A stretch of 64,000 nt of DNA from Kineococcus xinjiangensis (GTDB lineage Bacteria > Actinomycetota > Actinomycetes > Actinomycetales > Kineococcaceae): the NCBI RefSeq assembly GCF_002934625.1, contig NZ_PTJD01000005.1, forward strand, positions 124,001-188,000, read 5' to 3'. Shown here in pieces: positions 1 to 64,000 of the stretch. The first letter of the stretch is position 1, and the number at the start of each line of letters is the position of its first letter. Made by a program: the position numbers and the translations under genes. Below the pieces are notes generated by a model. That model was not told where the DNA came from and searched no databases. It saw only the letters and a program-made list of their open reading frames with translations.

Positions 1-406
1 GGGCACCCGCTTCCCGGCGCACGCGACCTCCATGGGCCGGGTGCTGCTCGCGGGGCTCCCGCCGGCCGAGCTGCGGCGCTACCTGGAGGAGACGCCGCTC
101 GTCGCGTTCACCCCGCGCACCGTCGTGGACCCCGCCGAGCTGGAGCGGCACCTGGAGGAGGTGCGCGGGCAGGGCTGGGCGCTGGTCGAGGGGGAGCTGG
201 AGCCCGGTCTGCGCTCGGTGGCCGCTCCGGTGCGCAACACGCGGGGGGAGACGGTGGCCGCGCTGAACGTCTCCACGCAGGTGGCGGGGACCACGGGGGA
301 CTCCGTGCGCGAGCGGCACCTGCCGGAGCTGCTGCGCGCCTGCGCGGAGGTGGGCCGGGAGCTGGCCCTCGTCCGCCCGGACGCGGCACGCGTGGAGTTC
401 CCCTAG
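1..406 (+). CDS. IclR-family transcriptional regulator, C-terminal part (5' end outside window)
   Basis: The reading frame is open from the first bases (first full codon at base 2) to a TAG at 406, giving about 134 residues. This matches the end of the effector-binding (GAF-like) domain of IclR regulators: G-T-R-F-P-A-H-A-T-S-M-G-R-V-L at the start, then a conserved S-V-A-A-P-V-R and A-A-L-N-V-S-T stretch. That flavour is typical of the PcaR/PcaU/PobR branch that senses aromatic acids in the beta-ketoadipate pathway. The N-terminal winged helix lies upstream of the window. The gene sits directly before aroK, where actinobacteria often have aroC. A three-half-site inverted repeat follows it at 440-464 and could be its operator. 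Family assignment is firm; the ligand is inference. Confidence 0.85.
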   Translation, partial: GTRFPAHATSMGRVLLAGLPPAELRRYLEETPLVAFTPRTVVDPAELERHLEEVRGQGWALVEGELEPGLRSVAAPVRNTRGETVAALNVSTQVAGTTGDSVRERHLPELLRACAEVGRELALVRPDAARVEFP

Positions 407-439
407 GGACCGCCGGGAGGACCGCCGCACCGCATCTCC

Positions 440-464
440 GTTCGCTAGGCGAACGCATGTTCGC
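440..464. promoter_or_regulatory. Three-half-site operator (GTTCGC / GCGAAC)
   Basis: GTTCGC (440-445), TAG, GCGAAC (449-454), GCAT, GTTCGC (459-464): a palindrome followed by a third half-site in direct orientation to the first. PcaU-type IclR operators are known to combine one palindrome with one extra direct repeat. It lies 34 bases after the IclR-type gene and about 60 bases before the likely -10 box of aroK, so it may couple that regulator to aroK expression. The function is inferred. Confidence 0.5.
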
Positions 465-522
465 TGTACGGATCGACTGTAGGTCGGTGCGCGCAGGCGG
501 TCAACCGAGCCGACCCGGCCGC

Positions 523-528
523 TAGGGT
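523..528 (+). promoter_or_regulatory. Probable -10 box for aroK (TAGGGT)
   Basis: TAGGGT matches the actinobacterial TAnnnT -10 consensus and lies 85 bases before the aroK start. No convincing -35 is visible. Confidence 0.35.
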
Positions 529-613
529 CGGGTCCCCCGCACGGCGCACGACCGCGCCGCGACGCGGGTCGAGCAGCCGGAGGTTCCCGGCAGGAACGCG
601 GAGGGGAGCCCAC

Positions 614-1114
614 GTGATCGTGCTCGTCGGCTTCATGGGCGCGGGCAAGACCACCGTCGGGCAGCTCCTCGCCGAGCGGCTGCAGCTGCCCTTCACCGAC
701 ACCGACGCCGTCTGCGAGCAGCGGGCCGGCCGCCCCGTCGGCGACGTCTTCGCCACCGAGGGCGAGGAGGCCTTCCGCGACCTCGAGCAGCGCGCCGTCG
801 CCGACGTCCTGGCCGGCCCCGAGGCCGTCGTCGCCCTCGGCGGGGGAGCCTGCGGACGCCCCGCCACCCGCGAGGTCCTCGCCGCCCACACCGTCGTCCA
901 CCTCCGCGTCGGGTTCGAGGAGGTCCTGCGGCGCATCGGCGGCGACCCCCTGCGCCCGCTGCTGCACCGCCCCGGCCTGCGCGAGCTGCACGCCGGACGC
1001 GCCGCCGTCTACGAGTCGGTCGCCTCCCTCACCGTCGACGTCGACGGGCGCAGCCCCGAGGAGGTCGCCGACGAGGTCCTCGCCCGGCGCTTGGGAGCGA
1101 CGGCCGCGGGGTAA
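614..1114 (+). CDS. aroK: Shikimate kinase
   Basis: Cytoplasmic enzyme that phosphorylates shikimate to shikimate 3-phosphate with ATP in the aromatic amino acid pathway. At 166 residues it has the usual length. Visible motifs are the P-loop G-F-M-G-A-G-K-T-T (residues 6-14), the substrate-binding D-T-D (29-31), F-R-D-L-E with its Arg (R55), G-G-G (76-78), and the R-P-L-L lid region. The GTG start has a purine-rich GAGGGGAG site just upstream. A GCS2-type gene separates it from aroB, which is not the usual arrangement. Upstream is an IclR-type gene rather than aroC. Confidence 0.95.
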   Translation: MIVLVGFMGAGKTTVGQLLAERLQLPFTDTDAVCEQRAGRPVGDVFATEGEEAFRDLEQRAVADVLAGPEAVVALGGGACGRPATREVLAAHTVVHLRVGFEEVLRRIGGDPLRPLLHRPGLRELHAGRAAVYESVASLTVDVDGRSPEEVADEVLARRLGATAAG

Positions 1115-1179
1115 CTCCCGGCGGGGGCCGGGACCGGCCCCCGCGCCCCGGCGCGACACCCACCGCCCAGGAGTCCCGG

Positions 1180-3499
<2,320 letters not shown>

Positions 3500-3562
3500 G
3501 GGTCAGCGGCTGACCGGCACCGGCCCCGCGCGGCTGTCGCTGCGCGGGCCCGGTGACCGCGC

Positions 3563-4087
3563 TCAGGCGCAGGGCTCCTGGCCGACGGTGCCCGTCTGGT
3601 CCAGGTAGAGCACCCGCTTCGACCCGGCGTCGCGGGCGACCAGGCAGAAGCCGGCGCCGTCGGCGCGCAGGATCGCCATCTCACTGACGGGCTCCGCGAC
3701 GGCGAGCTGGGCGGGGTCGGCGGTGTAGGTGCCGTTGGCCGCGAAGAACGCCGCCTCGGCCTGCGCCACGGTGCGCAGGTCCGTCGCCAGCGCCTGGTCG
3801 ACGGCCTTGTGGCGCTCGTTGAGGAACACCGGGATGGCGACGGCGGCGACGATGGCCGCCACGACCAGCAGGACCGGCAGCACCGCCGCCACGATGATCG
3901 TCACCAGCGCCCAGCGGGGCAGTCCGCCGCGTCCGCGCGGTGACCCCACCGGCCCGGCGAGGACGGTCGCGCCGGGCACCGCCGTGCGGGCCGGGCCGGC
4001 GACCGGGGCGGGGCCGGGAGCGCCGTAGGGCGCCGTCCCCGGCTGACCGGGCGCGCCGAAGGCGCTCTGGAAGGGAGAGGGGTTCAC
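3563..4087 (-). CDS. Pilin-like single-pass membrane protein
   Basis: A 174-residue protein whose GTG start has a strong AGGAGGT site 5 bases upstream. Residues 1-58 are rich in Pro, Gly and Ala; one membrane helix spans about 60-88; then A-I-P-V-F-L-N (84-90) leads into an amphipathic helix and a small outer domain with two cysteines (148 and 173, the latter next to last). The A-I-P-V-F-L-N segment and the following A-E-A-A-F-F-A-A-N-G-T-Y-T resemble the N-terminal helix of type IV pilins and pseudopilins, but a Pro-rich tail precedes the helix instead of a short leader with a prepilin-peptidase site. No pilus assembly genes are nearby. The role is unknown. It lies convergent to aroB and divergent from efp. 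Confidence 0.7.
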   Translation of the reverse strand: MNPSPFQSAFGAPGQPGTAPYGAPGPAPVAGPARTAVPGATVLAGPVGSPRGRGGLPRWALVTIIVAAVLPVLLVVAAIVAAVAIPVFLNERHKAVDQALATDLRTVAQAEAAFFAANGTYTADPAQLAVAEPVSEMAILRADGAGFCLVARDAGSKRVLYLDQTGTVGQEPCA

Positions 4088-4266
4088 TGGTGACCTCCTG
4101 TGCTCACCCCCAGCGCATCGACCCGCCCCTGCGCGACCGTGAGCGGGCGCCACCCTTCCGGCTCCCCGCTGTCGTCCGTCCGGCCGAGCAGGGACCCGTG
4201 AGGGGGCGCTGCGTGAGCGTCGGCGGTTCGTCGCGCCGCCGCCGGGGGCCACCGCGCCCCGGCGGG

Positions 4267-4272
4267 TAGGAT
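4267..4272 (+). promoter_or_regulatory. Probable -10 box of efp-nusB (TAGGAT)
   Basis: TAGGAT lies 85 bases before the efp start and fits the TAnnnT consensus; it would give a leader of roughly 75-80 bases. Confidence 0.45.
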
Positions 4273-4357
4273 CGGTGGCGCCCTGCCGTGTGCCGGGCGC
4301 CTGAGACCCCGGCACGACCGCCCGAGCAGCACCCGAGAAGACGGACTGAGAGACGAC

Positions 4358-4918
4358 GTGGCTTCGACCAACGACCTGAAGAACGGCATCGTGCTCAACC
4401 TGGACGGACAGCTCTGGTCCGTCGTGGAGTTCCAGCACGTCAAGCCCGGCAAGGGCGGTGCCTTCGTCCGCACCAAGCTGAAGAACGTGCTCTCCGGCAA
4501 GGTCGTCGACCGCACCTTCAACGCCGGGGTGAAGGTCGACACCGCCACCGTCGACAAGCGCGACATGCAGTACCTGTACAAGGACGGCGACGACTTCGTC
4601 TTCATGGACAGCGACACCTACGACCAGATCACGGTGCCCGCCGCCACGGTGGGCGACGCCGCGAACTTCATGCTGGAGAGCCAGCAGGTCATCGTCGCCA
4701 CCCACGAGGGCACGCCGCTGTACGTGGAGCTGCCGACGTCCGTCGTCCTGGAGATCACGTACACCGAGCCCGGCCTGCAGGGTGACCGCTCCACCGGCGG
4801 CACCAAGCCCGCGACGGTCGAGACCGGCTACGAGATCCAGGTCCCGCTGTTCCTCGAGCAGGGCACCAAGGTCAAGGTCGACACCCGCTCCGGGGACTAC
4901 CTCGGCCGCGTGAGCTGA
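4358..4918 (+). CDS. efp: Translation elongation factor P
   Basis: Relieves ribosome stalling at proline runs. The 186 residues show the KOW-like N-terminal domain with the [10 protein letters not shown] loop; its tip Lys (K32) enters the peptidyl-transferase centre. The two OB domains follow, ending in [13 protein letters not shown]. The GTG start is preceded by a weak GAGAG. nusB starts 5 bases after its stop, so the two form an operon, as in many actinobacteria. The pepQ-type gene that often lies between aroB and efp is absent; a pilin-like gene on the other strand occupies that place. Confidence 0.97.
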
Positions 4919-4923
4919 ACCGG

Positions 4924-5334
4924 GTGTCCGCCCGCACCAAGGCCCGCCGCAGGGCCCTCGACGTGCTCTTCGAGGCCGAGCAGCGGCAGGTCCCGGCCCG
5001 CACCGTCCTGGCTGAGCGCGCCGCGCGCGCGGAGCAGCCCTTCAACGAGTACACGGGCGTCCTCGTCGAGGGGGTGGAGGCCGAGCGGGCCCGCATCGAC
5101 GAGCTCCTCGCCACCTACGCGCAGGGCTGGACGCTGGAGCGGATGCCGGCCGTGGACCGCAACGTGCTGCGCCTGGGCACGTGGGAGGTGCTGTACAACC
5201 CCGACGTGCCCGACGGGGTGGCCATCAGCGAGGCCGTCGGGCTCGTCCGCGAGCTGTCCACCGATGCCTCCCCGGGTTTCGTCAACGGCCTGCTGGCGCG
5301 GCTGGCGGAGCTGAAGCCGACCATCGGCGCCTGA
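4924..5334 (+). CDS. nusB: Transcription antitermination factor NusB
   Basis: A small (136 residue) all-helical RNA-binding protein which, with NusE (S10), promotes rRNA antitermination. The N-terminal T-K-A-R-R-R-A-L-D-V-L-F-E-A-E is diagnostic. Later conserved parts include D-R-N-V-L-R-L-G-T-W-E-V-L, A-I-S-E-A-V-G-L and F-V-N-G-L-L-A-R. It is the second gene of the efp-nusB operon and is followed by a 28-bp hairpin terminator. Confidence 0.97.
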   Translation: MSARTKARRRALDVLFEAEQRQVPARTVLAERAARAEQPFNEYTGVLVEGVEAERARIDELLATYAQGWTLERMPAVDRNVLRLGTWEVLYNPDVPDGVAISEAVGLVRELSTDASPGFVNGLLARLAELKPTIGA

Positions 5335-5357
5335 CCGGGAGCCGCCGCGCGGCGGCT

Positions 5358-5418
5358 CCCGGAGACGACGGAGGCCCGGTCCCCCCACTCGGGGGACCGG
5401 GCCTCCGTCGTCTCCGGG
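5358..5418. terminator. Bidirectional hairpin terminator, 28-bp perfect stem
   Basis: Left arm 5358-5385 and right arm 5391-5418 are perfectly complementary, with a 5-base loop. It lies between the convergent ends of nusB and bldD and can serve both strands. No U-tract follows, as is common in high-GC actinobacteria. Confidence 0.9.
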
Positions 5419-5424
5419 ACGGGC

Positions 5425-5922
5425 TCAGGCGTGGGACTCCACGGCGCGCCGGGCGTCGGCGTTCAGCACGCCCCAGGCGATGAACTCGTCGCACAGCGCG
5501 GTCGGCGGCACGTCGTAGATGACGGCCAGCGTGCGCAGGTCGTCGGCGCGGATGCTGAGCACCCGGCCGTTGTAGTCGCCGCGCTGGGACTGGATCGTCT
5601 GGGCGTAGCGCGCCAGCGGCCCGGCCTTCTCGGCCGGCACCTCCTGGAGGCGCTCGAGGTCCAGGACGAGACGGGGCGGGGGTTCTGCGGTGCCCTGCGG
5701 GGCGCCCTCGGGGAGCAGTGCGGAGACCGGAACCCCGTAGAAGTCTGCGAGCTCGGCGAGCCGCTGGACGGTGACTGCACGGTCACCGCGCTCGTACGAG
5801 CCGACGACGACTGCCTTCCACCGGCCCTCAGACTTCTCTTCGACGCCGTGCAGGGACAGCCCCTGTTGGGTGCGGATGGCGCGAAGGCGCGATCCGAGTG
5901 CGCGGGAGTAGTCCGATGCCAT
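5425..5922 (-). CDS. bldD: Developmental master regulator BldD (c-di-GMP-responsive)
   Basis: DNA-binding repressor that dimerises through tetrameric cyclic-di-GMP; in Streptomyces it holds back sporulation genes. The 165 residues comprise an N-terminal HTH (L-R-A-I-R-T-Q-Q-G-L-S-L-H-G, then A-V-V-V-G-S-Y-E-R-G-D-R-A-V) and a C-terminal domain. The c-di-GMP signature R-G-D-(8 residues)-R-A-D-D is intact, and with the ATG at 5922 its residues fall at R114, D116, R125 and D128, the numbers reported for Streptomyces BldD. I therefore prefer this start over the in-frame GTG at 5937, which adds five residues. Neither start has a good SD. The gene is convergent with nusB and divergent from the pyr operon. 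Confidence 0.93.
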   Translation of the reverse strand: MASDYSRALGSRLRAIRTQQGLSLHGVEEKSEGRWKAVVVGSYERGDRAVTVQRLAELADFYGVPVSALLPEGAPQGTAEPPPRLVLDLERLQEVPAEKAGPLARYAQTIQSQRGDYNGRVLSIRADDLRTLAVIYDVPPTALCDEFIAWGVLNADARRAVESHA

Positions 5923-6180
5923 GCCGAGAATGCTCACGGAGCGTGACGTGCGTAGTCAAGCTGACCTGCCGATTCACCACCCTTCAGCCGTAGTGACCAC
6001 CCTCTCGGCCCCAAGATCGCTGCGGAGAGTGAGCGGTTGACCTCACAACGATGTTCGCGGCGCGGCGCGCGGGTGACGTCGGGCACGCGGCGCAGCCGCG
6101 CGAGGCCCCCGCGGCGCCGCCCGGAGCCCCCCTGCCGGGCCCCGGCCGCCGGTGCGGCCGCCGGGCGCCCCACCGGCGTG
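5923..6180. other. Divergent intergenic region bldD / pyr operon
   Basis: No gene is supported here; ORFs crossing it are shadows. Near bldD there is an inverted repeat TGAC-(7)-GTCA (5944-5947 and 5955-5958). It resembles BldD half-sites (TnAC/GTnA), though the spacer is two bases longer than the published consensus, so autoregulation is only possible. The part nearest the pyr leader is very GC-rich. Confidence 0.5.
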
Positions 6181-6246
6181 TAGCCTCGTCGCTGAACGAC
6201 GTCCTTTAAGGAACCGTCCCGTGAGGCGGAGAAGGAGGTCGCGGAC
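6181..6246 (+). promoter_or_regulatory. pyr operon promoter and PyrR-binding leader
   Basis: TAGCCT (6181-6186) fits the -10 box. The short leader contains CCGTCCCGTGAGGCGGAGA followed by AGGAGG (6214-6238). This matches the PyrR-binding loop known from Bacillus and mycobacterial pyr mRNAs (GTCC...GAGGC.GAGAAGG). Here the SD sequence GAAGGAGG is part of the protein-binding element and lies 8 bases before the pyrR GTG. There is no room for a terminator/antiterminator switch, so uridine nucleotides probably act through PyrR blocking translation, as reported for mycobacteria. Confidence 0.8.
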
Positions 6247-6855
6247 GTGACGTCTGCTGCCCAGGGGGCCCCGGGGGCTCCCGACAGCGGGACCACCGCC
6301 CTGCCGGGCGCCCGGGTCCTGCTCGAGTCCGGTGACATCCACCGCGCGCTGACGCGCATCGCGCACGAGCTGCTCGAGGCCAACAAGGGCCCGCACGACC
6401 TCATCCTGCTGGGCATCCCGACCCGCGGCGTGCCGCTGGCCCAGCGCCTGGCCCGCCGCATCGCCGACGCCGACGGTGCCGAGGTCCCCACCGGCTCCCT
6501 CGACGTGACGATGTACCGCGACGACCTGCGCCGCCACCCCACCCGCACGCTCCTGCCGACCGAGCTGCCCCCGGGCGGCCTCGACGACAGGATCGTCGTC
6601 CTGGTCGACGACGTGCTGTACTCCGGGCGCACCATCCGCGCCGCCCTCGACGCCGTCAGCGACCTCGGCCGCCCCCGCGCCGTGCGCCTGGCCGTCCTCG
6701 TCGACCGCGGCCACCGCGAGCTGCCGATCCGCGCCGACCACGTCGGCAAGAACCTGCCCACCTCCTCCGCGGAGCGGGTCAGCGTGCTGCTCGCCGAGAC
6801 CGACGGGCGCGACGCCGTCCTGCTGTCCTCCCCGGCCACCGGGGGTGCGGCATGA
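6247..6855 (+). CDS. pyrR: Bifunctional pyr operon regulator / uracil phosphoribosyltransferase
   Basis: Binds pyr mRNA when UMP/UTP is abundant and can also convert uracil plus PRPP to UMP. The 202 residues show the PRTase fold with the PRPP loop [14 protein letters not shown] (~118-131), I-P-T-R-G-V-P-L near the N-terminus and D-R-G-H-R-E-L-P-I later. The first ~20 residues are a poorly conserved Gly/Pro-rich tail. It is the first gene of the operon, downstream of its own binding site, and overlaps pyrB by four bases (ATGA). Confidence 0.96.
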
Positions 6856-7859
6856 GCCGGCACCTGCTCTCCGCGGCCGACCTCGACCACGCCGCCGCCG
6901 TGCACGTCCTCGACGTGGCCGAGGAGATGGCCGCCACCCAGCGCCGGGAGATCAAGAAGCTCCCCACCCTGCGCGGCAGGACCGTGGTGAACCTGTTCTT
7001 CGAGGACTCCACCCGCACGCGCACGTCGTTCGAGGCGGCCGCCAAGCGCCTGTCCGCCGACGTCATCAACTTCTCCGCCAAGGGGTCCAGCGTCTCCAAG
7101 GGCGAGAGCCTGAAGGACACCGCGCTGACCCTGCAGGCCATGGGCGCCGACGCGGTCGTCATCCGGCACCCCGCCTCCGGCGCCCCGCACCGCCTCGCCC
7201 GCGCCGGCTGGACCCGCGGCAGCGTCGTCAACGCCGGCGACGGCACCCACGAGCACCCCACGCAGGCGCTGCTGGACGCCTTCACCATCCGCCGCCACCT
7301 GCGCGCGGACGGCGCCCCGACCGGCTCCGGGACGGCTGCCGGCCCCGGCAGCGCCACCGGCCGCGACCTCGACGGCCTGCGCGTCACCATCGTCGGCGAT
7401 GTCCTGCACTCGCGCGTCGCGCGCTCCAACGTGCTGCTCCTGCACACCCTCGGCGCGCACGTCACCCTCGTCGCGCCGCCGACGCTGCTGCCCGTGGGCA
7501 TCGGCGGTTGGCCGTGCGAGGTCTCCCACGACCTCGACGGCGCGCTGCGCGACGGCGCGCCGGACGCCGTGATGATGCTGCGCGTGCAGCGGGAGCGCAT
7601 GAGCACCGCCGGCGGCGGGTTCTTCCCCTCCGCGCGGGAGTACAGCCGCCGCTACGGCCTCAGCGCCGCCCGCCTCCGGCTGCTGCCGGAGCACACGATC
7701 GTCATGCACCCCGGCCCGATGAACCGCGGCCTGGAGATCTCCGCAGACGCCGCCGACAGCCCCCGCTCGACGATCGTCGAGCAGGTCGGCAACGGCGTCG
7801 CCGTGCGGATGGCGGTGCTGTACCTGCTGCTGGCCGGCGACCTCGGAGGACGAGCATGA
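6852..7859 (+). CDS. pyrB: Aspartate carbamoyltransferase, catalytic chain
   Basis: Condenses carbamoyl phosphate and aspartate to N-carbamoylaspartate. The 335 residues contain the carbamoyl-phosphate motif S-T-R-T-R (53-57), the K-G-E-S loop, [10 protein letters not shown], and the C-terminal H-P-G-P-M-N-R-G aspartate-binding segment. A Gly/Ala/Thr-rich insertion of about 20 residues sits near residue 155, a typical high-GC loop extension. No pyrI regulatory gene is present. Start overlaps the pyrR stop; stop overlaps the pyrC start. Confidence 0.97.
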
Positions 7860-9208
7860 GCACCACCACCCCCGCCCCCGGCGGCACCGGACCCGCCGTG
7901 CTGGTGCGCGGCGCCCGCATCCTCGGCGGCGAGGCGGCCGACCTGCTGCTCAGCGGCGGCCGCATCGCGGACGTCGGCCCGGACCTGTCCGGCGCGCCCG
8001 CCGCCCGCGGCGCCGAGGTCGTCGACGCCACCGGGCTGGTCGCCCTGCCCGGCCTGGTCGACCTGCACACCCACCTGCGCGAACCCGGCCGCGAGGACGC
8101 CGAGACCGTGGAGTCCGGCACCCGCGCAGCCGCCCGCGGCGGCTTCACCGCCGTGCACGCCATGGCCAACACCGACCCCGTCGCCGACACCGCCGGCGTT
8201 GTGGAGCAGGTGCGCCGCCTCGGGGAGGAGGCGGGCTGGGTGGACGTCCACCCCGTCGGTGCCGTCACCGTCGGCCTGGCCGGTCAGCAGCTCGCCGAGC
8301 TCGGCGCGATGGCCGACTCCGCCGCCCGCGTGCGGGTGTTCTCCGACGACGGCAAGTGCGTCTGGGACGCCGTCCTCATGCGCCGCGCCCTGGAGTACGT
8401 GCGCGCCTTCGACGGCGTCATCGCCCAGCACGCGCAGGAGCCGCGGCTGACGGAGGACGCGCAGATGAACGAGGGCGAGGTCTCCGCCCTGCTCGGCCTG
8501 CGCGGCTGGCCCAGCGTCGCGGAGGAGGCGATCATCGCCCGCGACGTGCTGCTGGCCTCCCACGTCGGCTCCCGCCTGCACGTCTGCCACGTCTCCACGA
8601 AGGGCTCGGTGGAGATCATCCGCTGGGCCAAGGAGCGCGGCTTCCCCGTCACCGCCGAGGTCACCCCGCACCACCTGCTCCTCACCGACGAGCTGGTCCG
8701 CGACTACGACCCCGTGTTCAAGGTGAACCCGCCGCTGCGCACGCAGGCGGACGTGGAGGCGCTGCGCGAGGGCCTGGCCGACGGCACGATCGACGTCGTC
8801 GCCACCGACCACGCCCCCCACCCCGCGGAGGACAAGGACTGCGAGTGGGCCGCCGCGGCCATGGGCATGACCGGCCTGGAGACCGCCCTGTCCGTGGTGC
8901 AGCACACCATGGTCGAGACGGGGCTGCTGGACTGGGCGGGCGTGGCGCAGCGGATGTCCACCGCCCCCGCGCGCATCGGCCGCCTGGAGGCCCAGGGCCG
9001 CCCCCTGGCCGCCGGCGAGCCCGCCAACCTCGTCCTCCTCGACCCGGCGGCGCGCTGGACGGTGGACCCCGCGGCGATGGCGACCGCCGGGCGCAACAGC
9101 CCCTTCCGCGGCCGGGAACTGCCCGGCGCGGTCGTGGCGACGTTCCTGCGCGGGCGCGCCACCGTCCGCGACGGCGCCCTCGTCGAGCCCGCGGGGACCG
9201 CACGGTGA
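7856..9208 (+). CDS. pyrC: Dihydroorotase
   Basis: Zinc amidohydrolase that cyclises carbamoylaspartate to dihydroorotate. The 450 residues follow the class I (long) type. Visible are the metal motif H-T-H-L-R-E-P-G (71-78), the N-T-D-P substrate loop, H-V-C-H-V-S-T, E-V-T-P-H-H, and the catalytic A-T-D-H-A-P-H. The open frame extends far upstream inside pyrB, but the ATG at 7856, overlapping the pyrB stop (ATGA), gives the expected N-terminus. Confidence 0.97.
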
Positions 9209-9699
9209 AGTGGATCGCGCTGGCGGTCCTGTTCCTCGTCCTGCTGGTCCTGTGGCGGCAGATGTTCGCCGGCTGGCGCGCGCGCCTGAACCGGCAGGCC
9301 GACATCGCCGCACCCGCCCGGCTGGGCGCGAAGGAACCGGGATCCGCTGCGGTGGAGGGCGTCTACGTCTCCACCGTGGACGCGGACAACGCACTGGAGC
9401 GCATCGCGGTGCACGGCCTGGGCACCCGCAGCGCCGTGCACGTGGAGGTGGGCCCGCAGGGCGTGGCCCTCTTCCGGGCGGGCGCGCGCTCCTTCGCCAT
9501 CCCCCGCGCCGACCTCGTCGGGGTCGGGCGCGGACCGGGGATGGTCGGCAAGTTCGTGGGACGCGACGGCCTCGTCGTCCTGCGCTGGAAGCTGGGGGAC
9601 CGGGTCGTCGACACCGGTATCCGCCCGAGACGAGCGGAAGAGGGGAACCGACTGGTGCAGCAGGTGCAGCAGATCCTCGCGGAAGGGCAGCAGCGATGA
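9205..9699 (+). CDS. Membrane-anchored PH-like protein of the pyr operon
   Basis: A 164-residue protein starting at a GTG that overlaps the pyrC stop and ending with ATGA shared with carA, so it is translationally coupled within the operon. One N-terminal helix (residues 2-17, hydrophobic, followed by Trp/Arg-rich W-R-A-R-L-N-R) anchors it with the bulk probably cytoplasmic. The rest forms a beta-rich module with [15 protein letters not shown] and V-L-R-W-K-L-G. The same position between pyrC and carA is occupied in mycobacteria by the small membrane protein Rv1382. The function is unknown; conserved placement suggests a link to pyrimidine synthesis or simply operon inheritance. Confidence 0.85.
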
Positions 9700-10942
9700 C
9701 CACCCACAGCCAGGCAGCCGTCCTCGTACTCGAGGACGGGCGCACCTTCACCGGCGACGCCTACGGCGCGCTCGGGGAGACGGTCGGTGAGGCGGTCTTC
9801 TCCACCGGCATGACCGGCTACCAGGAGACGCTCACCGACCCCAGCTACCACCGGCAGGTCGTCGTCATGACGGCCCCCCACGTGGGCAACACCGGCGTCA
9901 ACGACGAGGACCTGGAGTCCCGCCGCATCTGGGTCGCCGGCTACGTCGTGCGCGACCCCGCGCGGATCCCGTCGAACTGGCGCTCGCAGCGCACCCTCGG
10001 CGACGAGCTCACCGCGCAGGGCGTCGTCGGCATCTCCGGCGTCGACACCCGGGCCCTGACCCGGCACCTGCGCGAGCGCGGCGCCATGCGCGTCGGGGTC
10101 TTCTCCGGCGAGGCCGCGCAGCGCCCGGCCGCGGAGCTGCTGGAGCGGGTCCGCACCGCCCCGCCGATGACGGGCGCCGACCTCGCGGGCGAGGTCACCA
10201 CCACCGAGGCCTACGTCGTGCCCGCCATCGGCGAGCGCCGCTTCACCGTCGCGGCCGTCGACCTGGGCATCAAGGCGATGACCCCGCAGCGGATGGCCGA
10301 GCGCGGCATCGAGGTGAGGGTGCTGCCCGCCTCGGCCTCCCTGGAGGACGTCCTCACCGCCGGCGAGGGCGGCTCCGCCCCCGACGGGGTGTTCTTCTCC
10401 AACGGCCCCGGCGACCCCTCCGCCGCCACCCACGAGATCGAGGTCCTGCAGGGGGTGCTGGAGCGGCGGATCCCCTTCTTCGGCATCTGCTACGGCAACC
10501 AGCTCCTCGGCCGCGCGCTCGGCTTCGGCACCTACAAGCTGAAGTACGGCCACCGCGGCATCAACCAGCCGGTGATGGACCTCGCCACCCGCAAGGTGGA
10601 GGTCACCGCGCACAACCACGGCTTCGCCGTCGACGCGCCGGTCGACCGCCCCAGCGACACCCCGTTCGGGCGCGCGGAGGTCAGCCACGTCGGCCTCAAC
10701 GACGACGTCGTGGAGGGCCTGCGCTGCCTCGACGTGCCTGCGTTCTCCGTGCAGTACCACCCCGAGGCCGCCGCCGGCCCGCACGACGCCGGCTACCTCT
10801 TCGACAGGTTCGTCGACCTGATGACGACGAAGGACACCGCCGTCACCACCGGTGCCACGGGCGCCGGCAACGCCCCCGGCGCCGGTTCCGGCGCCGGCAC
10901 GGGCGCAGCCTCCGCGACTCCCCAGACCCCGAAGGGCGCCTG

Positions 10943-10943
<1 letters not shown>
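9696..10943 (+). CDS. carA: Carbamoyl-phosphate synthase, small (glutaminase) subunit
   Basis: Hydrolyses glutamine and passes ammonia to CarB. The 415 residues have the N-terminal CPSase small-chain domain ([15 protein letters not shown]) and a class I amidotransferase domain with nucleophile C265 in G-I-C-Y-G-N-Q and the His/Glu pair in V-Q-Y-H-P-E-A. The actinobacterial [13 protein letters not shown] stretch is intact. The last ~35 residues are a Gly/Ala/Thr-rich tail of no known function. It overlaps the upstream gene by four bases and carB by one (TGATG). Confidence 0.97.
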
Positions 10944-14250
<3,307 letters not shown>

Positions 14251-14254
<4 letters not shown>

Positions 14255-15111
14255 CCCCTCCTGGTCCGGGCGGGCGCTTCGGCGCCCGCCTGGCGGAGGC
14301 CGTGGCCCTGCACGGGCCGGTGTGCGTGGGCATCGACCCGCACGCGAGCCTGCTGGCCGCGTGGGGGCTGGACGACGACGTCGCCGGGCTGGAGCGCTTC
14401 TCCCGCACGGTGGTCGAGGCGCTGGCCGGGCGGGTGGCCGCGCTGAAGCCGCAGGCCGCCTTCTTCGAGCGCCACGGCTCCCGCGGCGTGGCGGTGCTGG
14501 AGACCGTCATCGCCGAGGCCCGGGCGGCGGGGACGCTCACGATCGTCGACGCCAAGCGCGGTGACATCGGCTCCACCATGCAGGCCTACGCCGACGCCTT
14601 CTGCGGGGACTCCCCGCTGGCCGGGGACGCGGTGACGGTCTCGCCGTACCTCGGCTTCGGCTCGCTGCGGCCGGTGCTGGACACCGCCGCCGCCACCGGG
14701 CGCGGGGTGTTCGTGCTGGCGCTGACCTCGAACCCGGAGGGCGCGCAGGTGCAGCACGCCACCGGCGGCGACGGGCGCAGCGTCGCCAGGGCGGTGGCCG
14801 AGGCGGCCGCGGCGGAGAACGCCGGGGCGACTCCGCTCGGCGACGTCGGCCTGGTCGTCGGCGCCACCACGGGCACCGCGGCCCGGGAGGCGGGCATCGA
14901 CCTCGCGGCCGTCAACGGCCCGCTGCTCGCGCCGGGCGTGGGCGCCCAGGGCGCCACCGCGGGGGACCTGCGCGACGTCTTCGGCGACGCCCTGCCGGCG
15001 GTGCTGGCGGCCAGCAGCCGGGACGTGCTGCGCGCCGGGCCGGACGTGGTGGCCCTGCGGGAGGCCGCGGAGCGCACCGCGGCGCAGTGCAGGGCGGCGC
15101 TGGGGAGCTGA
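14251..15111 (+). CDS. pyrF: Orotidine 5'-phosphate decarboxylase (type 2)
   Basis: Last step of UMP synthesis, removing CO2 from OMP. The 286 residues are of the longer actinobacterial type. V-C-V-G-I-D-P-H lies near the N-terminus, and the catalytic D-A-K-R-G-D-I-G starts at D100 with K102. G-A-T-T-G-T-A-A and L-A-P-G-V-G-A-Q-G follow. The GTG at 14251 overlaps the carB stop (GTGA) and follows GGGAGG; an in-frame ATG at 14239 is an alternative that adds four residues. It ends the operon before a hairpin terminator. Confidence 0.95.
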
Positions 15112-15140
15112 CCCGCGGCGCAGGACGCGCAAGGGCAGGA

Positions 15141-15182
15141 CGCGGAAGGGGCCCACCACGGACGTGGTGGGCCCCTTCCGCG
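15141..15182. terminator. Hairpin terminator, 19-bp perfect stem
   Basis: Arms 15141-15159 and 15164-15182 with a GGAC loop lie between the convergent ends of pyrF and the DUF4190 gene, and can serve both. Confidence 0.88.
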
Positions 15183-15195
15183 CGCCGGTGGGCGC

Positions 15196-16134
15196 TCAGC
15201 GCTGCCAGCGGATCGGTGCCCCGTCGAACAGGTCGTAGGGGGTTCCGGAGTCCTCGTAGCTCGCACCGGTGACGGGCGCGGTGGGGGAGGCGAGGTAGAC
15301 GACGCACGTCTGGAACGACGCCCCGTCGGCGAACCCGGACGGGAACGACTCCCCGTTGCACGGAGCGAAGTCGCCCAGCAGGTGGACCTTCGCCGCCTCC
15401 GAGCCGTCGGGCAGGAGACCACCGAGGTTGTGGTTGAGGTCGGAGAACTCCAGGTTCTGCGAGTTCGCCACGCCGGTCACGGTGAAGCGCAGGTAGTGCG
15501 GGACCATGCCGGCGGCGCGGTCGCCGAGCCCGAGGGACTCCAGGTCCTGCGGGTTGCCCGTGTCGACGGCGTCCAGGCGGACCTGCACGCGGCCGCCGGG
15601 TTCGTCGGTGCTGGAGAAGTCCACGGTGGCGGTCTCGCCGAAGCCGAGGACGGCGCCGGCGGCGGTCGTGCCGCCGTCGGCTGCCGGCGCGGCCTCGGAG
15701 GGAGCCGGCGCCGTCGCGGCGGGGGTGCTCGGGGAGGGCGCGGGGGCCGCGGCGGTGGCGCCGGGCGTCCCGGCGGGAGCGGACGCCGGGGGAGCGGGCG
15801 CCGGGGGAGCCGTCCCGGTCCTCGTCTCCTGGTACCACGCCACCACGGCGGCCGAGGCGAGGCCGCCGATCAGCGAGAGGACGAGCGCGAGGGCGGACAG
15901 GCCGATGCCGACGCGGGTGAGCGTCCCGTTCGTGGCCTCCCCGCGGCGCAGCCGGGGCAGGGCGCAGCAGCCGACGACGAGCCCCGCGAGTCCGAGGGGG
16001 GCGGAGACGGCGAAGGTGACGACGCCGAGGCTGACGACGACCCCGGTGACGCCGAGGACGAAGCCGGCCAGGCCCAGGCCGTTGCGCGGCGTCGCCAGGG
16101 GCGCGGACGGCGGTGCGGGAGGTGCGTAGACCAC
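15196..16134 (-). CDS. DUF4190-type membrane protein with C-terminal extracytoplasmic domain (paralogue 1)
   Basis: A 312-residue protein. From the GTG at 16134 (GAAGGG six bases upstream) it has a short Pro-rich tail, three hydrophobic segments (about 19-40, 42-60, 76-100) with R-L-R-R-G-E-A-T-N-G between them as in DUF4190 proteins, then a Pro/Ala/Thr-rich linker (105-160). A beta-rich outer domain follows (163-312), resembling DUF4352-like Ig folds: G-E-T-A-T-V-D-F, Y-L-R-F-T-V-T-G, L-P-D-G-S-E-A-A. Cysteines 259 and 277 bracket a Phe/Gly-rich loop and may form a disulphide. The end is P-Y-D-L-F-D-G-A-P-I-R-W. A paralogue with the same plan lies on the other side of the pectate lyase gene. 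Function unknown. Confidence 0.75.
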   Translation of the reverse strand: MVYAPPAPPSAPLATPRNGLGLAGFVLGVTGVVVSLGVVTFAVSAPLGLAGLVVGCCALPRLRRGEATNGTLTRVGIGLSALALVLSLIGGLASAAVVAWYQETRTGTAPPAPAPPASAPAGTPGATAAAPAPSPSTPAATAPAPSEAAPAADGGTTAAGAVLGFGETATVDFSSTDEPGGRVQVRLDAVDTGNPQDLESLGLGDRAAGMVPHYLRFTVTGVANSQNLEFSDLNHNLGGLLPDGSEAAKVHLLGDFAPCNGESFPSGFADGASFQTCVVYLASPTAPVTGASYEDSGTPYDLFDGAPIRWQR

Positions 16135-16466
16135 GGGGAACCCTTCGGGTGACGGCGGGGGAGCGCACCGCCGGGCGCGGCGGCCGCGGTGCACTCCTCC
16201 AGGGTGGCGACCGCCTGACGCGCACCGCCGTTCGGGGCGGGGCGCGTCGCCCGGCCGGAGCAGCCGGACCACCCCGACGCCGCAGCGCGTGACCGGCGCC
16301 TGCGCCGGACGGCTGACGGCTCCCGGGGCGCACAGTCGCCGGGGACCGCCGCGCTCGGGTGGCCGGGCCCCGTCCGCGGCGGCGCTAGGGTTTCGCCGCT
16401 CCCGCCGACCCGGCTGCGGCCGGGCGGGGAGCGTCCCCGCCACACTCCCGACCGAACGGAACCGCT
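16135..16466. other. Divergent intergenic region, DUF4190 gene / pectate lyase gene
   Basis: No gene is supported; the long frames crossing it are shadows. A TAGGGT box (16386-16391), 75 bases before the pectate lyase start, is a likely -10. No -10-like TAnnnT is seen on the minus strand between the DUF4190 start and about 16300, so its promoter is not identified. Confidence 0.5.
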
Positions 16467-17918
16467 GTGCTCCCGACGACGTCAGCCGGCACGTCCCGCA
16501 CGACCGTCGCGCTCCCCGCTGCGACGCGCACCCTGCTCTCCACGGGTCTCGCCGTCCTCGCCCTGGTCGCCGCCCTCCTCGCGGTGCCCGCCCAGCGCGC
16601 GCACGCCGCGACCGTCGACACCGACGCCTGGTACGTGCTCCAGGCCCGCCACTCCGGCAAGGTCGCCGACGTCCGGGGCGCCTCCACCGCCGACGGGGCA
16701 CCCGTCGTCCAGTGGAGCCGCAACGACGGCGCGCACCAGCAGTGGCGCTTCGTCCCCGTCGGCAACGGCTACTACGCCATCCGCGCCAGGCACTCCGGCA
16801 AGGTGCTGGAGGTCCCCAACGCCCTCGACGGCGCGCAGCTGGTGCAGCGCACCGCGAGCACCTCCACGCGACAGCACTTCCGCCTCGTCGACTCCGCCGA
16901 CGGCTCCGTGCGCCTCGTGAACCGCCACTCCGGCAAGGTCGTGGACGTCTGGGAGCGCTCGACCGCCGACGGCGCCGCCCTCGCGCAGTACCGCGACCTC
17001 GACGGCACCAACCAGCGCTTCGCCCTGGTGCGCCTCGGCAGCACCACCACCCCGCCCGCCCAGCCCTCCGGGCCCGCGGGCTGGGCCGGTCAGAACGGCG
17101 GGACCACCGGAGGTGGCGCTGCGACCCCGACGAGGGTCACCAGCGCGTCGGCCCTGAGTGCCGCGCTCGGCTCCAGCACGCCCGCCGTCGTGCGGGTGTC
17201 CGGCACCATCACCTGCTCCGGCATGCTGCGCGTGCGCTCGAACAAGACCGTCCTCGGCGAGCCCGGCGCGACCATCGCCGGCTGCGGCCTCACCATCAGC
17301 GGGGACCGCAACGTCATCGTCCGCAACCTGTCGTTCCGGGACTGGAGCGACGACGCCGTCAACGTGGAGTCCGGCGCGACGAACGTGTGGATCGACCACA
17401 ACAGCTTCCGCAACGGCTACGACGGGGCCGTCGACGTCAAGCGCGGCGCCGACTTCGTCACCGTCTCCTGGAACCGCGTGAGCGCCCACGGCAAGTCCAT
17501 GCTGCTCGGGCACTCCGACAGCAACCGCAGTCAGGACGCCGGCCACCTGCGCGTGACCTACCACCACAACTGGTTCGACGGCTCCCGGACCCGCCACCCG
17601 CGGGTGCGCTTCGCGCAGGGCGTCCACGTGTACAACAACTACTACGCCGGCAACGAGTACGGCGTGGCCTCCACCATGGACGCCGCCGTCCTCGTCGAGG
17701 GCAACCACTTCGAGGACGTGTCCGAGCCGACGCTGGTCGGCTACGCCGACAGCGCCCCCGGGGCGCTCGTCCAGCGCGGCAACCTCTTCACCAGGTCGGG
17801 CGCCCCGCAGAGCGCCGGGACCGTGCCCGCCCTGCCCTACACCTACGTCCTCGACCCCGTGAACGACGTGAAGTCCCTGGTGACCGCCGGCGCCGGCGCC
17901 GGCCGCATCAGCCTCTGA
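16467..17918 (+). CDS. Secreted pectate lyase (PL1) with N-terminal ricin-type beta-trefoil
   Basis: A 483-residue extracellular enzyme. Residues 1-47 form a signal peptide ending A-H-A, then a carbohydrate-binding trefoil (about 50-195) with three repeats of R-H-S-G-K-V followed by W/F-R-F or Q-H/R-F. A Pro/Ser/Gly linker leads to the parallel beta-helix lyase domain (about 225-483). The lyase shows W-I-D-H-N (308-312), the calcium-site D-G-A-V-D-V-K (319-325), Y-H-H-N-W-F-D-G, and R-H-P-R-V-R (376-381) with the catalytic Arg, then H-V-Y-N-N-Y-Y. It cleaves polygalacturonate by beta-elimination, which suggests contact with plant material. Unlike most genes here it stands alone, between two DUF4190 paralogues on the other strand. 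SD is weak. Confidence 0.9.
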   Translation: MLPTTSAGTSRTTVALPAATRTLLSTGLAVLALVAALLAVPAQRAHAATVDTDAWYVLQARHSGKVADVRGASTADGAPVVQWSRNDGAHQQWRFVPVGNGYYAIRARHSGKVLEVPNALDGAQLVQRTASTSTRQHFRLVDSADGSVRLVNRHSGKVVDVWERSTADGAALAQYRDLDGTNQRFALVRLGSTTTPPAQPSGPAGWAGQNGGTTGGGAATPTRVTSASALSAALGSSTPAVVRVSGTITCSGMLRVRSNKTVLGEPGATIAGCGLTISGDRNVIVRNLSFRDWSDDAVNVESGATNVWIDHNSFRNGYDGAVDVKRGADFVTVSWNRVSAHGKSMLLGHSDSNRSQDAGHLRVTYHHNWFDGSRTRHPRVRFAQGVHVYNNYYAGNEYGVASTMDAAVLVEGNHFEDVSEPTLVGYADSAPGALVQRGNLFTRSGAPQSAGTVPALPYTYVLDPVNDVKSLVTAGAGAGRISL

Positions 17919-17924
17919 GACGGA

Positions 17925-17958
17925 CCGGGCACCGGCCCTGCGAGGGGCCGGTGCCCGG
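17925..17958. terminator. Hairpin terminator, 14-bp stem
   Basis: Arms 17925-17938 and 17945-17958 with a 6-base loop; a further CGGA/TCCG pair extends it across one bulged base. It lies between the convergent pectate lyase and DUF4190 genes. Confidence 0.85.
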
Positions 17959-17994
17959 ATCCGACGGCCGGGCGCGACGCGCCCCGGCGGTGCC

Positions 17995-19011
17995 CTACTT
18001 GCGCCAGTGGACGGGCTGCCCGTCGTAGCGGTCGTAGGGGCTGTCGTAGTTCTCGAACATCGCCCCGGACACCGGCGCGGCGGGGTTGGCCATCATGACC
18101 AGGCAGGTCTGGAAGGTCGACCCCTCGGTGAAGCCCTGCGGGAAGAACTGCTGCTCGCACAGGTCGAACTTCCCGTAGACGGTCAGCTCGGCCGCCTCGC
18201 TGCCGTCGGGCAGCGTTCCGGACAGCTTGCCGATCAGGCTGCTGAACTCGAGGTTGGAGGCGCCCGGGCCCCCGGTCACCGTGAAGCGCACGTACTGCGG
18301 AACGAGGCCGAGCGCGCGGTCCCCGAGGTCGAAGGACGCCAAGTCCTCCGGCGTGCCGGTGTCGATGGAGTCCAGCCGCAGGTGGATCCGGCCCGCCGGC
18401 TTGTCCTGCAGCGGGGCGTAGTCGATCGTCGCGGTGCCACCGACGGGCAGGACCGCTCCGGGCGGCGTCGGCTCGCCACCGGCGGGCGCCGGTGCGGGGG
18501 CCGCGGGCGCGGGGGCCTCGGCCGCCGGCGGCGCCGGCTCCGCGGGCTCGGACTCCTGCGGCGCGGGGGACTGCGAGGGATCCGCCGCGGGCTCCTCGAC
18601 GGGCGCCGGCACGGCCGGTCCGGCCTGCGCCGCGTCCGAGGCCCTCCAGGCCCAGGTGGCCGCGGTGGCGGCGGTGCCGAACATCGAGACCAGCAGGGCC
18701 ACGCCGGACAGGGCGAGACCGGTGTACGTCAGGGCGCCGTTGGTGGCCTCGCGCCGGCGCAGCCGCGGGACGGCGCAGCAGGCGAGGACCGCACCCGCGA
18801 GGGCGACGAGGCCGGCCAGGCCGAACGCGGCGAGCCCGACCGCGGCCACGGCGCCCTCCGCGCCGAGCGCGGCCACGAGCAGCGCCGCGCCGAGGGCGAG
18901 GCCCAGGGCGGCGGCGCCGAGGACGAACCCGGTCAGGCCGAGCCGGTCGCGCGGCCCGGCGGGGGCGGCCGGCGGGGCGGGGAGCGGGTGGCCGAGGGGT
19001 GCGTGCACCAC
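17995..19011 (-). CDS. DUF4190-type membrane protein with C-terminal extracytoplasmic domain (paralogue 2)
   Basis: A 338-residue protein with the same architecture as the one at 15196-16134. It has a short Pro-rich start, hydrophobic segments at about 24-50, 53-81 and 96-119, R-L-R-R-R-E-A-T-N-G in the loop, a longer acidic Pro/Ala linker (126-185), and a beta-rich domain (187-338). Shared words include L-P-D-G-S-E-A-A, F-Q-T-C, V-(T/S)-G-A and P-Y-D-x-(Y/F)-D-G-x-P. The paired cysteines are conserved (285 and 303). The linker holds more Glu than in paralogue 1. The GTG at 19011 follows GAAAGG. A TATCCT box on the minus strand (19132-19137) may be its -10. Function unknown. Confidence 0.75.
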   Translation of the reverse strand: MVHAPLGHPLPAPPAAPAGPRDRLGLTGFVLGAAALGLALGAALLVAALGAEGAVAAVGLAAFGLAGLVALAGAVLACCAVPRLRRREATNGALTYTGLALSGVALLVSMFGTAATAATWAWRASDAAQAGPAVPAPVEEPAADPSQSPAPQESEPAEPAPPAAEAPAPAAPAPAPAGGEPTPPGAVLPVGGTATIDYAPLQDKPAGRIHLRLDSIDTGTPEDLASFDLGDRALGLVPQYVRFTVTGGPGASNLEFSSLIGKLSGTLPDGSEAAELTVYGKFDLCEQQFFPQGFTEGSTFQTCLVMMANPAAPVSGAMFENYDSPYDRYDGQPVHWRK

Positions 19012-19370
19012 GGCGGGAGCCTTTCGAGCGAGGACGGGGATCGCGCGGGGCGCGGCGGGCCGGGGCATGCCGACGCGCCGGACCGTCGCCGGTCCGCCGA
19101 CTCCCCCTGCCCGGCCTCGCCCGGCGCGGCGAGGATAGTGGCCGAGCGCCCGCGGACCCGGCAGCCGCGGTCGCCACGGCGGGGCGCGCAGCCGCGCGGA
19201 CACCGGCCGGCGGGCCCCTCCGGGCGCGACACGCCGCGTTGCGGTTCAGGAACAACTTCGTCAAACATGGGTAACGCCGTAGGATCCCCGGCCAGGAAGT
19301 GCCCTCCGGCGCTTATCGTCCGGTCGGTTGCGCCATTCGCGTGACCTCCCCGATCGACAACGAGGTTGCC
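19012..19370. other. Divergent intergenic region, DUF4190 gene / oligopeptide transporter
   Basis: No gene is supported. Two likely -10 boxes point outward: TATCCT on the minus strand (19132-19137) for the DUF4190 gene, and TAGGAT on the plus strand (19280-19285) for the transporter operon, giving it a leader of about 80 bases. The stretch 19240-19285 is less GC-rich than its surroundings. Confidence 0.5.
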
Positions 19371-21059
19371 ATGTCCTGGTCAGACCTGCCCCTGCGCAAA
19401 CTCGTCACCGGCGTCGCCGTCGCCGCGCTGGCCCTGACCGCCGGCTGCGCCGAGAGCCAGCGCGAGGAGAACGACTCCGCGGAGGGCACCGGCGGCGACA
19501 CCGGCGGCACGTTCGTCTTCGCCGCCTCCTCCGACCCGGCGACCCTCGACCCCTCCTTCGCCAGCGACGGCGAGACCTTCCGCGTCGCGCGGCAGATGTT
19601 CGAGGGCCTCGTCGGCACCAAGCCCGGCACGGCCGAGCCCGCCCCGCTCCTCGCCAAGTCCTGGGAGTCCTCCGAGGACGGGCTGAGCTACACGTTCGAG
19701 CTCGAGGACGGCGTCACGTTCCACGACGGCACCGACTTCAACGCCGACGCCGTCTGCGCCAACTTCGAGCGCTGGTACAACCGCACGGGTCTGGCCCAGT
19801 CGGAGAACCTCTCCTACTACTACCGCTCCCTCTTCCGCGGCTTCGAGCAGAACGAGGGCGAGGGCCTCGGCGAGCCGCTCTACAAGAGCTGCGAGCCCGA
19901 GGACGAGGACACCGTCACGATCAACCTCAACCGGCCCTTCGCCGGCTTCGTCGCCGCGATGTCGCTGCCGGCGTTCTCCATGCAGAGCCCCACCGCCATC
20001 GAGAAGTACAAGGGCGACGACATCGGCGGCACCGCCGACGACCCCCGCTTCTCCGAGTACGCCAGCGCGCACCCCACCGGCACCGGCCCCTTCAAGTTCG
20101 GCTCCTGGGAGCGCGGCCAGCAGGTCACCCTCGAGCCCTACGAGGAGTACTGGGGCGACAAGGCCAAGCTGGACAAGGTCATCGTCAAGACCATCTCCGA
20201 CGGGACCGCCCGCCGCCAGGCGCTGCAGAACGGCGAGATCGACGGCTACGACCTCGTCGCCCCCGCCGACGTGGCCGGGCTGGAGTCCGAGGGCTTCCAG
20301 ATCGAGCAGCGCAAGCCGTTCAACATCCTCTACCTGGGCATGAACCAGGCGCACCCGGCGTTGCAGGACCCCCGCGTCCGGCAGGCCATCGCGCACGCCA
20401 TCGACAAGGAGGCCCTGGTCTCCGGCACCCTGCCCGAGGGCACCGAGCCCGCGACGCAGTTCATGCCCGACACGGTGACAGGCTACGCCGAGGACGTCCC
20501 GACGTACGAGTACGACCCCGAGAAGGCCAAGGCGCTGCTCGCGGAGGCCGGCTTCCCGACGCTGGAGATCCCCTTCCAGTACCCCACGGGCGTCTCGCGG
20601 CCGTACATGCCCAGCCCCGAGGACACCTTCAAGAACATCAGCGCGCAGCTCTCCGAGGTCGGCATCACCGTCAAGCCCGAGGGCCTGAAGTGGTCGCCGG
20701 ACTACCTCGACCGCATCCAGGGCACCGCGGACCACGGCCTGCACCTGCTCGGGTGGACGGGTGACTACAACGACCCGGACAACTTCGTCGGGGTCTTCTT
20801 CGGCAAGCCGTCCAACGAGTGGGGGTTCAACGACCCCGCCCTCTTCGAGGCGCTGGAGGACGCCCGCGGCCTGCCCACCGTCGACGAGCAGGTCCCGGCC
20901 TACGAGAGCATCAACAAGCAGATCATGACGATGCTCCCGGGCGTGCCGCTGGCCAGCCCGGTGCCCTCGCTCGCCTTCGCCGAGGGCGTCAAGGGCTACC
21001 AGCCGAGCCCCGTCCAGGACGAGGTCTGGAACTCGGTCACCGTCGAGGACGAGGGCTGA
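19371..21059 (+). CDS. Oligopeptide-type ABC transporter, substrate-binding lipoprotein
   Basis: Extracytoplasmic receptor of the SBP_bac_5 family (562 residues). The ATG at 19371 follows GAGG and gives a lipoprotein signal, L-A-L-T-A-G-C with the lipidated Cys at 26; the upstream in-frame start at 19299 would bury this signal. Family features are A-S-S-D-P-A-T-L-D-P near the mature start, L-A-K-S-W-E, V-T-F-H-D-G-T-D-F-N-A-D-A-V, G-T-G-P-F-K-F, and R-Q-A-I-A-H-A-I-D-K. It is first in a five-gene operon with two permeases and two ATPases. Peptides are the default ligand, but relatives bind opines, nickel or oligosaccharides, and a pectate lyase gene is close by. Confidence 0.9.
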   Translation: MSWSDLPLRKLVTGVAVAALALTAGCAESQREENDSAEGTGGDTGGTFVFAASSDPATLDPSFASDGETFRVARQMFEGLVGTKPGTAEPAPLLAKSWESSEDGLSYTFELEDGVTFHDGTDFNADAVCANFERWYNRTGLAQSENLSYYYRSLFRGFEQNEGEGLGEPLYKSCEPEDEDTVTINLNRPFAGFVAAMSLPAFSMQSPTAIEKYKGDDIGGTADDPRFSEYASAHPTGTGPFKFGSWERGQQVTLEPYEEYWGDKAKLDKVIVKTISDGTARRQALQNGEIDGYDLVAPADVAGLESEGFQIEQRKPFNILYLGMNQAHPALQDPRVRQAIAHAIDKEALVSGTLPEGTEPATQFMPDTVTGYAEDVPTYEYDPEKAKALLAEAGFPTLEIPFQYPTGVSRPYMPSPEDTFKNISAQLSEVGITVKPEGLKWSPDYLDRIQGTADHGLHLLGWTGDYNDPDNFVGVFFGKPSNEWGFNDPALFEALEDARGLPTVDEQVPAYESINKQIMTMLPGVPLASPVPSLAFAEGVKGYQPSPVQDEVWNSVTVEDEG

Positions 21060-21102
21060 TGCCGCGGCGTGCCGGCGGGGGCCGGGTGGAGGGGACCGCA
21101 CC

Positions 21103-22107
21103 GTGCTGAGCCTCGTCCTGCGGCGCCTCGGGCTGCTCGTGCCCGTGCTCCTCGGACTCAGCGTCCTCCTCTTCGCCTGGCTGCGCGCGCTCCCCGGGGA
21201 CCCCGCCCGGGCCATGCTCGGGGAGCGCGCCACCCCCGCCGGCATCGCCGCCGTCAACCGCCTCTACGGCTTCGACCAGCCGCTCTGGCAGCAGTACTTC
21301 ACCTACCTGGGCCGGATGGCCACGGGGAACTTCGGCAACTCCACCCGCACCGGGCAGCCCGTGCTGAGCACCTTCCTCGAGCGCTTCCCCGCCACCGTGG
21401 AGCTGGCGCTGGCCGCCCTGCTCGTCGCGATCTGCCTCGGCATCCCGCTGGGGTACTTCGCCGCGCGCCGCAACGGCAGCTGGCTCGACCACCTCGCGGT
21501 CGGCGGCTCCCTCCTCGGCGTCGTCGTCCCGGTGTTCTTCCTGGCCTTCCTGCTCAAGTGGCTCTTCGCCCTGGAGCTGGGCTGGCTGCCCACCACGGGA
21601 CGGCAGAACCCGCGCATCGACGCCACGCACATCACCAACCTCTACGTCCTCGACGGGCTCATGACCCGGGAGTGGGACGCCGCCTGGGACGCCGTGCTGC
21701 ACCTCGTGCTGCCCGCGATGGCCCTCGGCGCGATCCCGCTGGCGATCGTCGTGCGCATCACCCGCGCCTCCGTGCTCGACGTCCTCAACGAGGACCACGT
21801 GCGCACCGCGGAGGCCAAGGGCCTGCTGCGGGGCACCGTCAGCCGCCGCCACGTCCTGCGCAACGCGATGCTGCCGGTCTCCACCACGCTCGGCCTGCAG
21901 GCCGGCGCGCTGCTCGCGGGCGCCGTCCTCACCGAGACGGTCTTCGCCTTCAACGGCATCGGCGAGTACCTGTTCCAGGCCGTCAACCAGCTCGACTACC
22001 CGGTCCTGCAGGGCTTCATCCTCGCCATCGCCGTGATCTACGCCGTCGTCAACCTGCTCGTGGACATCAGCTACGGGCTCCTCGACCCCCGGGTGCGTGT
22101 CTCGTGA
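21103..22107 (+). CDS. Oligopeptide-type ABC transporter permease, DppB-like
   Basis: A 334-residue inner-membrane permease with six hydrophobic segments. The start (L-V-L-R-R-L-G-L-L-V-P-V-L-L-G) is the classic DppB N-terminus: L-P-G-D-P-A-R follows the first helix, and the ATPase-coupling EAA loop is seen as R-T-A-E-A-K-G-L. The C-terminal R-N-A-M-L-P-V and E-T-V-F-A-F-N-G-I-G are typical. The GTG follows GGAGGGG, 43 bases after the receptor gene. It overlaps the next permease gene by four bases (GTGA). Confidence 0.93.
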   Translation: MLSLVLRRLGLLVPVLLGLSVLLFAWLRALPGDPARAMLGERATPAGIAAVNRLYGFDQPLWQQYFTYLGRMATGNFGNSTRTGQPVLSTFLERFPATVELALAALLVAICLGIPLGYFAARRNGSWLDHLAVGGSLLGVVVPVFFLAFLLKWLFALELGWLPTTGRQNPRIDATHITNLYVLDGLMTREWDAAWDAVLHLVLPAMALGAIPLAIVVRITRASVLDVLNEDHVRTAEAKGLLRGTVSRRHVLRNAMLPVSTTLGLQAGALLAGAVLTETVFAFNGIGEYLFQAVNQLDYPVLQGFILAIAVIYAVVNLLVDISYGLLDPRVRVS

Positions 22108-23036
22108 CCGCTGCGACCACCGTCACCGCCGCGACCGCCGAGCCGGGGCAGGAGCAGCCACCGGGGCGCGTCTCCGGCACCGGCCGCGCCCGCGCCTCCT
22201 GGGACCGGCTGCGCCGCGACCCGGCCGCCTGGGTGGGGGCGGCCATCGTCACCGCCTTCGTCGTCGTCGCCGTCGCCGCGCCGCTCATCGCGCCCTACGA
22301 GCCGGCCGGGTCCCAGTGGATCCGGCAGATCACCCCCTCCGACGTGCCCGGCCCGTCCGAGGAGCACCTTCTCGGCCTGGACTCCTTCGGCTCCGACCTG
22401 TTCACGCAGCTCGTCTACGGCGCGCGGCAGTCCCTGGTGATCGGGGTCGTCTCCACGCTGCTCGGCCTCCTCGCAGGCACCGTGCTCGGCGTGCTCTCCG
22501 GCGGCATCGGCGGGTGGGTGGACACCGCCGTCATGCGGGTCGTCGACATCATGCTGTCCGTGCCGGCGCTGCTGCTGGCCGTCAGCGTCGCGGCCATGGT
22601 CGGGCGCAGCTCCACCTCGGTCATGGTGGCCATCGCCGTCGCGCAGGTGCCGATCTTCGCGCGGCTGCTGCGCGCCTCCCTGCTCTCCCAGCGCGGGCAG
22701 GACTACGTCCTCGCGCTGCGCTCCCTGGGGCTGCGCGAGCGCCGCATCGTCGTCAGCCACATGCTGCCGAACTCCCTGGGCCCGCTCCTCGTGCAGGCGA
22801 CGCTCGTCCTCGCGACGGCCGTCATCGAGGTCGCCGCCCTGTCCTTCCTGGGGTTGGGAGACCCCGACCCGGCCGTCGCGGAATGGGGACGCATGCTCGT
22901 CAAGGCGCAGGAACGGCTGCAGAACGACCCGCAGCTGGCGCTGTGGCCGGGGGTCTGCATCGCGGTCACCGCGCTCGGCTTCACCCTGCTCGGGGAGTCC
23001 CTGCGCCAGGCGCTCGACCCGCGGGCCCGCCGATGA
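22104..23036 (+). CDS. Oligopeptide-type ABC transporter permease, DppC-like
   Basis: The second permease subunit (310 residues), with the OppC N-terminal domain (W-D-R-L-R-R-D-P-A-A-W-V-G) before six hydrophobic segments. H-L-L-G-L-D-S-F-G-S-D-L is the hallmark after the first helix, and the coupling loop carries A-L-R-S-L-G-L. The first ~25 residues are a Thr/Ala/Gly-rich tail. The open frame runs further upstream inside dppB, but the GTG overlapping the dppB stop is the likely start. It shares ATGA with the first ATPase gene. Confidence 0.93.
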   Translation: MTAATTVTAATAEPGQEQPPGRVSGTGRARASWDRLRRDPAAWVGAAIVTAFVVVAVAAPLIAPYEPAGSQWIRQITPSDVPGPSEEHLLGLDSFGSDLFTQLVYGARQSLVIGVVSTLLGLLAGTVLGVLSGGIGGWVDTAVMRVVDIMLSVPALLLAVSVAAMVGRSSTSVMVAIAVAQVPIFARLLRASLLSQRGQDYVLALRSLGLRERRIVVSHMLPNSLGPLLVQATLVLATAVIEVAALSFLGLGDPDPAVAEWGRMLVKAQERLQNDPQLALWPGVCIAVTALGFTLLGESLRQALDPRARR

Positions 23037-24160
23037 GCGCCGCCGCCGACGCCCGCCGCGCCGGGGCGCTGCCGGTGCCGCCGGGGGAGTCGCTGCTGTC
23101 CGTGCGCGACCTGCGGGTGCAGTTCGTCCGCCGGGGCGCCGCCCCCGTCACCGCCGTCGACGGGGTCTCCTTCGACGTCGGCGCGGGGGAGATCCTCGGC
23201 CTCGTCGGCGAGTCCGGCTGCGGCAAGTCCGTCACCTCCCTCGCCGTCATGGGCCTGCTGCCCCGGCGCAGCTCCCGCGTCTCCGGCGAGGTCCGCTTCG
23301 CCGGCCGCGACCTGCTCACGCTGCCGCAGCAGCAGCTGCGCGACCTGCGCGGACGCGAGCTCGGCATGGTCTTCCAGGACCCGATGACCTCCCTCAACCC
23401 GGTCCTCACCCTCGGCACCCAGGTGACGGAGGTCCTGCGCCGCCACGAGGGCATGGGCCGGCGCGAGGCCAGGGAACGCGCCGCGGACCTGCTGCGCGGC
23501 GTCGGCATCCCCGACCCCGCGCGCCGGCTGGGGGAGTACCCGCACCAGCTCTCCGGCGGCATGCGCCAGCGCGCGCTCATCGCCATCGCGCTCGCCTGCC
23601 GGCCCCGCCTGCTCATCGCCGACGAGCCCACCACCGCCCTCGACGTCACCATCCAGGCGCAGGTCCTCGACCTGCTCCAGCAGCTCGTGAGGGAGTCCGG
23701 CACCGCCATGGTCCTCATCACCCACGACCTCGGGGTCGTGGCCGGTCTCTGCGACCGCGTCGACGTCCTCTACGCGGGCCGGGTGGTGGAGTCCGCCAAC
23801 CGCCGCGACCTCTTCGCCGCGCCGCGCCACCGCTACACCCAGGGCCTGCTGGGCTCCGTGCCGCGCACCGACGCCAACGGCAAGGTGCCCCTGACGCCGA
23901 TCCCCGGCTCCGTGCGCGACATGCTGCCCTGGGCCGACGGCTGCGCGTTCCTGCCGCGCTGCCACCGCGGCGACGACGCCTGCCGCACCGCGGGCATCGA
24001 CCTGGAACCGCGCGCCGGGGCCGACGCCGCCTCGACGCCGCCCCACCGGGCCCGCTGCGTGCACCCCGCCGGCCTCGACGACGCCCCCGGACCGGCCGGC
24101 GCGCAACCCGCCGGCGCGCACGCGGTCGCCCGCCCGGACGGGGCGGAGGTGCGCCCGTGA
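23033..24160 (+). CDS. Oligopeptide-type ABC transporter ATPase, DppD-like
   Basis: A 375-residue ATP-binding subunit. Walker A G-E-S-G-C-G-K-S is at 59-66, the Q-loop is F-Q-D-P-M-T-S-L-N-P, the signature L-S-G-G-M-R-Q-R starts near 173, and Walker B L-L-I-A-D-E-P-T follows near 193 with the switch His in I-T-H-D-L-G-V. The C-terminal oligopeptide/dipeptide extension contains the Cys-rich C-A-F-L-P-R-C-H-R-G-D-D-A-C. It pairs with the following ATPase as a heterodimer. Overlaps its neighbours by four bases on both sides. Confidence 0.94.
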   Translation: MSAAADARRAGALPVPPGESLLSVRDLRVQFVRRGAAPVTAVDGVSFDVGAGEILGLVGESGCGKSVTSLAVMGLLPRRSSRVSGEVRFAGRDLLTLPQQQLRDLRGRELGMVFQDPMTSLNPVLTLGTQVTEVLRRHEGMGRREARERAADLLRGVGIPDPARRLGEYPHQLSGGMRQRALIAIALACRPRLLIADEPTTALDVTIQAQVLDLLQQLVRESGTAMVLITHDLGVVAGLCDRVDVLYAGRVVESANRRDLFAAPRHRYTQGLLGSVPRTDANGKVPLTPIPGSVRDMLPWADGCAFLPRCHRGDDACRTAGIDLEPRAGADAASTPPHRARCVHPAGLDDAPGPAGAQPAGAHAVARPDGAEVRP

Positions 24161-25206
24161 ACGCCGCCCCGTCCGACGACGCCGAGCCGCTGCTGCGCGT
24201 GCGCGGCCTCAAGGTGCACTACCCCATCCGCCGAGGCGCCCTGCTGCAGCGCACCGTCGGCCACGTCAAGGCCGTCGACGGCGTCGACCTCGACGTGCCC
24301 AGGGCCAGCACCTACGGCCTGGTGGGGGAGTCCGGCTGCGGCAAGTCCACCTTCGGGCGGGCGGTGCTGCGCCTGACCGAGCCCACCGCCGGCAGCGTCA
24401 CCGTCGCGGGGACCGACGTCCTCGCGCTGAGCCCCGCCGAGCTGCGCCGGGCCCGCGTCTCCATGCAGATGGTCTTCCAGGACCCCCTCGCCAGCCTCGA
24501 CCCCCGCCAGAGCGTCGAGGCGGCCCTCGTGGAGCCCCAGAAGGTCCACGGCATGCCCGGTGGGCCCACCGCGTGGCGCAAGCGCGTCACCGAGCTGCTG
24601 GAGCGCGTCGGCCTGCCCGCCGCCGCCGCCGCGAAGTACCCCCACGAGTTCTCCGGCGGCCAGCGCCAGCGCATCGGCATCGCCCGTGCGCTCGTCCTCG
24701 GGCCCTCCCTGATCATCGCCGACGAGCCCGTCTCCGCCCTCGACGTCTCCGTGCAGGCGCAGGTCATCACGCTGCTGGAGGAGCTGCAGGCCGAGCTGGG
24801 CCTGACCTACCTGGTCATCGCGCACGACCTCGCCGTCGTGCGCCACATGAGCCGCACGGTGGGCGTGATGTACCTGGGCGGCCTCGTGGAGGAGGCGGCC
24901 ACCGAGGAGCTCTACGCCCGGCCCCTGCACCCCTACACGCGCGCGCTGCTCTCCGCCGCGCCCGTGCCCGACCCCGAGGTGGAGGAGCGGCGGGAGCGGA
25001 TCCTCCTGCAGGGCGACCTGCCCAGCCCCGCCGCGCCGCCTCCCGGCTGCCGGTTCCAGACCCGCTGCCCCTGGCGACAGCCGACCCGCTGCGCCGACGA
25101 GCCCCCGCCGCTGCGGGAGCTGACCGGCGGGCACCGGGTGGCCTGCCACTACGCCGAGGAGATCGAGGCCGGCACGCTGCGCCCCGCGGCGAGCGCCGTC
25201 GCCTGA
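24157..25206 (+). CDS. Oligopeptide-type ABC transporter ATPase, DppF-like
   Basis: A 349-residue partner ATPase with Walker A G-E-S-G-C-G-K-S-T (~57-65), Q-loop F-Q-D-P-L-A-S-L-D-P, signature F-S-G-G-Q-R-Q-R (~165) and Walker B L-I-I-A-D-E-P-V-S-A-L-D-V. The C-terminal extension again has the spaced cysteines of oligopeptide ATPases (C-R-F-Q-T-R-C-P-W, then R-C). It is the last gene of the transporter operon; no strong hairpin follows before the mihF promoter. Confidence 0.94.
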   Translation: MNAAPSDDAEPLLRVRGLKVHYPIRRGALLQRTVGHVKAVDGVDLDVPRASTYGLVGESGCGKSTFGRAVLRLTEPTAGSVTVAGTDVLALSPAELRRARVSMQMVFQDPLASLDPRQSVEAALVEPQKVHGMPGGPTAWRKRVTELLERVGLPAAAAAKYPHEFSGGQRQRIGIARALVLGPSLIIADEPVSALDVSVQAQVITLLEELQAELGLTYLVIAHDLAVVRHMSRTVGVMYLGGLVEEAATEELYARPLHPYTRALLSAAPVPDPEVEERRERILLQGDLPSPAAPPPGCRFQTRCPWRQPTRCADEPPPLRELTGGHRVACHYAEEIEAGTLRPAASAVA

Positions 25207-25254
25207 CCTGCGGCGATCCCGGGCGCACCCGCCCGGACACGCCGGGACCCTGCG

Positions 25255-25284
25255 TTGCTGCCCCGCGCGGCGACTCGCTAGGTT
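25255..25284 (+). promoter_or_regulatory. mihF promoter (TTGCTG - 18 - TAGGTT)
   Basis: A -35-like TTGCTG (25255-25260) and -10 TAGGTT (25279-25284) are 18 bases apart, one of the better two-box promoters in the window. The leader is about 85 bases to the GTG start. Confidence 0.55.
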
Positions 25285-25372
25285 GCGGCGGACCCGATGG
25301 CCGTCCAGCCACCCGACAACCGTCCACCGCAGTGCCCCGTGGGCGGCTGCCGAGAAGGATCCGAGGTGACCT

Positions 25373-25702
25373 GTGGCTCTCCCGCCGCTGACCGCCGAAC
25401 AGCGCGCCGCCGCCCTGGAGAAGGCGGCCGCCGCGCGCCGTGAGCGGGCGCAGGTGAAGAACCGCCTGAAGAACTCCGACGGCTCCCTCGACGAGGTCAT
25501 CCGCCAGGGGCAGCAGGACGACGTCGTCGGCAAGATGAAGGTCTCCGCGCTGCTGGAGTCCCTCCCGAACGTCGGCAAGGTCCGCGCGCGCCAGATCATG
25601 GCCGAGATCGGCATCTCCGAGTCCCGCCGCGTGCGCGGCCTCGGCGCCCACCAGATCGCCGCCCTCGTGCAGCGCTTCGGCACCGACGGAGGGGCGTCCT
25701 GA
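25373..25702 (+). CDS. mihF: Actinobacterial integration host factor (mIHF/sIHF)
   Basis: A 109-residue nucleoid-associated protein essential in mycobacteria and important for development and supercoiling in Streptomyces; it is not related to proteobacterial IHF. The N-terminal helix [13 protein letters not shown], the basic [12 protein letters not shown], and the helix-two-turn-helix [18 protein letters not shown] match the family. It heads the mihF-gmk-rpoZ-coaBC-metK run, as in mycobacteria, but here a 10-kb block separates it from pyrF. GAGGTGA precedes the GTG start. Confidence 0.96.
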
Positions 25703-26292
25703 GCACCGGCACCACCCCCGCCGGCCCGCAGCACCGGCTCACGGTGCTCGCCGGGCCCACCGCAGTGGGCAAGGGCACCGTCTCCGCCGACCTGCGGATG
25801 CGCTACCCCGAGATCTGGATCTCCGTCTCGGTGACCACCCGCTCCCGCCGCCCCGGCGAGGTCGACGGCGTGCACTACCACTTCGTCGACGAGGCGACCT
25901 TCGACCGCATGGTCGAGCAGGACGAGCTGCTGGAGTGGGCGCAGGTCCACGGCCGGCACCGCTACGGCACCCCGCGCGCCGCGGCGGTGGAGGTCCTCCG
26001 CAGCGGCCGCCCCGCGCTGCTGGAGATCGACCTCGCCGGTGCGCGGCAGGTGCGCGCCAAGATGCCCGAGGCGGGCTTCGTCTTCCTGGCGCCCCCCAGC
26101 TGGGACGAGCTGGTGCGCCGCCTCGTCGGGCGCGGCACGGAGGACGAGGCCGAGCGCGAGCGCCGCCTGGCCACCGCCCGCGAGGAGCTGGCCGCCGAAC
26201 CGGAGTTCGACGTGACGATCGTCAACGACGACGTCCGACGCGCGACGGACGAACTCGTATCATGGATGGGTCTGCCCGTCCGCAGTTCCTGA
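25699..26292 (+). CDS. gmk: Guanylate kinase (probable CTG start)
   Basis: Phosphorylates GMP/dGMP to GDP/dGDP. The P-loop is G-P-T-A-V-G-K-G-T, with [15 protein letters not shown] the GMP-binding part and [13 protein letters not shown] following. The first ATG/GTG codon (25744) would start the protein only three residues before the P-loop glycine, cutting off the first beta strand. In the same frame a CTG at 25699 overlaps the mihF stop (CTGA) four bases after GGAGGGG, and gives 197 residues beginning [21 protein letters not shown] take this as the start; it is inference from context. Confidence 0.9.
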
Positions 26293-26360
26293 GCGGTCGC
26301 CCCGCCTGACCGGTTCCCGCGACCGGCAGGCACAACCACCCGACTTGAGGAGTCCCACCC

Positions 26361-26624
26361 GTGGCCGGAACCGTCGCCTCGCCCGAGGGCATCACCAACC
26401 CGCCCATCGACGAGCTGCTCGAGAAGGCCGACTCCAAGTACGCCCTCGTCATCTACGCGGCCAAGCGCGCCCGCCAGGTGAACGCGTACTACTCCCAGCT
26501 CGGCGAGGGCCTGCTGGAGTACGTCGGCCCGCTCGTGGAGACCCACGTGCAGGAGAAGCCGCTGTCGGTGGCCCTGCGCGAGATCAACGAGGGCCTGCTG
26601 ACCGCGGAGCCCATGGAGCAGTGA
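26361..26624 (+). CDS. rpoZ: RNA polymerase omega subunit
   Basis: Small (87 residue) subunit that helps fold and retain beta'. The core [27 protein letters not shown] is characteristic of actinobacterial omega; the C-terminal [11 protein letters not shown] is also conserved. The GTG follows GAGGAG. Its stop overlaps the coaBC start (GTGA). Confidence 0.97.
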
Positions 26625-27913
26625 GCACCCGCCCGCGCGTCGTCCTCGGCGTCGCGGGCGGCATCGCGGCCTACAAGGCCGTCCTGCTGCTGCGCGAGCT
26701 GGCGGAGTCCGGGCACGACGTCCGCGTCGTGCCCACCGCCGCCGCGGAGCGCTTCGTCGGCCGGCCCACCTGGGAGGCCCTCTCCGGCCACCCCGTCCAG
26801 ACGGACGTGTGGGCCGGCGCCGACGAGGTCCCGCACGTCCGGATCGGGCGGGAGGCCGACCTCGTCGTCGTCGCCCCCGCCACGGCGGACCTGCTGGCCC
26901 GCGCCGCCCACGGCCTGGCCGACGACCTGCTGACCAACGTCCTCCTCACCGCGACCTGCCCGGTCCTGCTGGCGCCGGCGATGCACACGGAGATGTGGCA
27001 GCACCCCGCGACGCAGGCCAACGTCGCCACCCTGCGCGCCCGCGGCGTCGTCGTGCTCGACCCGGCCTCCGGCCGCCTCACCGGGGCCGACTCCGGCCCC
27101 GGGCGCCTGCCCGAGCCCGCCGACCTCGCCGCCGCCTGCCGCCGCGTCCTCGGTGCCGGCCCCCGCCCGCGCGACCTCGAGGGGCGCCGCGTCGTCGTCA
27201 GCGCCGGCGGCACCCGCGAGCCGCTGGACCCGGTGCGCTACCTCGGCAACCGCTCCTCCGGCCGGCAGGGTGCGGCGCTGGCCGCCGCGGCCGCCGCCCG
27301 CGGCGCGCACGTCACCCTCGTCGCGGCATCGGTCGACGTGCCCCTGCCGCCCGTGGCCGAGGTCGTCCGGGTCGGCACGGCCGCGCAGCTGCGCGACGCC
27401 GTCGTGGCCGCCGCCGCCGGGGCCGACGCCGTGGTGATGGCCGCAGCCGTCGCCGACTTCGCCCCCCGCTCCCGCAGCACCCACAAGATCAAGAAGTCGG
27501 ACGACTCCGACGACGCGCCCGTGGTCGAGCTGCAGCGCAACCCCGACGTCCTCGCGGGCCTGGTGCGCGAGCGCGCCGGCGCCCTGCCGGTGCTCGTCGG
27601 ATTCGCCGCGGAGACGGGTGACGACAGCGGCGGCGTCCTGGAGCACGGCCGCCGCAAGCTGGCCCGCAAGGGCTGCGACCTCCTCGTCGTCAACGAGGTG
27701 GGGGAGACCCGCGGATTCGGCACCGAGACCAACTCCGTGGTCGTCCTCGGGGCCGACGGCAGCGAGCGCGGCGTGGCCGAGACGAGCAAGGACGTCGTGG
27801 CCGAGATCATCCTCGACAGCCTGGTCCCTATGCTTGCGCGGGCCCTGGCGGTGGCGCCCCCGCGCCCGAGCCGGGACGAACGATCCGAGAATCCACGACG
27901 GGAGTCCGAGTGA
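26621..27913 (+). CDS. coaBC: Bifunctional phosphopantothenoylcysteine decarboxylase / synthase
   Basis: Two steps of coenzyme A synthesis in one 430-residue protein. The N-terminal flavin-dependent CoaC half has [11 protein letters not shown] at the start, P-A-T-A-D-L, and P-A-M-H-T-E-M-W. The C-terminal CoaB half opens with [13 protein letters not shown] (~194) and carries G-N-R-S-S-G, A-V-A-D-F and the K-I-K-K motif, then F-A-A-E-T. The last ~25 residues are a charged tail. The start overlaps rpoZ, and the stop overlaps metK; the open frame upstream of 26621 is not coding. Confidence 0.96.
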
Positions 27914-29124
27914 CCAGCACGAGCCCCACCTCCGAGCGGCTGTTCACCTCGGAGTCGGTGACCGAGGGGCACCCCGACAAGATCTGCGACCAGATCAGCG
28001 ACGGGATCCTCGACGAGCTGCTGCGGCAGGACCCGAAGAGCCGCGTGGCGGTGGAGACGATGGTCACCACCGGTCTCGTCCACGTCGCCGGCGAGGTCAC
28101 CACCGAGGCGTACGCCGACATCCCCACCATCGTCCGCCAGACCCTGCTGGGGATCGGCTACGACTCCTCCGCCAAGGGGTTCGACGGGCGCACCTGCGGG
28201 GTCGAGGTCTCCATCGGCTCGCAGTCGCCCGACATCGCCCAGGGCGTCGACGAGGCGTGGGAGAACCGCCAGGACGGCGCGGGCAGCGACCCCCTCGACA
28301 TGCAGGGTGCCGGCGACCAGGGCCTGATGTTCGGCTACGCCTGCGACGACACCCCCGAGCTCATGCCGCTGCCGATCTGGCTGGCGCACCGCCTCTCCCA
28401 GCGGCTGTCCGAGGCGCGCAAGAAGGGTGAGATCCCCTACCTGCGCCCCGACGGCAAGACGCAGGTCACCATCGGCTACGACGGTGACCGCCCCGTGCGG
28501 CTGGACACCGTGGTGCTCTCCACCCAGCACGAGCCGAACGTGGACCTCGTCACCGGCCTCACCCCGGACGTGCGCCGCCTCGTCGTCGAGCCGGTCCTGG
28601 AGGACCTGGCCATCGACACCTCGGACATCCGGCTGCTGGTCAACCCCACCGGCCGCTTCGAGATCGGCGGGCCGATGGGCGACGCCGGCCTGACCGGCCG
28701 CAAGATCATCGTGGACACCTACGGGGGGATGGCCCGCCACGGCGGCGGCGCCTTCTCCGGCAAGGACCCCTCGAAGGTCGACCGCTCCGCCGCGTACGCG
28801 ATGCGGTGGGTCGCCAAGAACGTCGTCGCCGCCGGGCTCGCCCGCCGCTGCGAGGTGCAGATCGCCTACGCCATCGGCAAGGCGCACCCCGTCGGCCTCT
28901 ACGTGGAGACCTTCGGCACCGAGGTCGTCCCGCTGGCCGCGGTGGGCCGCGCGGTGCGCGAGGTGTTCGACCTGCGCCCGGCCGCGATCGTGCGCGACCT
29001 GGACCTGCTGCGCCCGATCTACGCGCAGACCTCCGCCTACGGGCACTTCGGCCGCTCGCTGCCGGACTTCACCTGGGAGCGCACCGACCGCGTCGACGCC
29101 CTGCGCGAGGTCGCCCGCCTCTGA
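27910..29124 (+). CDS. metK: S-adenosylmethionine synthase
   Basis: Makes the methyl donor SAM from methionine and ATP. The 404 residues have all three repeats of the family: [12 protein letters not shown] (20-31), G-A-G-D-Q-G, the phosphate loop [10 protein letters not shown], and D-A-G-L-T-G-R-K-I. The C-terminal G-H-F-G-R and F-T-W-E are intact. GTG start overlapping the coaBC stop makes it the last gene of this operon. No SAM riboswitch is seen. Confidence 0.98.
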
Positions 29125-29143
29125 GCCCGCGGGACGGCCTCGC

Positions 29144-29201
29144 CGGAGAGGGCCCCGTCCGGGGTGGACGCACCGTCCCCACCCGGGCCGGGCCCTCTCC
29201 G
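29144..29201 (+). terminator. Probable terminator after metK
   Basis: Arms 29144-29155 and 29190-29201 (CGGAGAGGGCCC / GGGCCCTCTCCG) form a perfect 12-bp stem around a 34-base loop that can itself fold. It is less compact than the other terminators here. Confidence 0.6.
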
Positions 29202-29301
29202 CGTTCCGCTCGGGCCCGCCCACCCCGCAGGGGCCCGCCCCGGTGCCACGGGCACCGGAGAGCGGCAGGGCAGCGTCGGTGGCGCCTGGGAGACTGCAGG
29301 C

Positions 29302-31362
29302 ATGCCCGAGCTCGACTCCGCCCAGCCGGCCGCGCCCGCCGCGCGGCCGGCGCGCGTGCGTGCCCGGGGAGCCGCGAAGCCGGCCGCGCTGGCCGAGACC
29401 GACCCCGTCGCCCGCGTCGTCGTCGACGTCGGCCTCGCCCACCTCGACCGGCCCTTCGACTACGCCGTGCCCGCCGCCATGGCCGAGCAGGCCGTGCCCG
29501 GCGCCCTCGTCCGGGTCAGGTTCGCCGGCGCCGACGTCGAGGGCTACGTCCTCGAACGTGCCGCCACCACCGAGCACCACGGCCGCCTCACCCCCCTGCG
29601 CAGGGTCGTCTCCGGCCTGCCCGTCGTGTCGCCGCAGGTGCTGCGCCTGGCCCGCGCCGTCGCCGAGCGCTATGCCGGGACCCTCGGCGACGTGCTGCGC
29701 CTGGCGGTGCCCGGCCGCCACGCCGGCGCGGAGGCGGAGGTGCTGGCCGCCCCGCCCGCGCAGCCGCCACAGCCCGCGGTCGAGCCCGCCGCCGACCCCG
29801 GCGACTGGCGCCACCACCAGGCGGGTGCCGCCTTCCTCGACCACGTCCGCGCCGGCCGCTCCCCGCGCGCGGTCGCCACCCTCGCCCCCGGCAGCGACTG
29901 GGCCGACGCCCTCGCCGTGGCCGCCCGCGCCTGCCTGGACTCCGGCCGCGGCGCGCTGCTCGTGGTGCCCGACCACCGCGACCTCGACCTCCTCGACGCG
30001 GCGCTGACCCGCAGGCTGCCCGCCGGCTCGCACGTGCGGCTGGAGGCCGAGGCCGGGCCCGCCGCCCGCTACCGGGCCTTCGTGCGGGCGCTCACCGGCC
30101 GCGCGCGGGTGGTCGCCGGCACCCGCGCCGCCGCGCTCGCCCCCGTCGCCGACCTCGGCCTGGTGGTGGTGTGGGACGACGGCGACGACCTGCACGCGGA
30201 GCAGCGCGCCCCCTACCCCCACGTGCGGGAGGTCGCCGCGCTGCGCGCGGAGCAGGACGGCGCCGCGGCTCTCGTTGCCGGCTGGTCGCGCACCGCCGAG
30301 GGGCAGCTGCTGCTGGAGTCCGGCTGGGCCCGCGAGGTCGTCGCCACCCGCGCGGCCGTGCGCGAGCGGATGCCGCGGGTGCTCATCGCCGGTGCCGGCG
30401 GCCCGGGTGCGCAGGACCCCCTGGCTGCGGCCGCCCGGCTGCCCAGCGACGGCTGGCGCGCGGTGCGCACGGCGCTGACGCAGGGACCCGTGCTCGTCCA
30501 GGTGCCCCGCACCGGCTACGTGCCGTCGCTGGCGTGCGACACCTGCCGCGCACCCGCCCGCTGCGGCTCCTGCGCGGGCCCCCTGGGCCTGCCGGAGGCC
30601 GGTGAGGTCGCCGCGTGCCGCTGGTGCGGGCGGCCGGCGGCGGACTGGCACTGCCCCCGCTGCGAGGGCAGGCGCCAGCGGGCGGTGGTGACGGGGGCCC
30701 GGCGCACCGCCGAGGAGCTCGGCCGGGCCTTCCCGGGTGTCCCGGTGCGCACCTCCGGCGGCACGCAGGTGCTCGCGCGGGTCGGACCGCAGCCCGCCCT
30801 GGTGGTGTGCACGCCGGGCGCGGAACCGGTGGCGGAGGGCGGCTACGCCGGGGCGCTGCTGCTGGACGGCTGGGCGCTGCTGCAGCGGCCGGACCTGCGC
30901 GCGGGGGAGGAGGCGCTGCGGCGGTGGATGGCCGCCGCGGCCCTCGTGCGCCCGGCCGGGGCCGGTGGCGTCGTGGCGCTCGTGGCGGACCCGCAGGCGC
31001 CCCCCGCGCAGGCGCTGGTGCGCTGGGACCCGGGCGGTCACGCCGCCCGCGAGCTCGCCGAGCGCCGCGAGCTGGGCCTGCCGCCCGCCGCGCGGCTGGC
31101 CGGACTCATCGGGGAGGACGCCGACGTGCGCGAGGCCCTCGACGGCCTCCCCAGGCCCCCCGGCTGGCGGGTGCTCGGGCCCGTGCCGGTCCCCGTGCCC
31201 GGCCGGTCGCCGGGCGCGCCGGAGCTGGTGCGTGCCGTGGTCGAGGCGCCCCTGGCCGAGGGCGGTGCGCTGGCCGCCGAGGTCAAGGCCCTGCTCGCCG
31301 GCCGCAGCGCCCGCAAGCTGCCGGTGGTGCGCGCGCGCATCGACCCCCTCGACATCGGCTGA
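29302..31362 (+). CDS. priA: Primosomal protein N' (PriA), helicase-motif-degenerate actinobacterial type
   Basis: A 686-residue PriA homologue. The N-terminal 3'-DNA-binding domain (V-V-V-D-V-G-L-A-H-L-D-R-P-F-D-Y) and the zinc region with four C-x-x-C pairs (C-D-T-C, C-G-S-C, C-R-W-C, C-P-R-C) are kept. The helicase core has lost its catalytic residues: where Walker A G-x-x-G-S-G-K-T should be there is T-L-A-P-G-S-D-W, and the DEAH box reads W-D-D-G-D-D-L-H. It probably recognises forks without unwinding them, as proposed for actinobacterial PriA. The ATG at 29302 has GAGACT six bases upstream and no SD. The open frame before it is not coding. Confidence 0.92.
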   Translation: MPELDSAQPAAPAARPARVRARGAAKPAALAETDPVARVVVDVGLAHLDRPFDYAVPAAMAEQAVPGALVRVRFAGADVEGYVLERAATTEHHGRLTPLRRVVSGLPVVSPQVLRLARAVAERYAGTLGDVLRLAVPGRHAGAEAEVLAAPPAQPPQPAVEPAADPGDWRHHQAGAAFLDHVRAGRSPRAVATLAPGSDWADALAVAARACLDSGRGALLVVPDHRDLDLLDAALTRRLPAGSHVRLEAEAGPAARYRAFVRALTGRARVVAGTRAAALAPVADLGLVVVWDDGDDLHAEQRAPYPHVREVAALRAEQDGAAALVAGWSRTAEGQLLLESGWAREVVATRAAVRERMPRVLIAGAGGPGAQDPLAAAARLPSDGWRAVRTALTQGPVLVQVPRTGYVPSLACDTCRAPARCGSCAGPLGLPEAGEVAACRWCGRPAADWHCPRCEGRRQRAVVTGARRTAEELGRAFPGVPVRTSGGTQVLARVGPQPALVVCTPGAEPVAEGGYAGALLLDGWALLQRPDLRAGEEALRRWMAAAALVRPAGAGGVVALVADPQAPPAQALVRWDPGGHAARELAERRELGLPPAARLAGLIGEDADVREALDGLPRPPGWRVLGPVPVPVPGRSPGAPELVRAVVEAPLAEGGALAAEVKALLAGRSARKLPVVRARIDPLDIG

Positions 31363-31384
31363 CCGCACCCGCGGCGGCGGCGAC

Positions 31385-31390
31385 TACCAT
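31385..31390 (+). promoter_or_regulatory. Probable -10 box of def-fmt (TACCAT)
   Basis: TACCAT lies 23 bases after the priA stop and 108 before the def start. The resulting leader would contain the triplicated 12-mer. Confidence 0.4.
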
Positions 31391-31451
31391 CGGCAGGTCA
31401 CCCGTCGTCCCACCGGCGGCGCCTGCGAGGACCGGCAGCGGGGACGACAGC

Positions 31452-31487
31452 GAGCACGACGACGAGCACGACGACGAGCACGACGAC
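31452..31487. repeat. Three tandem copies of GAGCACGACGAC upstream of def
   Basis: Perfect 12-base tandem repeat, three copies, ending 10 bases before the def GTG. It lies in the probable 5' leader. In the def frame it would read Ser-Thr-Thr-Thr repeats, but Def proteins do not have such an extension. Confidence 0.85.
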
Positions 31488-31497
31488 AGGGAGAGCA

Positions 31498-32043
31498 GTG
31501 GCGATCCAGCCCATCAGGTTGTTCGGCGACCCGGTGCTGCGCCAGCGCGCGGCGGAGGTCACCGACTTCGACAAGGAGCTGCGCCGCCTCGTCAAGGACC
31601 TCGAGGACACGATGATGGACGCCCCCGGAGCCGGCCTGGCCGCCCCGCAGCTCGGGGTGTCGCTGCGCGTGTTCACCTACTACGCCGACGGCGAGCTCGG
31701 GCACCTCGTCAACCCGCAGCTGGACCTCTCCTCGGAGTGCCAGGACGGCGACGAGGGGTGCCTGTCCTTCCCCGGAATCATCGCCGACACCCGCCGCGCC
31801 CTGCACGTGGTCGCCAAGGGCTTCGACATGCACGGGGAGCCGATCACCGTCACCGGCTCCGAGTACAAGGCCCGCGCCCTGCAGCACGAGACGGACCACC
31901 TCGACGGCATCCTCTTCATCGACCGCCTCGACCAGGCCCAGCGCAAGCTCGCGCTGAAGGCCGTGCGGGAGGCGGAGTGGATGGGGCAGCCCGCCCCCAC
32001 GGTCAAGGTCAGCCCGCACTCCACCTTCGGCAAGGCGCTGTAG
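31498..32043 (+). CDS. def: Peptide deformylase
   Basis: Removes the formyl group from new proteins. The 181 residues have all three metal motifs: G-A-G-L-A-A-P-Q-L-G-V (44-54), E-G-C-L-S-F (87-92; metal ligand C88) and Q-H-E-T-D-H (129-134; ligands H130, H134 and catalytic E131). Its C-terminal extension is typical of actinobacteria. The start sits after a GGGAGA purine stretch. fmt starts 3 bases after its stop, so both ends of the formylation cycle are co-transcribed. Confidence 0.97.
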   Translation: MAIQPIRLFGDPVLRQRAAEVTDFDKELRRLVKDLEDTMMDAPGAGLAAPQLGVSLRVFTYYADGELGHLVNPQLDLSSECQDGDEGCLSFPGIIADTRRALHVVAKGFDMHGEPITVTGSEYKARALQHETDHLDGILFIDRLDQAQRKLALKAVREAEWMGQPAPTVKVSPHSTFGKAL

Positions 32044-32046
32044 ACC

Positions 32047-32979
32047 GTGCGGATCGTGTTCGCCGGCACCCCCGAGGTGGCGCTGCCGGCCCTCGACGCC
32101 CTGCTCGCCTCCTCCCACGAGGTCCTCGCCGTCGTCACCCGGCCCGACGCCCCCGCCGGCCGCGGCCGCCGCGTCTCGGTCGCGCCCGTGGCCGCGCGCG
32201 CCCGGGAGGCTGGCCTGGAGGTGCTGCAGCCGGTGCGGCCCTCGGAGCCGGAGTTCCTCGCCCGGCTGGCGGAGCTGGCACCGGACTGCTGCCCCGTCGT
32301 CGCCTACGGGGCGCTCGTGCCGCGCGCCGCCCTCGACGTTCCGGCGCACGGCTGGGTCAACCTGCACTTCTCGCTGCTGCCCGCGTGGCGCGGCGCCGCC
32401 CCCGTGCAGCGCGCCGTCATGGCCGGCGACGCCGTCACGGGGGCCTGCACGTTCCGGCTGGAGGAGGGCCTGGACACCGGGCCAGTCCTCGGCCGCCTGG
32501 AGGAGCCGGTCGGGCCGCGCGACAGCGCCGGGGACCTGCTCGCCAGGCTCGCGCAGCGCGGGGCGAGGCTGCTGGTGGAGACCCTCGACGCGCTCGAGGC
32601 GGGCACCGCCCGGGCAGTGCCGCAGCCGGACGACGGCGTGAGCCTGGCCCCGAAGCTGCAGCCCGCCGACGCGCGCGTCGACTGGTCGGCGCCCGCACCC
32701 GTGGTGGACCGGCTGGTGCGCGGCTGCACCCCCGCCCCCGGCGCGTGGTCGACGCTGCGCGGGCAGCGGCTGAAGCTGGGGCCGGTGCGGCCGCTGCCGC
32801 CGGAGGACGGGGTCGTCCTGGGCCCCGGGGAGCTGCGGGTGGAGCGGGAGCGCGTCCTGGCCGGCACCGCGGCCGGCGTGGTGGAGCTCGGCGAGGTGCA
32901 GCCCGCGGGCAAGAAGGCGATGCCAGCGCTGGCGTGGGCGCGCGGCGTCCGCCCCGAGCCGGGGGAGCGGCTGGAGTGA
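32047..32979 (+). CDS. fmt: Methionyl-tRNA formyltransferase
   Basis: Formylates initiator Met-tRNA using 10-formyl-THF. The 310 residues start with [14 protein letters not shown], followed by the catalytic N-L-H-F-S-L-L-P-x-W-R-G-A-A-P-V-Q (~103-119) and the conserved D-x-G in E-G-L-D-T-G. The C-terminal OB domain binds tRNA. It directly follows def with a 3-base gap. The next gene, rsmB, is separated by a 63-base repeat-rich gap. Confidence 0.97.
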
Positions 32980-32987
32980 GCCGTCCC

Positions 32988-33031
32988 GGCACGGCGGACG
33001 GACGGGCACGACGGACGGGCACGGCGGACGG
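32988..33031. repeat. Three copies of GGCACGRCGGACGG between fmt and rsmB
   Basis: Copies begin at 32988, 33005 and 33018 (the last two overlap by one base). They fill most of the gap and leave only GGAGCGGG before the rsmB ATG. The function is unknown. Confidence 0.8.
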
Positions 33032-33042
33032 AGCGGGTTCTG

Positions 33043-34686
33043 ATGGCTGAGGGTGGACGGCAGGGTCCCGCCGGTGGCGGGGGCGGTGGCGCCGGACGCC
33101 CCGGAGGCCCCCGCAGCGGTCAGGGTCCGCGTGGCGGTTCGGGACCGCGAGGCGGTCAGGGACCGCGAGGTGGGCAGGGTCCCCGCGGCGGGCAGGGGCC
33201 GCGCGGCGGCCAGGGTCCCCGTCAGGGGCAGTCGGACGCGCAGCCGCGCCGCGGCGTGCAGCAGGACCGCTACACCACCGTCGACGTCGCCCGCCAGGTC
33301 GCCTTCGACGTGCTGCGCGCCGTCGACGCCGAGGACGCCTACGCCAACCTCGTCCTGCCGAAGACGTTGCGGCAGCGCCGCCTGCACGGCCGCGACGCCG
33401 CCTTCGCCACGGAGCTCGCCTACGGCGTCCTGCGCTCGCGCGGCACCTACGACGCGATCCTGCAGGCCTGCCTCGACCGCCCGATCGAGCAGCTCGACCC
33501 CCCGGTGCGGGACCTGCTGCGCCTCGGCGCCCACCAGTTGCTCGCCCTGCGCGTGCCGGACCACGCCGCCGTCGCCACCACCGTCGCGCTGACCCGCGTG
33601 GCCGTCGGCACCGGCGCGGCCGGCCTCGTCAACGCGGTGCTGCGCAAGCTGCCCGCCCGCGACCTCGACGGCTGGCTGGCCGAGGTCCTGCCCGACGCCG
33701 CCGCGGACGAGGACACCCACCTGGCCGTGCGCTGGTCGCACCCGCAGTGGGTGGTGCGCTCCTTGCGCGAGGCCCTGCGCGCCCACGGGCAGGACGCCGC
33801 CCAGCTCCCCGACCTGCTCGCCGCGGACAACGCCGCCCCGGCCGTGGCGCTGACCGCCCTGCCCGGTCTCTGCGACGCCGCGGAGCTCGTCGCCACCGGC
33901 GCCCGGCCCGGCCGGTGGTCGCCCACGGCGGCGGTGATGGACGGCGGCGACCCCGGCGCCCTGCCGAGCGTCCGCGACGGACGCGCCCGCGTGCAGGACG
34001 AGGGCAGCCAGCTCGCCGCCCTGCTCCTGACAGCGGCCGCGGTCGAGGGCGCCGACGGGCGCTGGCTGGACCTGTGCGCGGGTCCCGGCGGCAAGGCGGC
34101 GGTGCTGGCCGCCACCGCCGCCCAGCGCGGCGGCCACCTCGTCGCCGTGGAGGTCTCCGAGCACCGCACCCGCCTCGTGGAGTCCTCTCTGCAGGCCGTC
34201 ACCCGGGCCGCCGCGCAGGCCGGCACGCGCCCGCCCGAGGTCCGCACCGCCGACGGCCGCGAGGTCGGCACGGAGGAACCCGGCGCGTACGACCGGGTGC
34301 TCGTCGACGCCCCGTGCACCGGTCTCGGCGCGCTGCGCCGCCGTCCGGAGGCCCGGTGGCGGCGCACGCCCGCCGACCTCGGCGCCCTCGGCCCCCTCCA
34401 GCGGGCGCTGCTCACCTCGGCGGTGCAGGCGGTGCGGCCCGGCGGGGTGGTGGCGTACGTGACGTGCTCACCGGTGCTGGCGGAGACCCGTCTCGTCGTC
34501 GACGACGTCGTGCGCGCCCAGGGCAAGCGGGGCCTCGCCCTGGAGCGGCTGGACACCGCCGGCCTCCTGCACGCCGTCACCGGTGCCGCGGTGCCGGGTG
34601 CGGCGGCCGGGACGGCGGTGCAGCTCTGGCCGCACCTGCACGGCACCGACGCGATGCACGTGCAGCTGCTGCGCCGCACGTCCTGA
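33043..34686 (+). CDS. rsmB: 16S rRNA m5C967 methyltransferase RsmB with N-terminal RGG repeats
   Basis: A 547-residue SAM-dependent RNA methyltransferase. Residues 1-75 are Gly/Arg/Gln-rich, with five RGG triplets in a G-P-R-G-G-Q repeat (about 29-61), an RNA-binding-type disordered tail. A NusB-like helical domain (~80-215) follows, then the catalytic domain with SAM motif L-C-A-G-P-G-G-K (C345), D-A-P-C-T-G (C425) and the nucleophile motif T-C-S-P (C475). The short R-R-P-E-A-R-W loop is normal. SD is weak. The E. coli enzyme lacks the repeat tail. Confidence 0.93.
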
Positions 34687-34764
34687 GCCGTCCGCGGCCC
34701 TTCGCGGGGTCGTGCCGGGCAGGTCGTGGCGGGTCGCTCGTGCCGGGGGGCGCGCCCGGCTCGG

Positions 34765-34770
34765 TAGGGT
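34765..34770 (+). promoter_or_regulatory. -10 box for leaderless rpe (TAGGGT)
   Basis: TAGGGT ends 7 bases before the rpe GTG; no SD is present. Confidence 0.55.
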
Positions 34771-34777
34771 GCGCGCC

Positions 34778-35440
34778 GTGGGCATCCAGATCAATCCGAG
34801 CATCCTCTCCGCCGACTTCGCCAACCTGGAGGCGGAGCTGGGGCGCATCGCCGACGCGGACTGGGCCCACGTCGACGTCATGGACGGGCACTTCGTGCCG
34901 AACCTGACGCTGGGCCTTCCGATCGTGGAGTCCCTGCTGAAGGTCTCGCCGGTCCCGCTGGACTGCCACCTGATGATCGAGCAGCCGGACCGCTGGGCCC
35001 CGGCCTACGCCGAGGCGGGCGCGCAGGGCGTCACCTTCCACGCGGAGGCGGCGGCCGCGCCGGTGCGTCTGGCCCGGGAGCTGCGCCGCCACGGCGCCCG
35101 CGCGGGGATGGCCCTGAAGCCCGCGACGCCGGTGGAGCCGTTCGTCGACCTCCTCCCCGAGCTGGACATGCTGCTGGTGATGACGGTGGAGCCCGGCTTC
35201 GGTGGGCAGTCCTTCCTCGACGTCACCCTGCCCAAGATCCGCCGCGCCCGGGCCGCCATCGCCGGGGCCGGGCTCGACGTGTGGCTGCAGGTGGACGGCG
35301 GGGTCTCCGCCTCCACCATCGAGCGGGCCGCCGAGGCGGGCGCGGACGTGTTCGTCGCCGGATCGGCCGTCTACGGCGCGGAGGACGCGGCCGCCGCCGT
35401 CGCGGAGCTGCGCGCCAAGGCGCAGGCCGCCTGCGGCTGA
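34778..35440 (+). CDS. rpe: Ribulose-phosphate 3-epimerase
   Basis: Interconverts ribulose 5-phosphate and xylulose 5-phosphate in the pentose phosphate pathway. The 220 residues are a TIM barrel with P-S-I-L-S-A-D-F at the start, [12 protein letters not shown] (metal His and Asp), [16 protein letters not shown] and V-D-G-G-V. The start at 34778 rather than farther upstream is set by homology and the TAGGGT box. It supplies the ribulose 5-phosphate used by RibB in the next operon. Confidence 0.96.
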
Positions 35441-35558
35441 CCCCGCCGCGGGTGGGGCCGTCCTGCCGTCGCCTCCACCCGCCCCCCGTCCGCGCCCGGC
35501 CCGTCGTCGGTACCGGTCCGCCGGGCTGCGGCTCCCGGCGTGGCAGACTGGGGCCGCT

Positions 35559-35582
35559 CCACCAGCAGTTCCACCAGCAGTT
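35559..35582. repeat. Direct repeat CCACCAGCAGTT x2 before the FMN riboswitch
   Basis: Two abutting 12-base copies lie just upstream of the riboswitch; a CAGACT stretch about 15 bases before them could be the -10 of the rib operon. The rest of 35441-35612 shows nothing I can identify. Confidence 0.6.
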
Positions 35583-35612
35583 CCACGTCAGACCACAGCA
35601 GAACCACGACGA

Positions 35613-35737
35613 GCGTGCTCCGGGGTCGGTGCAATTCCGAACCGGCGGTGACAGTCCGCGACCCACCTGCGATGCGGGTGGTTGACCCGGTGGAACTCCG
35701 GGACCGACGGTGAAAGTCCGGATGGGAGGCAGCGCGC
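35613..35737 (+). promoter_or_regulatory. FMN riboswitch (RFN element)
   Basis: Closing stem GCGTGCT (35613-35619) pairs with AGCGCGC (35731-35737). Conserved aptamer parts are CGGGGTCGGTG with ATTCCGAACCGGCGGT, then CAGTCCGCGACCC, CCGGTGGAACTCCGG, and GACGGTGAAAGTCCGGATG followed by GGAGGC. It binds FMN and reduces expression of the rib genes. About 140 bases separate it from the ribD start, room for an expression platform that hides the GGAGGA at 35865. Confidence 0.95.
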
Positions 35738-35877
35738 GGCGTCGTGGGCCGCCGGCGCTCCCGTGCGCCCGGCGGTCCCTCGACGTCCGTCGGGGGATGC
35801 CCGCGTCCCGCGGCGTCCCCCGCCTTCCAGCGACCCTCCGGCCACCCTCGCCGCGGTGCCGACCGGAGGAGACGCCC

Positions 35878-36960
35878 GTGGCCAGCAGCGCGGAGACCGC
35901 GGCGATGCGCCGCGCCCTCGACCTGGCCGCGCTCGGCCCCCGCACCGGCCCCAACCCGCGCGTCGGCTGCGTCCTGCTCGACGACCGCGGGCGGACCGTC
36001 TCCGAGGGGCACCACCGGGGCGCGGGCACCCCGCACGCCGAGGCAGCCGCCCTGGCCGCCCTCGCCGGGGACGTCCCGCGGGGGCTGACCGCCGTCGCCA
36101 CCCTCGAGCCGTGCACCCACACCGGCCGCACCGGCCCGTGCGCGCAGGCGCTGCTGGGGGCCGGGGTGCGGCGCGTCGTCGTCGCGGCCCTGGACCCCAA
36201 CCCCGCCGCCGCCGGCGGTGTGCAGCTGCTGCGCTCGGCCGGGGTGGAGGTCGAGACGGGCGTCCTGGCCGCCGAGGGCGAGGAGCTCAACGAGCGCTGG
36301 TCCACGGCCGTGGGGCGCGGGCGCCCGTGGGTGACGTGGAAGTGGGCGGCCACCCTGGACGGGCGCTCCGCCGCGGCCGACGGCAGCAGCCGGTGGATCA
36401 CCGGTGAGCAGGCCCGCACGGACGTGCACCGCCTGCGCGGCGAGCACGACGCCGTCCTCGTCGGCACCGGCACCGCCCTGACCGACGACCCCGCCCTGAC
36501 CGTCCGCGACGCGCAGGGCCGCCCCGCCGCCCGGCAGCCGCTGCGGGTCGTCGTGGGCCGCCGGGAGCTGCCGGCGGCCGCGGCCCTGCACGACGGCGCC
36601 GCGCCCCTGCTGCACCTGCGCACGGACGACCTCACCGCCGCCCTGGCGCAACTGCACGACCGCGAGGTGCGCACGGTCCTGGTGGAGGGCGGCCCGACGC
36701 TCGCGGCGGCGCTGTGGCGGGCGGGGCTGGTCGACGAGGTCGTCGCCTACCTCGCCCCGGCGCTGCTGGGCGCGGGCCCCGCCGCCGTGGGCGACCTGGG
36801 CATCGGCTCCATCGACGCCGCCGCCCGCCTGCACCTGCGCGCCGTCGACCGCGTCGGCGACGACGTCCGCCTCACCGCCCGACCGGGCCCGCCCGGCCCC
36901 ACCCCGCCGAGCCCCACTCCGTCCAGCAGTTCCCGTCCCACCCACCCGCAGGAGGCCTGA
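35878..36960 (+). CDS. ribD: Bifunctional riboflavin deaminase / reductase
   Basis: Second and third steps of riboflavin synthesis. The 360 residues combine an N-terminal zinc deaminase domain (G-P-N-P-R-V-G, H-A-E-A, T-L-E-P-C-T-H-T-G-R-T-G-P-C) and a C-terminal reductase (W-K-W-A-A-T-L-D-G-R, G-T-G-T-A-L-T-D-D-P, V-E-G-G-P-T-L). The C-terminus is a Pro/Ser-rich tail. The GTG at 35878 follows GGAGGA; upstream open frame overlaps the riboswitch. Stop is one base before ribE. Confidence 0.95.
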   Translation: MASSAETAAMRRALDLAALGPRTGPNPRVGCVLLDDRGRTVSEGHHRGAGTPHAEAAALAALAGDVPRGLTAVATLEPCTHTGRTGPCAQALLGAGVRRVVVAALDPNPAAAGGVQLLRSAGVEVETGVLAAEGEELNERWSTAVGRGRPWVTWKWAATLDGRSAAADGSSRWITGEQARTDVHRLRGEHDAVLVGTGTALTDDPALTVRDAQGRPAARQPLRVVVGRRELPAAAALHDGAAPLLHLRTDDLTAALAQLHDREVRTVLVEGGPTLAAALWRAGLVDEVVAYLAPALLGAGPAAVGDLGIGSIDAAARLHLRAVDRVGDDVRLTARPGPPGPTPPSPTPSSSSRPTHPQEA

Positions 36961-36961
36961 C

Positions 36962-37630
36962 GTGTTCACCGGGATCGTCGAGGAGGTCGGCGAGGTGCTC
37001 GCCGTCGAGCGCGGGGAGGACTCCGCGCGCCTCACCGTGCGCGGGCCGGTGGTGACCTCCGACGCCGTGCACGGCGCGTCCATCGCCGTCGACGGAGTCT
37101 GCCTCACCGTCGTCGACCAGCCCGACCCCGCCTCCTTCACCGTCGACGTGATGGCCGAGACGCTGCGGCGCACGGCCCTCGCCGACGTCGCCCCCGGCCG
37201 CGCGGTCAACCTGGAGCGGCCCGTCGCCGTCGGCGGGCGCCTCGGCGGCCACGTCGTGCAGGGGCACGTCGACGGCACCGGCACCGTCGTGCAGCGGGTG
37301 CCCGGGGAGCGCTGGGAGGTCGTGCGCATCGGCCTGGACGCGGGCCTGGCCCGCTACGTCGTGCCCAAGGGCTCCATCACCGTCGACGGGGTGTCCCTCA
37401 CCGTCGTGGACGTCGAGGACGCGCCGGCCGGGGACGCGGGGAAGTCGCGGGAGGGGCGCACGGGCGCCTCGTTCACCGTGTCGCTGATCCCCGCCACGCT
37501 GGAGGGCACCACCCTCGGGCGCCGCGCGGTCGGTGACGCCGTCAACCTCGAGGTCGACGTCCTCGCCAAGTACGTCGAGCGCCTCACCGCCCGTCCCGCC
37601 GCCGCGCCGGACACCGGGGTGACGCCGTGA
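36962..37630 (+). CDS. ribE: Riboflavin synthase, alpha chain
   Basis: Dismutates two lumazines to riboflavin. The 222 residues show the two homologous lumazine-binding domains; the first starts M-F-T-G-I-V-E-E-V-G, with S-I-A-V-D-G-V-C-L-T-V and G-H-V-V-Q-G-H-V-D-G-T-G, and the second has S-I-T-V-D-G-V-S-L-T-V. An insertion of about 18 charged residues follows the second motif. Overlaps the transporter gene by four bases (GTGA). Confidence 0.96.
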   Translation: MFTGIVEEVGEVLAVERGEDSARLTVRGPVVTSDAVHGASIAVDGVCLTVVDQPDPASFTVDVMAETLRRTALADVAPGRAVNLERPVAVGGRLGGHVVQGHVDGTGTVVQRVPGERWEVVRIGLDAGLARYVVPKGSITVDGVSLTVVDVEDAPAGDAGKSREGRTGASFTVSLIPATLEGTTLGRRAVGDAVNLEVDVLAKYVERLTARPAAAPDTGVTP

Positions 37631-38349
37631 ACCTCCTCGACTGGCTGCTGACGGGCGTCGTCCCCATCGGCGCCGGTGCGATCTCCGTGCGCGAGGTCGT
37701 CGGCAACGGCTTCGGCCTGGCGTCGGCGATCGGCGGGATGCGGCGGCGGGTCTGGGCCTGGCCGGTCGGCATCGTCGGCAACCTGCTGCTGCTCACGGTC
37801 TTCCTCGGCGGCGTGTTCACCACCCCGCAGGGCACCACGCTGCTCGGGCAGGCCGGGCGGCAGGTTCTGTTCGTCGCCGTGTCCGTCTACGGCTGGGTGC
37901 GGTGGCGCGAGTCCCGCCGCTCCGGCGGCGGCGCGGACGGAGCGGTCGTGCCCCGGTGGGCGACCTGGCGCGAGCGCGCCGGCCTCCTCGTCGTCGCCGT
38001 CGGGCTCACGGCCCTCCTCACGCCGATCTTCGAGGCGCTGGGGTCGTGGCCGCCGGTGTGGGCCGACGCCTGGACGTTCACCGGCTCGCTGCTGGCCACC
38101 TACGGGATGGCCCGCGGCTGGGTGGACTTCTGGCTCGTCTGGATCGCGGTCGACGTCGTCGGCGTGCCGCTGCTCCTCCAGGGCGGCTTCTACCCCTCCG
38201 CCGTCATGTACGGCTTCTACGGCGTCTTCTGCCTCGTGGGCTTCGCCGTGTGGTGGCGCACCCAGCGCCGGCTCGCCCTCCAGACCAGCCCCCGACCCAC
38301 CTCGGCGCTGCCCGCCGCCACCGACCCCAGCATGGAGACCCTCGGATGA
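37627..38349 (+). CDS. ribM: PnuC-family riboflavin transporter RibM
   Basis: A 240-residue inner-membrane protein of the PnuC (nicotinamide riboside transporter) family with seven likely hydrophobic segments. Members found inside FMN-riboswitch-controlled rib operons, such as RibM of Streptomyces davawensis, move riboflavin or analogues by facilitated diffusion, and this gene sits in just that place (ribE-ribM-ribB-ribH). W-P-V-G-I-V-G-N, Y-G-W-V-R-W and the late W-I-A-V-D-V-V-G-V-P are family features. Vitamin preference is inferred from context; nicotinamide riboside remains possible. Confidence 0.88.
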   Translation: MNLLDWLLTGVVPIGAGAISVREVVGNGFGLASAIGGMRRRVWAWPVGIVGNLLLLTVFLGGVFTTPQGTTLLGQAGRQVLFVAVSVYGWVRWRESRRSGGGADGAVVPRWATWRERAGLLVVAVGLTALLTPIFEALGSWPPVWADAWTFTGSLLATYGMARGWVDFWLVWIAVDVVGVPLLLQGGFYPSAVMYGFYGVFCLVGFAVWWRTQRRLALQTSPRPTSALPAATDPSMETLG

Positions 38350-39056
38350 GCGCCGACCCCACGACCGCCGCCGGGACCACCCCGGCCGAGCTGCCCGCCG
38401 CCCTCGCCGCCGCCCTGGAGGCCCTGCGCGCGGGCCGGCCCGTGCTGGTCGCCGACGCCGACGACCGGGAGAACGAGGGCGACGTGGTCCTCGCCGCCGA
38501 GCTGGCCACGCCCGAGTGGATCGGCTGGACGGTGCGGCACACCTCGGGGATGCTCTGCGCGCCCATGCCGTTCGAGCGCGCCGCGGCCCTCGACCTGCCG
38601 CCGATGGTGGCCTGCAACGAGGACTCCCTGCGCACCGACTACACCGTCAGCGTCGACGCCGCGAGCGGCGTGGGCACCGGCATCTCCGCCGCCGACCGGG
38701 CACGCACCCTCACCGTGCTCGCCGATCCCGCGGCGCGTCCCGGTGACCTCGTGCGCCCCGGCCACGTGTTCCCGCTGCGCGCCCGTCCGGGTGGCGTGCT
38801 GGAGCGTCCGGGTCACACCGAGGCGTCCGTGGAGCTCTGCAGGCTCGCGGGGCTCCAGCCCGTGGCGGTGATCGCCGAAGTGGTCAACGACGACGGTTCG
38901 ATGGCGCGCCGCGCCGAACTGCTGGAGCTGGGCAGGCGCTTCTCGCTGCCCTTCGTCACGATCGAGGAGCTCGCCGGCTACCTGGCCGCCGGGCACGGCA
39001 GCACGGACGCGACCGGAGCGGGCGCGTCCACGGCACACGGAGGAGGAACGCGATGA
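38346..39056 (+). CDS. ribB: 3,4-dihydroxy-2-butanone 4-phosphate synthase (stand-alone RibB)
   Basis: Turns ribulose 5-phosphate into the four-carbon precursor of lumazine. The 236 residues carry [51 protein letters not shown] and the late H-T-E-A-S-V-E-L. The C-terminus is a short Gly/Thr-rich tail; the GTP cyclohydrolase II (RibA) domain usually fused here in actinobacteria is missing, so RibA must be encoded elsewhere. The ATG overlaps the ribM stop. Confidence 0.95.
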
Positions 39057-39538
39057 GCGGAGACGGCAGCCCGGACCTCGCGGTCGACGGCACAGGCCTG
39101 AAGGTGGCGCTGGTCGCGGCGCGCTGGCACGAGGAGATCATGGGGGGTCTCCTGGCGGGGGCCCAGCAGGGACTGCAGGACTCCGGCGTCACCGACGTCA
39201 CGACGGTGCGGGTGCCCGGCTCGTTCGAGCTGTCCGTCGCCGCCGCGCGCCTGGCCCGCACCGGCGACTACGACGCCGTCGTGGCCCTCGGGGTCGTCAT
39301 CAAGGGCGGCACCCCGCACTTCGACTACATCTGCCAGGCCGCGACGATGGGCCTGACCGAGGTGGCCACCAGCACCGGGGTCCCGGTGGGGTTCGGGGTC
39401 CTGACCGTGGAGAACGAGTCGCAGGGCCTGCACCGGGCGGGACTGCGCGGCTCGCGGGAGGACAAGGGCCGCGAGGCGGTGCTGGCGGCGCTGGAGACGG
39501 CCGTGGCGCTGCGCGAGGTCGCCCCCCGCACGAGCTGA
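39053..39538 (+). CDS. ribH: 6,7-dimethyl-8-ribityllumazine synthase
   Basis: Penultimate riboflavin step; forms icosahedral or pentameric shells. The 161 residues show [28 protein letters not shown] and [10 protein letters not shown]. The catalytic His is in T-P-H-F-D. The ATG overlaps the ribB stop; this is the last gene of the rib operon. Confidence 0.96.
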
Positions 39539-39594
39539 CGCCCGTCTGCGGGCGCGACGGCGGGTGGCGTTGCGGCGGCGGGCGAGGCCCGGAG

Positions 39595-39600
39595 TAGCGT
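39595..39600 (+). promoter_or_regulatory. -10 box for leaderless fbiC (TAGCGT)
   Basis: TAGCGT ends 7 bases before the fbiC GTG; no SD is seen. Confidence 0.55.
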
Positions 39601-39607
39601 CGCGCCG

Positions 39608-42277
39608 GTGACGCACCAGAGCCCCGGCGCCCGCCCGCTGCCGCCCGTCGTCGTGCCGCCGACCGCCTCGCAGCTGCGCCGTGCCCTGGCGCGCGCCCGC
39701 GACGGCAAGGCGCTGGACGCCGGCGAGGCCGAGGTCCTCCTGCACGCCCGCGGCGCCGACCTGCAGGCGCTGTGCGCGGCGACGACCGCGGTGCGCGACG
39801 CCGCCATGCTGGCCGCCGGCCGGCCCGGCACCGTCACCTACAGCCGCAAGGTGTTCATCCCCCTCACCCGGCTGTGCCGCGACCGGTGCCACTACTGCAC
39901 CTTCGCGACGGTGCCAGGCCGGCTGCCCGCGCCGTTCCTGTCCCCCGACGAGGTCCTGGACATCGCCCGCGCCGGCGCCGCGCAGGGCTGCAAGGAGGCG
40001 CTGTTCACCCTCGGCGACCGCCCGGAGGAGCGCTGGCCGGCCGCGCGGGAGTGGCTGGACGCCCACGGCTACGACGACACCCTCTCCTACGTGCGGGCGA
40101 TGTCCGTGCGCGTGCTGGAGGAGACGGGCCTGCTGCCGCACCTGAACCCGGGGGTGATGAGCTGGGCGGAGCTGCAGCGCCTGAAGCCGGTCGCGCCCTC
40201 GCTGGGGATGATGCTGGAGACGACGTCGCGGCGGCTGTTCGAGGAGCCCGGGCAGCCGCACTTCGGCTCCCCCGACAAGGACCCCGACGTGCGGCTGCGG
40301 GTGCTGGAGGACGCCGGTCGCGTCGGGGTGCCGTTCACGACGGGCATCCTCGTCGGCATCGGGGAGACCCCGGCCGAGCGCGTCGACTCCCTCCTCGCCA
40401 TCCGTCGGGTGGCGCGGGAGTACCGGGGCGTGCAGGAGGTCATCGTCCAGAACTTCCGCGCCAAGGACGACACCGCCATGCGCCGCAGCGGTGACCTCGG
40501 CCACGAGGAGTACCTCGCGACCATCGCCGTGGCGCGGCTGCTGCTGGGCCCGTCGGTGAGCCTGCAGGCCCCGCCGAACCTGTCCGAGCCCGGGCAGCTG
40601 CACGCCCTCCTCGCCGCGGGCGTCGACGACTGGGGCGGGGTCTCGCCGGTCACCCCGGACCACGTCAACCCCGAGCGGCCGTGGCCGCACCTGGAGGACC
40701 TGGCCCGCTGGACGGGCGAGGCGGGGCTGCGGCTGGCGGAGCGGCTGACCGCCCACCCGCGCTTCGTGCTGGGGTCCCTGCACCGCGACGAGCCGTGGAT
40801 CGACCCGCGCCTGCACCCCCACGTCGGGGCACTGGCCGACCCGGCGACGGGCCTGGCCGCGGAGGGGGCGGCCGCGGTCGGGCTGCCCTGGCAGGAGCGC
40901 GACGGCGGCGGGCTGGCCGCCGCTGGCGTCGGGACGGGGCGCACCGGCCTGCACGCCGAGGTGGACACCACCGGCCGCACGGGCGACCGTCGCGGCGACT
41001 TCGACGACGTCTACGGCGACTGGGACGCCGTCGCGGAGCGGGTGGGCGCCGACCGGGCAGCGGGCACCCGCGCGGCCGCGGCCAGCGCCCCGGAGCGCCT
41101 GGACGCCGACGTCGCCAACGCCCTGCGCCGCGCCGCCGAGGACCCCGCCGCCCTCAGCGACGCGCAGTACCTGGCGCTGATGATGGCCGAGGGGGAGGGC
41201 CTGGAGGCGCTCACCGCGCTCGCCGACGACGTGCGCCGCGCGGTGGTCGGCGACGAGGTGACGTACGTCGTGAACCGGAACATCAACTTCACCAACGTCT
41301 GCTACGTGGGCTGCCGCTTCTGCGCCTTCGCCCAGCGCAAGACCGACGCCGACGCCTACACCCTGTCCCTGGCGGAGATCTCCTCCCGGGTGGTGCAGGC
41401 CCGGGCGCTGGGCGCGACGGAGGTGTGCCTGCAGGGCGGCATCTCCCCGGACCTCGGCCCCGGTGACTACGCCGCGATCGTGCGCGCCGTGAAGGACGCC
41501 GTCCCGGACATGCACGTGCACGCCTTCAGCCCGATGGAGGTGGCCACCGCCTCGGCGAAGGCCGGGGTCTCCGTGCGGGACTGGCTCGTGGAGGTGCAGG
41601 AGGCCGGCCTCGGGTCCATCCCGGGCACCGCCGCGGAGATCCTCGACGACGACGTCCGCTGGGTGCTGACCAAGGGGAAGCTGCCCACCGCCGCGTGGAT
41701 CGAGGTGGTGGAGACGGCGCACTCCCTGGGCATCCCGTCGAGCTCGACGATGATGTACGGCCACGTCGACCACCCCCGCCACTGGGTGCAGCACCTGCGG
41801 ACGCTGGCGCAGGTGCAGGACCGCACCGGCGGCTTCACCGAGTTCGTGCCGCTGCCGTTCGTGCACACCAACGCGCCCGTGTACCTGGCGGGGGTGGCGC
41901 GGCCGGGGCCGACGCGGCGCGACGACCGGGCGGTGCACGCGGTGGCGCGGCTGCTGCTGCACGGGCGCATCGACCACGTGCAGACGTCGTGGGTGAAGCT
42001 CGGCGTGGACGGCACCCGGACGATGCTCACCGGCGGCGCCGACGACCTCGGCGGGACGCTGATGGAGGAGACGATCAGCCGGATGGCCGGCTCGGAGCAC
42101 GGCTCGGCGAAGACGGTGGCGGAGCTGGCGGAGATCACGGCGGGCATCGGCCGCCCGCTGCGGCAGCGCACGACGACGTACGGGGACGTGGGGCGCGCGG
42201 ACGTGGCGGGCGGGGAGGCGCCGCTGCCGGACCAGCGGCGGGCCGCGAGCGCCGCAGCCGCCGAGCAGCGCCCCTGA
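39608..42277 (+). CDS. fbiC: FO synthase (CofG-CofH fusion)
   Basis: Makes the deazaflavin FO, the chromophore of coenzyme F420, from tyrosine and the riboflavin intermediate supplied by RibD chemistry. The 889 residues join two radical-SAM enzymes. The CofG half carries C-R-D-R-C-H-Y-C (C90, C94, C97); the CofH half carries C-Y-V-G-C-R-F-C (C565, C569, C572). Each binds a 4Fe-4S cluster. The fused form is typical of actinobacteria. Location beside the rib operon fits the shared precursor. SD-less GTG start with TAGCGT 7 bases upstream. Confidence 0.97.
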
Positions 42278-42366
42278 CGCCGACCTCGGCCCCGGGCGGA
42301 TCACCGGCGCGCCGGTGCCCGCCGTCCCGAGCGCCCCGGCGGCCGGAGTCGTGCCCCGGGACCGCC

Positions 42367-42372
42367 TAGACT
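42367..42372 (+). promoter_or_regulatory. -10 box for leaderless hisE (TAGACT)
   Basis: TAGACT ends 8 bases before the hisE GTG, with no SD. Confidence 0.5.
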
Positions 42373-42380
42373 CGCGCCCC

Positions 42381-42644
42381 GTGAAGTCCTTCGACGACCT
42401 GTTCGCCGAGCTCAGCGACAAGGCCCGCACCCGCCCCGCCGGATCCGGCACCGTCGTGCAGCTCGACGCCGGTGTGCACGCCATCGGGAAGAAGGTCGTC
42501 GAGGAGGCGGCCGAGGTGTGGATGGCCGCCGAGCACGAGGGGCCGGAGCGCACCGCGGAGGAGATCTCCCAGCTCCTGTACCACCTGCAGGTCCTCATGA
42601 TCGCCCGCGGCCTGACCCTCGACGACGTCTACGCCCACCTGTGA
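42381..42644 (+). CDS. hisE: Phosphoribosyl-ATP pyrophosphatase
   Basis: Second step of histidine synthesis, hydrolysing PR-ATP to PR-AMP. The 87-residue all-helical MazG-like protein has [13 protein letters not shown] (metal-binding Glu residues) and [13 protein letters not shown]. The GTG at 42381 is preferred over an ATG at 42315, which adds a non-conserved Pro/Ala stretch. hisG follows 62 bases later, with its own SD. Confidence 0.94.
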
Positions 42645-42706
42645 CGTCCCCGGCCGCGCCCGGCGGCCCCCCCGCGACCGTCCGCCCGACCACAGGAGAA
42701 GCTCCC

Positions 42707-43552
42707 GTGCTGCGCATCGCCGTCCCCAACAAGGGCTCGCTGTCGGAGGCGGCCAGCGCCATGCTCCGCGAGGCGGGCTACAGCCAGCGCCGCGAGGCGA
42801 AGGAGCTCCTCCTCGACGACCCCGCGAACAACGCGCAGTTCGTCTTCCTCCGCCCCCGCGACATCGCTCTCTACGTCGGCTCCGGCACCCTCGACGTCGG
42901 CATCACCGGCCGCGACCTGCTGCTGGACTCGCGCGCCCCCGCCTCGGAGGTGCTGCCGCTGGGCTTCGCCCGCTCCACCTTCCGCTTCGCCGGCCGCCCG
43001 GGCACGGCCACGGGCGTGGGCGACCTGCAGGGCCGGCGCATCGCCACCAGCTACTCCGGCCTGCTGGGCAAGCACCTGGCCGAGCACGGCGTCTCCGCCG
43101 ACATCGTCCACCTGGACGGCGCGGTCGAGACGGCCATCGCGCTGGGCATCGCCGACGTCATCGCCGACGTGGTGGAGACCGGGACCACGCTGCGGGCGGC
43201 GGGCCTGGAGGTGTTCGGGGAGCCGGTCATGACGTCGGAGGCCGTCCTCGTGCGCCGCGCCGGCGCGGAGCCCTCCCCGGCCGTCGAGGTCCTCGTGCGG
43301 CGCCTGCAGGGCGTCCTGGTGGCCCGCCAGTACGTCATCGTCGACTACGACTGCCCGCGCAGCCTCGTCGAGCGGGCCTTCGAGATCACCCCGGGCCTGG
43401 AGTCGCCGACCGTCTCCCCGCTGGCCGATCCCGACTGGGTCGCCGTGCGGGCCATGGTGCGCGCCAACGCGACCAACCGCGTGATGGACGAGCTCTACGA
43501 CCTCGGCGCGCGGGCGATCCTGGTCACCAGCATCCACGCGTGCCGGCTGTGA
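42707..43552 (+). CDS. hisG: ATP phosphoribosyltransferase (long form)
   Basis: First committed and feedback-inhibited step of histidine synthesis. The 281 residues make it the long form with a C-terminal ACT-like regulatory domain, not needing HisZ. L-R-I-A-V-P-N-K-G-S-L is the start, D-V-G-I-T-G-R-D and the PRPP loop D-V-V-E-T-G-T-T-L follow, and the domain end I-L-V-T-S-I-H-A-C-R is conserved. The GTG follows AGGAGAA. Overlaps the next gene by four bases if that starts at 43549. Confidence 0.97.
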   Translation: MLRIAVPNKGSLSEAASAMLREAGYSQRREAKELLLDDPANNAQFVFLRPRDIALYVGSGTLDVGITGRDLLLDSRAPASEVLPLGFARSTFRFAGRPGTATGVGDLQGRRIATSYSGLLGKHLAEHGVSADIVHLDGAVETAIALGIADVIADVVETGTTLRAAGLEVFGEPVMTSEAVLVRRAGAEPSPAVEVLVRRLQGVLVARQYVIVDYDCPRSLVERAFEITPGLESPTVSPLADPDWVAVRAMVRANATNRVMDELYDLGARAILVTSIHACRL

Positions 43553-44031
43553 CGGAGCCGACCGGTGGGCGGCTCTCCCGCGAGGAGGCGATCGCGCGGC
43601 TGAGCGCACCGTTCCGCCCCCGGAGGGCGCGCGCGGTGGGGGTGCCGCTGGCGGTGGGCATCTTCGTCGTCCTGGCCGTGGTGGGCGCCGCCATGCTGGG
43701 CAGCGGCCTGCCCGGCTGGACCGTGCTGGACTCCCTGCTGTGCGTGGCCTTCGGGGCGCTGCTGGGGGCGGGGGTCCTGCGCCTGGTCGGGGTGCGCGCC
43801 GTGCCCACGGCGGACGCGCTCGTGGTCCGCAACGTCTTCCTGACGACCCGCGTGCCGTGGGCGACGATCGTGGCGGTGCGCTTCGGCGGCGGCAACCCCT
43901 GGCTGACGCTCGACCTCAGCGACGGGGAGAACCACGCCGTGATGGCGATCCAGCGCGCCGACGGGGCGTGGGCGCACGAGCAGGCGGGCAGGCTCGCCAC
44001 GCTGGTCGAGCTGCACACCCGCCCCGCCTGA
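43549..44031 (+). CDS. PH-domain membrane protein next to hisG
   Basis: A 160-residue protein with two hydrophobic segments (about 29-51 and 58-79) followed by a small beta-rich PH-like part (85-160: V-V-R-N-V-F-L-T-T-R-V-P-W-A-T-I-V-A-V-R-F). The same kind of gene follows hisG in mycobacteria and Streptomyces. GTG 43549 overlaps the hisG stop (GTGA); GTG 43540 would add three residues. Function unknown; translational coupling to hisG is the only clue. Confidence 0.8.
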   Translation: MTEPTGGRLSREEAIARLSAPFRPRRARAVGVPLAVGIFVVLAVVGAAMLGSGLPGWTVLDSLLCVAFGALLGAGVLRLVGVRAVPTADALVVRNVFLTTRVPWATIVAVRFGGGNPWLTLDLSDGENHAVMAIQRADGAWAHEQAGRLATLVELHTRPA

Positions 44032-44077
44032 GGCTGCGCCGCCCGAGCCCGCCCTGCTTCCCCGCGCCGGTCGGGGG

Positions 44078-44725
44078 TCACGGCAGCAGCCGCAGGACCG
44101 GGTCCGCGGACCCGCCGGGGCCGCCGGTGTCCAGCCGCACGTCGGCGCGGCCCCGCGTGCCCTCCGCGGCGAAGTGGAGCTCCTCCTGGCGCCGCCACCG
44201 GTGCCAGTGCGGGGCGTAGGCCTCCCCGTCGCGGGCGATCCCCCGCGCGTGGCGCAGCTCCGGGGGCGCCTCCAGCCACAGCAGCGCCGACAGGTGCGGT
44301 GCGCAGGCCCGGGCCCCGCAGCCGACGCCCTCCAGCAGCAGCGTCGCGGCGGCGGGCACCGGGTGCTCCTCCGCGTGCCGCCCCGCCACCCAGTCGTAGC
44401 GGCGGTAGGCCGCCGGGCGGCGCTGCGCCAGCGGCCGCAGCACCCACTCCAGCAGCAGGGGCACGGCGTCGGCCAGGCCGTCCCAGCCGGGGTAGAGCTC
44501 GTCCATGTGCACCACCTGCGCGCCGCCCAGCAGGGGTGCGAGGGCGGCGGCGAGAGTCGTCTTGCCCGAGCCGGAGGGCCCGTCGACGGCCACGACCCGG
44601 GTTCCGCCCGCGCGGGGCGGGTGGGCGGCCACGAGCGCCGCGAGGGCCTCCGCGGTGACCGGTGCGCCGGCTCGCGGCAGCCCCTCCGCGCCCGGTCCCG
44701 GCGTCGAGGGCCCGCCCGCCCCCAC
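44078..44725 (-). CDS. P-loop nucleoside/uridine-kinase-like protein
   Basis: A 215-residue ATP-binding protein. A Pro/Gly-rich start leads to [14 protein letters not shown] (P-loop 49-57), [13 protein letters not shown] and Y-D-W-V-A-G-R, a pattern shared with uridine kinase-like and AAA-type kinases of small molecules; a lid region [13 protein letters not shown] follows. Substrate unknown. No ATG is suitable; the GTG at 44725 lies five bases after the stop of the Eis-like gene and follows GAGG, so the two form an operon. Long frame extensions through the upstream gene are not coding. Confidence 0.75.
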
Positions 44726-44730
44726 CGGCC

Positions 44731-45999
44731 TCAGAACGACGTCGCGCACCACGGGGCCTCGCCGGTGCCGAGGACGTCCGCGGCTCGCGCCAGCACCGCC
44801 TCGTCCCGCGCCTGCAGCCGCCCCGCCCGGGCCAGCGTGGTGGCGCTCGTGCCCCCGAGCAGCAGGGCGGCGAGGGCGTCCACCGTCAGCTCCACGTCCG
44901 GTGCCGCGTCGGTGGGTGCGACCTCGGCGCCGCCCGCGCCTGTCTCCAGCGCCACCGTCCCGGCGGCCGGGCCGGCGTCGTCGTGCACGCGCAGCACCAG
45001 CCGCGCCGCCCCGCGGTAGGAGCGCGCCCGCAGCACGGCCGCGGTGTCGAGGATGCGCACCCACAGGAAGTCGTCCTGGCCGCTGCGCTGGGCGGCGCGG
45101 GGGTCCTCCAGCAGCCACGGCAGCAGCTCGTCGACGGGCCGGTCCTCCGCCCGCACCGAACGGACCCAGTCGACGGAGGTGCAGTACTCCCACAGCGCCC
45201 TCGTGGCCGCCGGCGTGGTCGCCGACAGCTCGTGCACCGTCAGGGTGCTCCTGGACACCCGGCCCTGCCAGGACTCCGCCGGCGTGTACGTGCAGTACCC
45301 GTCGGCGACGCCGTCCGGGCCGCGGCGCAGCACCGTGCGGCTGCGCGGCCCCCAGGCGCGCGGGTTCGGCACGACCCCCGTGGTGTGGTTCCACCACTGC
45401 TCGTCGCGGAGCAGCTCCCCGGCGCGGCGGCGCCGGACGCGGTCGTGGACGGCGGCCAGGTCCGCGCGCGCCTCCCTCGCGTCGACCAGTTCCAGCGCGC
45501 CGCCGTCGCGGGGGGCGTCGCCGCGGAAGCGGGCCCGGTCGGCGTCCACGGTCCAGGAGGCGCACTCGGTGGCCGCGCCGAAGCCGTAGCGGCCGTAGAT
45601 CGGCGCCTCGCTGGCGATGAGGACGCTCACGGCGGCGCCGCGCTCGCGGGCCTGACGCAGGTCGGTGCGCATCAGGGCGCTGAGCAGGCCGCGGCGGCGG
45701 TGGGTGGGCAGCACGGCGACCGAGGAGACGGCGTTGGCGCCCACGAGGCGGCCGCCCGGCAGCGTCAGCTCCGTGTCGAAGGAGCGCAGGCTGGCGACCA
45801 GCCGCCCCTCCACCGCGCCGGCGCGCAGCCGCTGCCCGCGCAGCCGCTCCCGGCGGTGCGCCACGGAGGTCGGGTCCGGCCGGTCCTCCATGAACGCCGT
45901 GCCCAGCATCTCGGACCAGCGGGTGAGGGCGTCGGTGTCCTCGACGTCGACGTCCACGACCTCGATCGCGGGGCTGCCGGTGCGGCTGGGAGGGGTCAC
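44731..45999 (-). CDS. Eis-family GNAT N-acetyltransferase
   Basis: A 422-residue acetyltransferase of the Eis type (two GNAT-like parts plus a C-terminal SCP2-like domain). The acetyl-CoA site reads [27 protein letters not shown] is the hallmark. The chain ends in a Phe, and in Eis enzymes the terminal carboxylate is the catalytic base. Mycobacterial Eis acetylates aminoglycosides and host peptides; here the substrate is unknown. The GTG start has no SD but TAGCGT six bases upstream on the minus strand (46011-46006). Divergent from hisF. Confidence 0.9.
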
Positions 46000-46005
46000 G
46001 CGCCG

Positions 46006-46098
46006 ACGCTAGCCGCTGCGACCGACGCGCCGCCCGGGGGTTCGCCGGCACCCCGCGGGGCGGCCCCGCACCGGTCGCGGCGGCGCGGGCCCTACGCT
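46006..46098. promoter_or_regulatory. Divergent leaderless promoters, eis-like gene and hisF
   Basis: Minus strand TAGCGT (46011-46006) ends six bases before the Eis-like GTG; plus strand TACGCT (46093-46098) ends six bases before the hisF GTG. Neither gene has an SD. Only 81 bases separate the two boxes. Confidence 0.55.
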
Positions 46099-46104
46099 GC
46101 GGTC

Positions 46105-46878
46105 GTGAGCGTGGCCGTGCGTGTGATCCCCTGCCTGGACGTCGACGCGGGGCGCGTCGTCAAGGGCGTCAACTTCGCCGGGTTGCGGGACGCCGGTGAT
46201 CCCGTGGAGCTGGCGCGGCGCTACGACGCCGAGGGCGCCGACGAACTCACCTTCCTCGACGTCACGGCCTCCTCCGACGCCCGCGAGACGACCTACGAGA
46301 TCGTCTCGCGCACCGCCGAGCAGGTCTTCATCCCGCTCACCGTCGGCGGCGGCGTGCGCACGGTGGCCGACGTGGGCCGGCTGCTGCGCGCGGGCGCGGA
46401 CAAGGTGGGCGTCAACACCGCGGCCATCGCCCGCCCCGAGCTCATCGCGGAGATCGCCGACCGCTACGGCAGTCAGGTCCTCGTGCTGTCCGTCGACGCC
46501 CGCCGCGTCCAGCCCGGGGCACCGGCCACGGCCTCCGGCTTCGAGGTGACCACCCACGGCGGACGCCGCGGCACCGGCCTCGACGCGGTGGAGTGGGCGG
46601 TGCGCGCCGCCGAGCTGGGGGCGGGGGAGGTGCTGCTGAACTCCATGGACGCCGACGGCACCAAGGCCGGCTACGACCTGGAGCTGCTCGGCCTGGTGCG
46701 GAACGTGGTCAGCGTCCCGCTGATCGCCTCGGGCGGGGCCGGTGCGCTGGAGCACTTCGAGCCGGCCGTGGCCGCGGGTGCGGACGCGGTGCTCGCCGCG
46801 AGCGTCTTCCACTTCCGCGAGCTCACCATCGGGCAGGTGAAGGACGCCGTGCGGGCGGGCGGCCACCCCGTCCGCTGA
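46105..46878 (+). CDS. hisF: Imidazole glycerol phosphate synthase, cyclase subunit
   Basis: With HisH makes imidazole glycerol phosphate and AICAR. The 257-residue TIM barrel begins [19 protein letters not shown], with the catalytic Asp in C-L-D and the second in V-D-A-R; G-G-G-V-R and the late A-S-G-G-A-G phosphate loops are intact. The rest of the his operon (hisD, hisC, hisB, hisH, hisA) is not in this window. The start is fixed by homology and the TACGCT box. Confidence 0.96.
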
Positions 46879-46915
46879 CGGCGCCCCCCGCCGCCCCCCA
46901 CCCGCCGCCGCGGGC

Positions 46916-47566
46916 TCAGCCGGGTGCCGTGAACCGCCGCAGCGCCTCCGGGCTGCCGTCGATGTCGACCAGGGCCCTGGAGCCGCGGCCGAAGGCGTGC
47001 AGGAGCAGCTCTCCCGGCTGCCCGGCGATGCTCACCGCCCACGAGCCGCGGCGCACCACGGCGCGCTGCCCGCCGGGCACGACGAGCACGACCCCCACCC
47101 CGGCGCGGCGGTAGGCGAGGCGGCCGAAGGACCGCACCGACCGCCACAGCGATGCGCTGACGTCGGCCGGCAGCCGGCGCGGCGCCCAGTGCGGCTGCGC
47201 CCGGCGCACGTCCTCGTGGTGCACGAAGAACTCCGCCCCGTTGACGAGGCGGCCCAGGCCCGGCAGGGCGGTGGGGTTCCACCGCGGCGGGCCGGTGCGC
47301 ACCCGCTCGACGAGCTCCTCGAAGGGCAGCGCGCCGAGCTCGGCCACGACCCGGCGGCCGAGGCCCCGCAGGGGAGGCAGCGCGGTGCCGACGGCGGCGA
47401 GCGGGCGGCCGTCGCGGACGACGAGGTGCACCATCAGGTCGCGCACGGTCCAGCCGGCGCACAGGGTGGGGGCGTCGGGCCCCGCCTCGAGCGCGCTGTC
47501 GCACAGGGCGGAGCGCTCCTCGGCGGCGTAGCTGGTGTCGGCGGGCAGGCTTCTCAGCACGGGCAC
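46916..47566 (-). CDS. TIGR03085 metal-binding (DinB/MDMPI-like) protein
   Basis: About 216 residues of the TIGR03085 family, a DinB-like four-helix fold related to mycothiol-dependent maleylpyruvate isomerase. [13 protein letters not shown] (metal His at ~47) and the late [15 protein letters not shown] are typical. Starts are uncertain: GTG at 47566 is preferred, 47560 or 47602 are possible; no SD is present, and CACGAT six bases before 47566 suggests a leaderless start. The family's function is unknown. Divergent from hisI. Confidence 0.85.
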
Positions 47567-47639
47567 GAGGAGATCGTGGCACGAGCGGGCGGGCGGGCAC
47601 ACGGCGGAGGCGGACGGCGGACCCGCGCCCCGGCGGTGC

Positions 47640-47645
47640 CATCAT
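47640..47645 (+). promoter_or_regulatory. -10-like box for leaderless hisI (CATCAT)
   Basis: CATCAT (A and T kept at positions 2 and 6) ends six bases before the hisI GTG; weaker than its equivalents. Confidence 0.35.
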
Positions 47646-47651
47646 CGGCGG

Positions 47652-48068
47652 GTGGCAGACGCGAGCAGCAACCCCCCGCCCGGCGACGCCCCGGACCCGC
47701 CGGAGCCCGGCCCGCTGCCCCCGGAGCTGGCGGCGGCCCTCAAGCGCGACGCCGCCGGGCTGGTGTGCGCCGTGGTGCAGCAGCACGACACCGGCGAGGT
47801 GCTGATGGTGGCGTGGATGGACGACGCGGCGCTGCACGCCACCCTCACCACCGGGCGCGCCACGTACTACAGCCGCAGCCGGCAGCAGCTGTGGCGCAAG
47901 GGCGACACCTCCGGCCACGTGCAGTGGGTGCGCTCGGCGTCCCTGGACTGCGACGGCGACGCGATCCTGCTGCAGGTGGAGCAGGTGGGGGCCGCCTGCC
48001 ACACCGGTGAGCGCACCTGCTTCCTCGCCCGCCCCCTGCCCGTGGTGGTGGCCGGGCGGGAGGGGTGA
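47652..48068 (+). CDS. hisI: Phosphoribosyl-AMP cyclohydrolase
   Basis: Third step of histidine synthesis, a zinc enzyme. From GTG 47652 it has 138 residues: a Pro-rich 20-residue tail, then [33 protein letters not shown] and the metal motifs L-D-C-D-G-D-A (C100), A-C-H-T-G (C116) and R-T-C-F (C123). Frame extensions upstream run into the divergent gene. Its stop overlaps a trp-associated membrane protein (GTGA); trpE, which often lies between them, is absent. Confidence 0.96.
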
Positions 48069-48673
48069 GCGCGCCGGGCGCCGTCCGGCGCTCCCGCGCC
48101 ACCCACCTCCTCGCGGCCGCCGCGGGCGGGCTGCTGGCGCTGGCGGCGCAGGCCCAGGTGTGGGTGCGTGCGGCCGTTCCGGGCCCGGTGGGGGACGTGG
48201 ACGTGGCCGTGCGCGGCGCGGTGGCGGCCCCGGGGGTCTCGGCGGCCGCCCTGGTGGCGCTCACCGCCGTCGTGGCGTGCTCGCTGGGGCGGCGGGTGGC
48301 GCGGGCGGGGGCGGCGGTCGTCCTCGTGCTGGCCGGGGCGGGGGTCGTGGCCGCCGCGGTGCCGGTGGCGCTGTCCCCGGCCCCGGTGGTGGCCGCGGCA
48401 GCAGCGGAGCGCACGGGTGCGGCCGCGGTGCCGGCCGGGGGCGCCGCGGTCGCGCCCTGGCCGTGGGTGGCCGCGGCCGGTGGCCTGGTGGTGGCGGTGG
48501 CCGGTGCCGGGGTGCTGCTGCGCGGGCGCTCGTGGGACGTCTCCGCCCGGCACGAGCGCCCCGCCGCCGCGGTCGCCGGTGCGCCGGGTGGACCCGCCCC
48601 CGCGGCCGACCCGGCGGCGGATCCGGCGGCCGCCTGGGACAGCCTCTCCCGGGGTGACGACCCGACCCGGTGA
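48065..48673 (+). CDS. Trp biosynthesis-associated membrane protein
   Basis: A 202-residue membrane protein with four hydrophobic segments (about 12-30, 55-75, 80-105 and 130-150) of the Trp_oprn_chp family. The end [12 protein letters not shown] is the family signature. Such genes are found between trpE and trpC across actinobacteria; the role (perhaps transport or regulation of aromatic compounds) is not established. The GTG overlaps the hisI stop by four bases, so it is now translationally coupled to a histidine gene. Confidence 0.9.
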
Positions 48674-48758
48674 GCGGTGCGCCGCCCCGTCGGGCGCCCG
48701 GAGGTGCCGCCGCGGGGCGGTCGCGCTCCACCGCCCGATCGCCGCGGGAGCTCGACGG

Positions 48759-48764
48759 TACGGT
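48759..48764 (+). promoter_or_regulatory. Probable -10 box (TACGGT) for the HGxxPAAW gene
   Basis: TACGGT lies 88 bases before the start; possible separate promoter for the small membrane protein gene. Confidence 0.35.
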
Positions 48765-48851
48765 GGAGCGACCGACCGGGGGCGCGCTCCCTGTCGGTGG
48801 ACCGGGACTTCCGCACCCCCGCACGGGGCGCAGGCGCTGAGGAGAGAGCAC

Positions 48852-49175
48852 GTGGAGCAGAGCGGTGGCACGGCGGGTCGTCCGGTGACGCCGGCGCAGG
48901 CGTCGAGGAACGCGCAGCCCGACGGGCCCGCCGAGGTGGTCGACGAGCACGGCCACGGCAGCACGCCCGCGGCGTGGAGCGCCGTGGGCCTGGCGCTGCT
49001 CGGCGGTCTCATCGCGTCCCTGGCGGTCGTCTTCGTCAACATCCCGATGGGGATCGTCGGCGGCGTGATGATGCTGCTCGCGCCGGTCCTCGGCATGGTC
49101 CTGTCGAAGATGGGCTACGGGGCCAAGGGCGCGCACGGCGGTGCCGCCGGCGCGCACCGTCCCGGGGCGAGCTGA
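48852..49175 (+). CDS. HGxxPAAW-motif membrane protein
   Basis: A 107-residue protein with the motif H-G-S-T-P-A-A-W (residues ~35-42) followed by two hydrophobic helices and a Gly/Lys-rich end. It is a conserved partner of the trp cluster in actinobacteria, between the Trp membrane protein and trpC. Function unknown. The GTG follows GAGGAGAG. Upstream frame extensions are shadows. Confidence 0.88.
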   Translation: MEQSGGTAGRPVTPAQASRNAQPDGPAEVVDEHGHGSTPAAWSAVGLALLGGLIASLAVVFVNIPMGIVGGVMMLLAPVLGMVLSKMGYGAKGAHGGAAGAHRPGAS

Positions 49176-49264
49176 CCGGGCGCGGCTGACCCGTTCCGGC
49201 GGGCGCGCAGGCCCTGCCGGGTGCCTGGCGCACCGCCGGGGCGGGAGCGGTGCCGCGGCGGGAC

Positions 49265-49270
49265 TAGCAT
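49265..49270 (+). promoter_or_regulatory. -10 box for leaderless trpC (TAGCAT)
   Basis: TAGCAT ends 7 bases before the trpC GTG, without an SD. Confidence 0.55.
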
Positions 49271-49277
49271 CGCCTCC

Positions 49278-50102
49278 GTGACGGTGCTGGACGACATCCT
49301 GGACGGTGTCCGCGAGGACCTGCGCGCGCGCCAGGCGGTGACCGATCTGGACACCCTGCGCGAGCGAGCGCAGCGGCAGGTCCCGGCGCGCGACGCGCGG
49401 CTGCTGCTGCGGCCCCGAGAGCCCGAGGCCCGCGGTGTCAAGGTGATCGCCGAGGTGAAGCGAGCCAGCCCGAGCAAGGGGGCGCTGGCGAACATCCCCG
49501 ACCCGGCGGACCTGGCCCGCCAGTACGAGTCGGGCGGCGCCAGCGTCATCAGCGTCCTCACCGAGCAGCGCCGCTTCGGGGGCAGCCTCGACGACCTGCG
49601 GGCGGTGCGCTGCGCCGTGGACGTGCCGGTGCTGCGCAAGGACTTCGTCGTCGGCTCGTACCAGCTGTGGGAGGCCCGCGCCTACGGCGCGGACGTGATC
49701 CTGCTGATCGTGGCGGCCCTGGAGCAGGAGGCGCTGGTCTCCCTGATCGAGCGGACGGCCTCCCTGGGCATGACGGCGCTGGTGGAGGTGCACGACGCGG
49801 ACGAGGTCGGGCGCGCCCTCGACGCCGGTGCGCAGGTGATCGGCGTCAACGCCCGCAACCTCAAGACCCTCGAGGTGGACCGCACGGCCTTCCACCGCCT
49901 CGCCCCCCTCATCCCCGACTCCGTCGTGCGGATCGCGGAGTCGGGCGTGCGCGGTCCCCACGACGTCGTCGACTACGCCCGCGCCGGCGCGGACGCGGTC
50001 CTGGTGGGGGAGTCCCTCGTCACGGGCGACGACCCCCGCCGCGCGGTGGCCGACCTCGTCGCGGCCGGTTCCCACCCGGCGGTGCAGGCGGTGCGCCCGT
50101 GA
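49278..50102 (+). CDS. trpC: Indole-3-glycerol-phosphate synthase
   Basis: Fourth step of tryptophan synthesis. The 274-residue TIM barrel has [44 protein letters not shown] and I-A-E-S-G-V. No fused TrpF is present. The chosen GTG comes seven bases after a TAGCAT box. Overlaps trpB by four bases. Confidence 0.97.
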
Positions 50103-51403
50103 GCGCGGTCCGGGCGTCGTCGGACTGGCCCGCGGTGGGCGGTCTCGCGGGGGAGCGCGGCCCCTACTTCGGGGACTTCGGCGGCCGCTTCGTGCCGGAG
50201 GCGCTCGTGGCGGCACTGGACGAGATCGACGCCGCCCACCGGGAGGCGATGGCCGACCCGGCGTTCCTGGCGGAGCTGGACCACCTGCACCGCACCTACT
50301 CGGGCCGTCCCAGCCTGCTGACTGAGGCGCGGCGCTTCGCGGAGCACGCCGGCGGGGCGCGCATCCTGCTCAAGCGCGAGGACCTGAACCACACCGGCTC
50401 GCACAAGATCAACAATGTGCTGGGGCAGGCGCTGCTGACCCGCCGGATGGGCAAGACCCGCGTCATCGCGGAAACCGGCGCCGGCCAGCACGGGGTGGCG
50501 ACGGCGACCGCGGCGGCGCTGCTGGGCCTGGAGTGCACGATCTACATGGGCGAGGAGGACACCCGCCGCCAGGCGCTCAACGTCGCCCGGATGCGCCTGC
50601 TCGGTGCCGAGGTCGTCCCCGTCACCATCGGCAGCCGCACGCTCAAGGACGCCGTCAACGAGGCCTTCCGCGACTGGGTGGCGTCGGTGGAGACGACGCA
50701 CTACCTCTTCGGCACGGTCGCCGGTCCGCACCCCTTCCCGGTGCTGGTCCGCGACCTGCAGCGCATCGTCGGCCTGGAGGCGCGCCAGCAGGTGCTGGAC
50801 CTCGTCGGGCGCCTGCCCGACGCCGTCTGCGCGTGCGTCGGTGGCGGCTCCAATGCGATCGGCATCTTCCACGCCTTCCTCGAGGACCCCGACGTGCGCC
50901 TGCTCGGCCTGGAGGCCGGTGGCGACGGCGTGGACACGGGCCGGCACGCCGCGTCCATCACCGGCGGCGGCAGCGGCGTCTTCCAGGGTTCGCGCTCCTT
51001 CGTGCTGCAGGACGAGGACGGGCAGACGCTGGAGAGCCACTCGATCTCCGCGGGCCTGGACTACCCGGGCGTCGGGCCGGAGCACGCCTGGCTGGCGGCG
51101 AGCGGGCGGGCCCAGTACCGGCCCGTGACCGACGCCGACGCGATGGAGGCCTTCCGGTTGCTGTGCCGCACCGAGGGGATCATCCCGGCGATCGAGAGCT
51201 CGCACGCCCTCGCCGGCGCCCTGGTGCTGGGCCGGGAGCTCGGCCCGGAGGGCGTCGTGCTCGTGAGCCTGTCGGGGCGCGGGGACAAGGACGTGGACAC
51301 CGCGGCCCGCTGGTTCGGGCTGGTCAGCGACGCCGACCTGGTGGCCTCGGAGGCCGCGCGGGTGGCGGAGACGCCGTCGCAGACGGAGGGATCGGGATGG
51401 TGA
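50099..51403 (+). CDS. trpB: Tryptophan synthase, beta subunit
   Basis: PLP enzyme that condenses indole and serine to tryptophan. The 434 residues have G-R-F-V-P-E-A-L, the PLP Lys (K103) in [20 protein letters not shown] and the phosphate loop G-G-G-S-N-A-I-G. This is the TrpB1 type that pairs with TrpA. The GTG overlaps the trpC stop; the end overlaps trpA. Confidence 0.98.
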
Positions 51404-52227
51404 GCGCCTCGACGGCGGGACGGACCGGGACGCGGACCTCGGCGGCCGCCGTGGACGCCGCCCGCGCCGAGGGGCGCGCCGCGCTCGTGGCGTACCTGCC
51501 CGTCGGCTTCCCGGACGTCGAGGGCAGCATCGAGGCCGCGAAGGCACTGGTCGACTCCGGCGCCGACGTCGTCGAGCTGGGCCTGCCGTACTCCGACCCC
51601 ACGATGGACGGGCCGGTGATCCAGCGGGCGGTGGACGCGGCCCTGGCCGCCCGGACGCGCCCCGCGGACGTGCTGCGGGCGGTGGAGGCCGTCGCCGCCA
51701 CCGGCGCCGCCGTGCTCGTCATGACGTACTGGCCGCCGGTGGACCGCTACGGCGTCTCGCGCTTCGCCGCCGACCTGGCCGGTGCCGGTGCCGCGGGCCT
51801 GATCACGCCCGACCTCATCCCCGACGAGGCCGCCGAGTGGATCCGGGCCAGCGACGAGCACGACCTCGAGCGGGTGTTCCTGGTCGCCCCGTCGTCCACC
51901 CCGGCGCGGCTGCGCTCCACGGCGGAGGCGTGCCGCGGCTTCGTCTACGCCGCCTCCCTGATGGGCGTCACCGGGGCCCGGGCCACGGTCGGTGCCGGAG
52001 CCCGGGGTCTCGTCGAGCGCACCCGGGCCGCCGGGGCCGAGCGGGTCTGCGTCGGTCTGGGAGTCTCCACGGCCGAGCAGACCGCGGAGGTCGCCGCCTA
52101 CGCCGACGGCGTCATCGTCGGCTCGGCGTTCGTCCGGTGCCTGCTGGAGGCCGAGGACCGCGCCTCGGGCGTGCGCCGGGCCGCCGCGCTGGCCGCGGAC
52201 CTGGCTGCCGGGGTGCGGCAGCGCTGA
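51397..52227 (+). CDS. trpA: Tryptophan synthase, alpha subunit
   Basis: Splits indole-3-glycerol phosphate, passing indole to TrpB. The 276 residues show [20 protein letters not shown] with catalytic E60, M-D-G-P-V-I-Q with D71, and [13 protein letters not shown] 51397 (6 bases after GGAGGG) is chosen; GTG 51400 (overlapping the trpB stop) is one residue shorter. There is no tryptophan attenuator visible. Confidence 0.96.
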
Positions 52228-52321
52228 ACGTCGCCGAGGGCCACGCCCGGCTCCCGGCGGGGGGCGAGCCGCGGAGGCGGTGTCCGTCCCGGAACGCCGA
52301 CCGACGTGCGTTGGAGGGATT

Positions 52322-53152
52322 GTGAGCGCCCAGAAGCGGGCCCGGCCCCGATCCGGCAACCCCGCGACCCAGGCCCGCGAGGCGGAGGCCCGGCGCGCCC
52401 GCGAGGAGCGCGCTGCGGCCCAGCGCGTGCGGGAGGCCGCGGCCGCCAGGCGCCGGCGGGTGGGCGTGGTGACCGGTGTCGTCGTCGCGGTGCTCGCCGT
52501 GGTCGCAGTGGTCGCCGTGCTCGTCGCCCGCTCGGGCGGGACCGCGGACGGGCCGACCCCGACGGCGGCGACCGGTCCGGCCGGGGGCTTCCCCCTGCCC
52601 GGCACCCCGGACCCGGGCGCTCCCCGCCTCGACGTCTGGCTGGACTACCAGTGCCCCTTCTGCGCGCGCTTCGACGCCGCGGCCGGGGAGGAGCTGAGCC
52701 GCCTGGCCGCCGACGGCGACGCCGAGGTGGTGGTGCACACGCTGAGCTTCCTCGACGACCACCTCGGCGGGGACTCCTCCAGCCGGGCCGCCCAGGGCGC
52801 GGCCGCCGCGGCCGAGCAGGGCCGCTTCGCCGAGTACACCCGTGAGGTGTTCGAGCGCCAGCCCGAGGAGGAGGGCGCCGGGTACGCCGGCGCCGACCTG
52901 GAGGCCGCCGCCCGCGACGCGGGCGTCGAGGACCTCGGGCGCTGGCGCGAGGCGGTCCGTGCGGGCACGTACGCAGGCTTCGTCGAGCGCGTGCAGGAGG
53001 CCATGCCCGCCGACGTCACGTCCACCCCGACCGTCCAGCTCACCCCTCCGGGCGGGCAGCCGAGGACCCTCGACCCGGAAGAGCTGCGCTCCGGGTCGGT
53101 CACCACGTTCCTGCGCGAGCAGGTCAGCGCCGCGAAGGAGGCCGCCCGGTGA
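52322..53152 (+). CDS. Membrane-anchored DsbA-like thioredoxin-fold protein
   Basis: A 276-residue protein. A basic cytoplasmic N-terminus rich in Arg/Ala (1-47) precedes one membrane helix (48-69), a Pro/Thr linker, and an outer thioredoxin-fold domain with active site C-P-F-C (111-114) in D-Y-Q-C-P-F-C. Helical insertion and V-T-S-T-P-T-V (cis-Pro) follow. It likely forms or isomerises disulphides in secreted proteins. Such a gene commonly sits between trpA and lgt in actinobacteria. The GTG follows TTGGAGGGA; overlaps lgt by four bases. Confidence 0.9.
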   Translation: MSAQKRARPRSGNPATQAREAEARRAREERAAAQRVREAAAARRRRVGVVTGVVVAVLAVVAVVAVLVARSGGTADGPTPTAATGPAGGFPLPGTPDPGAPRLDVWLDYQCPFCARFDAAAGEELSRLAADGDAEVVVHTLSFLDDHLGGDSSSRAAQGAAAAAEQGRFAEYTREVFERQPEEEGAGYAGADLEAAARDAGVEDLGRWREAVRAGTYAGFVERVQEAMPADVTSTPTVQLTPPGGQPRTLDPEELRSGSVTTFLREQVSAAKEAAR

Positions 53153-54126
53153 CCACCGGCATCGCCATGGAGATCCCCAGCCCCGTCCAGGCGGTCTGGT
53201 ACCTCGGGCCCGTCCCGATCCGCGCCTACGCGCTGTGCATCGTCGCCGGGATCGTCGTCGGCGTGCTCCTCTCCGAGCGCCTGTGGCGCGCGAAGGGCGG
53301 GCGCCCCGACCTGATCGCCGACATCGCCATCTGGGCGGTGCCCTTCGGTGTGGTCGGCGCCCGGATCTACCACGTCATCACCTCCCCGCAGGCGTACTTC
53401 GGTCCGGAGGGCGACCCCGTCCGGGCGCTCTACATCTGGGAGGGCGGCCTCGGCATCTGGGGCGCCGTGGCGCTCGGTGCCGTCGGGGCCTGGATCGGCG
53501 CGCGCCGGGCCGGCTACCGCCTGCCCCCCGTCGCCGACGCCCTCGCGCCGGGTCTGCTCGTCGCGCAGGCGCTGGGCCGGTGGGGCAACTGGTTCAACAA
53601 CGAGCTCTACGGCCGCCCCACGGACCTGCCGTGGGCCGTGCGCATCCACCAGTGGGACGACGCGGCGGGGCGGGCGGTGCGCGGCCCCGACGGCGAGCCC
53701 GTCGTGCTGGGCACCTACCACCCCACGTTCCTCTACGAGTCGCTGTGGTGCCTGGCGTCGCTGGCGGTGCTGCTGGTGCTGCAGCGGCGCCTCCGCCTGG
53801 TCGACGGGCAGGTCTTCGCGCTCTACGTCGTGCTGTACACCGCCGGCCGCGTCTGGATCGAGGCGCTGCGCATCGACGACGCCAACGAGATCCTGGGCCT
53901 GCGCGTGAACATCTGGGTGAGCGCTATCGTGCTCCTCGTCGCGCTCGCCGTGTTCGTGCGCTCACGACGCCGCAACCCCGGCGTCAGCGAGCAGCTGCTG
54001 CGCGACCCCGCTCCCGCCACGACGGGGGAGGGGCACCCCGACGCGCCGGGCACCCCGGACGCTGCGGACGACGCGGGTAGGGCAGCGCGGCGGACACCGC
54101 CGGATGGTGGTGCTTCCACTCCGTGA
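53149..54126 (+). CDS. lgt: Prolipoprotein diacylglyceryl transferase
   Basis: Membrane enzyme that puts diacylglycerol on the lipobox Cys of prolipoproteins, such as the two binding proteins in this window. The 325 residues have seven hydrophobic segments; G-G-L-G-I-W-G, G-R-W-G-N-W-F-N-N-E-L-Y-G-R-P-T and H-P-T-F-L-Y-E-S-L-W are the signatures. The C-terminus has a hydrophilic tail of about 50 residues typical of actinobacteria. Confidence 0.97.
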   Translation: MTTGIAMEIPSPVQAVWYLGPVPIRAYALCIVAGIVVGVLLSERLWRAKGGRPDLIADIAIWAVPFGVVGARIYHVITSPQAYFGPEGDPVRALYIWEGGLGIWGAVALGAVGAWIGARRAGYRLPPVADALAPGLLVAQALGRWGNWFNNELYGRPTDLPWAVRIHQWDDAAGRAVRGPDGEPVVLGTYHPTFLYESLWCLASLAVLLVLQRRLRLVDGQVFALYVVLYTAGRVWIEALRIDDANEILGLRVNIWVSAIVLLVALAVFVRSRRRNPGVSEQLLRDPAPATTGEGHPDAPGTPDAADDAGRAARRTPPDGGASTP

Positions 54127-54150
54127 CCTCATCAGGTCCTCCCCCTCCAT

Positions 54151-54268
54151 TACAGTGAATGTGAACCGCGGGCCAGCGCCGTCCTGCACCCCTTCGTCTC
54201 CCCGGTGACCAGCCGGGGGTCGTCAGGTCCCCCCGATCCACCCCCTGTCCACCGAGGTCCTGGACCTC
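54151..54268 (+). promoter_or_regulatory. gltB leader: TACAGT box, hairpin and operator-like palindrome
   Basis: A possible -10 TACAGT (54151-54156) begins a leader of about 130 bases. It holds a hairpin CCCCGG/CCGGGG (54200-54205, 54213-54218) and a palindrome GAGGTCCTGGACCTC (54254-54268), whose 1-base centre is too tight for an RNA loop and looks like a protein-binding DNA site 21 bases before the start. Confidence 0.45.
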
Positions 54269-54289
54269 CCCCGAGGACGGTGCACCCGC

Positions 54290-57200
54290 ATGGCTCACTC
54301 CGGCATGGCTGACCACGGCACGACGGCACGGCAGACGGCCGCCCAGGGCACGACCGCCCTGGGCACCGCGCGCGCCGCGACGGCCGCGGTCAGGCCCTTC
54401 TCGACGCAGCCCGGCGCGCAGGGTCTGTACGACCCCCGCGCCGAGCGCGACGCCTGCGGTGTCGCGTTCGTGGCGACCATGCGCGGCGAGGCCGGGCACG
54501 ACATCGTCGAGCACGCCCTGACGGCGCTGCGCAACCTCGACCACCGCGGCGCGGTGGGTGCGGAGACGGACACCGGTGACGGCGCCGGGATCCTGACGCA
54601 GGTGCCGGACGCCTTCCTGCGCGAGGTGCTGCGCGAGGAGACCGGCGTCGAGCTGCCGCGGGCCGGCCGCTACGCCGTCGGCACCGCCTTCCTCCCCGCG
54701 GAGGAGACCGCCCGCGAGGCGGCCGTCGCCGGCATCGAGGCGATCGCCGCCGAGGAGGGCTGCACCGTCCTGGCCTGGCGCGACGTGCCGGTGACCCCCG
54801 ACCTGGTGGGCGCCTCGGCGCGCTCCTGCATGCCCTGCTTCCGGCAGGTCTTCCTCACCGGCCCCGCCGACGCCGCCGGCGTCGAGGAGACGGGCGTCGT
54901 GCTGGACCGGCGCGCCTACGCGGTGCGCAAGCGCGCCGAGCGCGACCTGGGCGTGTACTTCCCGTCGCTGTCCAGCCGGACGCTGGTCTACAAGGGCATG
55001 CTGACCACCGGGCAGCTGGAGCCGTTCTACCCGGACCTGTCCGACCGCCGGTACACCACCGAGCTTGCGCTGGTGCACTCGCGCTTCTCGACCAACACGT
55101 TCCCGTCGTGGCCGCTGGCGCACCCGTTCCGCCTCATCGCCCACAACGGCGAGATCAACACCGTGCGCGGCAACCGCAACTGGATGGCGGCGCGGGAGAG
55201 CCAGCTGGAGACGGACCTGATCCCCGGCGGCGTGCAGCGGCTGTCGCCGATCTGCGCGACCGAGGGTTCGGACTCCGCCTCCTTCGACGAGGTGCTGGAG
55301 CTGCTGCACCTGTCCGGCCGATCGCTGCCGCACGCGGTGCTGATGATGATCCCCGAGGCGTGGGAGAACCACACCGAGATGGACCCCGCGAAGCGGGCGT
55401 TCTACGAGTACCACTCCATGCTCATGGAGCCCTGGGACGGCCCGGCGAGCGTGACCTTCACCGACGGCACCGTCATCGGCGCCGTCCTGGACCGCAACGG
55501 CCTGCGGCCCTCGCGCTACTGGATCACCGACGAGGGCCTCGTGGTCCTGGCCAGCGAGGTCGGCGTGCTGGACCTCGACCCGGCCTCGGTCGTGACCCGC
55601 GGGCGGGTGCAGCCGGGGAAGATGTTCCTCGTCGACACCGCGGCGGGCCGCATCGTCGAGGACGAGGAGGTCAAGTCCGAGCTGGCGGCGCAGAACCCGT
55701 ACGCGCAGTGGCTGGCCGACAACATCATGCACCTGCAGGACCTGCCCGCCCGCGAGCACGTCGTGCACACGCACGCCTCGGTGGCGCGCCGGCAGCAGAC
55801 CTTCGGTTACACGGAGGAGGAGCTGCGCCTGCTGCTCGCGCCGATGGCGCGCGCCGGTGCGGAGCCGATCGGCTCGATGGGCTCCGACACGCCGCTCGCG
55901 GTGCTGTCGACGCGGCCGCGGCTGCTCTTCGACTACTTCAAGCAGCTCTTCGCGCAGGTGACGAACCCGCCGCTGGACGCCATCCGCGAGGAGCTCGTCA
56001 CCTCCCTGATCGCGACGACGGGCCCGCAGCGCAACCTGTTGTCGGCGACGCCGGAGCACGCGCAGCAGCTCGTCCTGCCGTTCCCGGTCATCGACAACGA
56101 CCAGCTCGCCAAGATCGTCCACATCGACCGCGACCGGAAGAACCCGGGCCGTACGACGTCGATCGTGAAGAGCCTGTACCGCGTCTCCGGCGGTGGGGCG
56201 GAGCTCGCCCGCCGCATCGAGGAGATCCGCGCGGAGGTCAGCCAGGCCATCGCCGACGGGGCGGTGTTCGTCGTGCTCTCCGACCGCGACTCCACCGCGG
56301 AGCTGGCGCCGATCCCGTCGCTGCTCATCACCTCCGCGGTGCACCACCACCTGGTGCGCCAGCGCACCCGCACGCAGGTCGGCCTGATCGTCGAGGCCGG
56401 CGACGTGCGCGAGGTGCACCACGTCGCCCTCCTCGTCGGCTACGGCGCGGCGGCCATCAACCCGTACCTGGCGATGGAGACCGTGGAGGACATGGTCCGC
56501 CACGGCGCGCTGCCGGACGTGGACGCCGAGACGGCCGTGCGCAACCTCATCAAGGCGCTCGGCAAGGGCGTCCTGAAGGTCATGAGCAAGATGGGCATCT
56601 CGACGGTCGCCTCCTACTGCGGGGCGCAGGTGTTCGAGGCGCTCGGGCTGTCGCAGACGCTGGTGGACGAGTACTTCACGGCCACCACCTCCCGCCTCGG
56701 CGGGGTGGGCCTGGACGTGCTCGCCGAGGAGGTCGCGCGCCGGCACCGGACCGCGTACCCCGTCGACGGCCTGCCGCCGGCGCACCGCCGCCTGGACACG
56801 GGCGGGGAGTACCAGTGGCGCCGGGACGGCGAGGCGCACCTGTTCGACCCCGAGACGGTCTTCAAGCTGCAGCACTCCACCCGCACCCGCAGCTACGACG
56901 TCTTCCGCCAGTACACCCGCCGCGTGGACGAGCAGGCCGAGCAGCTGATGACGCTGCGGGGGCTGCTGCACCTGCGCAAGGGCGTGCGCGAGCCCGTGCC
57001 GGTGCAGGAGGTCGAGCCCGTCAGCTCGATCGTCAAGCGCTTCTCCACGGGTGCGATGAGCTACGGCTCGATCAGCAAGGAGGCCCACGAGGTCCTCGCC
57101 ATCGCCATGAACCGCCTGGGCGCGAAGTCCAACAGCGGTGAGGGCGGCGAGGACGTCGAGCGCCTCGTGGACCCGCAGCGACGCAGCGCGATCAAGCAGA

Positions 57201-58948
57201 TCGCCTCGGGCCGCTTCGGGGTGACGAGCAACTACCTGGCCAACGCCACGGACCTGCAGATCAAGATGGCGCAGGGCGCGAAGCCGGGCGAGGGCGGTCA
57301 GCTGCCCGGGCACAAGGTGTACCCGAACATCGCCCGCACCCGGCACTCCACGCCGGGCGTGGGACTGATCTCGCCGCCGCCGCACCACGACATCTACTCC
57401 ATCGAGGACCTCGCCCAGCTCATCCACGACCTGAAGAACGCCAACCGCACGGCCCGGGTGCACGTGAAGCTCGTGTCGGAGATCGGCATCGGCACGGTCG
57501 CCGCGGGTGTCAGCAAGGCGAAGGCGGACGTGGTGCTGGTCTCCGGCTACGACGGTGGCACGGGCGCGGCCCCGCTGACGAGCCTGAAGCACGCCGGTGG
57601 CCCGTGGGAGCTGGGGCTGGCGGAGACGCAGCAGACGCTGGTCCTCAACGGCCTGCGCGACCGCATCAGCGTCCAGGTGGACGGCCAGCTCAAGACCGGC
57701 CGCGACGTCATCATCGCCGCGCTGCTGGGCGCGGAGGAGTTCGGCTTCGCCACGGCACCGCTCGTGGTCGAGGGCTGCATCATGATGCGCGTCTGCCACC
57801 TCGACACCTGCCCGGTCGGCATCGCCACTCAGAACCCGGAGCTGCGCAGCCGCTTCGCCGGGCAGGCCGACCACGTCGTGAACTTCTTCGAGTTCCTGGC
57901 GCAGGAGGTGCGGGAGTACCTCGCGACGCTCGGCTTCCGCAGCCTGGACGAGGCGATCGGCCACGTGGAGCTGCTCGACGCCCGGCGCGCCGTGGACCAC
58001 TGGAAGGCCGCGGGCCTGGATCTCACCCCGGTCCTGTCGCGCCCGGACGTGCCGGAGGGCACCCCGCTGCGCCGCACGACCGTGCAGGACCACGGGCTGG
58101 AGAAGGCCCTGGACCACGTGCTCATCGAGCGCAGCCGCGAGGCGCTGGAGCACGGCCGGCCGGTGCGGATCGAACTGCCGGTCCGCAACGTCAACCGCAC
58201 GATCGGCGCGATGCTCGGCTACGAGGTGACCACGCGCCACGGCGAGGCGGGGCTGCCCGACGGCACGATCGACATCACGCTGACCGGTTCGGGCGGGCAG
58301 TCCCTGGGCGCCTTCCTGCCGCGCGGCGTCACCATCCGCCTGCTGGGCGACACGAACGACTACGTCGGCAAGGGCCTGTCCGGCGGCCGGGTCATCGTCC
58401 GCCCCGACCGCTCCTCCGGCCCGCGCGAGCGCAACATCGTGGCCGGCAACGTCATCGGCTACGGCGCGACGTCGGGTGAGCTGTTCCTGCGCGGCGAGGT
58501 GGGCGAGCGCTTCTGCGTGCGCAACTCCGGTGCCACCGCGGTCGTCGAGGGCGTCGGCGACCACGGGCTGGAGTACATGACCGGTGGCGAGGTGGTCATC
58601 CTGGGCCGCACCGGGCGCAACCTCGCGGCCGGGATGTCCGGTGGGCTGGCGCACGTGCTCGACCTGAAGGAGCACCGGGTCAACACCGAGATGGTGGACC
58701 TGGAGCCGATGGACGACGCCGCGGCGGCCCGTGTCCACGACCTGCTGGTCGCGCACCGCGAGCACACCGGCTCGGTGGTCGCGGGCAAGCTCCTCGCCGA
58801 CTGGGGCGCGTCCCGTCAGCGCTTCACCACCGTCGTCCCGCGTGACTACCGCCGCGTCCTGGAGGTGCGGGCGGCTGCCGCCGCCGAGGGCCTCTCGCCC
58901 GACGACGAGCAGGTCATGACCCGCATCATGGAGGCTTCGCATGGTTGA
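54290..58948 (+). CDS. gltB: Glutamate synthase (NADPH), large subunit
   Basis: Converts glutamine plus 2-oxoglutarate to two glutamates. At 1552 residues it is full length. An N-terminal propeptide precedes the catalytic Cys (C56) in R-D-A-C-G-V-A-F; the glutaminase domain follows, then the FMN-binding synthase domain. The 3Fe-4S site is seen as [18 protein letters not shown]. The C-terminal GXGXG beta-helix domain ([10 protein letters not shown]) ends the protein. A second ATG at 54305 is an alternative start. The gltD start lies eight bases inside its end. Confidence 0.97.
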
Positions 58949-60398
58949 CAACCGCGGTTTCCTCAAGGTCCGCCAGCGGGAGCTCCCGCCCCGGCGGCCG
59001 GTGCCGCTGCGGCTGATGGACTGGCGCGAGGTCTACGAGCGCCAGGACTCCGCCACGCTGCGCCGCCAGGCGGGGCGCTGCATGGACTGCGGCATCCCCT
59101 TCTGCCACAACGCCTGCCCGCTGGGGAACCTCATCCCCGAGTGGAACGACCTGGTGTGGCGCGGCGACATGCACGAGGCGTCGGAGCGGCTGCACGCGAC
59201 GAACAACTTCCCGGAGTTCACCGGGAAGCTGTGCCCGGCGCCCTGCGAGTCGGCCTGCGTGCTGGGGATCAACCAGCCGGCCGTGACCATCAAGCAGGTC
59301 GAGGAGGCCATCGCCGAGAGCGCGGTCGACCACGGCTGGCTGGAGCCGCGGCCGCCGGAGCGGCTGACCGGCAAGACGGTGGCGGTCGTCGGCTCGGGGC
59401 CCGCGGGCCTCGCGGCCGCGCAGCAGCTCACCCGGGCCGGCCACACCGTCGCGGTGTTCGAGCGCGCCGACAAGATCGGTGGGCTGATGCGCTACGGCAT
59501 CCCCGAGTTCAAGATGGAGCGGGTGGTGCTGGACCGCCGCCTGGCCCAGATGGAGGCGGAGGGCACGCGGTTCCGTCCGGGCGTGGACGTGGGCGCGGAC
59601 CTCACCGGGGACCAGCTGCGGGACCGCTACGACGCGGTGGTGGTGGCCGTGGGCGCCACCCAGTGGCGCGACGTGGACTACCCCGGCCGCGACCTGGCCG
59701 GCATCCACCAGGCCATGGAGTACCTGCCGCCGACCAACCGCGTCGCGGTGGGGGAGCAGGACCCGGAGGGCCTCATCGACGCCGCGGGCCTCGACGTGGT
59801 CATCATCGGCGGCGGCGACACCGGCTCCGACTGCTACGGGACCGCGCTGCGCCAGGGCGCGAAGTCCGTCACGCAGCTCGACATCTACCCGCAGGCGGCG
59901 AGCGAGCGGGTGGACGACGAGCCGTGGCCGACCATGCCGAAGATCTTCTCGGTCTCCTCCTCCCACGAGGAGGGCGGCGACCGGGTCTTCTCCGCCAGCA
60001 CCACCGAGTTCCTCGGTGAGGACGGGCGGGTGAGCGGCGTGCAGGTCGTCGAGGCGCGCAAGGTCGACGGGCGCTGGACGCCGGTGGAGGGCACCGAGCG
60101 GGTGCTGCCGGCGCAGCTGGTGCTGCTGGCCATCGGGTTCACCGGCCCGGAGCAGAGCCCTCTGCTGGGGCAGTTGGGGCTGGAGGCGAACGAGCGCACG
60201 CACCTGGTGCGCGACGCCCGCTACGGCACGTCGGTGCCGGGTGTCTTCGTCGCCGGTGACGCCGGTCGCGGGCAGTCGCTCATCGTGTGGGCGATCGCCG
60301 AGGGCCGCGCCTGCGCGGCGGCGGTGGACACCTACCTCATGGGGTCGACGACCCTGCCCTTCCCGATCGAGGCGCACGCCCGGCCGTTGATGGCCTGA
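58941..60398 (+). CDS. gltD: Glutamate synthase (NADPH), small subunit
   Basis: Feeds electrons from NADPH through FAD and two 4Fe-4S clusters to GltB. The 485 residues start with the cysteine-rich part (C47, C50, C55, C59; then C98, C102, C106), followed by the FAD motif G-S-G-P-A-G-L-A (151-158), G-G-L-M-R-Y-G-I-P and the NADPH site [11 protein letters not shown]. The C-terminal G-D-A[11 protein letters not shown] is characteristic. It overlaps gltB by eight bases. A terminator follows. Confidence 0.97.
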
Positions 60399-60410
60399 GG
60401 CGTCGAAAGC

Positions 60411-60446
60411 CGGCCCCGTCCACCGCTTCCGCGGCGGGCGGGGCCG
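60411..60446 (+). terminator. Terminator after gltD, 16-bp stem with one mismatch
   Basis: Arms 60411-60426 and 60431-60446 around a TTCC loop, one A/C mismatch and one wobble; CCCCTTTTCC follows, an unusually T-rich run for this genome. Confidence 0.75.
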
Positions 60447-60458
60447 TTCCCCTTTTCC

Positions 60459-60471
60459 GGAAAGCGCTTCC
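60459..60471. promoter_or_regulatory. Operator-like GGAAAGCGCTTCC upstream of pyk
   Basis: A near-palindrome with the 8-base perfect core AAGCGCTT (60462-60469), the type of centre bound by LacI/GalR regulators and in cre sites. It lies 68 bases before the pyk start. The regulator is unknown. Confidence 0.4.
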
Positions 60472-60526
60472 CGCAACAGTTCCACGCACCGCCGTGCCCC
60501 GCGTCCCCCCGCTCGGTGCGACGCAA

Positions 60527-60532
60527 TAGGCT
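60527..60532 (+). promoter_or_regulatory. -10 box for leaderless pyk (TAGGCT)
   Basis: TAGGCT ends 6 bases before the pyk ATG; no SD. Confidence 0.55.
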
Positions 60533-60538
60533 CGCACC

Positions 60539-61981
60539 ATGCGCAGAGCGAAGATCGTCTGCACGCTCGGCCCGGCGGTCGCCGGTTCTGAGCGTCTCCA
60601 GGCGCTGGTCACCGCGGGCATGGACGTCGCCCGGATGAACCTCAGTCACGGCTCCCACGCCGAGCACTCCGAGAACTTCGCCGGCGTGCGCGCCGCGAGC
60701 GAGGCCACCGGCCGTCCCGTCGCCATCCTCGCCGACCTGCAGGGTCCCAAGATCCGCCTCGGCCGGTTCGTGGACGGCCCCCACATGCTCGCCGTGGGGG
60801 ACCGCATCACCATCACCACCGAGGACGTCGAGGGCACGCGGGAACTGGTCTCCACCACCTACAAGGGTCTGACCGGCGACGTCGGCGCCGGTGACCGCAT
60901 CCTCATCGACGACGGCAAGGTCGGGCTGCGGGTGCTCGAGGTCGAGGGCCCCCGCGTGCACTGCGAGGTCACCGTCCCCGGCCCCGTCTCCAACAACAAG
61001 GGCATCAACCTGCCCGGCGTCGCGGTCAGCGTCCCCGCGCTGTCGGAGAAGGACAAGGAGGACCTGCGCTTCGCCCTGAAGCTCGGCGTGGACCTCGTCG
61101 CCCTCTCCTTCGTGCGCAACGCGGCCGACGCCGAGGACGTGCGCCAGATCATGGCGGAGGAGGGCATCCACGTGCCCGTCTTCGCCAAGGTCGAGAAGCC
61201 GCAGGCGGTCGACAACCTCCGCGAGGTCGTCGCGGCCTTCGACGGCCTCATGGTGGCGCGCGGCGACCTCGGGGTGGAGCTGCCGCTGGAGGAGGTCCCT
61301 CTCGTCCAGAAGCGCATCGTGGAGCTCGCGCGGCGGCAGGCCAAGCCGGTCATCGTGGCCACGCAGGTGCTCGAGTCGATGATCACCAGCCCGCGCCCGA
61401 CCCGCGCGGAGGCCTCCGACTGCGCCAACGCGGTGCTGGACGGCACCGACGCCCTGATGCTGTCGGGGGAGACGAGCGTCGGCGACTTCCCGTTCGAGGC
61501 CGTGCAGACGATGGCCCGGATCATCGAGAACACCGAGACCCACGGCGCCGACCGCATCGCCCCCCTCGGCAGCACGCCGCACACCAAGGGCGGTGCCGTG
61601 ACCGCCGCGGCGATGAGCATCGGCGAGGTGCTGGGCGCGAAGTTCCTGGTCACCTTCACCACCACCGGTGACTCCGCCCGCCGCATGTCCCGGCTGCGCC
61701 CGCGCATCCCCCTGCTCGCCTTCACCCCCGACCCGGCGGTGCAGCGGCGCCTGTGCGTGAGCTGGGGCGTCGAGACCTTCCTGGGCCCGATGGTCAAGCA
61801 CACCGACGACATGGTCCGCCAGGTCGAGACGCAGCTGCTGGAGTACGGCCGCTGCCAGGAGGGCGACCTCGTGGTCATCGTGGCCGGTTCCCCGCCCGGC
61901 ATCGCCGGCTCCACCAACGCGGTGCGCGTGCACCGCATCGGCGACGCGGTCAACGTCGCGGCGCCCGGCTACGCGGACTGA
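60539..61981 (+). CDS. pyk: Pyruvate kinase
   Basis: Last glycolytic step, phosphoenolpyruvate plus ADP to pyruvate plus ATP. The 480 residues begin R-R-A-K-I-V-C-T-L-G-P-A-V, with M-N-L-S-H-G, A-D-L-Q-G-P-K-I-R, the B domain, and the catalytic stretch V-F-A-K-V-E-K-P-Q-A-V-D-N. M-V-A-R-G-D-L-G-V-E-L and S-G-E-T-S-V-G-D-F-P follow. The actinobacterial type uses no C-terminal PEP domain. ATG start without SD. Double hairpin downstream. Confidence 0.98.
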   Translation: MRRAKIVCTLGPAVAGSERLQALVTAGMDVARMNLSHGSHAEHSENFAGVRAASEATGRPVAILADLQGPKIRLGRFVDGPHMLAVGDRITITTEDVEGTRELVSTTYKGLTGDVGAGDRILIDDGKVGLRVLEVEGPRVHCEVTVPGPVSNNKGINLPGVAVSVPALSEKDKEDLRFALKLGVDLVALSFVRNAADAEDVRQIMAEEGIHVPVFAKVEKPQAVDNLREVVAAFDGLMVARGDLGVELPLEEVPLVQKRIVELARRQAKPVIVATQVLESMITSPRPTRAEASDCANAVLDGTDALMLSGETSVGDFPFEAVQTMARIIENTETHGADRIAPLGSTPHTKGGAVTAAAMSIGEVLGAKFLVTFTTTGDSARRMSRLRPRIPLLAFTPDPAVQRRLCVSWGVETFLGPMVKHTDDMVRQVETQLLEYGRCQEGDLVVIVAGSPPGIAGSTNAVRVHRIGDAVNVAAPGYAD

Positions 61982-61987
61982 CGTCCG

Positions 61988-62062
61988 GCTCCCGGCCCGC
62001 CCCGTGCGGGCCGGGAGCGCGAACGGCGGGGGTGCCACCGTGAGGTGGCGCCCCCGCCGTTC
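61988..62062. terminator. Double hairpin terminator after pyk
   Basis: First hairpin: arms 61988-62000 and 62006-62018 (13 bp perfect, 5-base loop). Second: 62021-62039 and 62044-62062 (19 bp, one wobble pair, GTGA loop). They lie between pyk and the tRNA gene on the other strand and probably stop both. Confidence 0.85.
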
Positions 62063-62100
62063 GCTCGTGCGCACCGGCGCGTCGCGCCGGCCCTGCGAGG

Positions 62101-62174
62101 TGCCCCGGGTGGGATTCGAACCCACACTGGATCGAGTTTGAGTCGATTGCCTCTGCCGATTGGGCTACCGGGGC
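62101..62174 (-). tRNA. tRNA with leucine anticodon CAA but class I (short variable loop) form
   Basis: 74 bases folding into a standard cloverleaf: perfect acceptor stem GCCCCGG/CCGGGGC, T8, D loop with GG, anticodon stem ATCGA/TCGAT, loop CTCAAAC (anticodon CAA, reading UUG = Leu), variable loop CCAGT (5 bases), T stem GTGGG/CCCAC with TTCGAAT, discriminator A73. CCA is not encoded. Leucine tRNAs of bacteria normally have a long variable arm (class II); this one does not. A TAGGGT box lies just upstream. Identity by anticodon is clear; the amino acid actually attached is uncertain. Confidence 0.85.
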
Positions 62175-62184
62175 GGCGGGAGCA

Positions 62185-62190
62185 ACCCTA
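62185..62190 (-). promoter_or_regulatory. -10 box for the tRNA gene (TAGGGT)
   Basis: On the minus strand TAGGGT ends 10 bases before the tRNA 5' end, which suggests that the gene is transcribed from its own promoter. Confidence 0.55.
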
Positions 62191-62282
62191 GCGAACGCGC
62201 GGATCGGCGCCCCGGGCCGGGACTGCGGCGCCCCGTGCCGCCGGACGGTGGAGCGGGCGCGGAGCCGCCGCGGGCGCCCGAC

Positions 62283-62288
62283 TAGGAT
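62283..62288 (+). promoter_or_regulatory. -10 box for leaderless pdtaR (TAGGAT)
   Basis: TAGGAT ends 6 bases before the pdtaR GTG; no SD. Confidence 0.55.
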
Positions 62289-62294
62289 GCCGCC

Positions 62295-62918
62295 GTGACG
62301 AACGCACCTGAGGGCCCCACCGCTCCCGCCAGCCCCGCGCGCCGCGTGGTGGTCGCCGAGGACGAGGCGATCATCCGCCTGGACGTGGTGGAGATGCTGC
62401 GCGAGGCCGGCTTCGACGTCGTGGGCGAGGCCGGTGACGGCGAGACCGCCGTCCAGCTGGCCGAGGAGCACCGCCCCGACCTCGTCGTGATGGACATCAA
62501 GATGCCCGTGCTCGACGGCATCTCCGCGGCCGAGCGCATCGTCAAGGCCCGCATCGCCCCCGTGGTGCTGCTGACCGCCTTCTCCCAGGCCGAGCTCGTC
62601 GAGCGCGCGCGCGACGCCGGCGCGATGGCCTACGTGGTGAAGCCCTTCACCGCGGCCGACCTGCTGCCCGCCCTGGAGATCGCCGTCAGCCGCCACCAGC
62701 AGATCGTCGCGCTGGAGGAGGAGGTCGCCGACCTCGCCGACCGCTTCGAGACGCGCAAGCTCGTCGACCGGGCGAAGTCGAAGCTGCAGACGCAGTTCGG
62801 CATGAGCGAGCCGGAGGCGTTCCGCTGGATCCAGAAGACGTCGATGGACAAGCGCCTGACCATGCGCGAGGTCGCCACGACCGTCATCAACGCGGGCGAG
62901 GCGCGCTCCAAGGGCTGA
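62295..62918 (+). CDS. pdtaR: Response regulator with ANTAR RNA-binding domain (PdtaR)
   Basis: A 207-residue antitermination regulator, partner of the histidine kinase PdtaS. The N-terminal receiver domain has the acidic pair E-D (22-23), phospho-acceptor D67 in V-V-M-D-I-K-M-P, and K116 in V-V-K-P-F. A coiled linker (134-155) leads to the ANTAR domain (~155-200: L-V-D-R-A-K-S-K-L-Q, A-F-R-W-I-Q-K-T-S-M, R-L-T-M-R-E-V-A). ANTAR domains bind paired RNA stem-loops and stop termination. In mycobacteria PdtaR responds to copper and nitric oxide. Confidence 0.95.
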   Translation: MTNAPEGPTAPASPARRVVVAEDEAIIRLDVVEMLREAGFDVVGEAGDGETAVQLAEEHRPDLVVMDIKMPVLDGISAAERIVKARIAPVVLLTAFSQAELVERARDAGAMAYVVKPFTAADLLPALEIAVSRHQQIVALEEEVADLADRFETRKLVDRAKSKLQTQFGMSEPEAFRWIQKTSMDKRLTMREVATTVINAGEARSKG

Positions 62919-62988
62919 GTCGCACAACGGCTCTGTAACGGGGCGGTCAAACGTGTGGCGAATCGCCCCTGAAGGCGCACATTTTGCG

Positions 62989-63046
62989 TATTGTCGCGGC
63001 GTCCGGGCCTGATGTGCCGGGACGCGGGGCACACCGTGGTGCCCCG
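62989..63046 (+). promoter_or_regulatory. Leader of the branched-chain amino acid receptor gene
   Basis: TATTGT (62989-62994) is a possible -10. A hairpin CGGGGCAC / GTGCCCCG (63025-63032, 63039-63046) lies in the leader, 26 bases before the start. An upstream GGGGCG ... CGCCCC pair (about 62940-62968) brackets an AT-richer stretch. Confidence 0.35.
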
Positions 63047-63072
63047 GCCACACCGCTTCAGGAGGAGCCCTC

Positions 63073-64000
63073 GTGCGTCCAACCCTCAAGTTCCTCAGCC
63101 CGGTGGCCGCGGCCGCTCTCCTTCTCACGGCCTGCGGCGGTACGACGGGCGGCGACACCGAGACTCCCGCCCCCGGCTCGAGCGAGACCAGTGCCACCGG
63201 TGAAGGCGGCGGCGGCAGCTGCGACGGCGTCAAGATCGGCTTCTTCGGGGCCCTGACCGGCGACTACGCCAACCTCGGCCAGAACATCCGCAACGGCGTC
63301 GAGCTGGCCCTCAACGAGCACAACGCGGCCAACGCCGAGTGCCAGGTCGAGCTCGCCGACTTCGACTCCGCGGGCGCCCCCGACCAGGCCCCCGGTCTGG
63401 CCACCAAGGCGATCGGGGACGACAAGGTCCTCGGCATCGTCGGCCCTGCCTTCTCCGGCGAGTCCAAGGTCGCCAACCCGCTCTTCGCGGAGGCCGGGCT
63501 CGTGCACATCACCCCCTCGGCGACCAACCCCGCCCTGGCGGAGAACGGTTGGGAGACGTTCTTCCGCGTCCTCGGCAACGACGCCACGCAGGGCCCCGGC
63601 GCCGCGAAGTACATCAAGGACGTGCTGGGGGCCAAGAAGGTCGTCGTCATCGACGACGCCAGCGAGTACGGCAAGGGCCTCGCCGACATCGTGCGCGAGG
63701 ACCTCGGCGACCTGGTCGTGGAGAACGACACGATCCAGGCCAAGCAGACCGACTTCTCCGCGACCGTCAGCAAGGTCCGCGCGGCCGGTGCGGACGCCGT
63801 CTTCTTCGGGGGCTACTACCCCGAGGCCGGCCTGATGGTGAAGCAGCTGCGCGACGCCGGCATCGAGGCCACCTTCGTCACCGACGACGGCGCCAAGGAC
63901 GAGGGGCTCATCGTCGCCGGTGGCGAGGCCGCCAACGGCACCATCATCACCTGCCCCTGCCTGCCGCCCGAGGAGGCCGGCGGGACGTTCGCCCAGGACT
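63073..64000 (+). CDS. livK: Branched-chain amino acid ABC transporter, substrate-binding lipoprotein (3' end outside window)
   Basis: The frame from the GTG at 63073 (GGAGGAG just upstream) stays open to the window end, about 309 residues. A lipoprotein signal ends L-L-L-T-A-C (lipidated C21), then a Gly/Thr/Ser linker. The Leu/Ile/Val-binding fold follows (V-K-I-G-F-F-G-A-L-T-G, G-I-V-G-P-A-F-S-G, I-T-P-S-A-T-N-P, V-V-V-I-D-D-A-S-E-Y-G-K-G, F-F-G-G-Y-Y-P-E-A). It belongs to the LivK/AmiC group; permeases and ATPases (livHMGF) would be expected after the window. Ligand inferred from family. Confidence 0.9.
   Translation, partial: MRPTLKFLSPVAAAALLLTACGGTTGGDTETPAPGSSETSATGEGGGGSCDGVKIGFFGALTGDYANLGQNIRNGVELALNEHNAANAECQVELADFDSAGAPDQAPGLATKAIGDDKVLGIVGPAFSGESKVANPLFAEAGLVHITPSATNPALAENGWETFFRVLGNDATQGPGAAKYIKDVLGAKKVVVIDDASEYGKGLADIVREDLGDLVVENDTIQAKQTDFSATVSKVRAAGADAVFFGGYYPEAGLMVKQLRDAGIEATFVTDDGAKDEGLIVAGGEAANGTIITCPCLPPEEAGGTFAQD

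Follow-up and report, generated by a model that had tools for sequence, protein, structure and literature searches.

A cysteine-pair domain, best read as a branch of the DUF4352/MPT63 group, on twin membrane proteins flanking a pectate lyase in Kineococcus xinjiangensis

Two sister membrane proteins of Kineococcus xinjiangensis, named here A and B, carry a C-terminal outer domain that, as far as its sequence and a predicted model indicate, belongs most plausibly to the DUF4352/MPT63 immunoglobulin-like group, as a branch marked by a cysteine pair, and is not an undescribed fold. This assignment follows from the combination of profile comparison with fold comparison. The pair of proteins is real but largely ordinary. 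Gene A (15196..16134, minus strand) encodes 312 aa, with a DUF4190-like three-segment anchor, an Ala/Pro/Ser linker and the cysteine-pair DUF4352-type domain; gene B (17995..19011, minus strand, 338 aa) has the same layout, with a longer anchor region and linker. These and all other coordinates of K. xinjiangensis are positions within the window, i.e. the whole stretch of 64,000 nt that was analysed.

The outer domain comprises 156 aa, followed by the stop codon, in both A (15196..15666, minus strand) and B (17995..18465, minus strand). Both genes start with GTG, preceded by a GAAGGG site in A and by a GAAAGG site in B. The proteins are paralogues that agree at 47% of positions in an alignment of 276 aa (E 3e-75) and at 53% within the outer domain alone, a likeness that is beyond chance. 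A search for other copies in the genome, which the sequence-only reading had called for, returned A and B and no third copy of the domain; two low-complexity rows from the same genome (L003 and L004) were dropped as linker or chance matches. The earlier description of twin paralogues on either side of a pectate lyase, each with an Ala/Pro linker and a β-type outer domain of about 150 residues containing two conserved cysteines, is thus borne out by the identity of the two proteins, by the gene positions, by the linker present in both and by the two cysteines, which are found in all 37 rows of the subfamily alignment.

Indeed, C103, C121 and W154 (domain numbering) are the only columns that are invariant in the 37 aligned rows. 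Every row contains exactly two cysteines, compared with none in 20 of the 22 DUF4352 rows, and C103-C121 is, judging from these sequences, a probable disulfide. Among 26 further rows from the order, 24 have two cysteines in the matched stretch, five being shifted by 1-2 alignment columns; the remaining two are L111 and L113, the latter with a shortened match and two cysteines further on in its frame. The C-terminal Trp is aligned in 18 of these 26 rows. The P-Y-D-x-(F/Y)-D-G-x-P end, already recognised as common to A and B, is found in both of them and also in two Kineococcus relatives, though it is not invariant in the wider family, so that by sequence it is a more local trait than C103, C121 and W154. 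Two distant lipoprotein relatives, L092 and L034, end in YDxFDGxPxxW; the end motif of A and B therefore recurs outside their family. No catalytic signature was seen in the domain.

Searches of Pfam and NCBIfam with the two outer domains gave no family with a meaningful E-value, and the PDB sequence search with the domain of A and with the 37-row subfamily gave no meaningful match (best E 0.63, with the subfamily profile). The NCBIfam, PHROGs and PDB sequence matches obtained were taken as chance. For DUF4352 (PF11611), whose gathering cut-off is 25.9 bits, neither A nor B produced a match at E <= 10; 4 of the 37 subfamily members matched the Pfam model at E <= 1 (best 0.0015), and the DUF4352 search of the K. 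xinjiangensis genome found 0 matches at E <= 0.001. The profile of the whole subfamily (37 rows), however, aligned to that of DUF4352 (22 rows) with an hhalign probability of 96.4% (P 1.2e-9) and a score of 59.3 over 111 columns, compared with at most 16.7 in 100 column shuffles and with 13.6 and 12.3 for reversed profiles. The DUF4352 set contained 22 of the 28 rows above the cut-off, leaving out the repeat L070, two rows without a locus and the weak rows L065, L076 and L077. In addition, the subfamily profile retrieved a classical DUF4352 protein, L111, at E 2e-6, at the same place as L056. Together, the hhalign result and the match to L111 show that the domain is homologous to DUF4352 at the profile level.

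A passage of PMC4520260 describes DUF4352 as an immunoglobulin fold, and a passage of PMC3924330 suggests that it may take part in recognising extracellular ligands. The proposal of an undescribed surface module stands in so far as the sequence models of Pfam, NCBIfam and PDB give the domain no name. It does not stand with respect to kinship, which by profile and fold lies with DUF4352 and MPT63. A confident match to an established family of known function had been named as evidence against that proposal; this applies only in half, since the family matched, DUF4352, is established but has no assigned function.

The AF2 model of the domain of A, built from 5 rows, has a pLDDT of 78.4 and a pTM of 0.76, with values below 50 for residues 97-99 and 142-148. 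Its best Foldseek match, and the single one below 1e-3, is YxkC (6.5e-4); an earlier model (4 rows, pLDDT 72.6) had no Foldseek match at E <= 1e-3. MPT63 was not among the 50 Foldseek rows listed and leads only after realignment with VIA, which gave Z-scores of 12.5 for MPT63, 11.1 for YxkC, 9.9 for YjhA, 9.5 for YcdA, 9.4 for 4les and 8.6 for 3qfg, followed by 5bxg (7.2), 4eae (6.7) and ApaG proteins (6.0 and 5.7), a best Z of 7 to 8 being common without a clear match. The similarity to MPT63 of Mycobacterium tuberculosis (1lmi) extends over 130 of its 131 residues with an rmsd of 2.9, whereas the identity is 8%; its PDB title describes a secreted protein. The three Bacillus subtilis proteins YxkC, YjhA and YcdA share the predicted fold at 7-10% identity, and identities over all quoted fold matches are 7-13%. 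Moreover, YcdA and YjhA weakly match the DUF4352 profile (E 2.8e-4 and 0.017, respectively). On the predicted model, Foldseek and VIA thus point to a DUF4352/MPT63 immunoglobulin-like β sandwich, and the structure prediction and profile search that had been suggested as checks both place the domain with this group.

Hydropathy analysis locates the hydrophobic segments at residues 25-41, 43-59 and 82-98 in A (17-residue window) and at 29-47, 63-81 and 93-111 in B (19-residue window); the three membrane segments previously noticed in each protein are recovered, although their number depends on the window, since A shows two segments with 19 residues and B two with 17. An RLRR loop precedes the last segment in both proteins. 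The positive-inside rule is the basis for orienting such segments, and together with this loop it would place the C-terminal domain on the outer side of the membrane and keep the loop and the N-terminus on the inner side.

The anchor had been named as DUF4190. In Pfam (PF13828, gathering cut-off 35 bits) this is sub-threshold for A (15.7 bits) and without a match for B, and when the whole genome was searched, the two proteins reached 19.1 and 13.6 bits, likewise below the cut-off. On the other hand, the profile of the membrane part of A and B aligned to six DUF4190-type rows with an hhalign value of 94.8% (P 5e-8) over 43 columns spanning the second and third segments, with a score of 44.1, compared with at most 20.0 when the columns were shuffled 100 times, which shows profile homology with DUF4190. 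The six rows consist of the three matches above the cut-off elsewhere in the K. xinjiangensis genome and of L082, L051 and L073, which lie below it. A literature search on DUF4190 found no paper. The second segment of A and B ends in a common Cys-Cys pair (GCCALPRLRR and ACCAVPRLRR; 15964..15969 and 18775..18780, minus strand), which is absent from the six DUF4190-type rows.

Most relatives of the domain are anchored differently. A rule requiring a lipobox, a hydrophobic stretch before it, a positive charge before that and no hydrophobic stretch after it is passed by 33 of 35 relatives and by 25 of 26 further ones, compared with 2 of 22 DUF4352 proteins; these counts leave out 7 class rows and 2 order rows that had no locus, count L013 and L016 once with L019 and L029, which they repeat, and include near-identical rows, so that they are not independent. 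In the first set the rule fails for L038 and L047, where inspection by eye shows FGTAC and LSTAC at the equivalent place, and in the second for L111; three more relatives from the 37-row phylum search look like lipoproteins by eye. Both A and B contain a lipobox-like sequence, VVGC and VLAC, respectively, and fail the rule, as a hydrophobic segment follows the site (2.41 and 1.91); positive charge is also absent from the stretch tested before it.

The closest comparisons are with Kineococcus siccus L009, K. vitellinus L010 and Actinoalloteichus spitiensis L011, whose domains are 40-42% identical to that of B and have both cysteines and the C-terminal Trp, L009 and L010 additionally sharing the PYDxYDGxP end. 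These three proteins have a lipobox cysteine, whereas A and B have three membrane segments instead. In a 62-row tree, whose deep branches are weak, A and B form a sister pair (100/96), which groups with the two Kineococcus lipoproteins (99/92). Since the pair excludes the Kineococcus proteins, the duplication behind it is younger than the split from these; the supposed old duplication thus holds for the divergence between the two copies but not relative to that split.

The layout of A and B has a precedent in L051 (1489-2358, minus strand, in a genome of the same family), which combines a DUF4190-like anchor (24.4 bits, below the cut-off) and an Ala/Pro-rich linker with a classical DUF4352 (103 bits). 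L073 (DUF4352, 40 bits) has the same three-part organization. In both of them, however, the outer domain is of the classical DUF4352 type, with two cysteines elsewhere in L051 and none in L073, and not of the cysteine-pair type of A and B. The simplest history would be a single change from a lipid anchor to a DUF4190-like anchor followed by tandem duplication, though the exchange could also have gone in the opposite direction.

The cysteine-pair subfamily is sparse in Actinomycetota and occurs mostly on lipoproteins. Among the 12 genomes of the family, the domain is present in two besides K. xinjiangensis, Kineococcus siccus R8 and K. vitellinus T13. In wider searches, the first four-row profile found it in at least 5 of 396 phylum genomes, the domain of the distant member L013 in at least 35 of 394 genomes of the class, and the 37-row profile in at least 28 of 396 of the order and at least 9 of 396 of the phylum, the last two counts including at least one classical DUF4352 protein (L111); all are lower bounds, since no more than 9 candidates were scored per genome in several searches, include K. 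xinjiangensis itself and come from overlapping samples that are not independent. A contig scan with full-length B as a single sequence found no match, and three loci emerged when the four-row alignment was used. Phage records contained no match, and plasmid records a single Streptomyces match, with 34% identity across 38% of B.

Between A and B lies a gene for a secreted protein of 483 aa (16467..17918, plus strand, from the first mechanical start codon) with three ricin-B-lectin stretches (RicinB_lectin_2, PF14200, 5.4e-42) and a pectate lyase domain (Pectate_lyase_4, PF00544, 1.6e-34). A and the lyase gene diverge from a shared 332-bp gap (16135-16466), whereas B converges on the lyase gene, so that the three genes do not form one operon. 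The group is bordered on the left by pyrF (14239..15111, plus strand) and on the right by a gene for a family-5 solute-binding, oppA-like protein (19374..21059, plus strand), from which an opp-type transport operon continues to an integration-host-factor-like gene with an H2TH domain, presumably mihF, and then to gmk. A perfect inverted repeat of 20 nt with a 2-nt loop (15141..15182) lies between the convergent pyrF and A and is a possible shared terminator of the two, while a scan for terminators with a T-run found no site there; the promoter scan gave 0 sites, with about 0 expected.

The slot from pyrF to the opp operon or mihF (15112..19373) is variable among nine relatives that were compared, out of the 11 in the family besides K. 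xinjiangensis. Five of the nine have the pyrF-opp order without A, lyase and B, their matches to pyrF and oppA lying 642 to 2716 bp apart; one has pyrF and mihF with no opp match, and three have pyrF only, one of which shows weak ATPase matches (28-29%). A second ATPase gene at the opp place was found with an OppF query (44-47% identity). In two relatives, the slot is occupied by a large protein that is probably a secreted, nuclease-like enzyme (L142, 1623-3416; L143, 1828-3684).

That A, B and the lyase lie together most plausibly reflects their occupation of one variable slot, with a link to the lyase that looks incidental. None of the 11 other family genomes, including those of Kineococcus siccus and K. 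vitellinus, which have the domain, matches the lectin-pectate lyase at E <= 1e-10, in contrast to K. xinjiangensis, which has both. The gene downstream of the domain in these two genomes is methyltransferase-like by sequence in one and has glutathione-transferase domains in the other. Conversely, two other pectate-lyase-like places of the K. xinjiangensis genome (C15 and C14) have no copy of the domain, as its only copies are A and B. Taken together, these observations leave a special tie to the lyase unsupported. Copies scattered without relation to secreted enzymes had been named as evidence against the sequence-only reading, and within these tests such copies were found.

We consider it reasonably probable that A and B are outward-facing, stalked immunoglobulin-like binding or adaptor proteins that descended from lipoproteins by anchor exchange and subsequent duplication; the fold, the anchor and the absence of a visible catalytic signature suggest such a role on the outer face. 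Three DUF4190-like hydrophobic segments would fix each protein in the membrane, the RLRR loop facing inwards, and an Ala/Pro stalk, flexible and some 50-60 residues long, would extend one DUF4352/MPT63 immunoglobulin-like domain, braced by the single probable C103-C121 disulfide, into the cell-wall zone. There the domain would most likely bind an envelope protein or a wall ligand or serve as an adaptor for it, a role of the kind already put forward for DUF4352. The ancestor would belong to the lipoprotein family, its lipid anchor being swapped once for a DUF4190-like one before the tandem duplication that gave A and B.

Regulation of cell-wall enzymes by the domain, for instance of a D,D-carboxypeptidase such as DacA, by comparison with a deposited YxkC-DacA model, is in our opinion rather unlikely. 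It would agree with the best Foldseek match, chain A of 9a4z (VIA Z 11.1), an integrative model of YXKC-DACA in which we take chain A to be YxkC, but a common fold does not show a common partner. Similarly, a passage of PMC3924330 raises the idea that NlpC/P60 peptidases might be regulated by versions encoded in the same operons, whereas A and B have pyrF, the lyase and an opp-type operon as their immediate neighbours, with no wall enzyme among them. The literature library searched contains no paper covering both YxkC and DacA, and YxkC alone led to unrelated papers among the matches listed. That the domain is an unrelated β fold, sharing only a common sandwich arrangement with DUF4352 and MPT63, appears very improbable: the low identity of the fold matches and the lack of a PDB chain matching the subfamily profile better than E 0.63 would fit, but not the profile-profile score, far above the best of 100 shuffles, nor the direct match of the subfamily profile to L111, nor a fold match that covers nearly all of MPT63.

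A partnership with the lyase, in which A and B would retain the lyase or its pectin fragments on the cell surface, seems quite improbable to us. It would fit the presence of A, lyase and B in one variable slot, a lyase restricted to this genome among the 12 of the family (E <= 1e-10) and the transcription of A and the lyase away from their common gap, and DUF4352 is listed, in a passage of PMC3585893, among the Pfam domains that help to predict plant-biomass degraders. However, the convergence of B on the lyase gene without an operon, the two Kineococcus genomes with the domain and no lyase, and C15 and C14 with no domain copy all argue against it. Still more speculative, and highly improbable, is a lineage-specific system whose stalked domains would catch the lyase or pectin fragments near the adjacent oligopeptide-type transporter, the lipid anchor having been given up in favour of three membrane segments for this purpose.

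The binding or adaptor role thus remains our preferred reading of A and B. The pair alone opens no new biological question. Nevertheless, it is a likely case of one outer domain having moved from a lipid to a polytopic anchor. Furthermore, a cysteine-pair subfamily that the libraries searched do not represent by a separate model, and that is thinly spread through Actinomycetota, joins the DUF4352/MPT63 group, a widespread and little-studied kind of bacterial surface protein, and the annotation of dozens of hypothetical lipoproteins could benefit.
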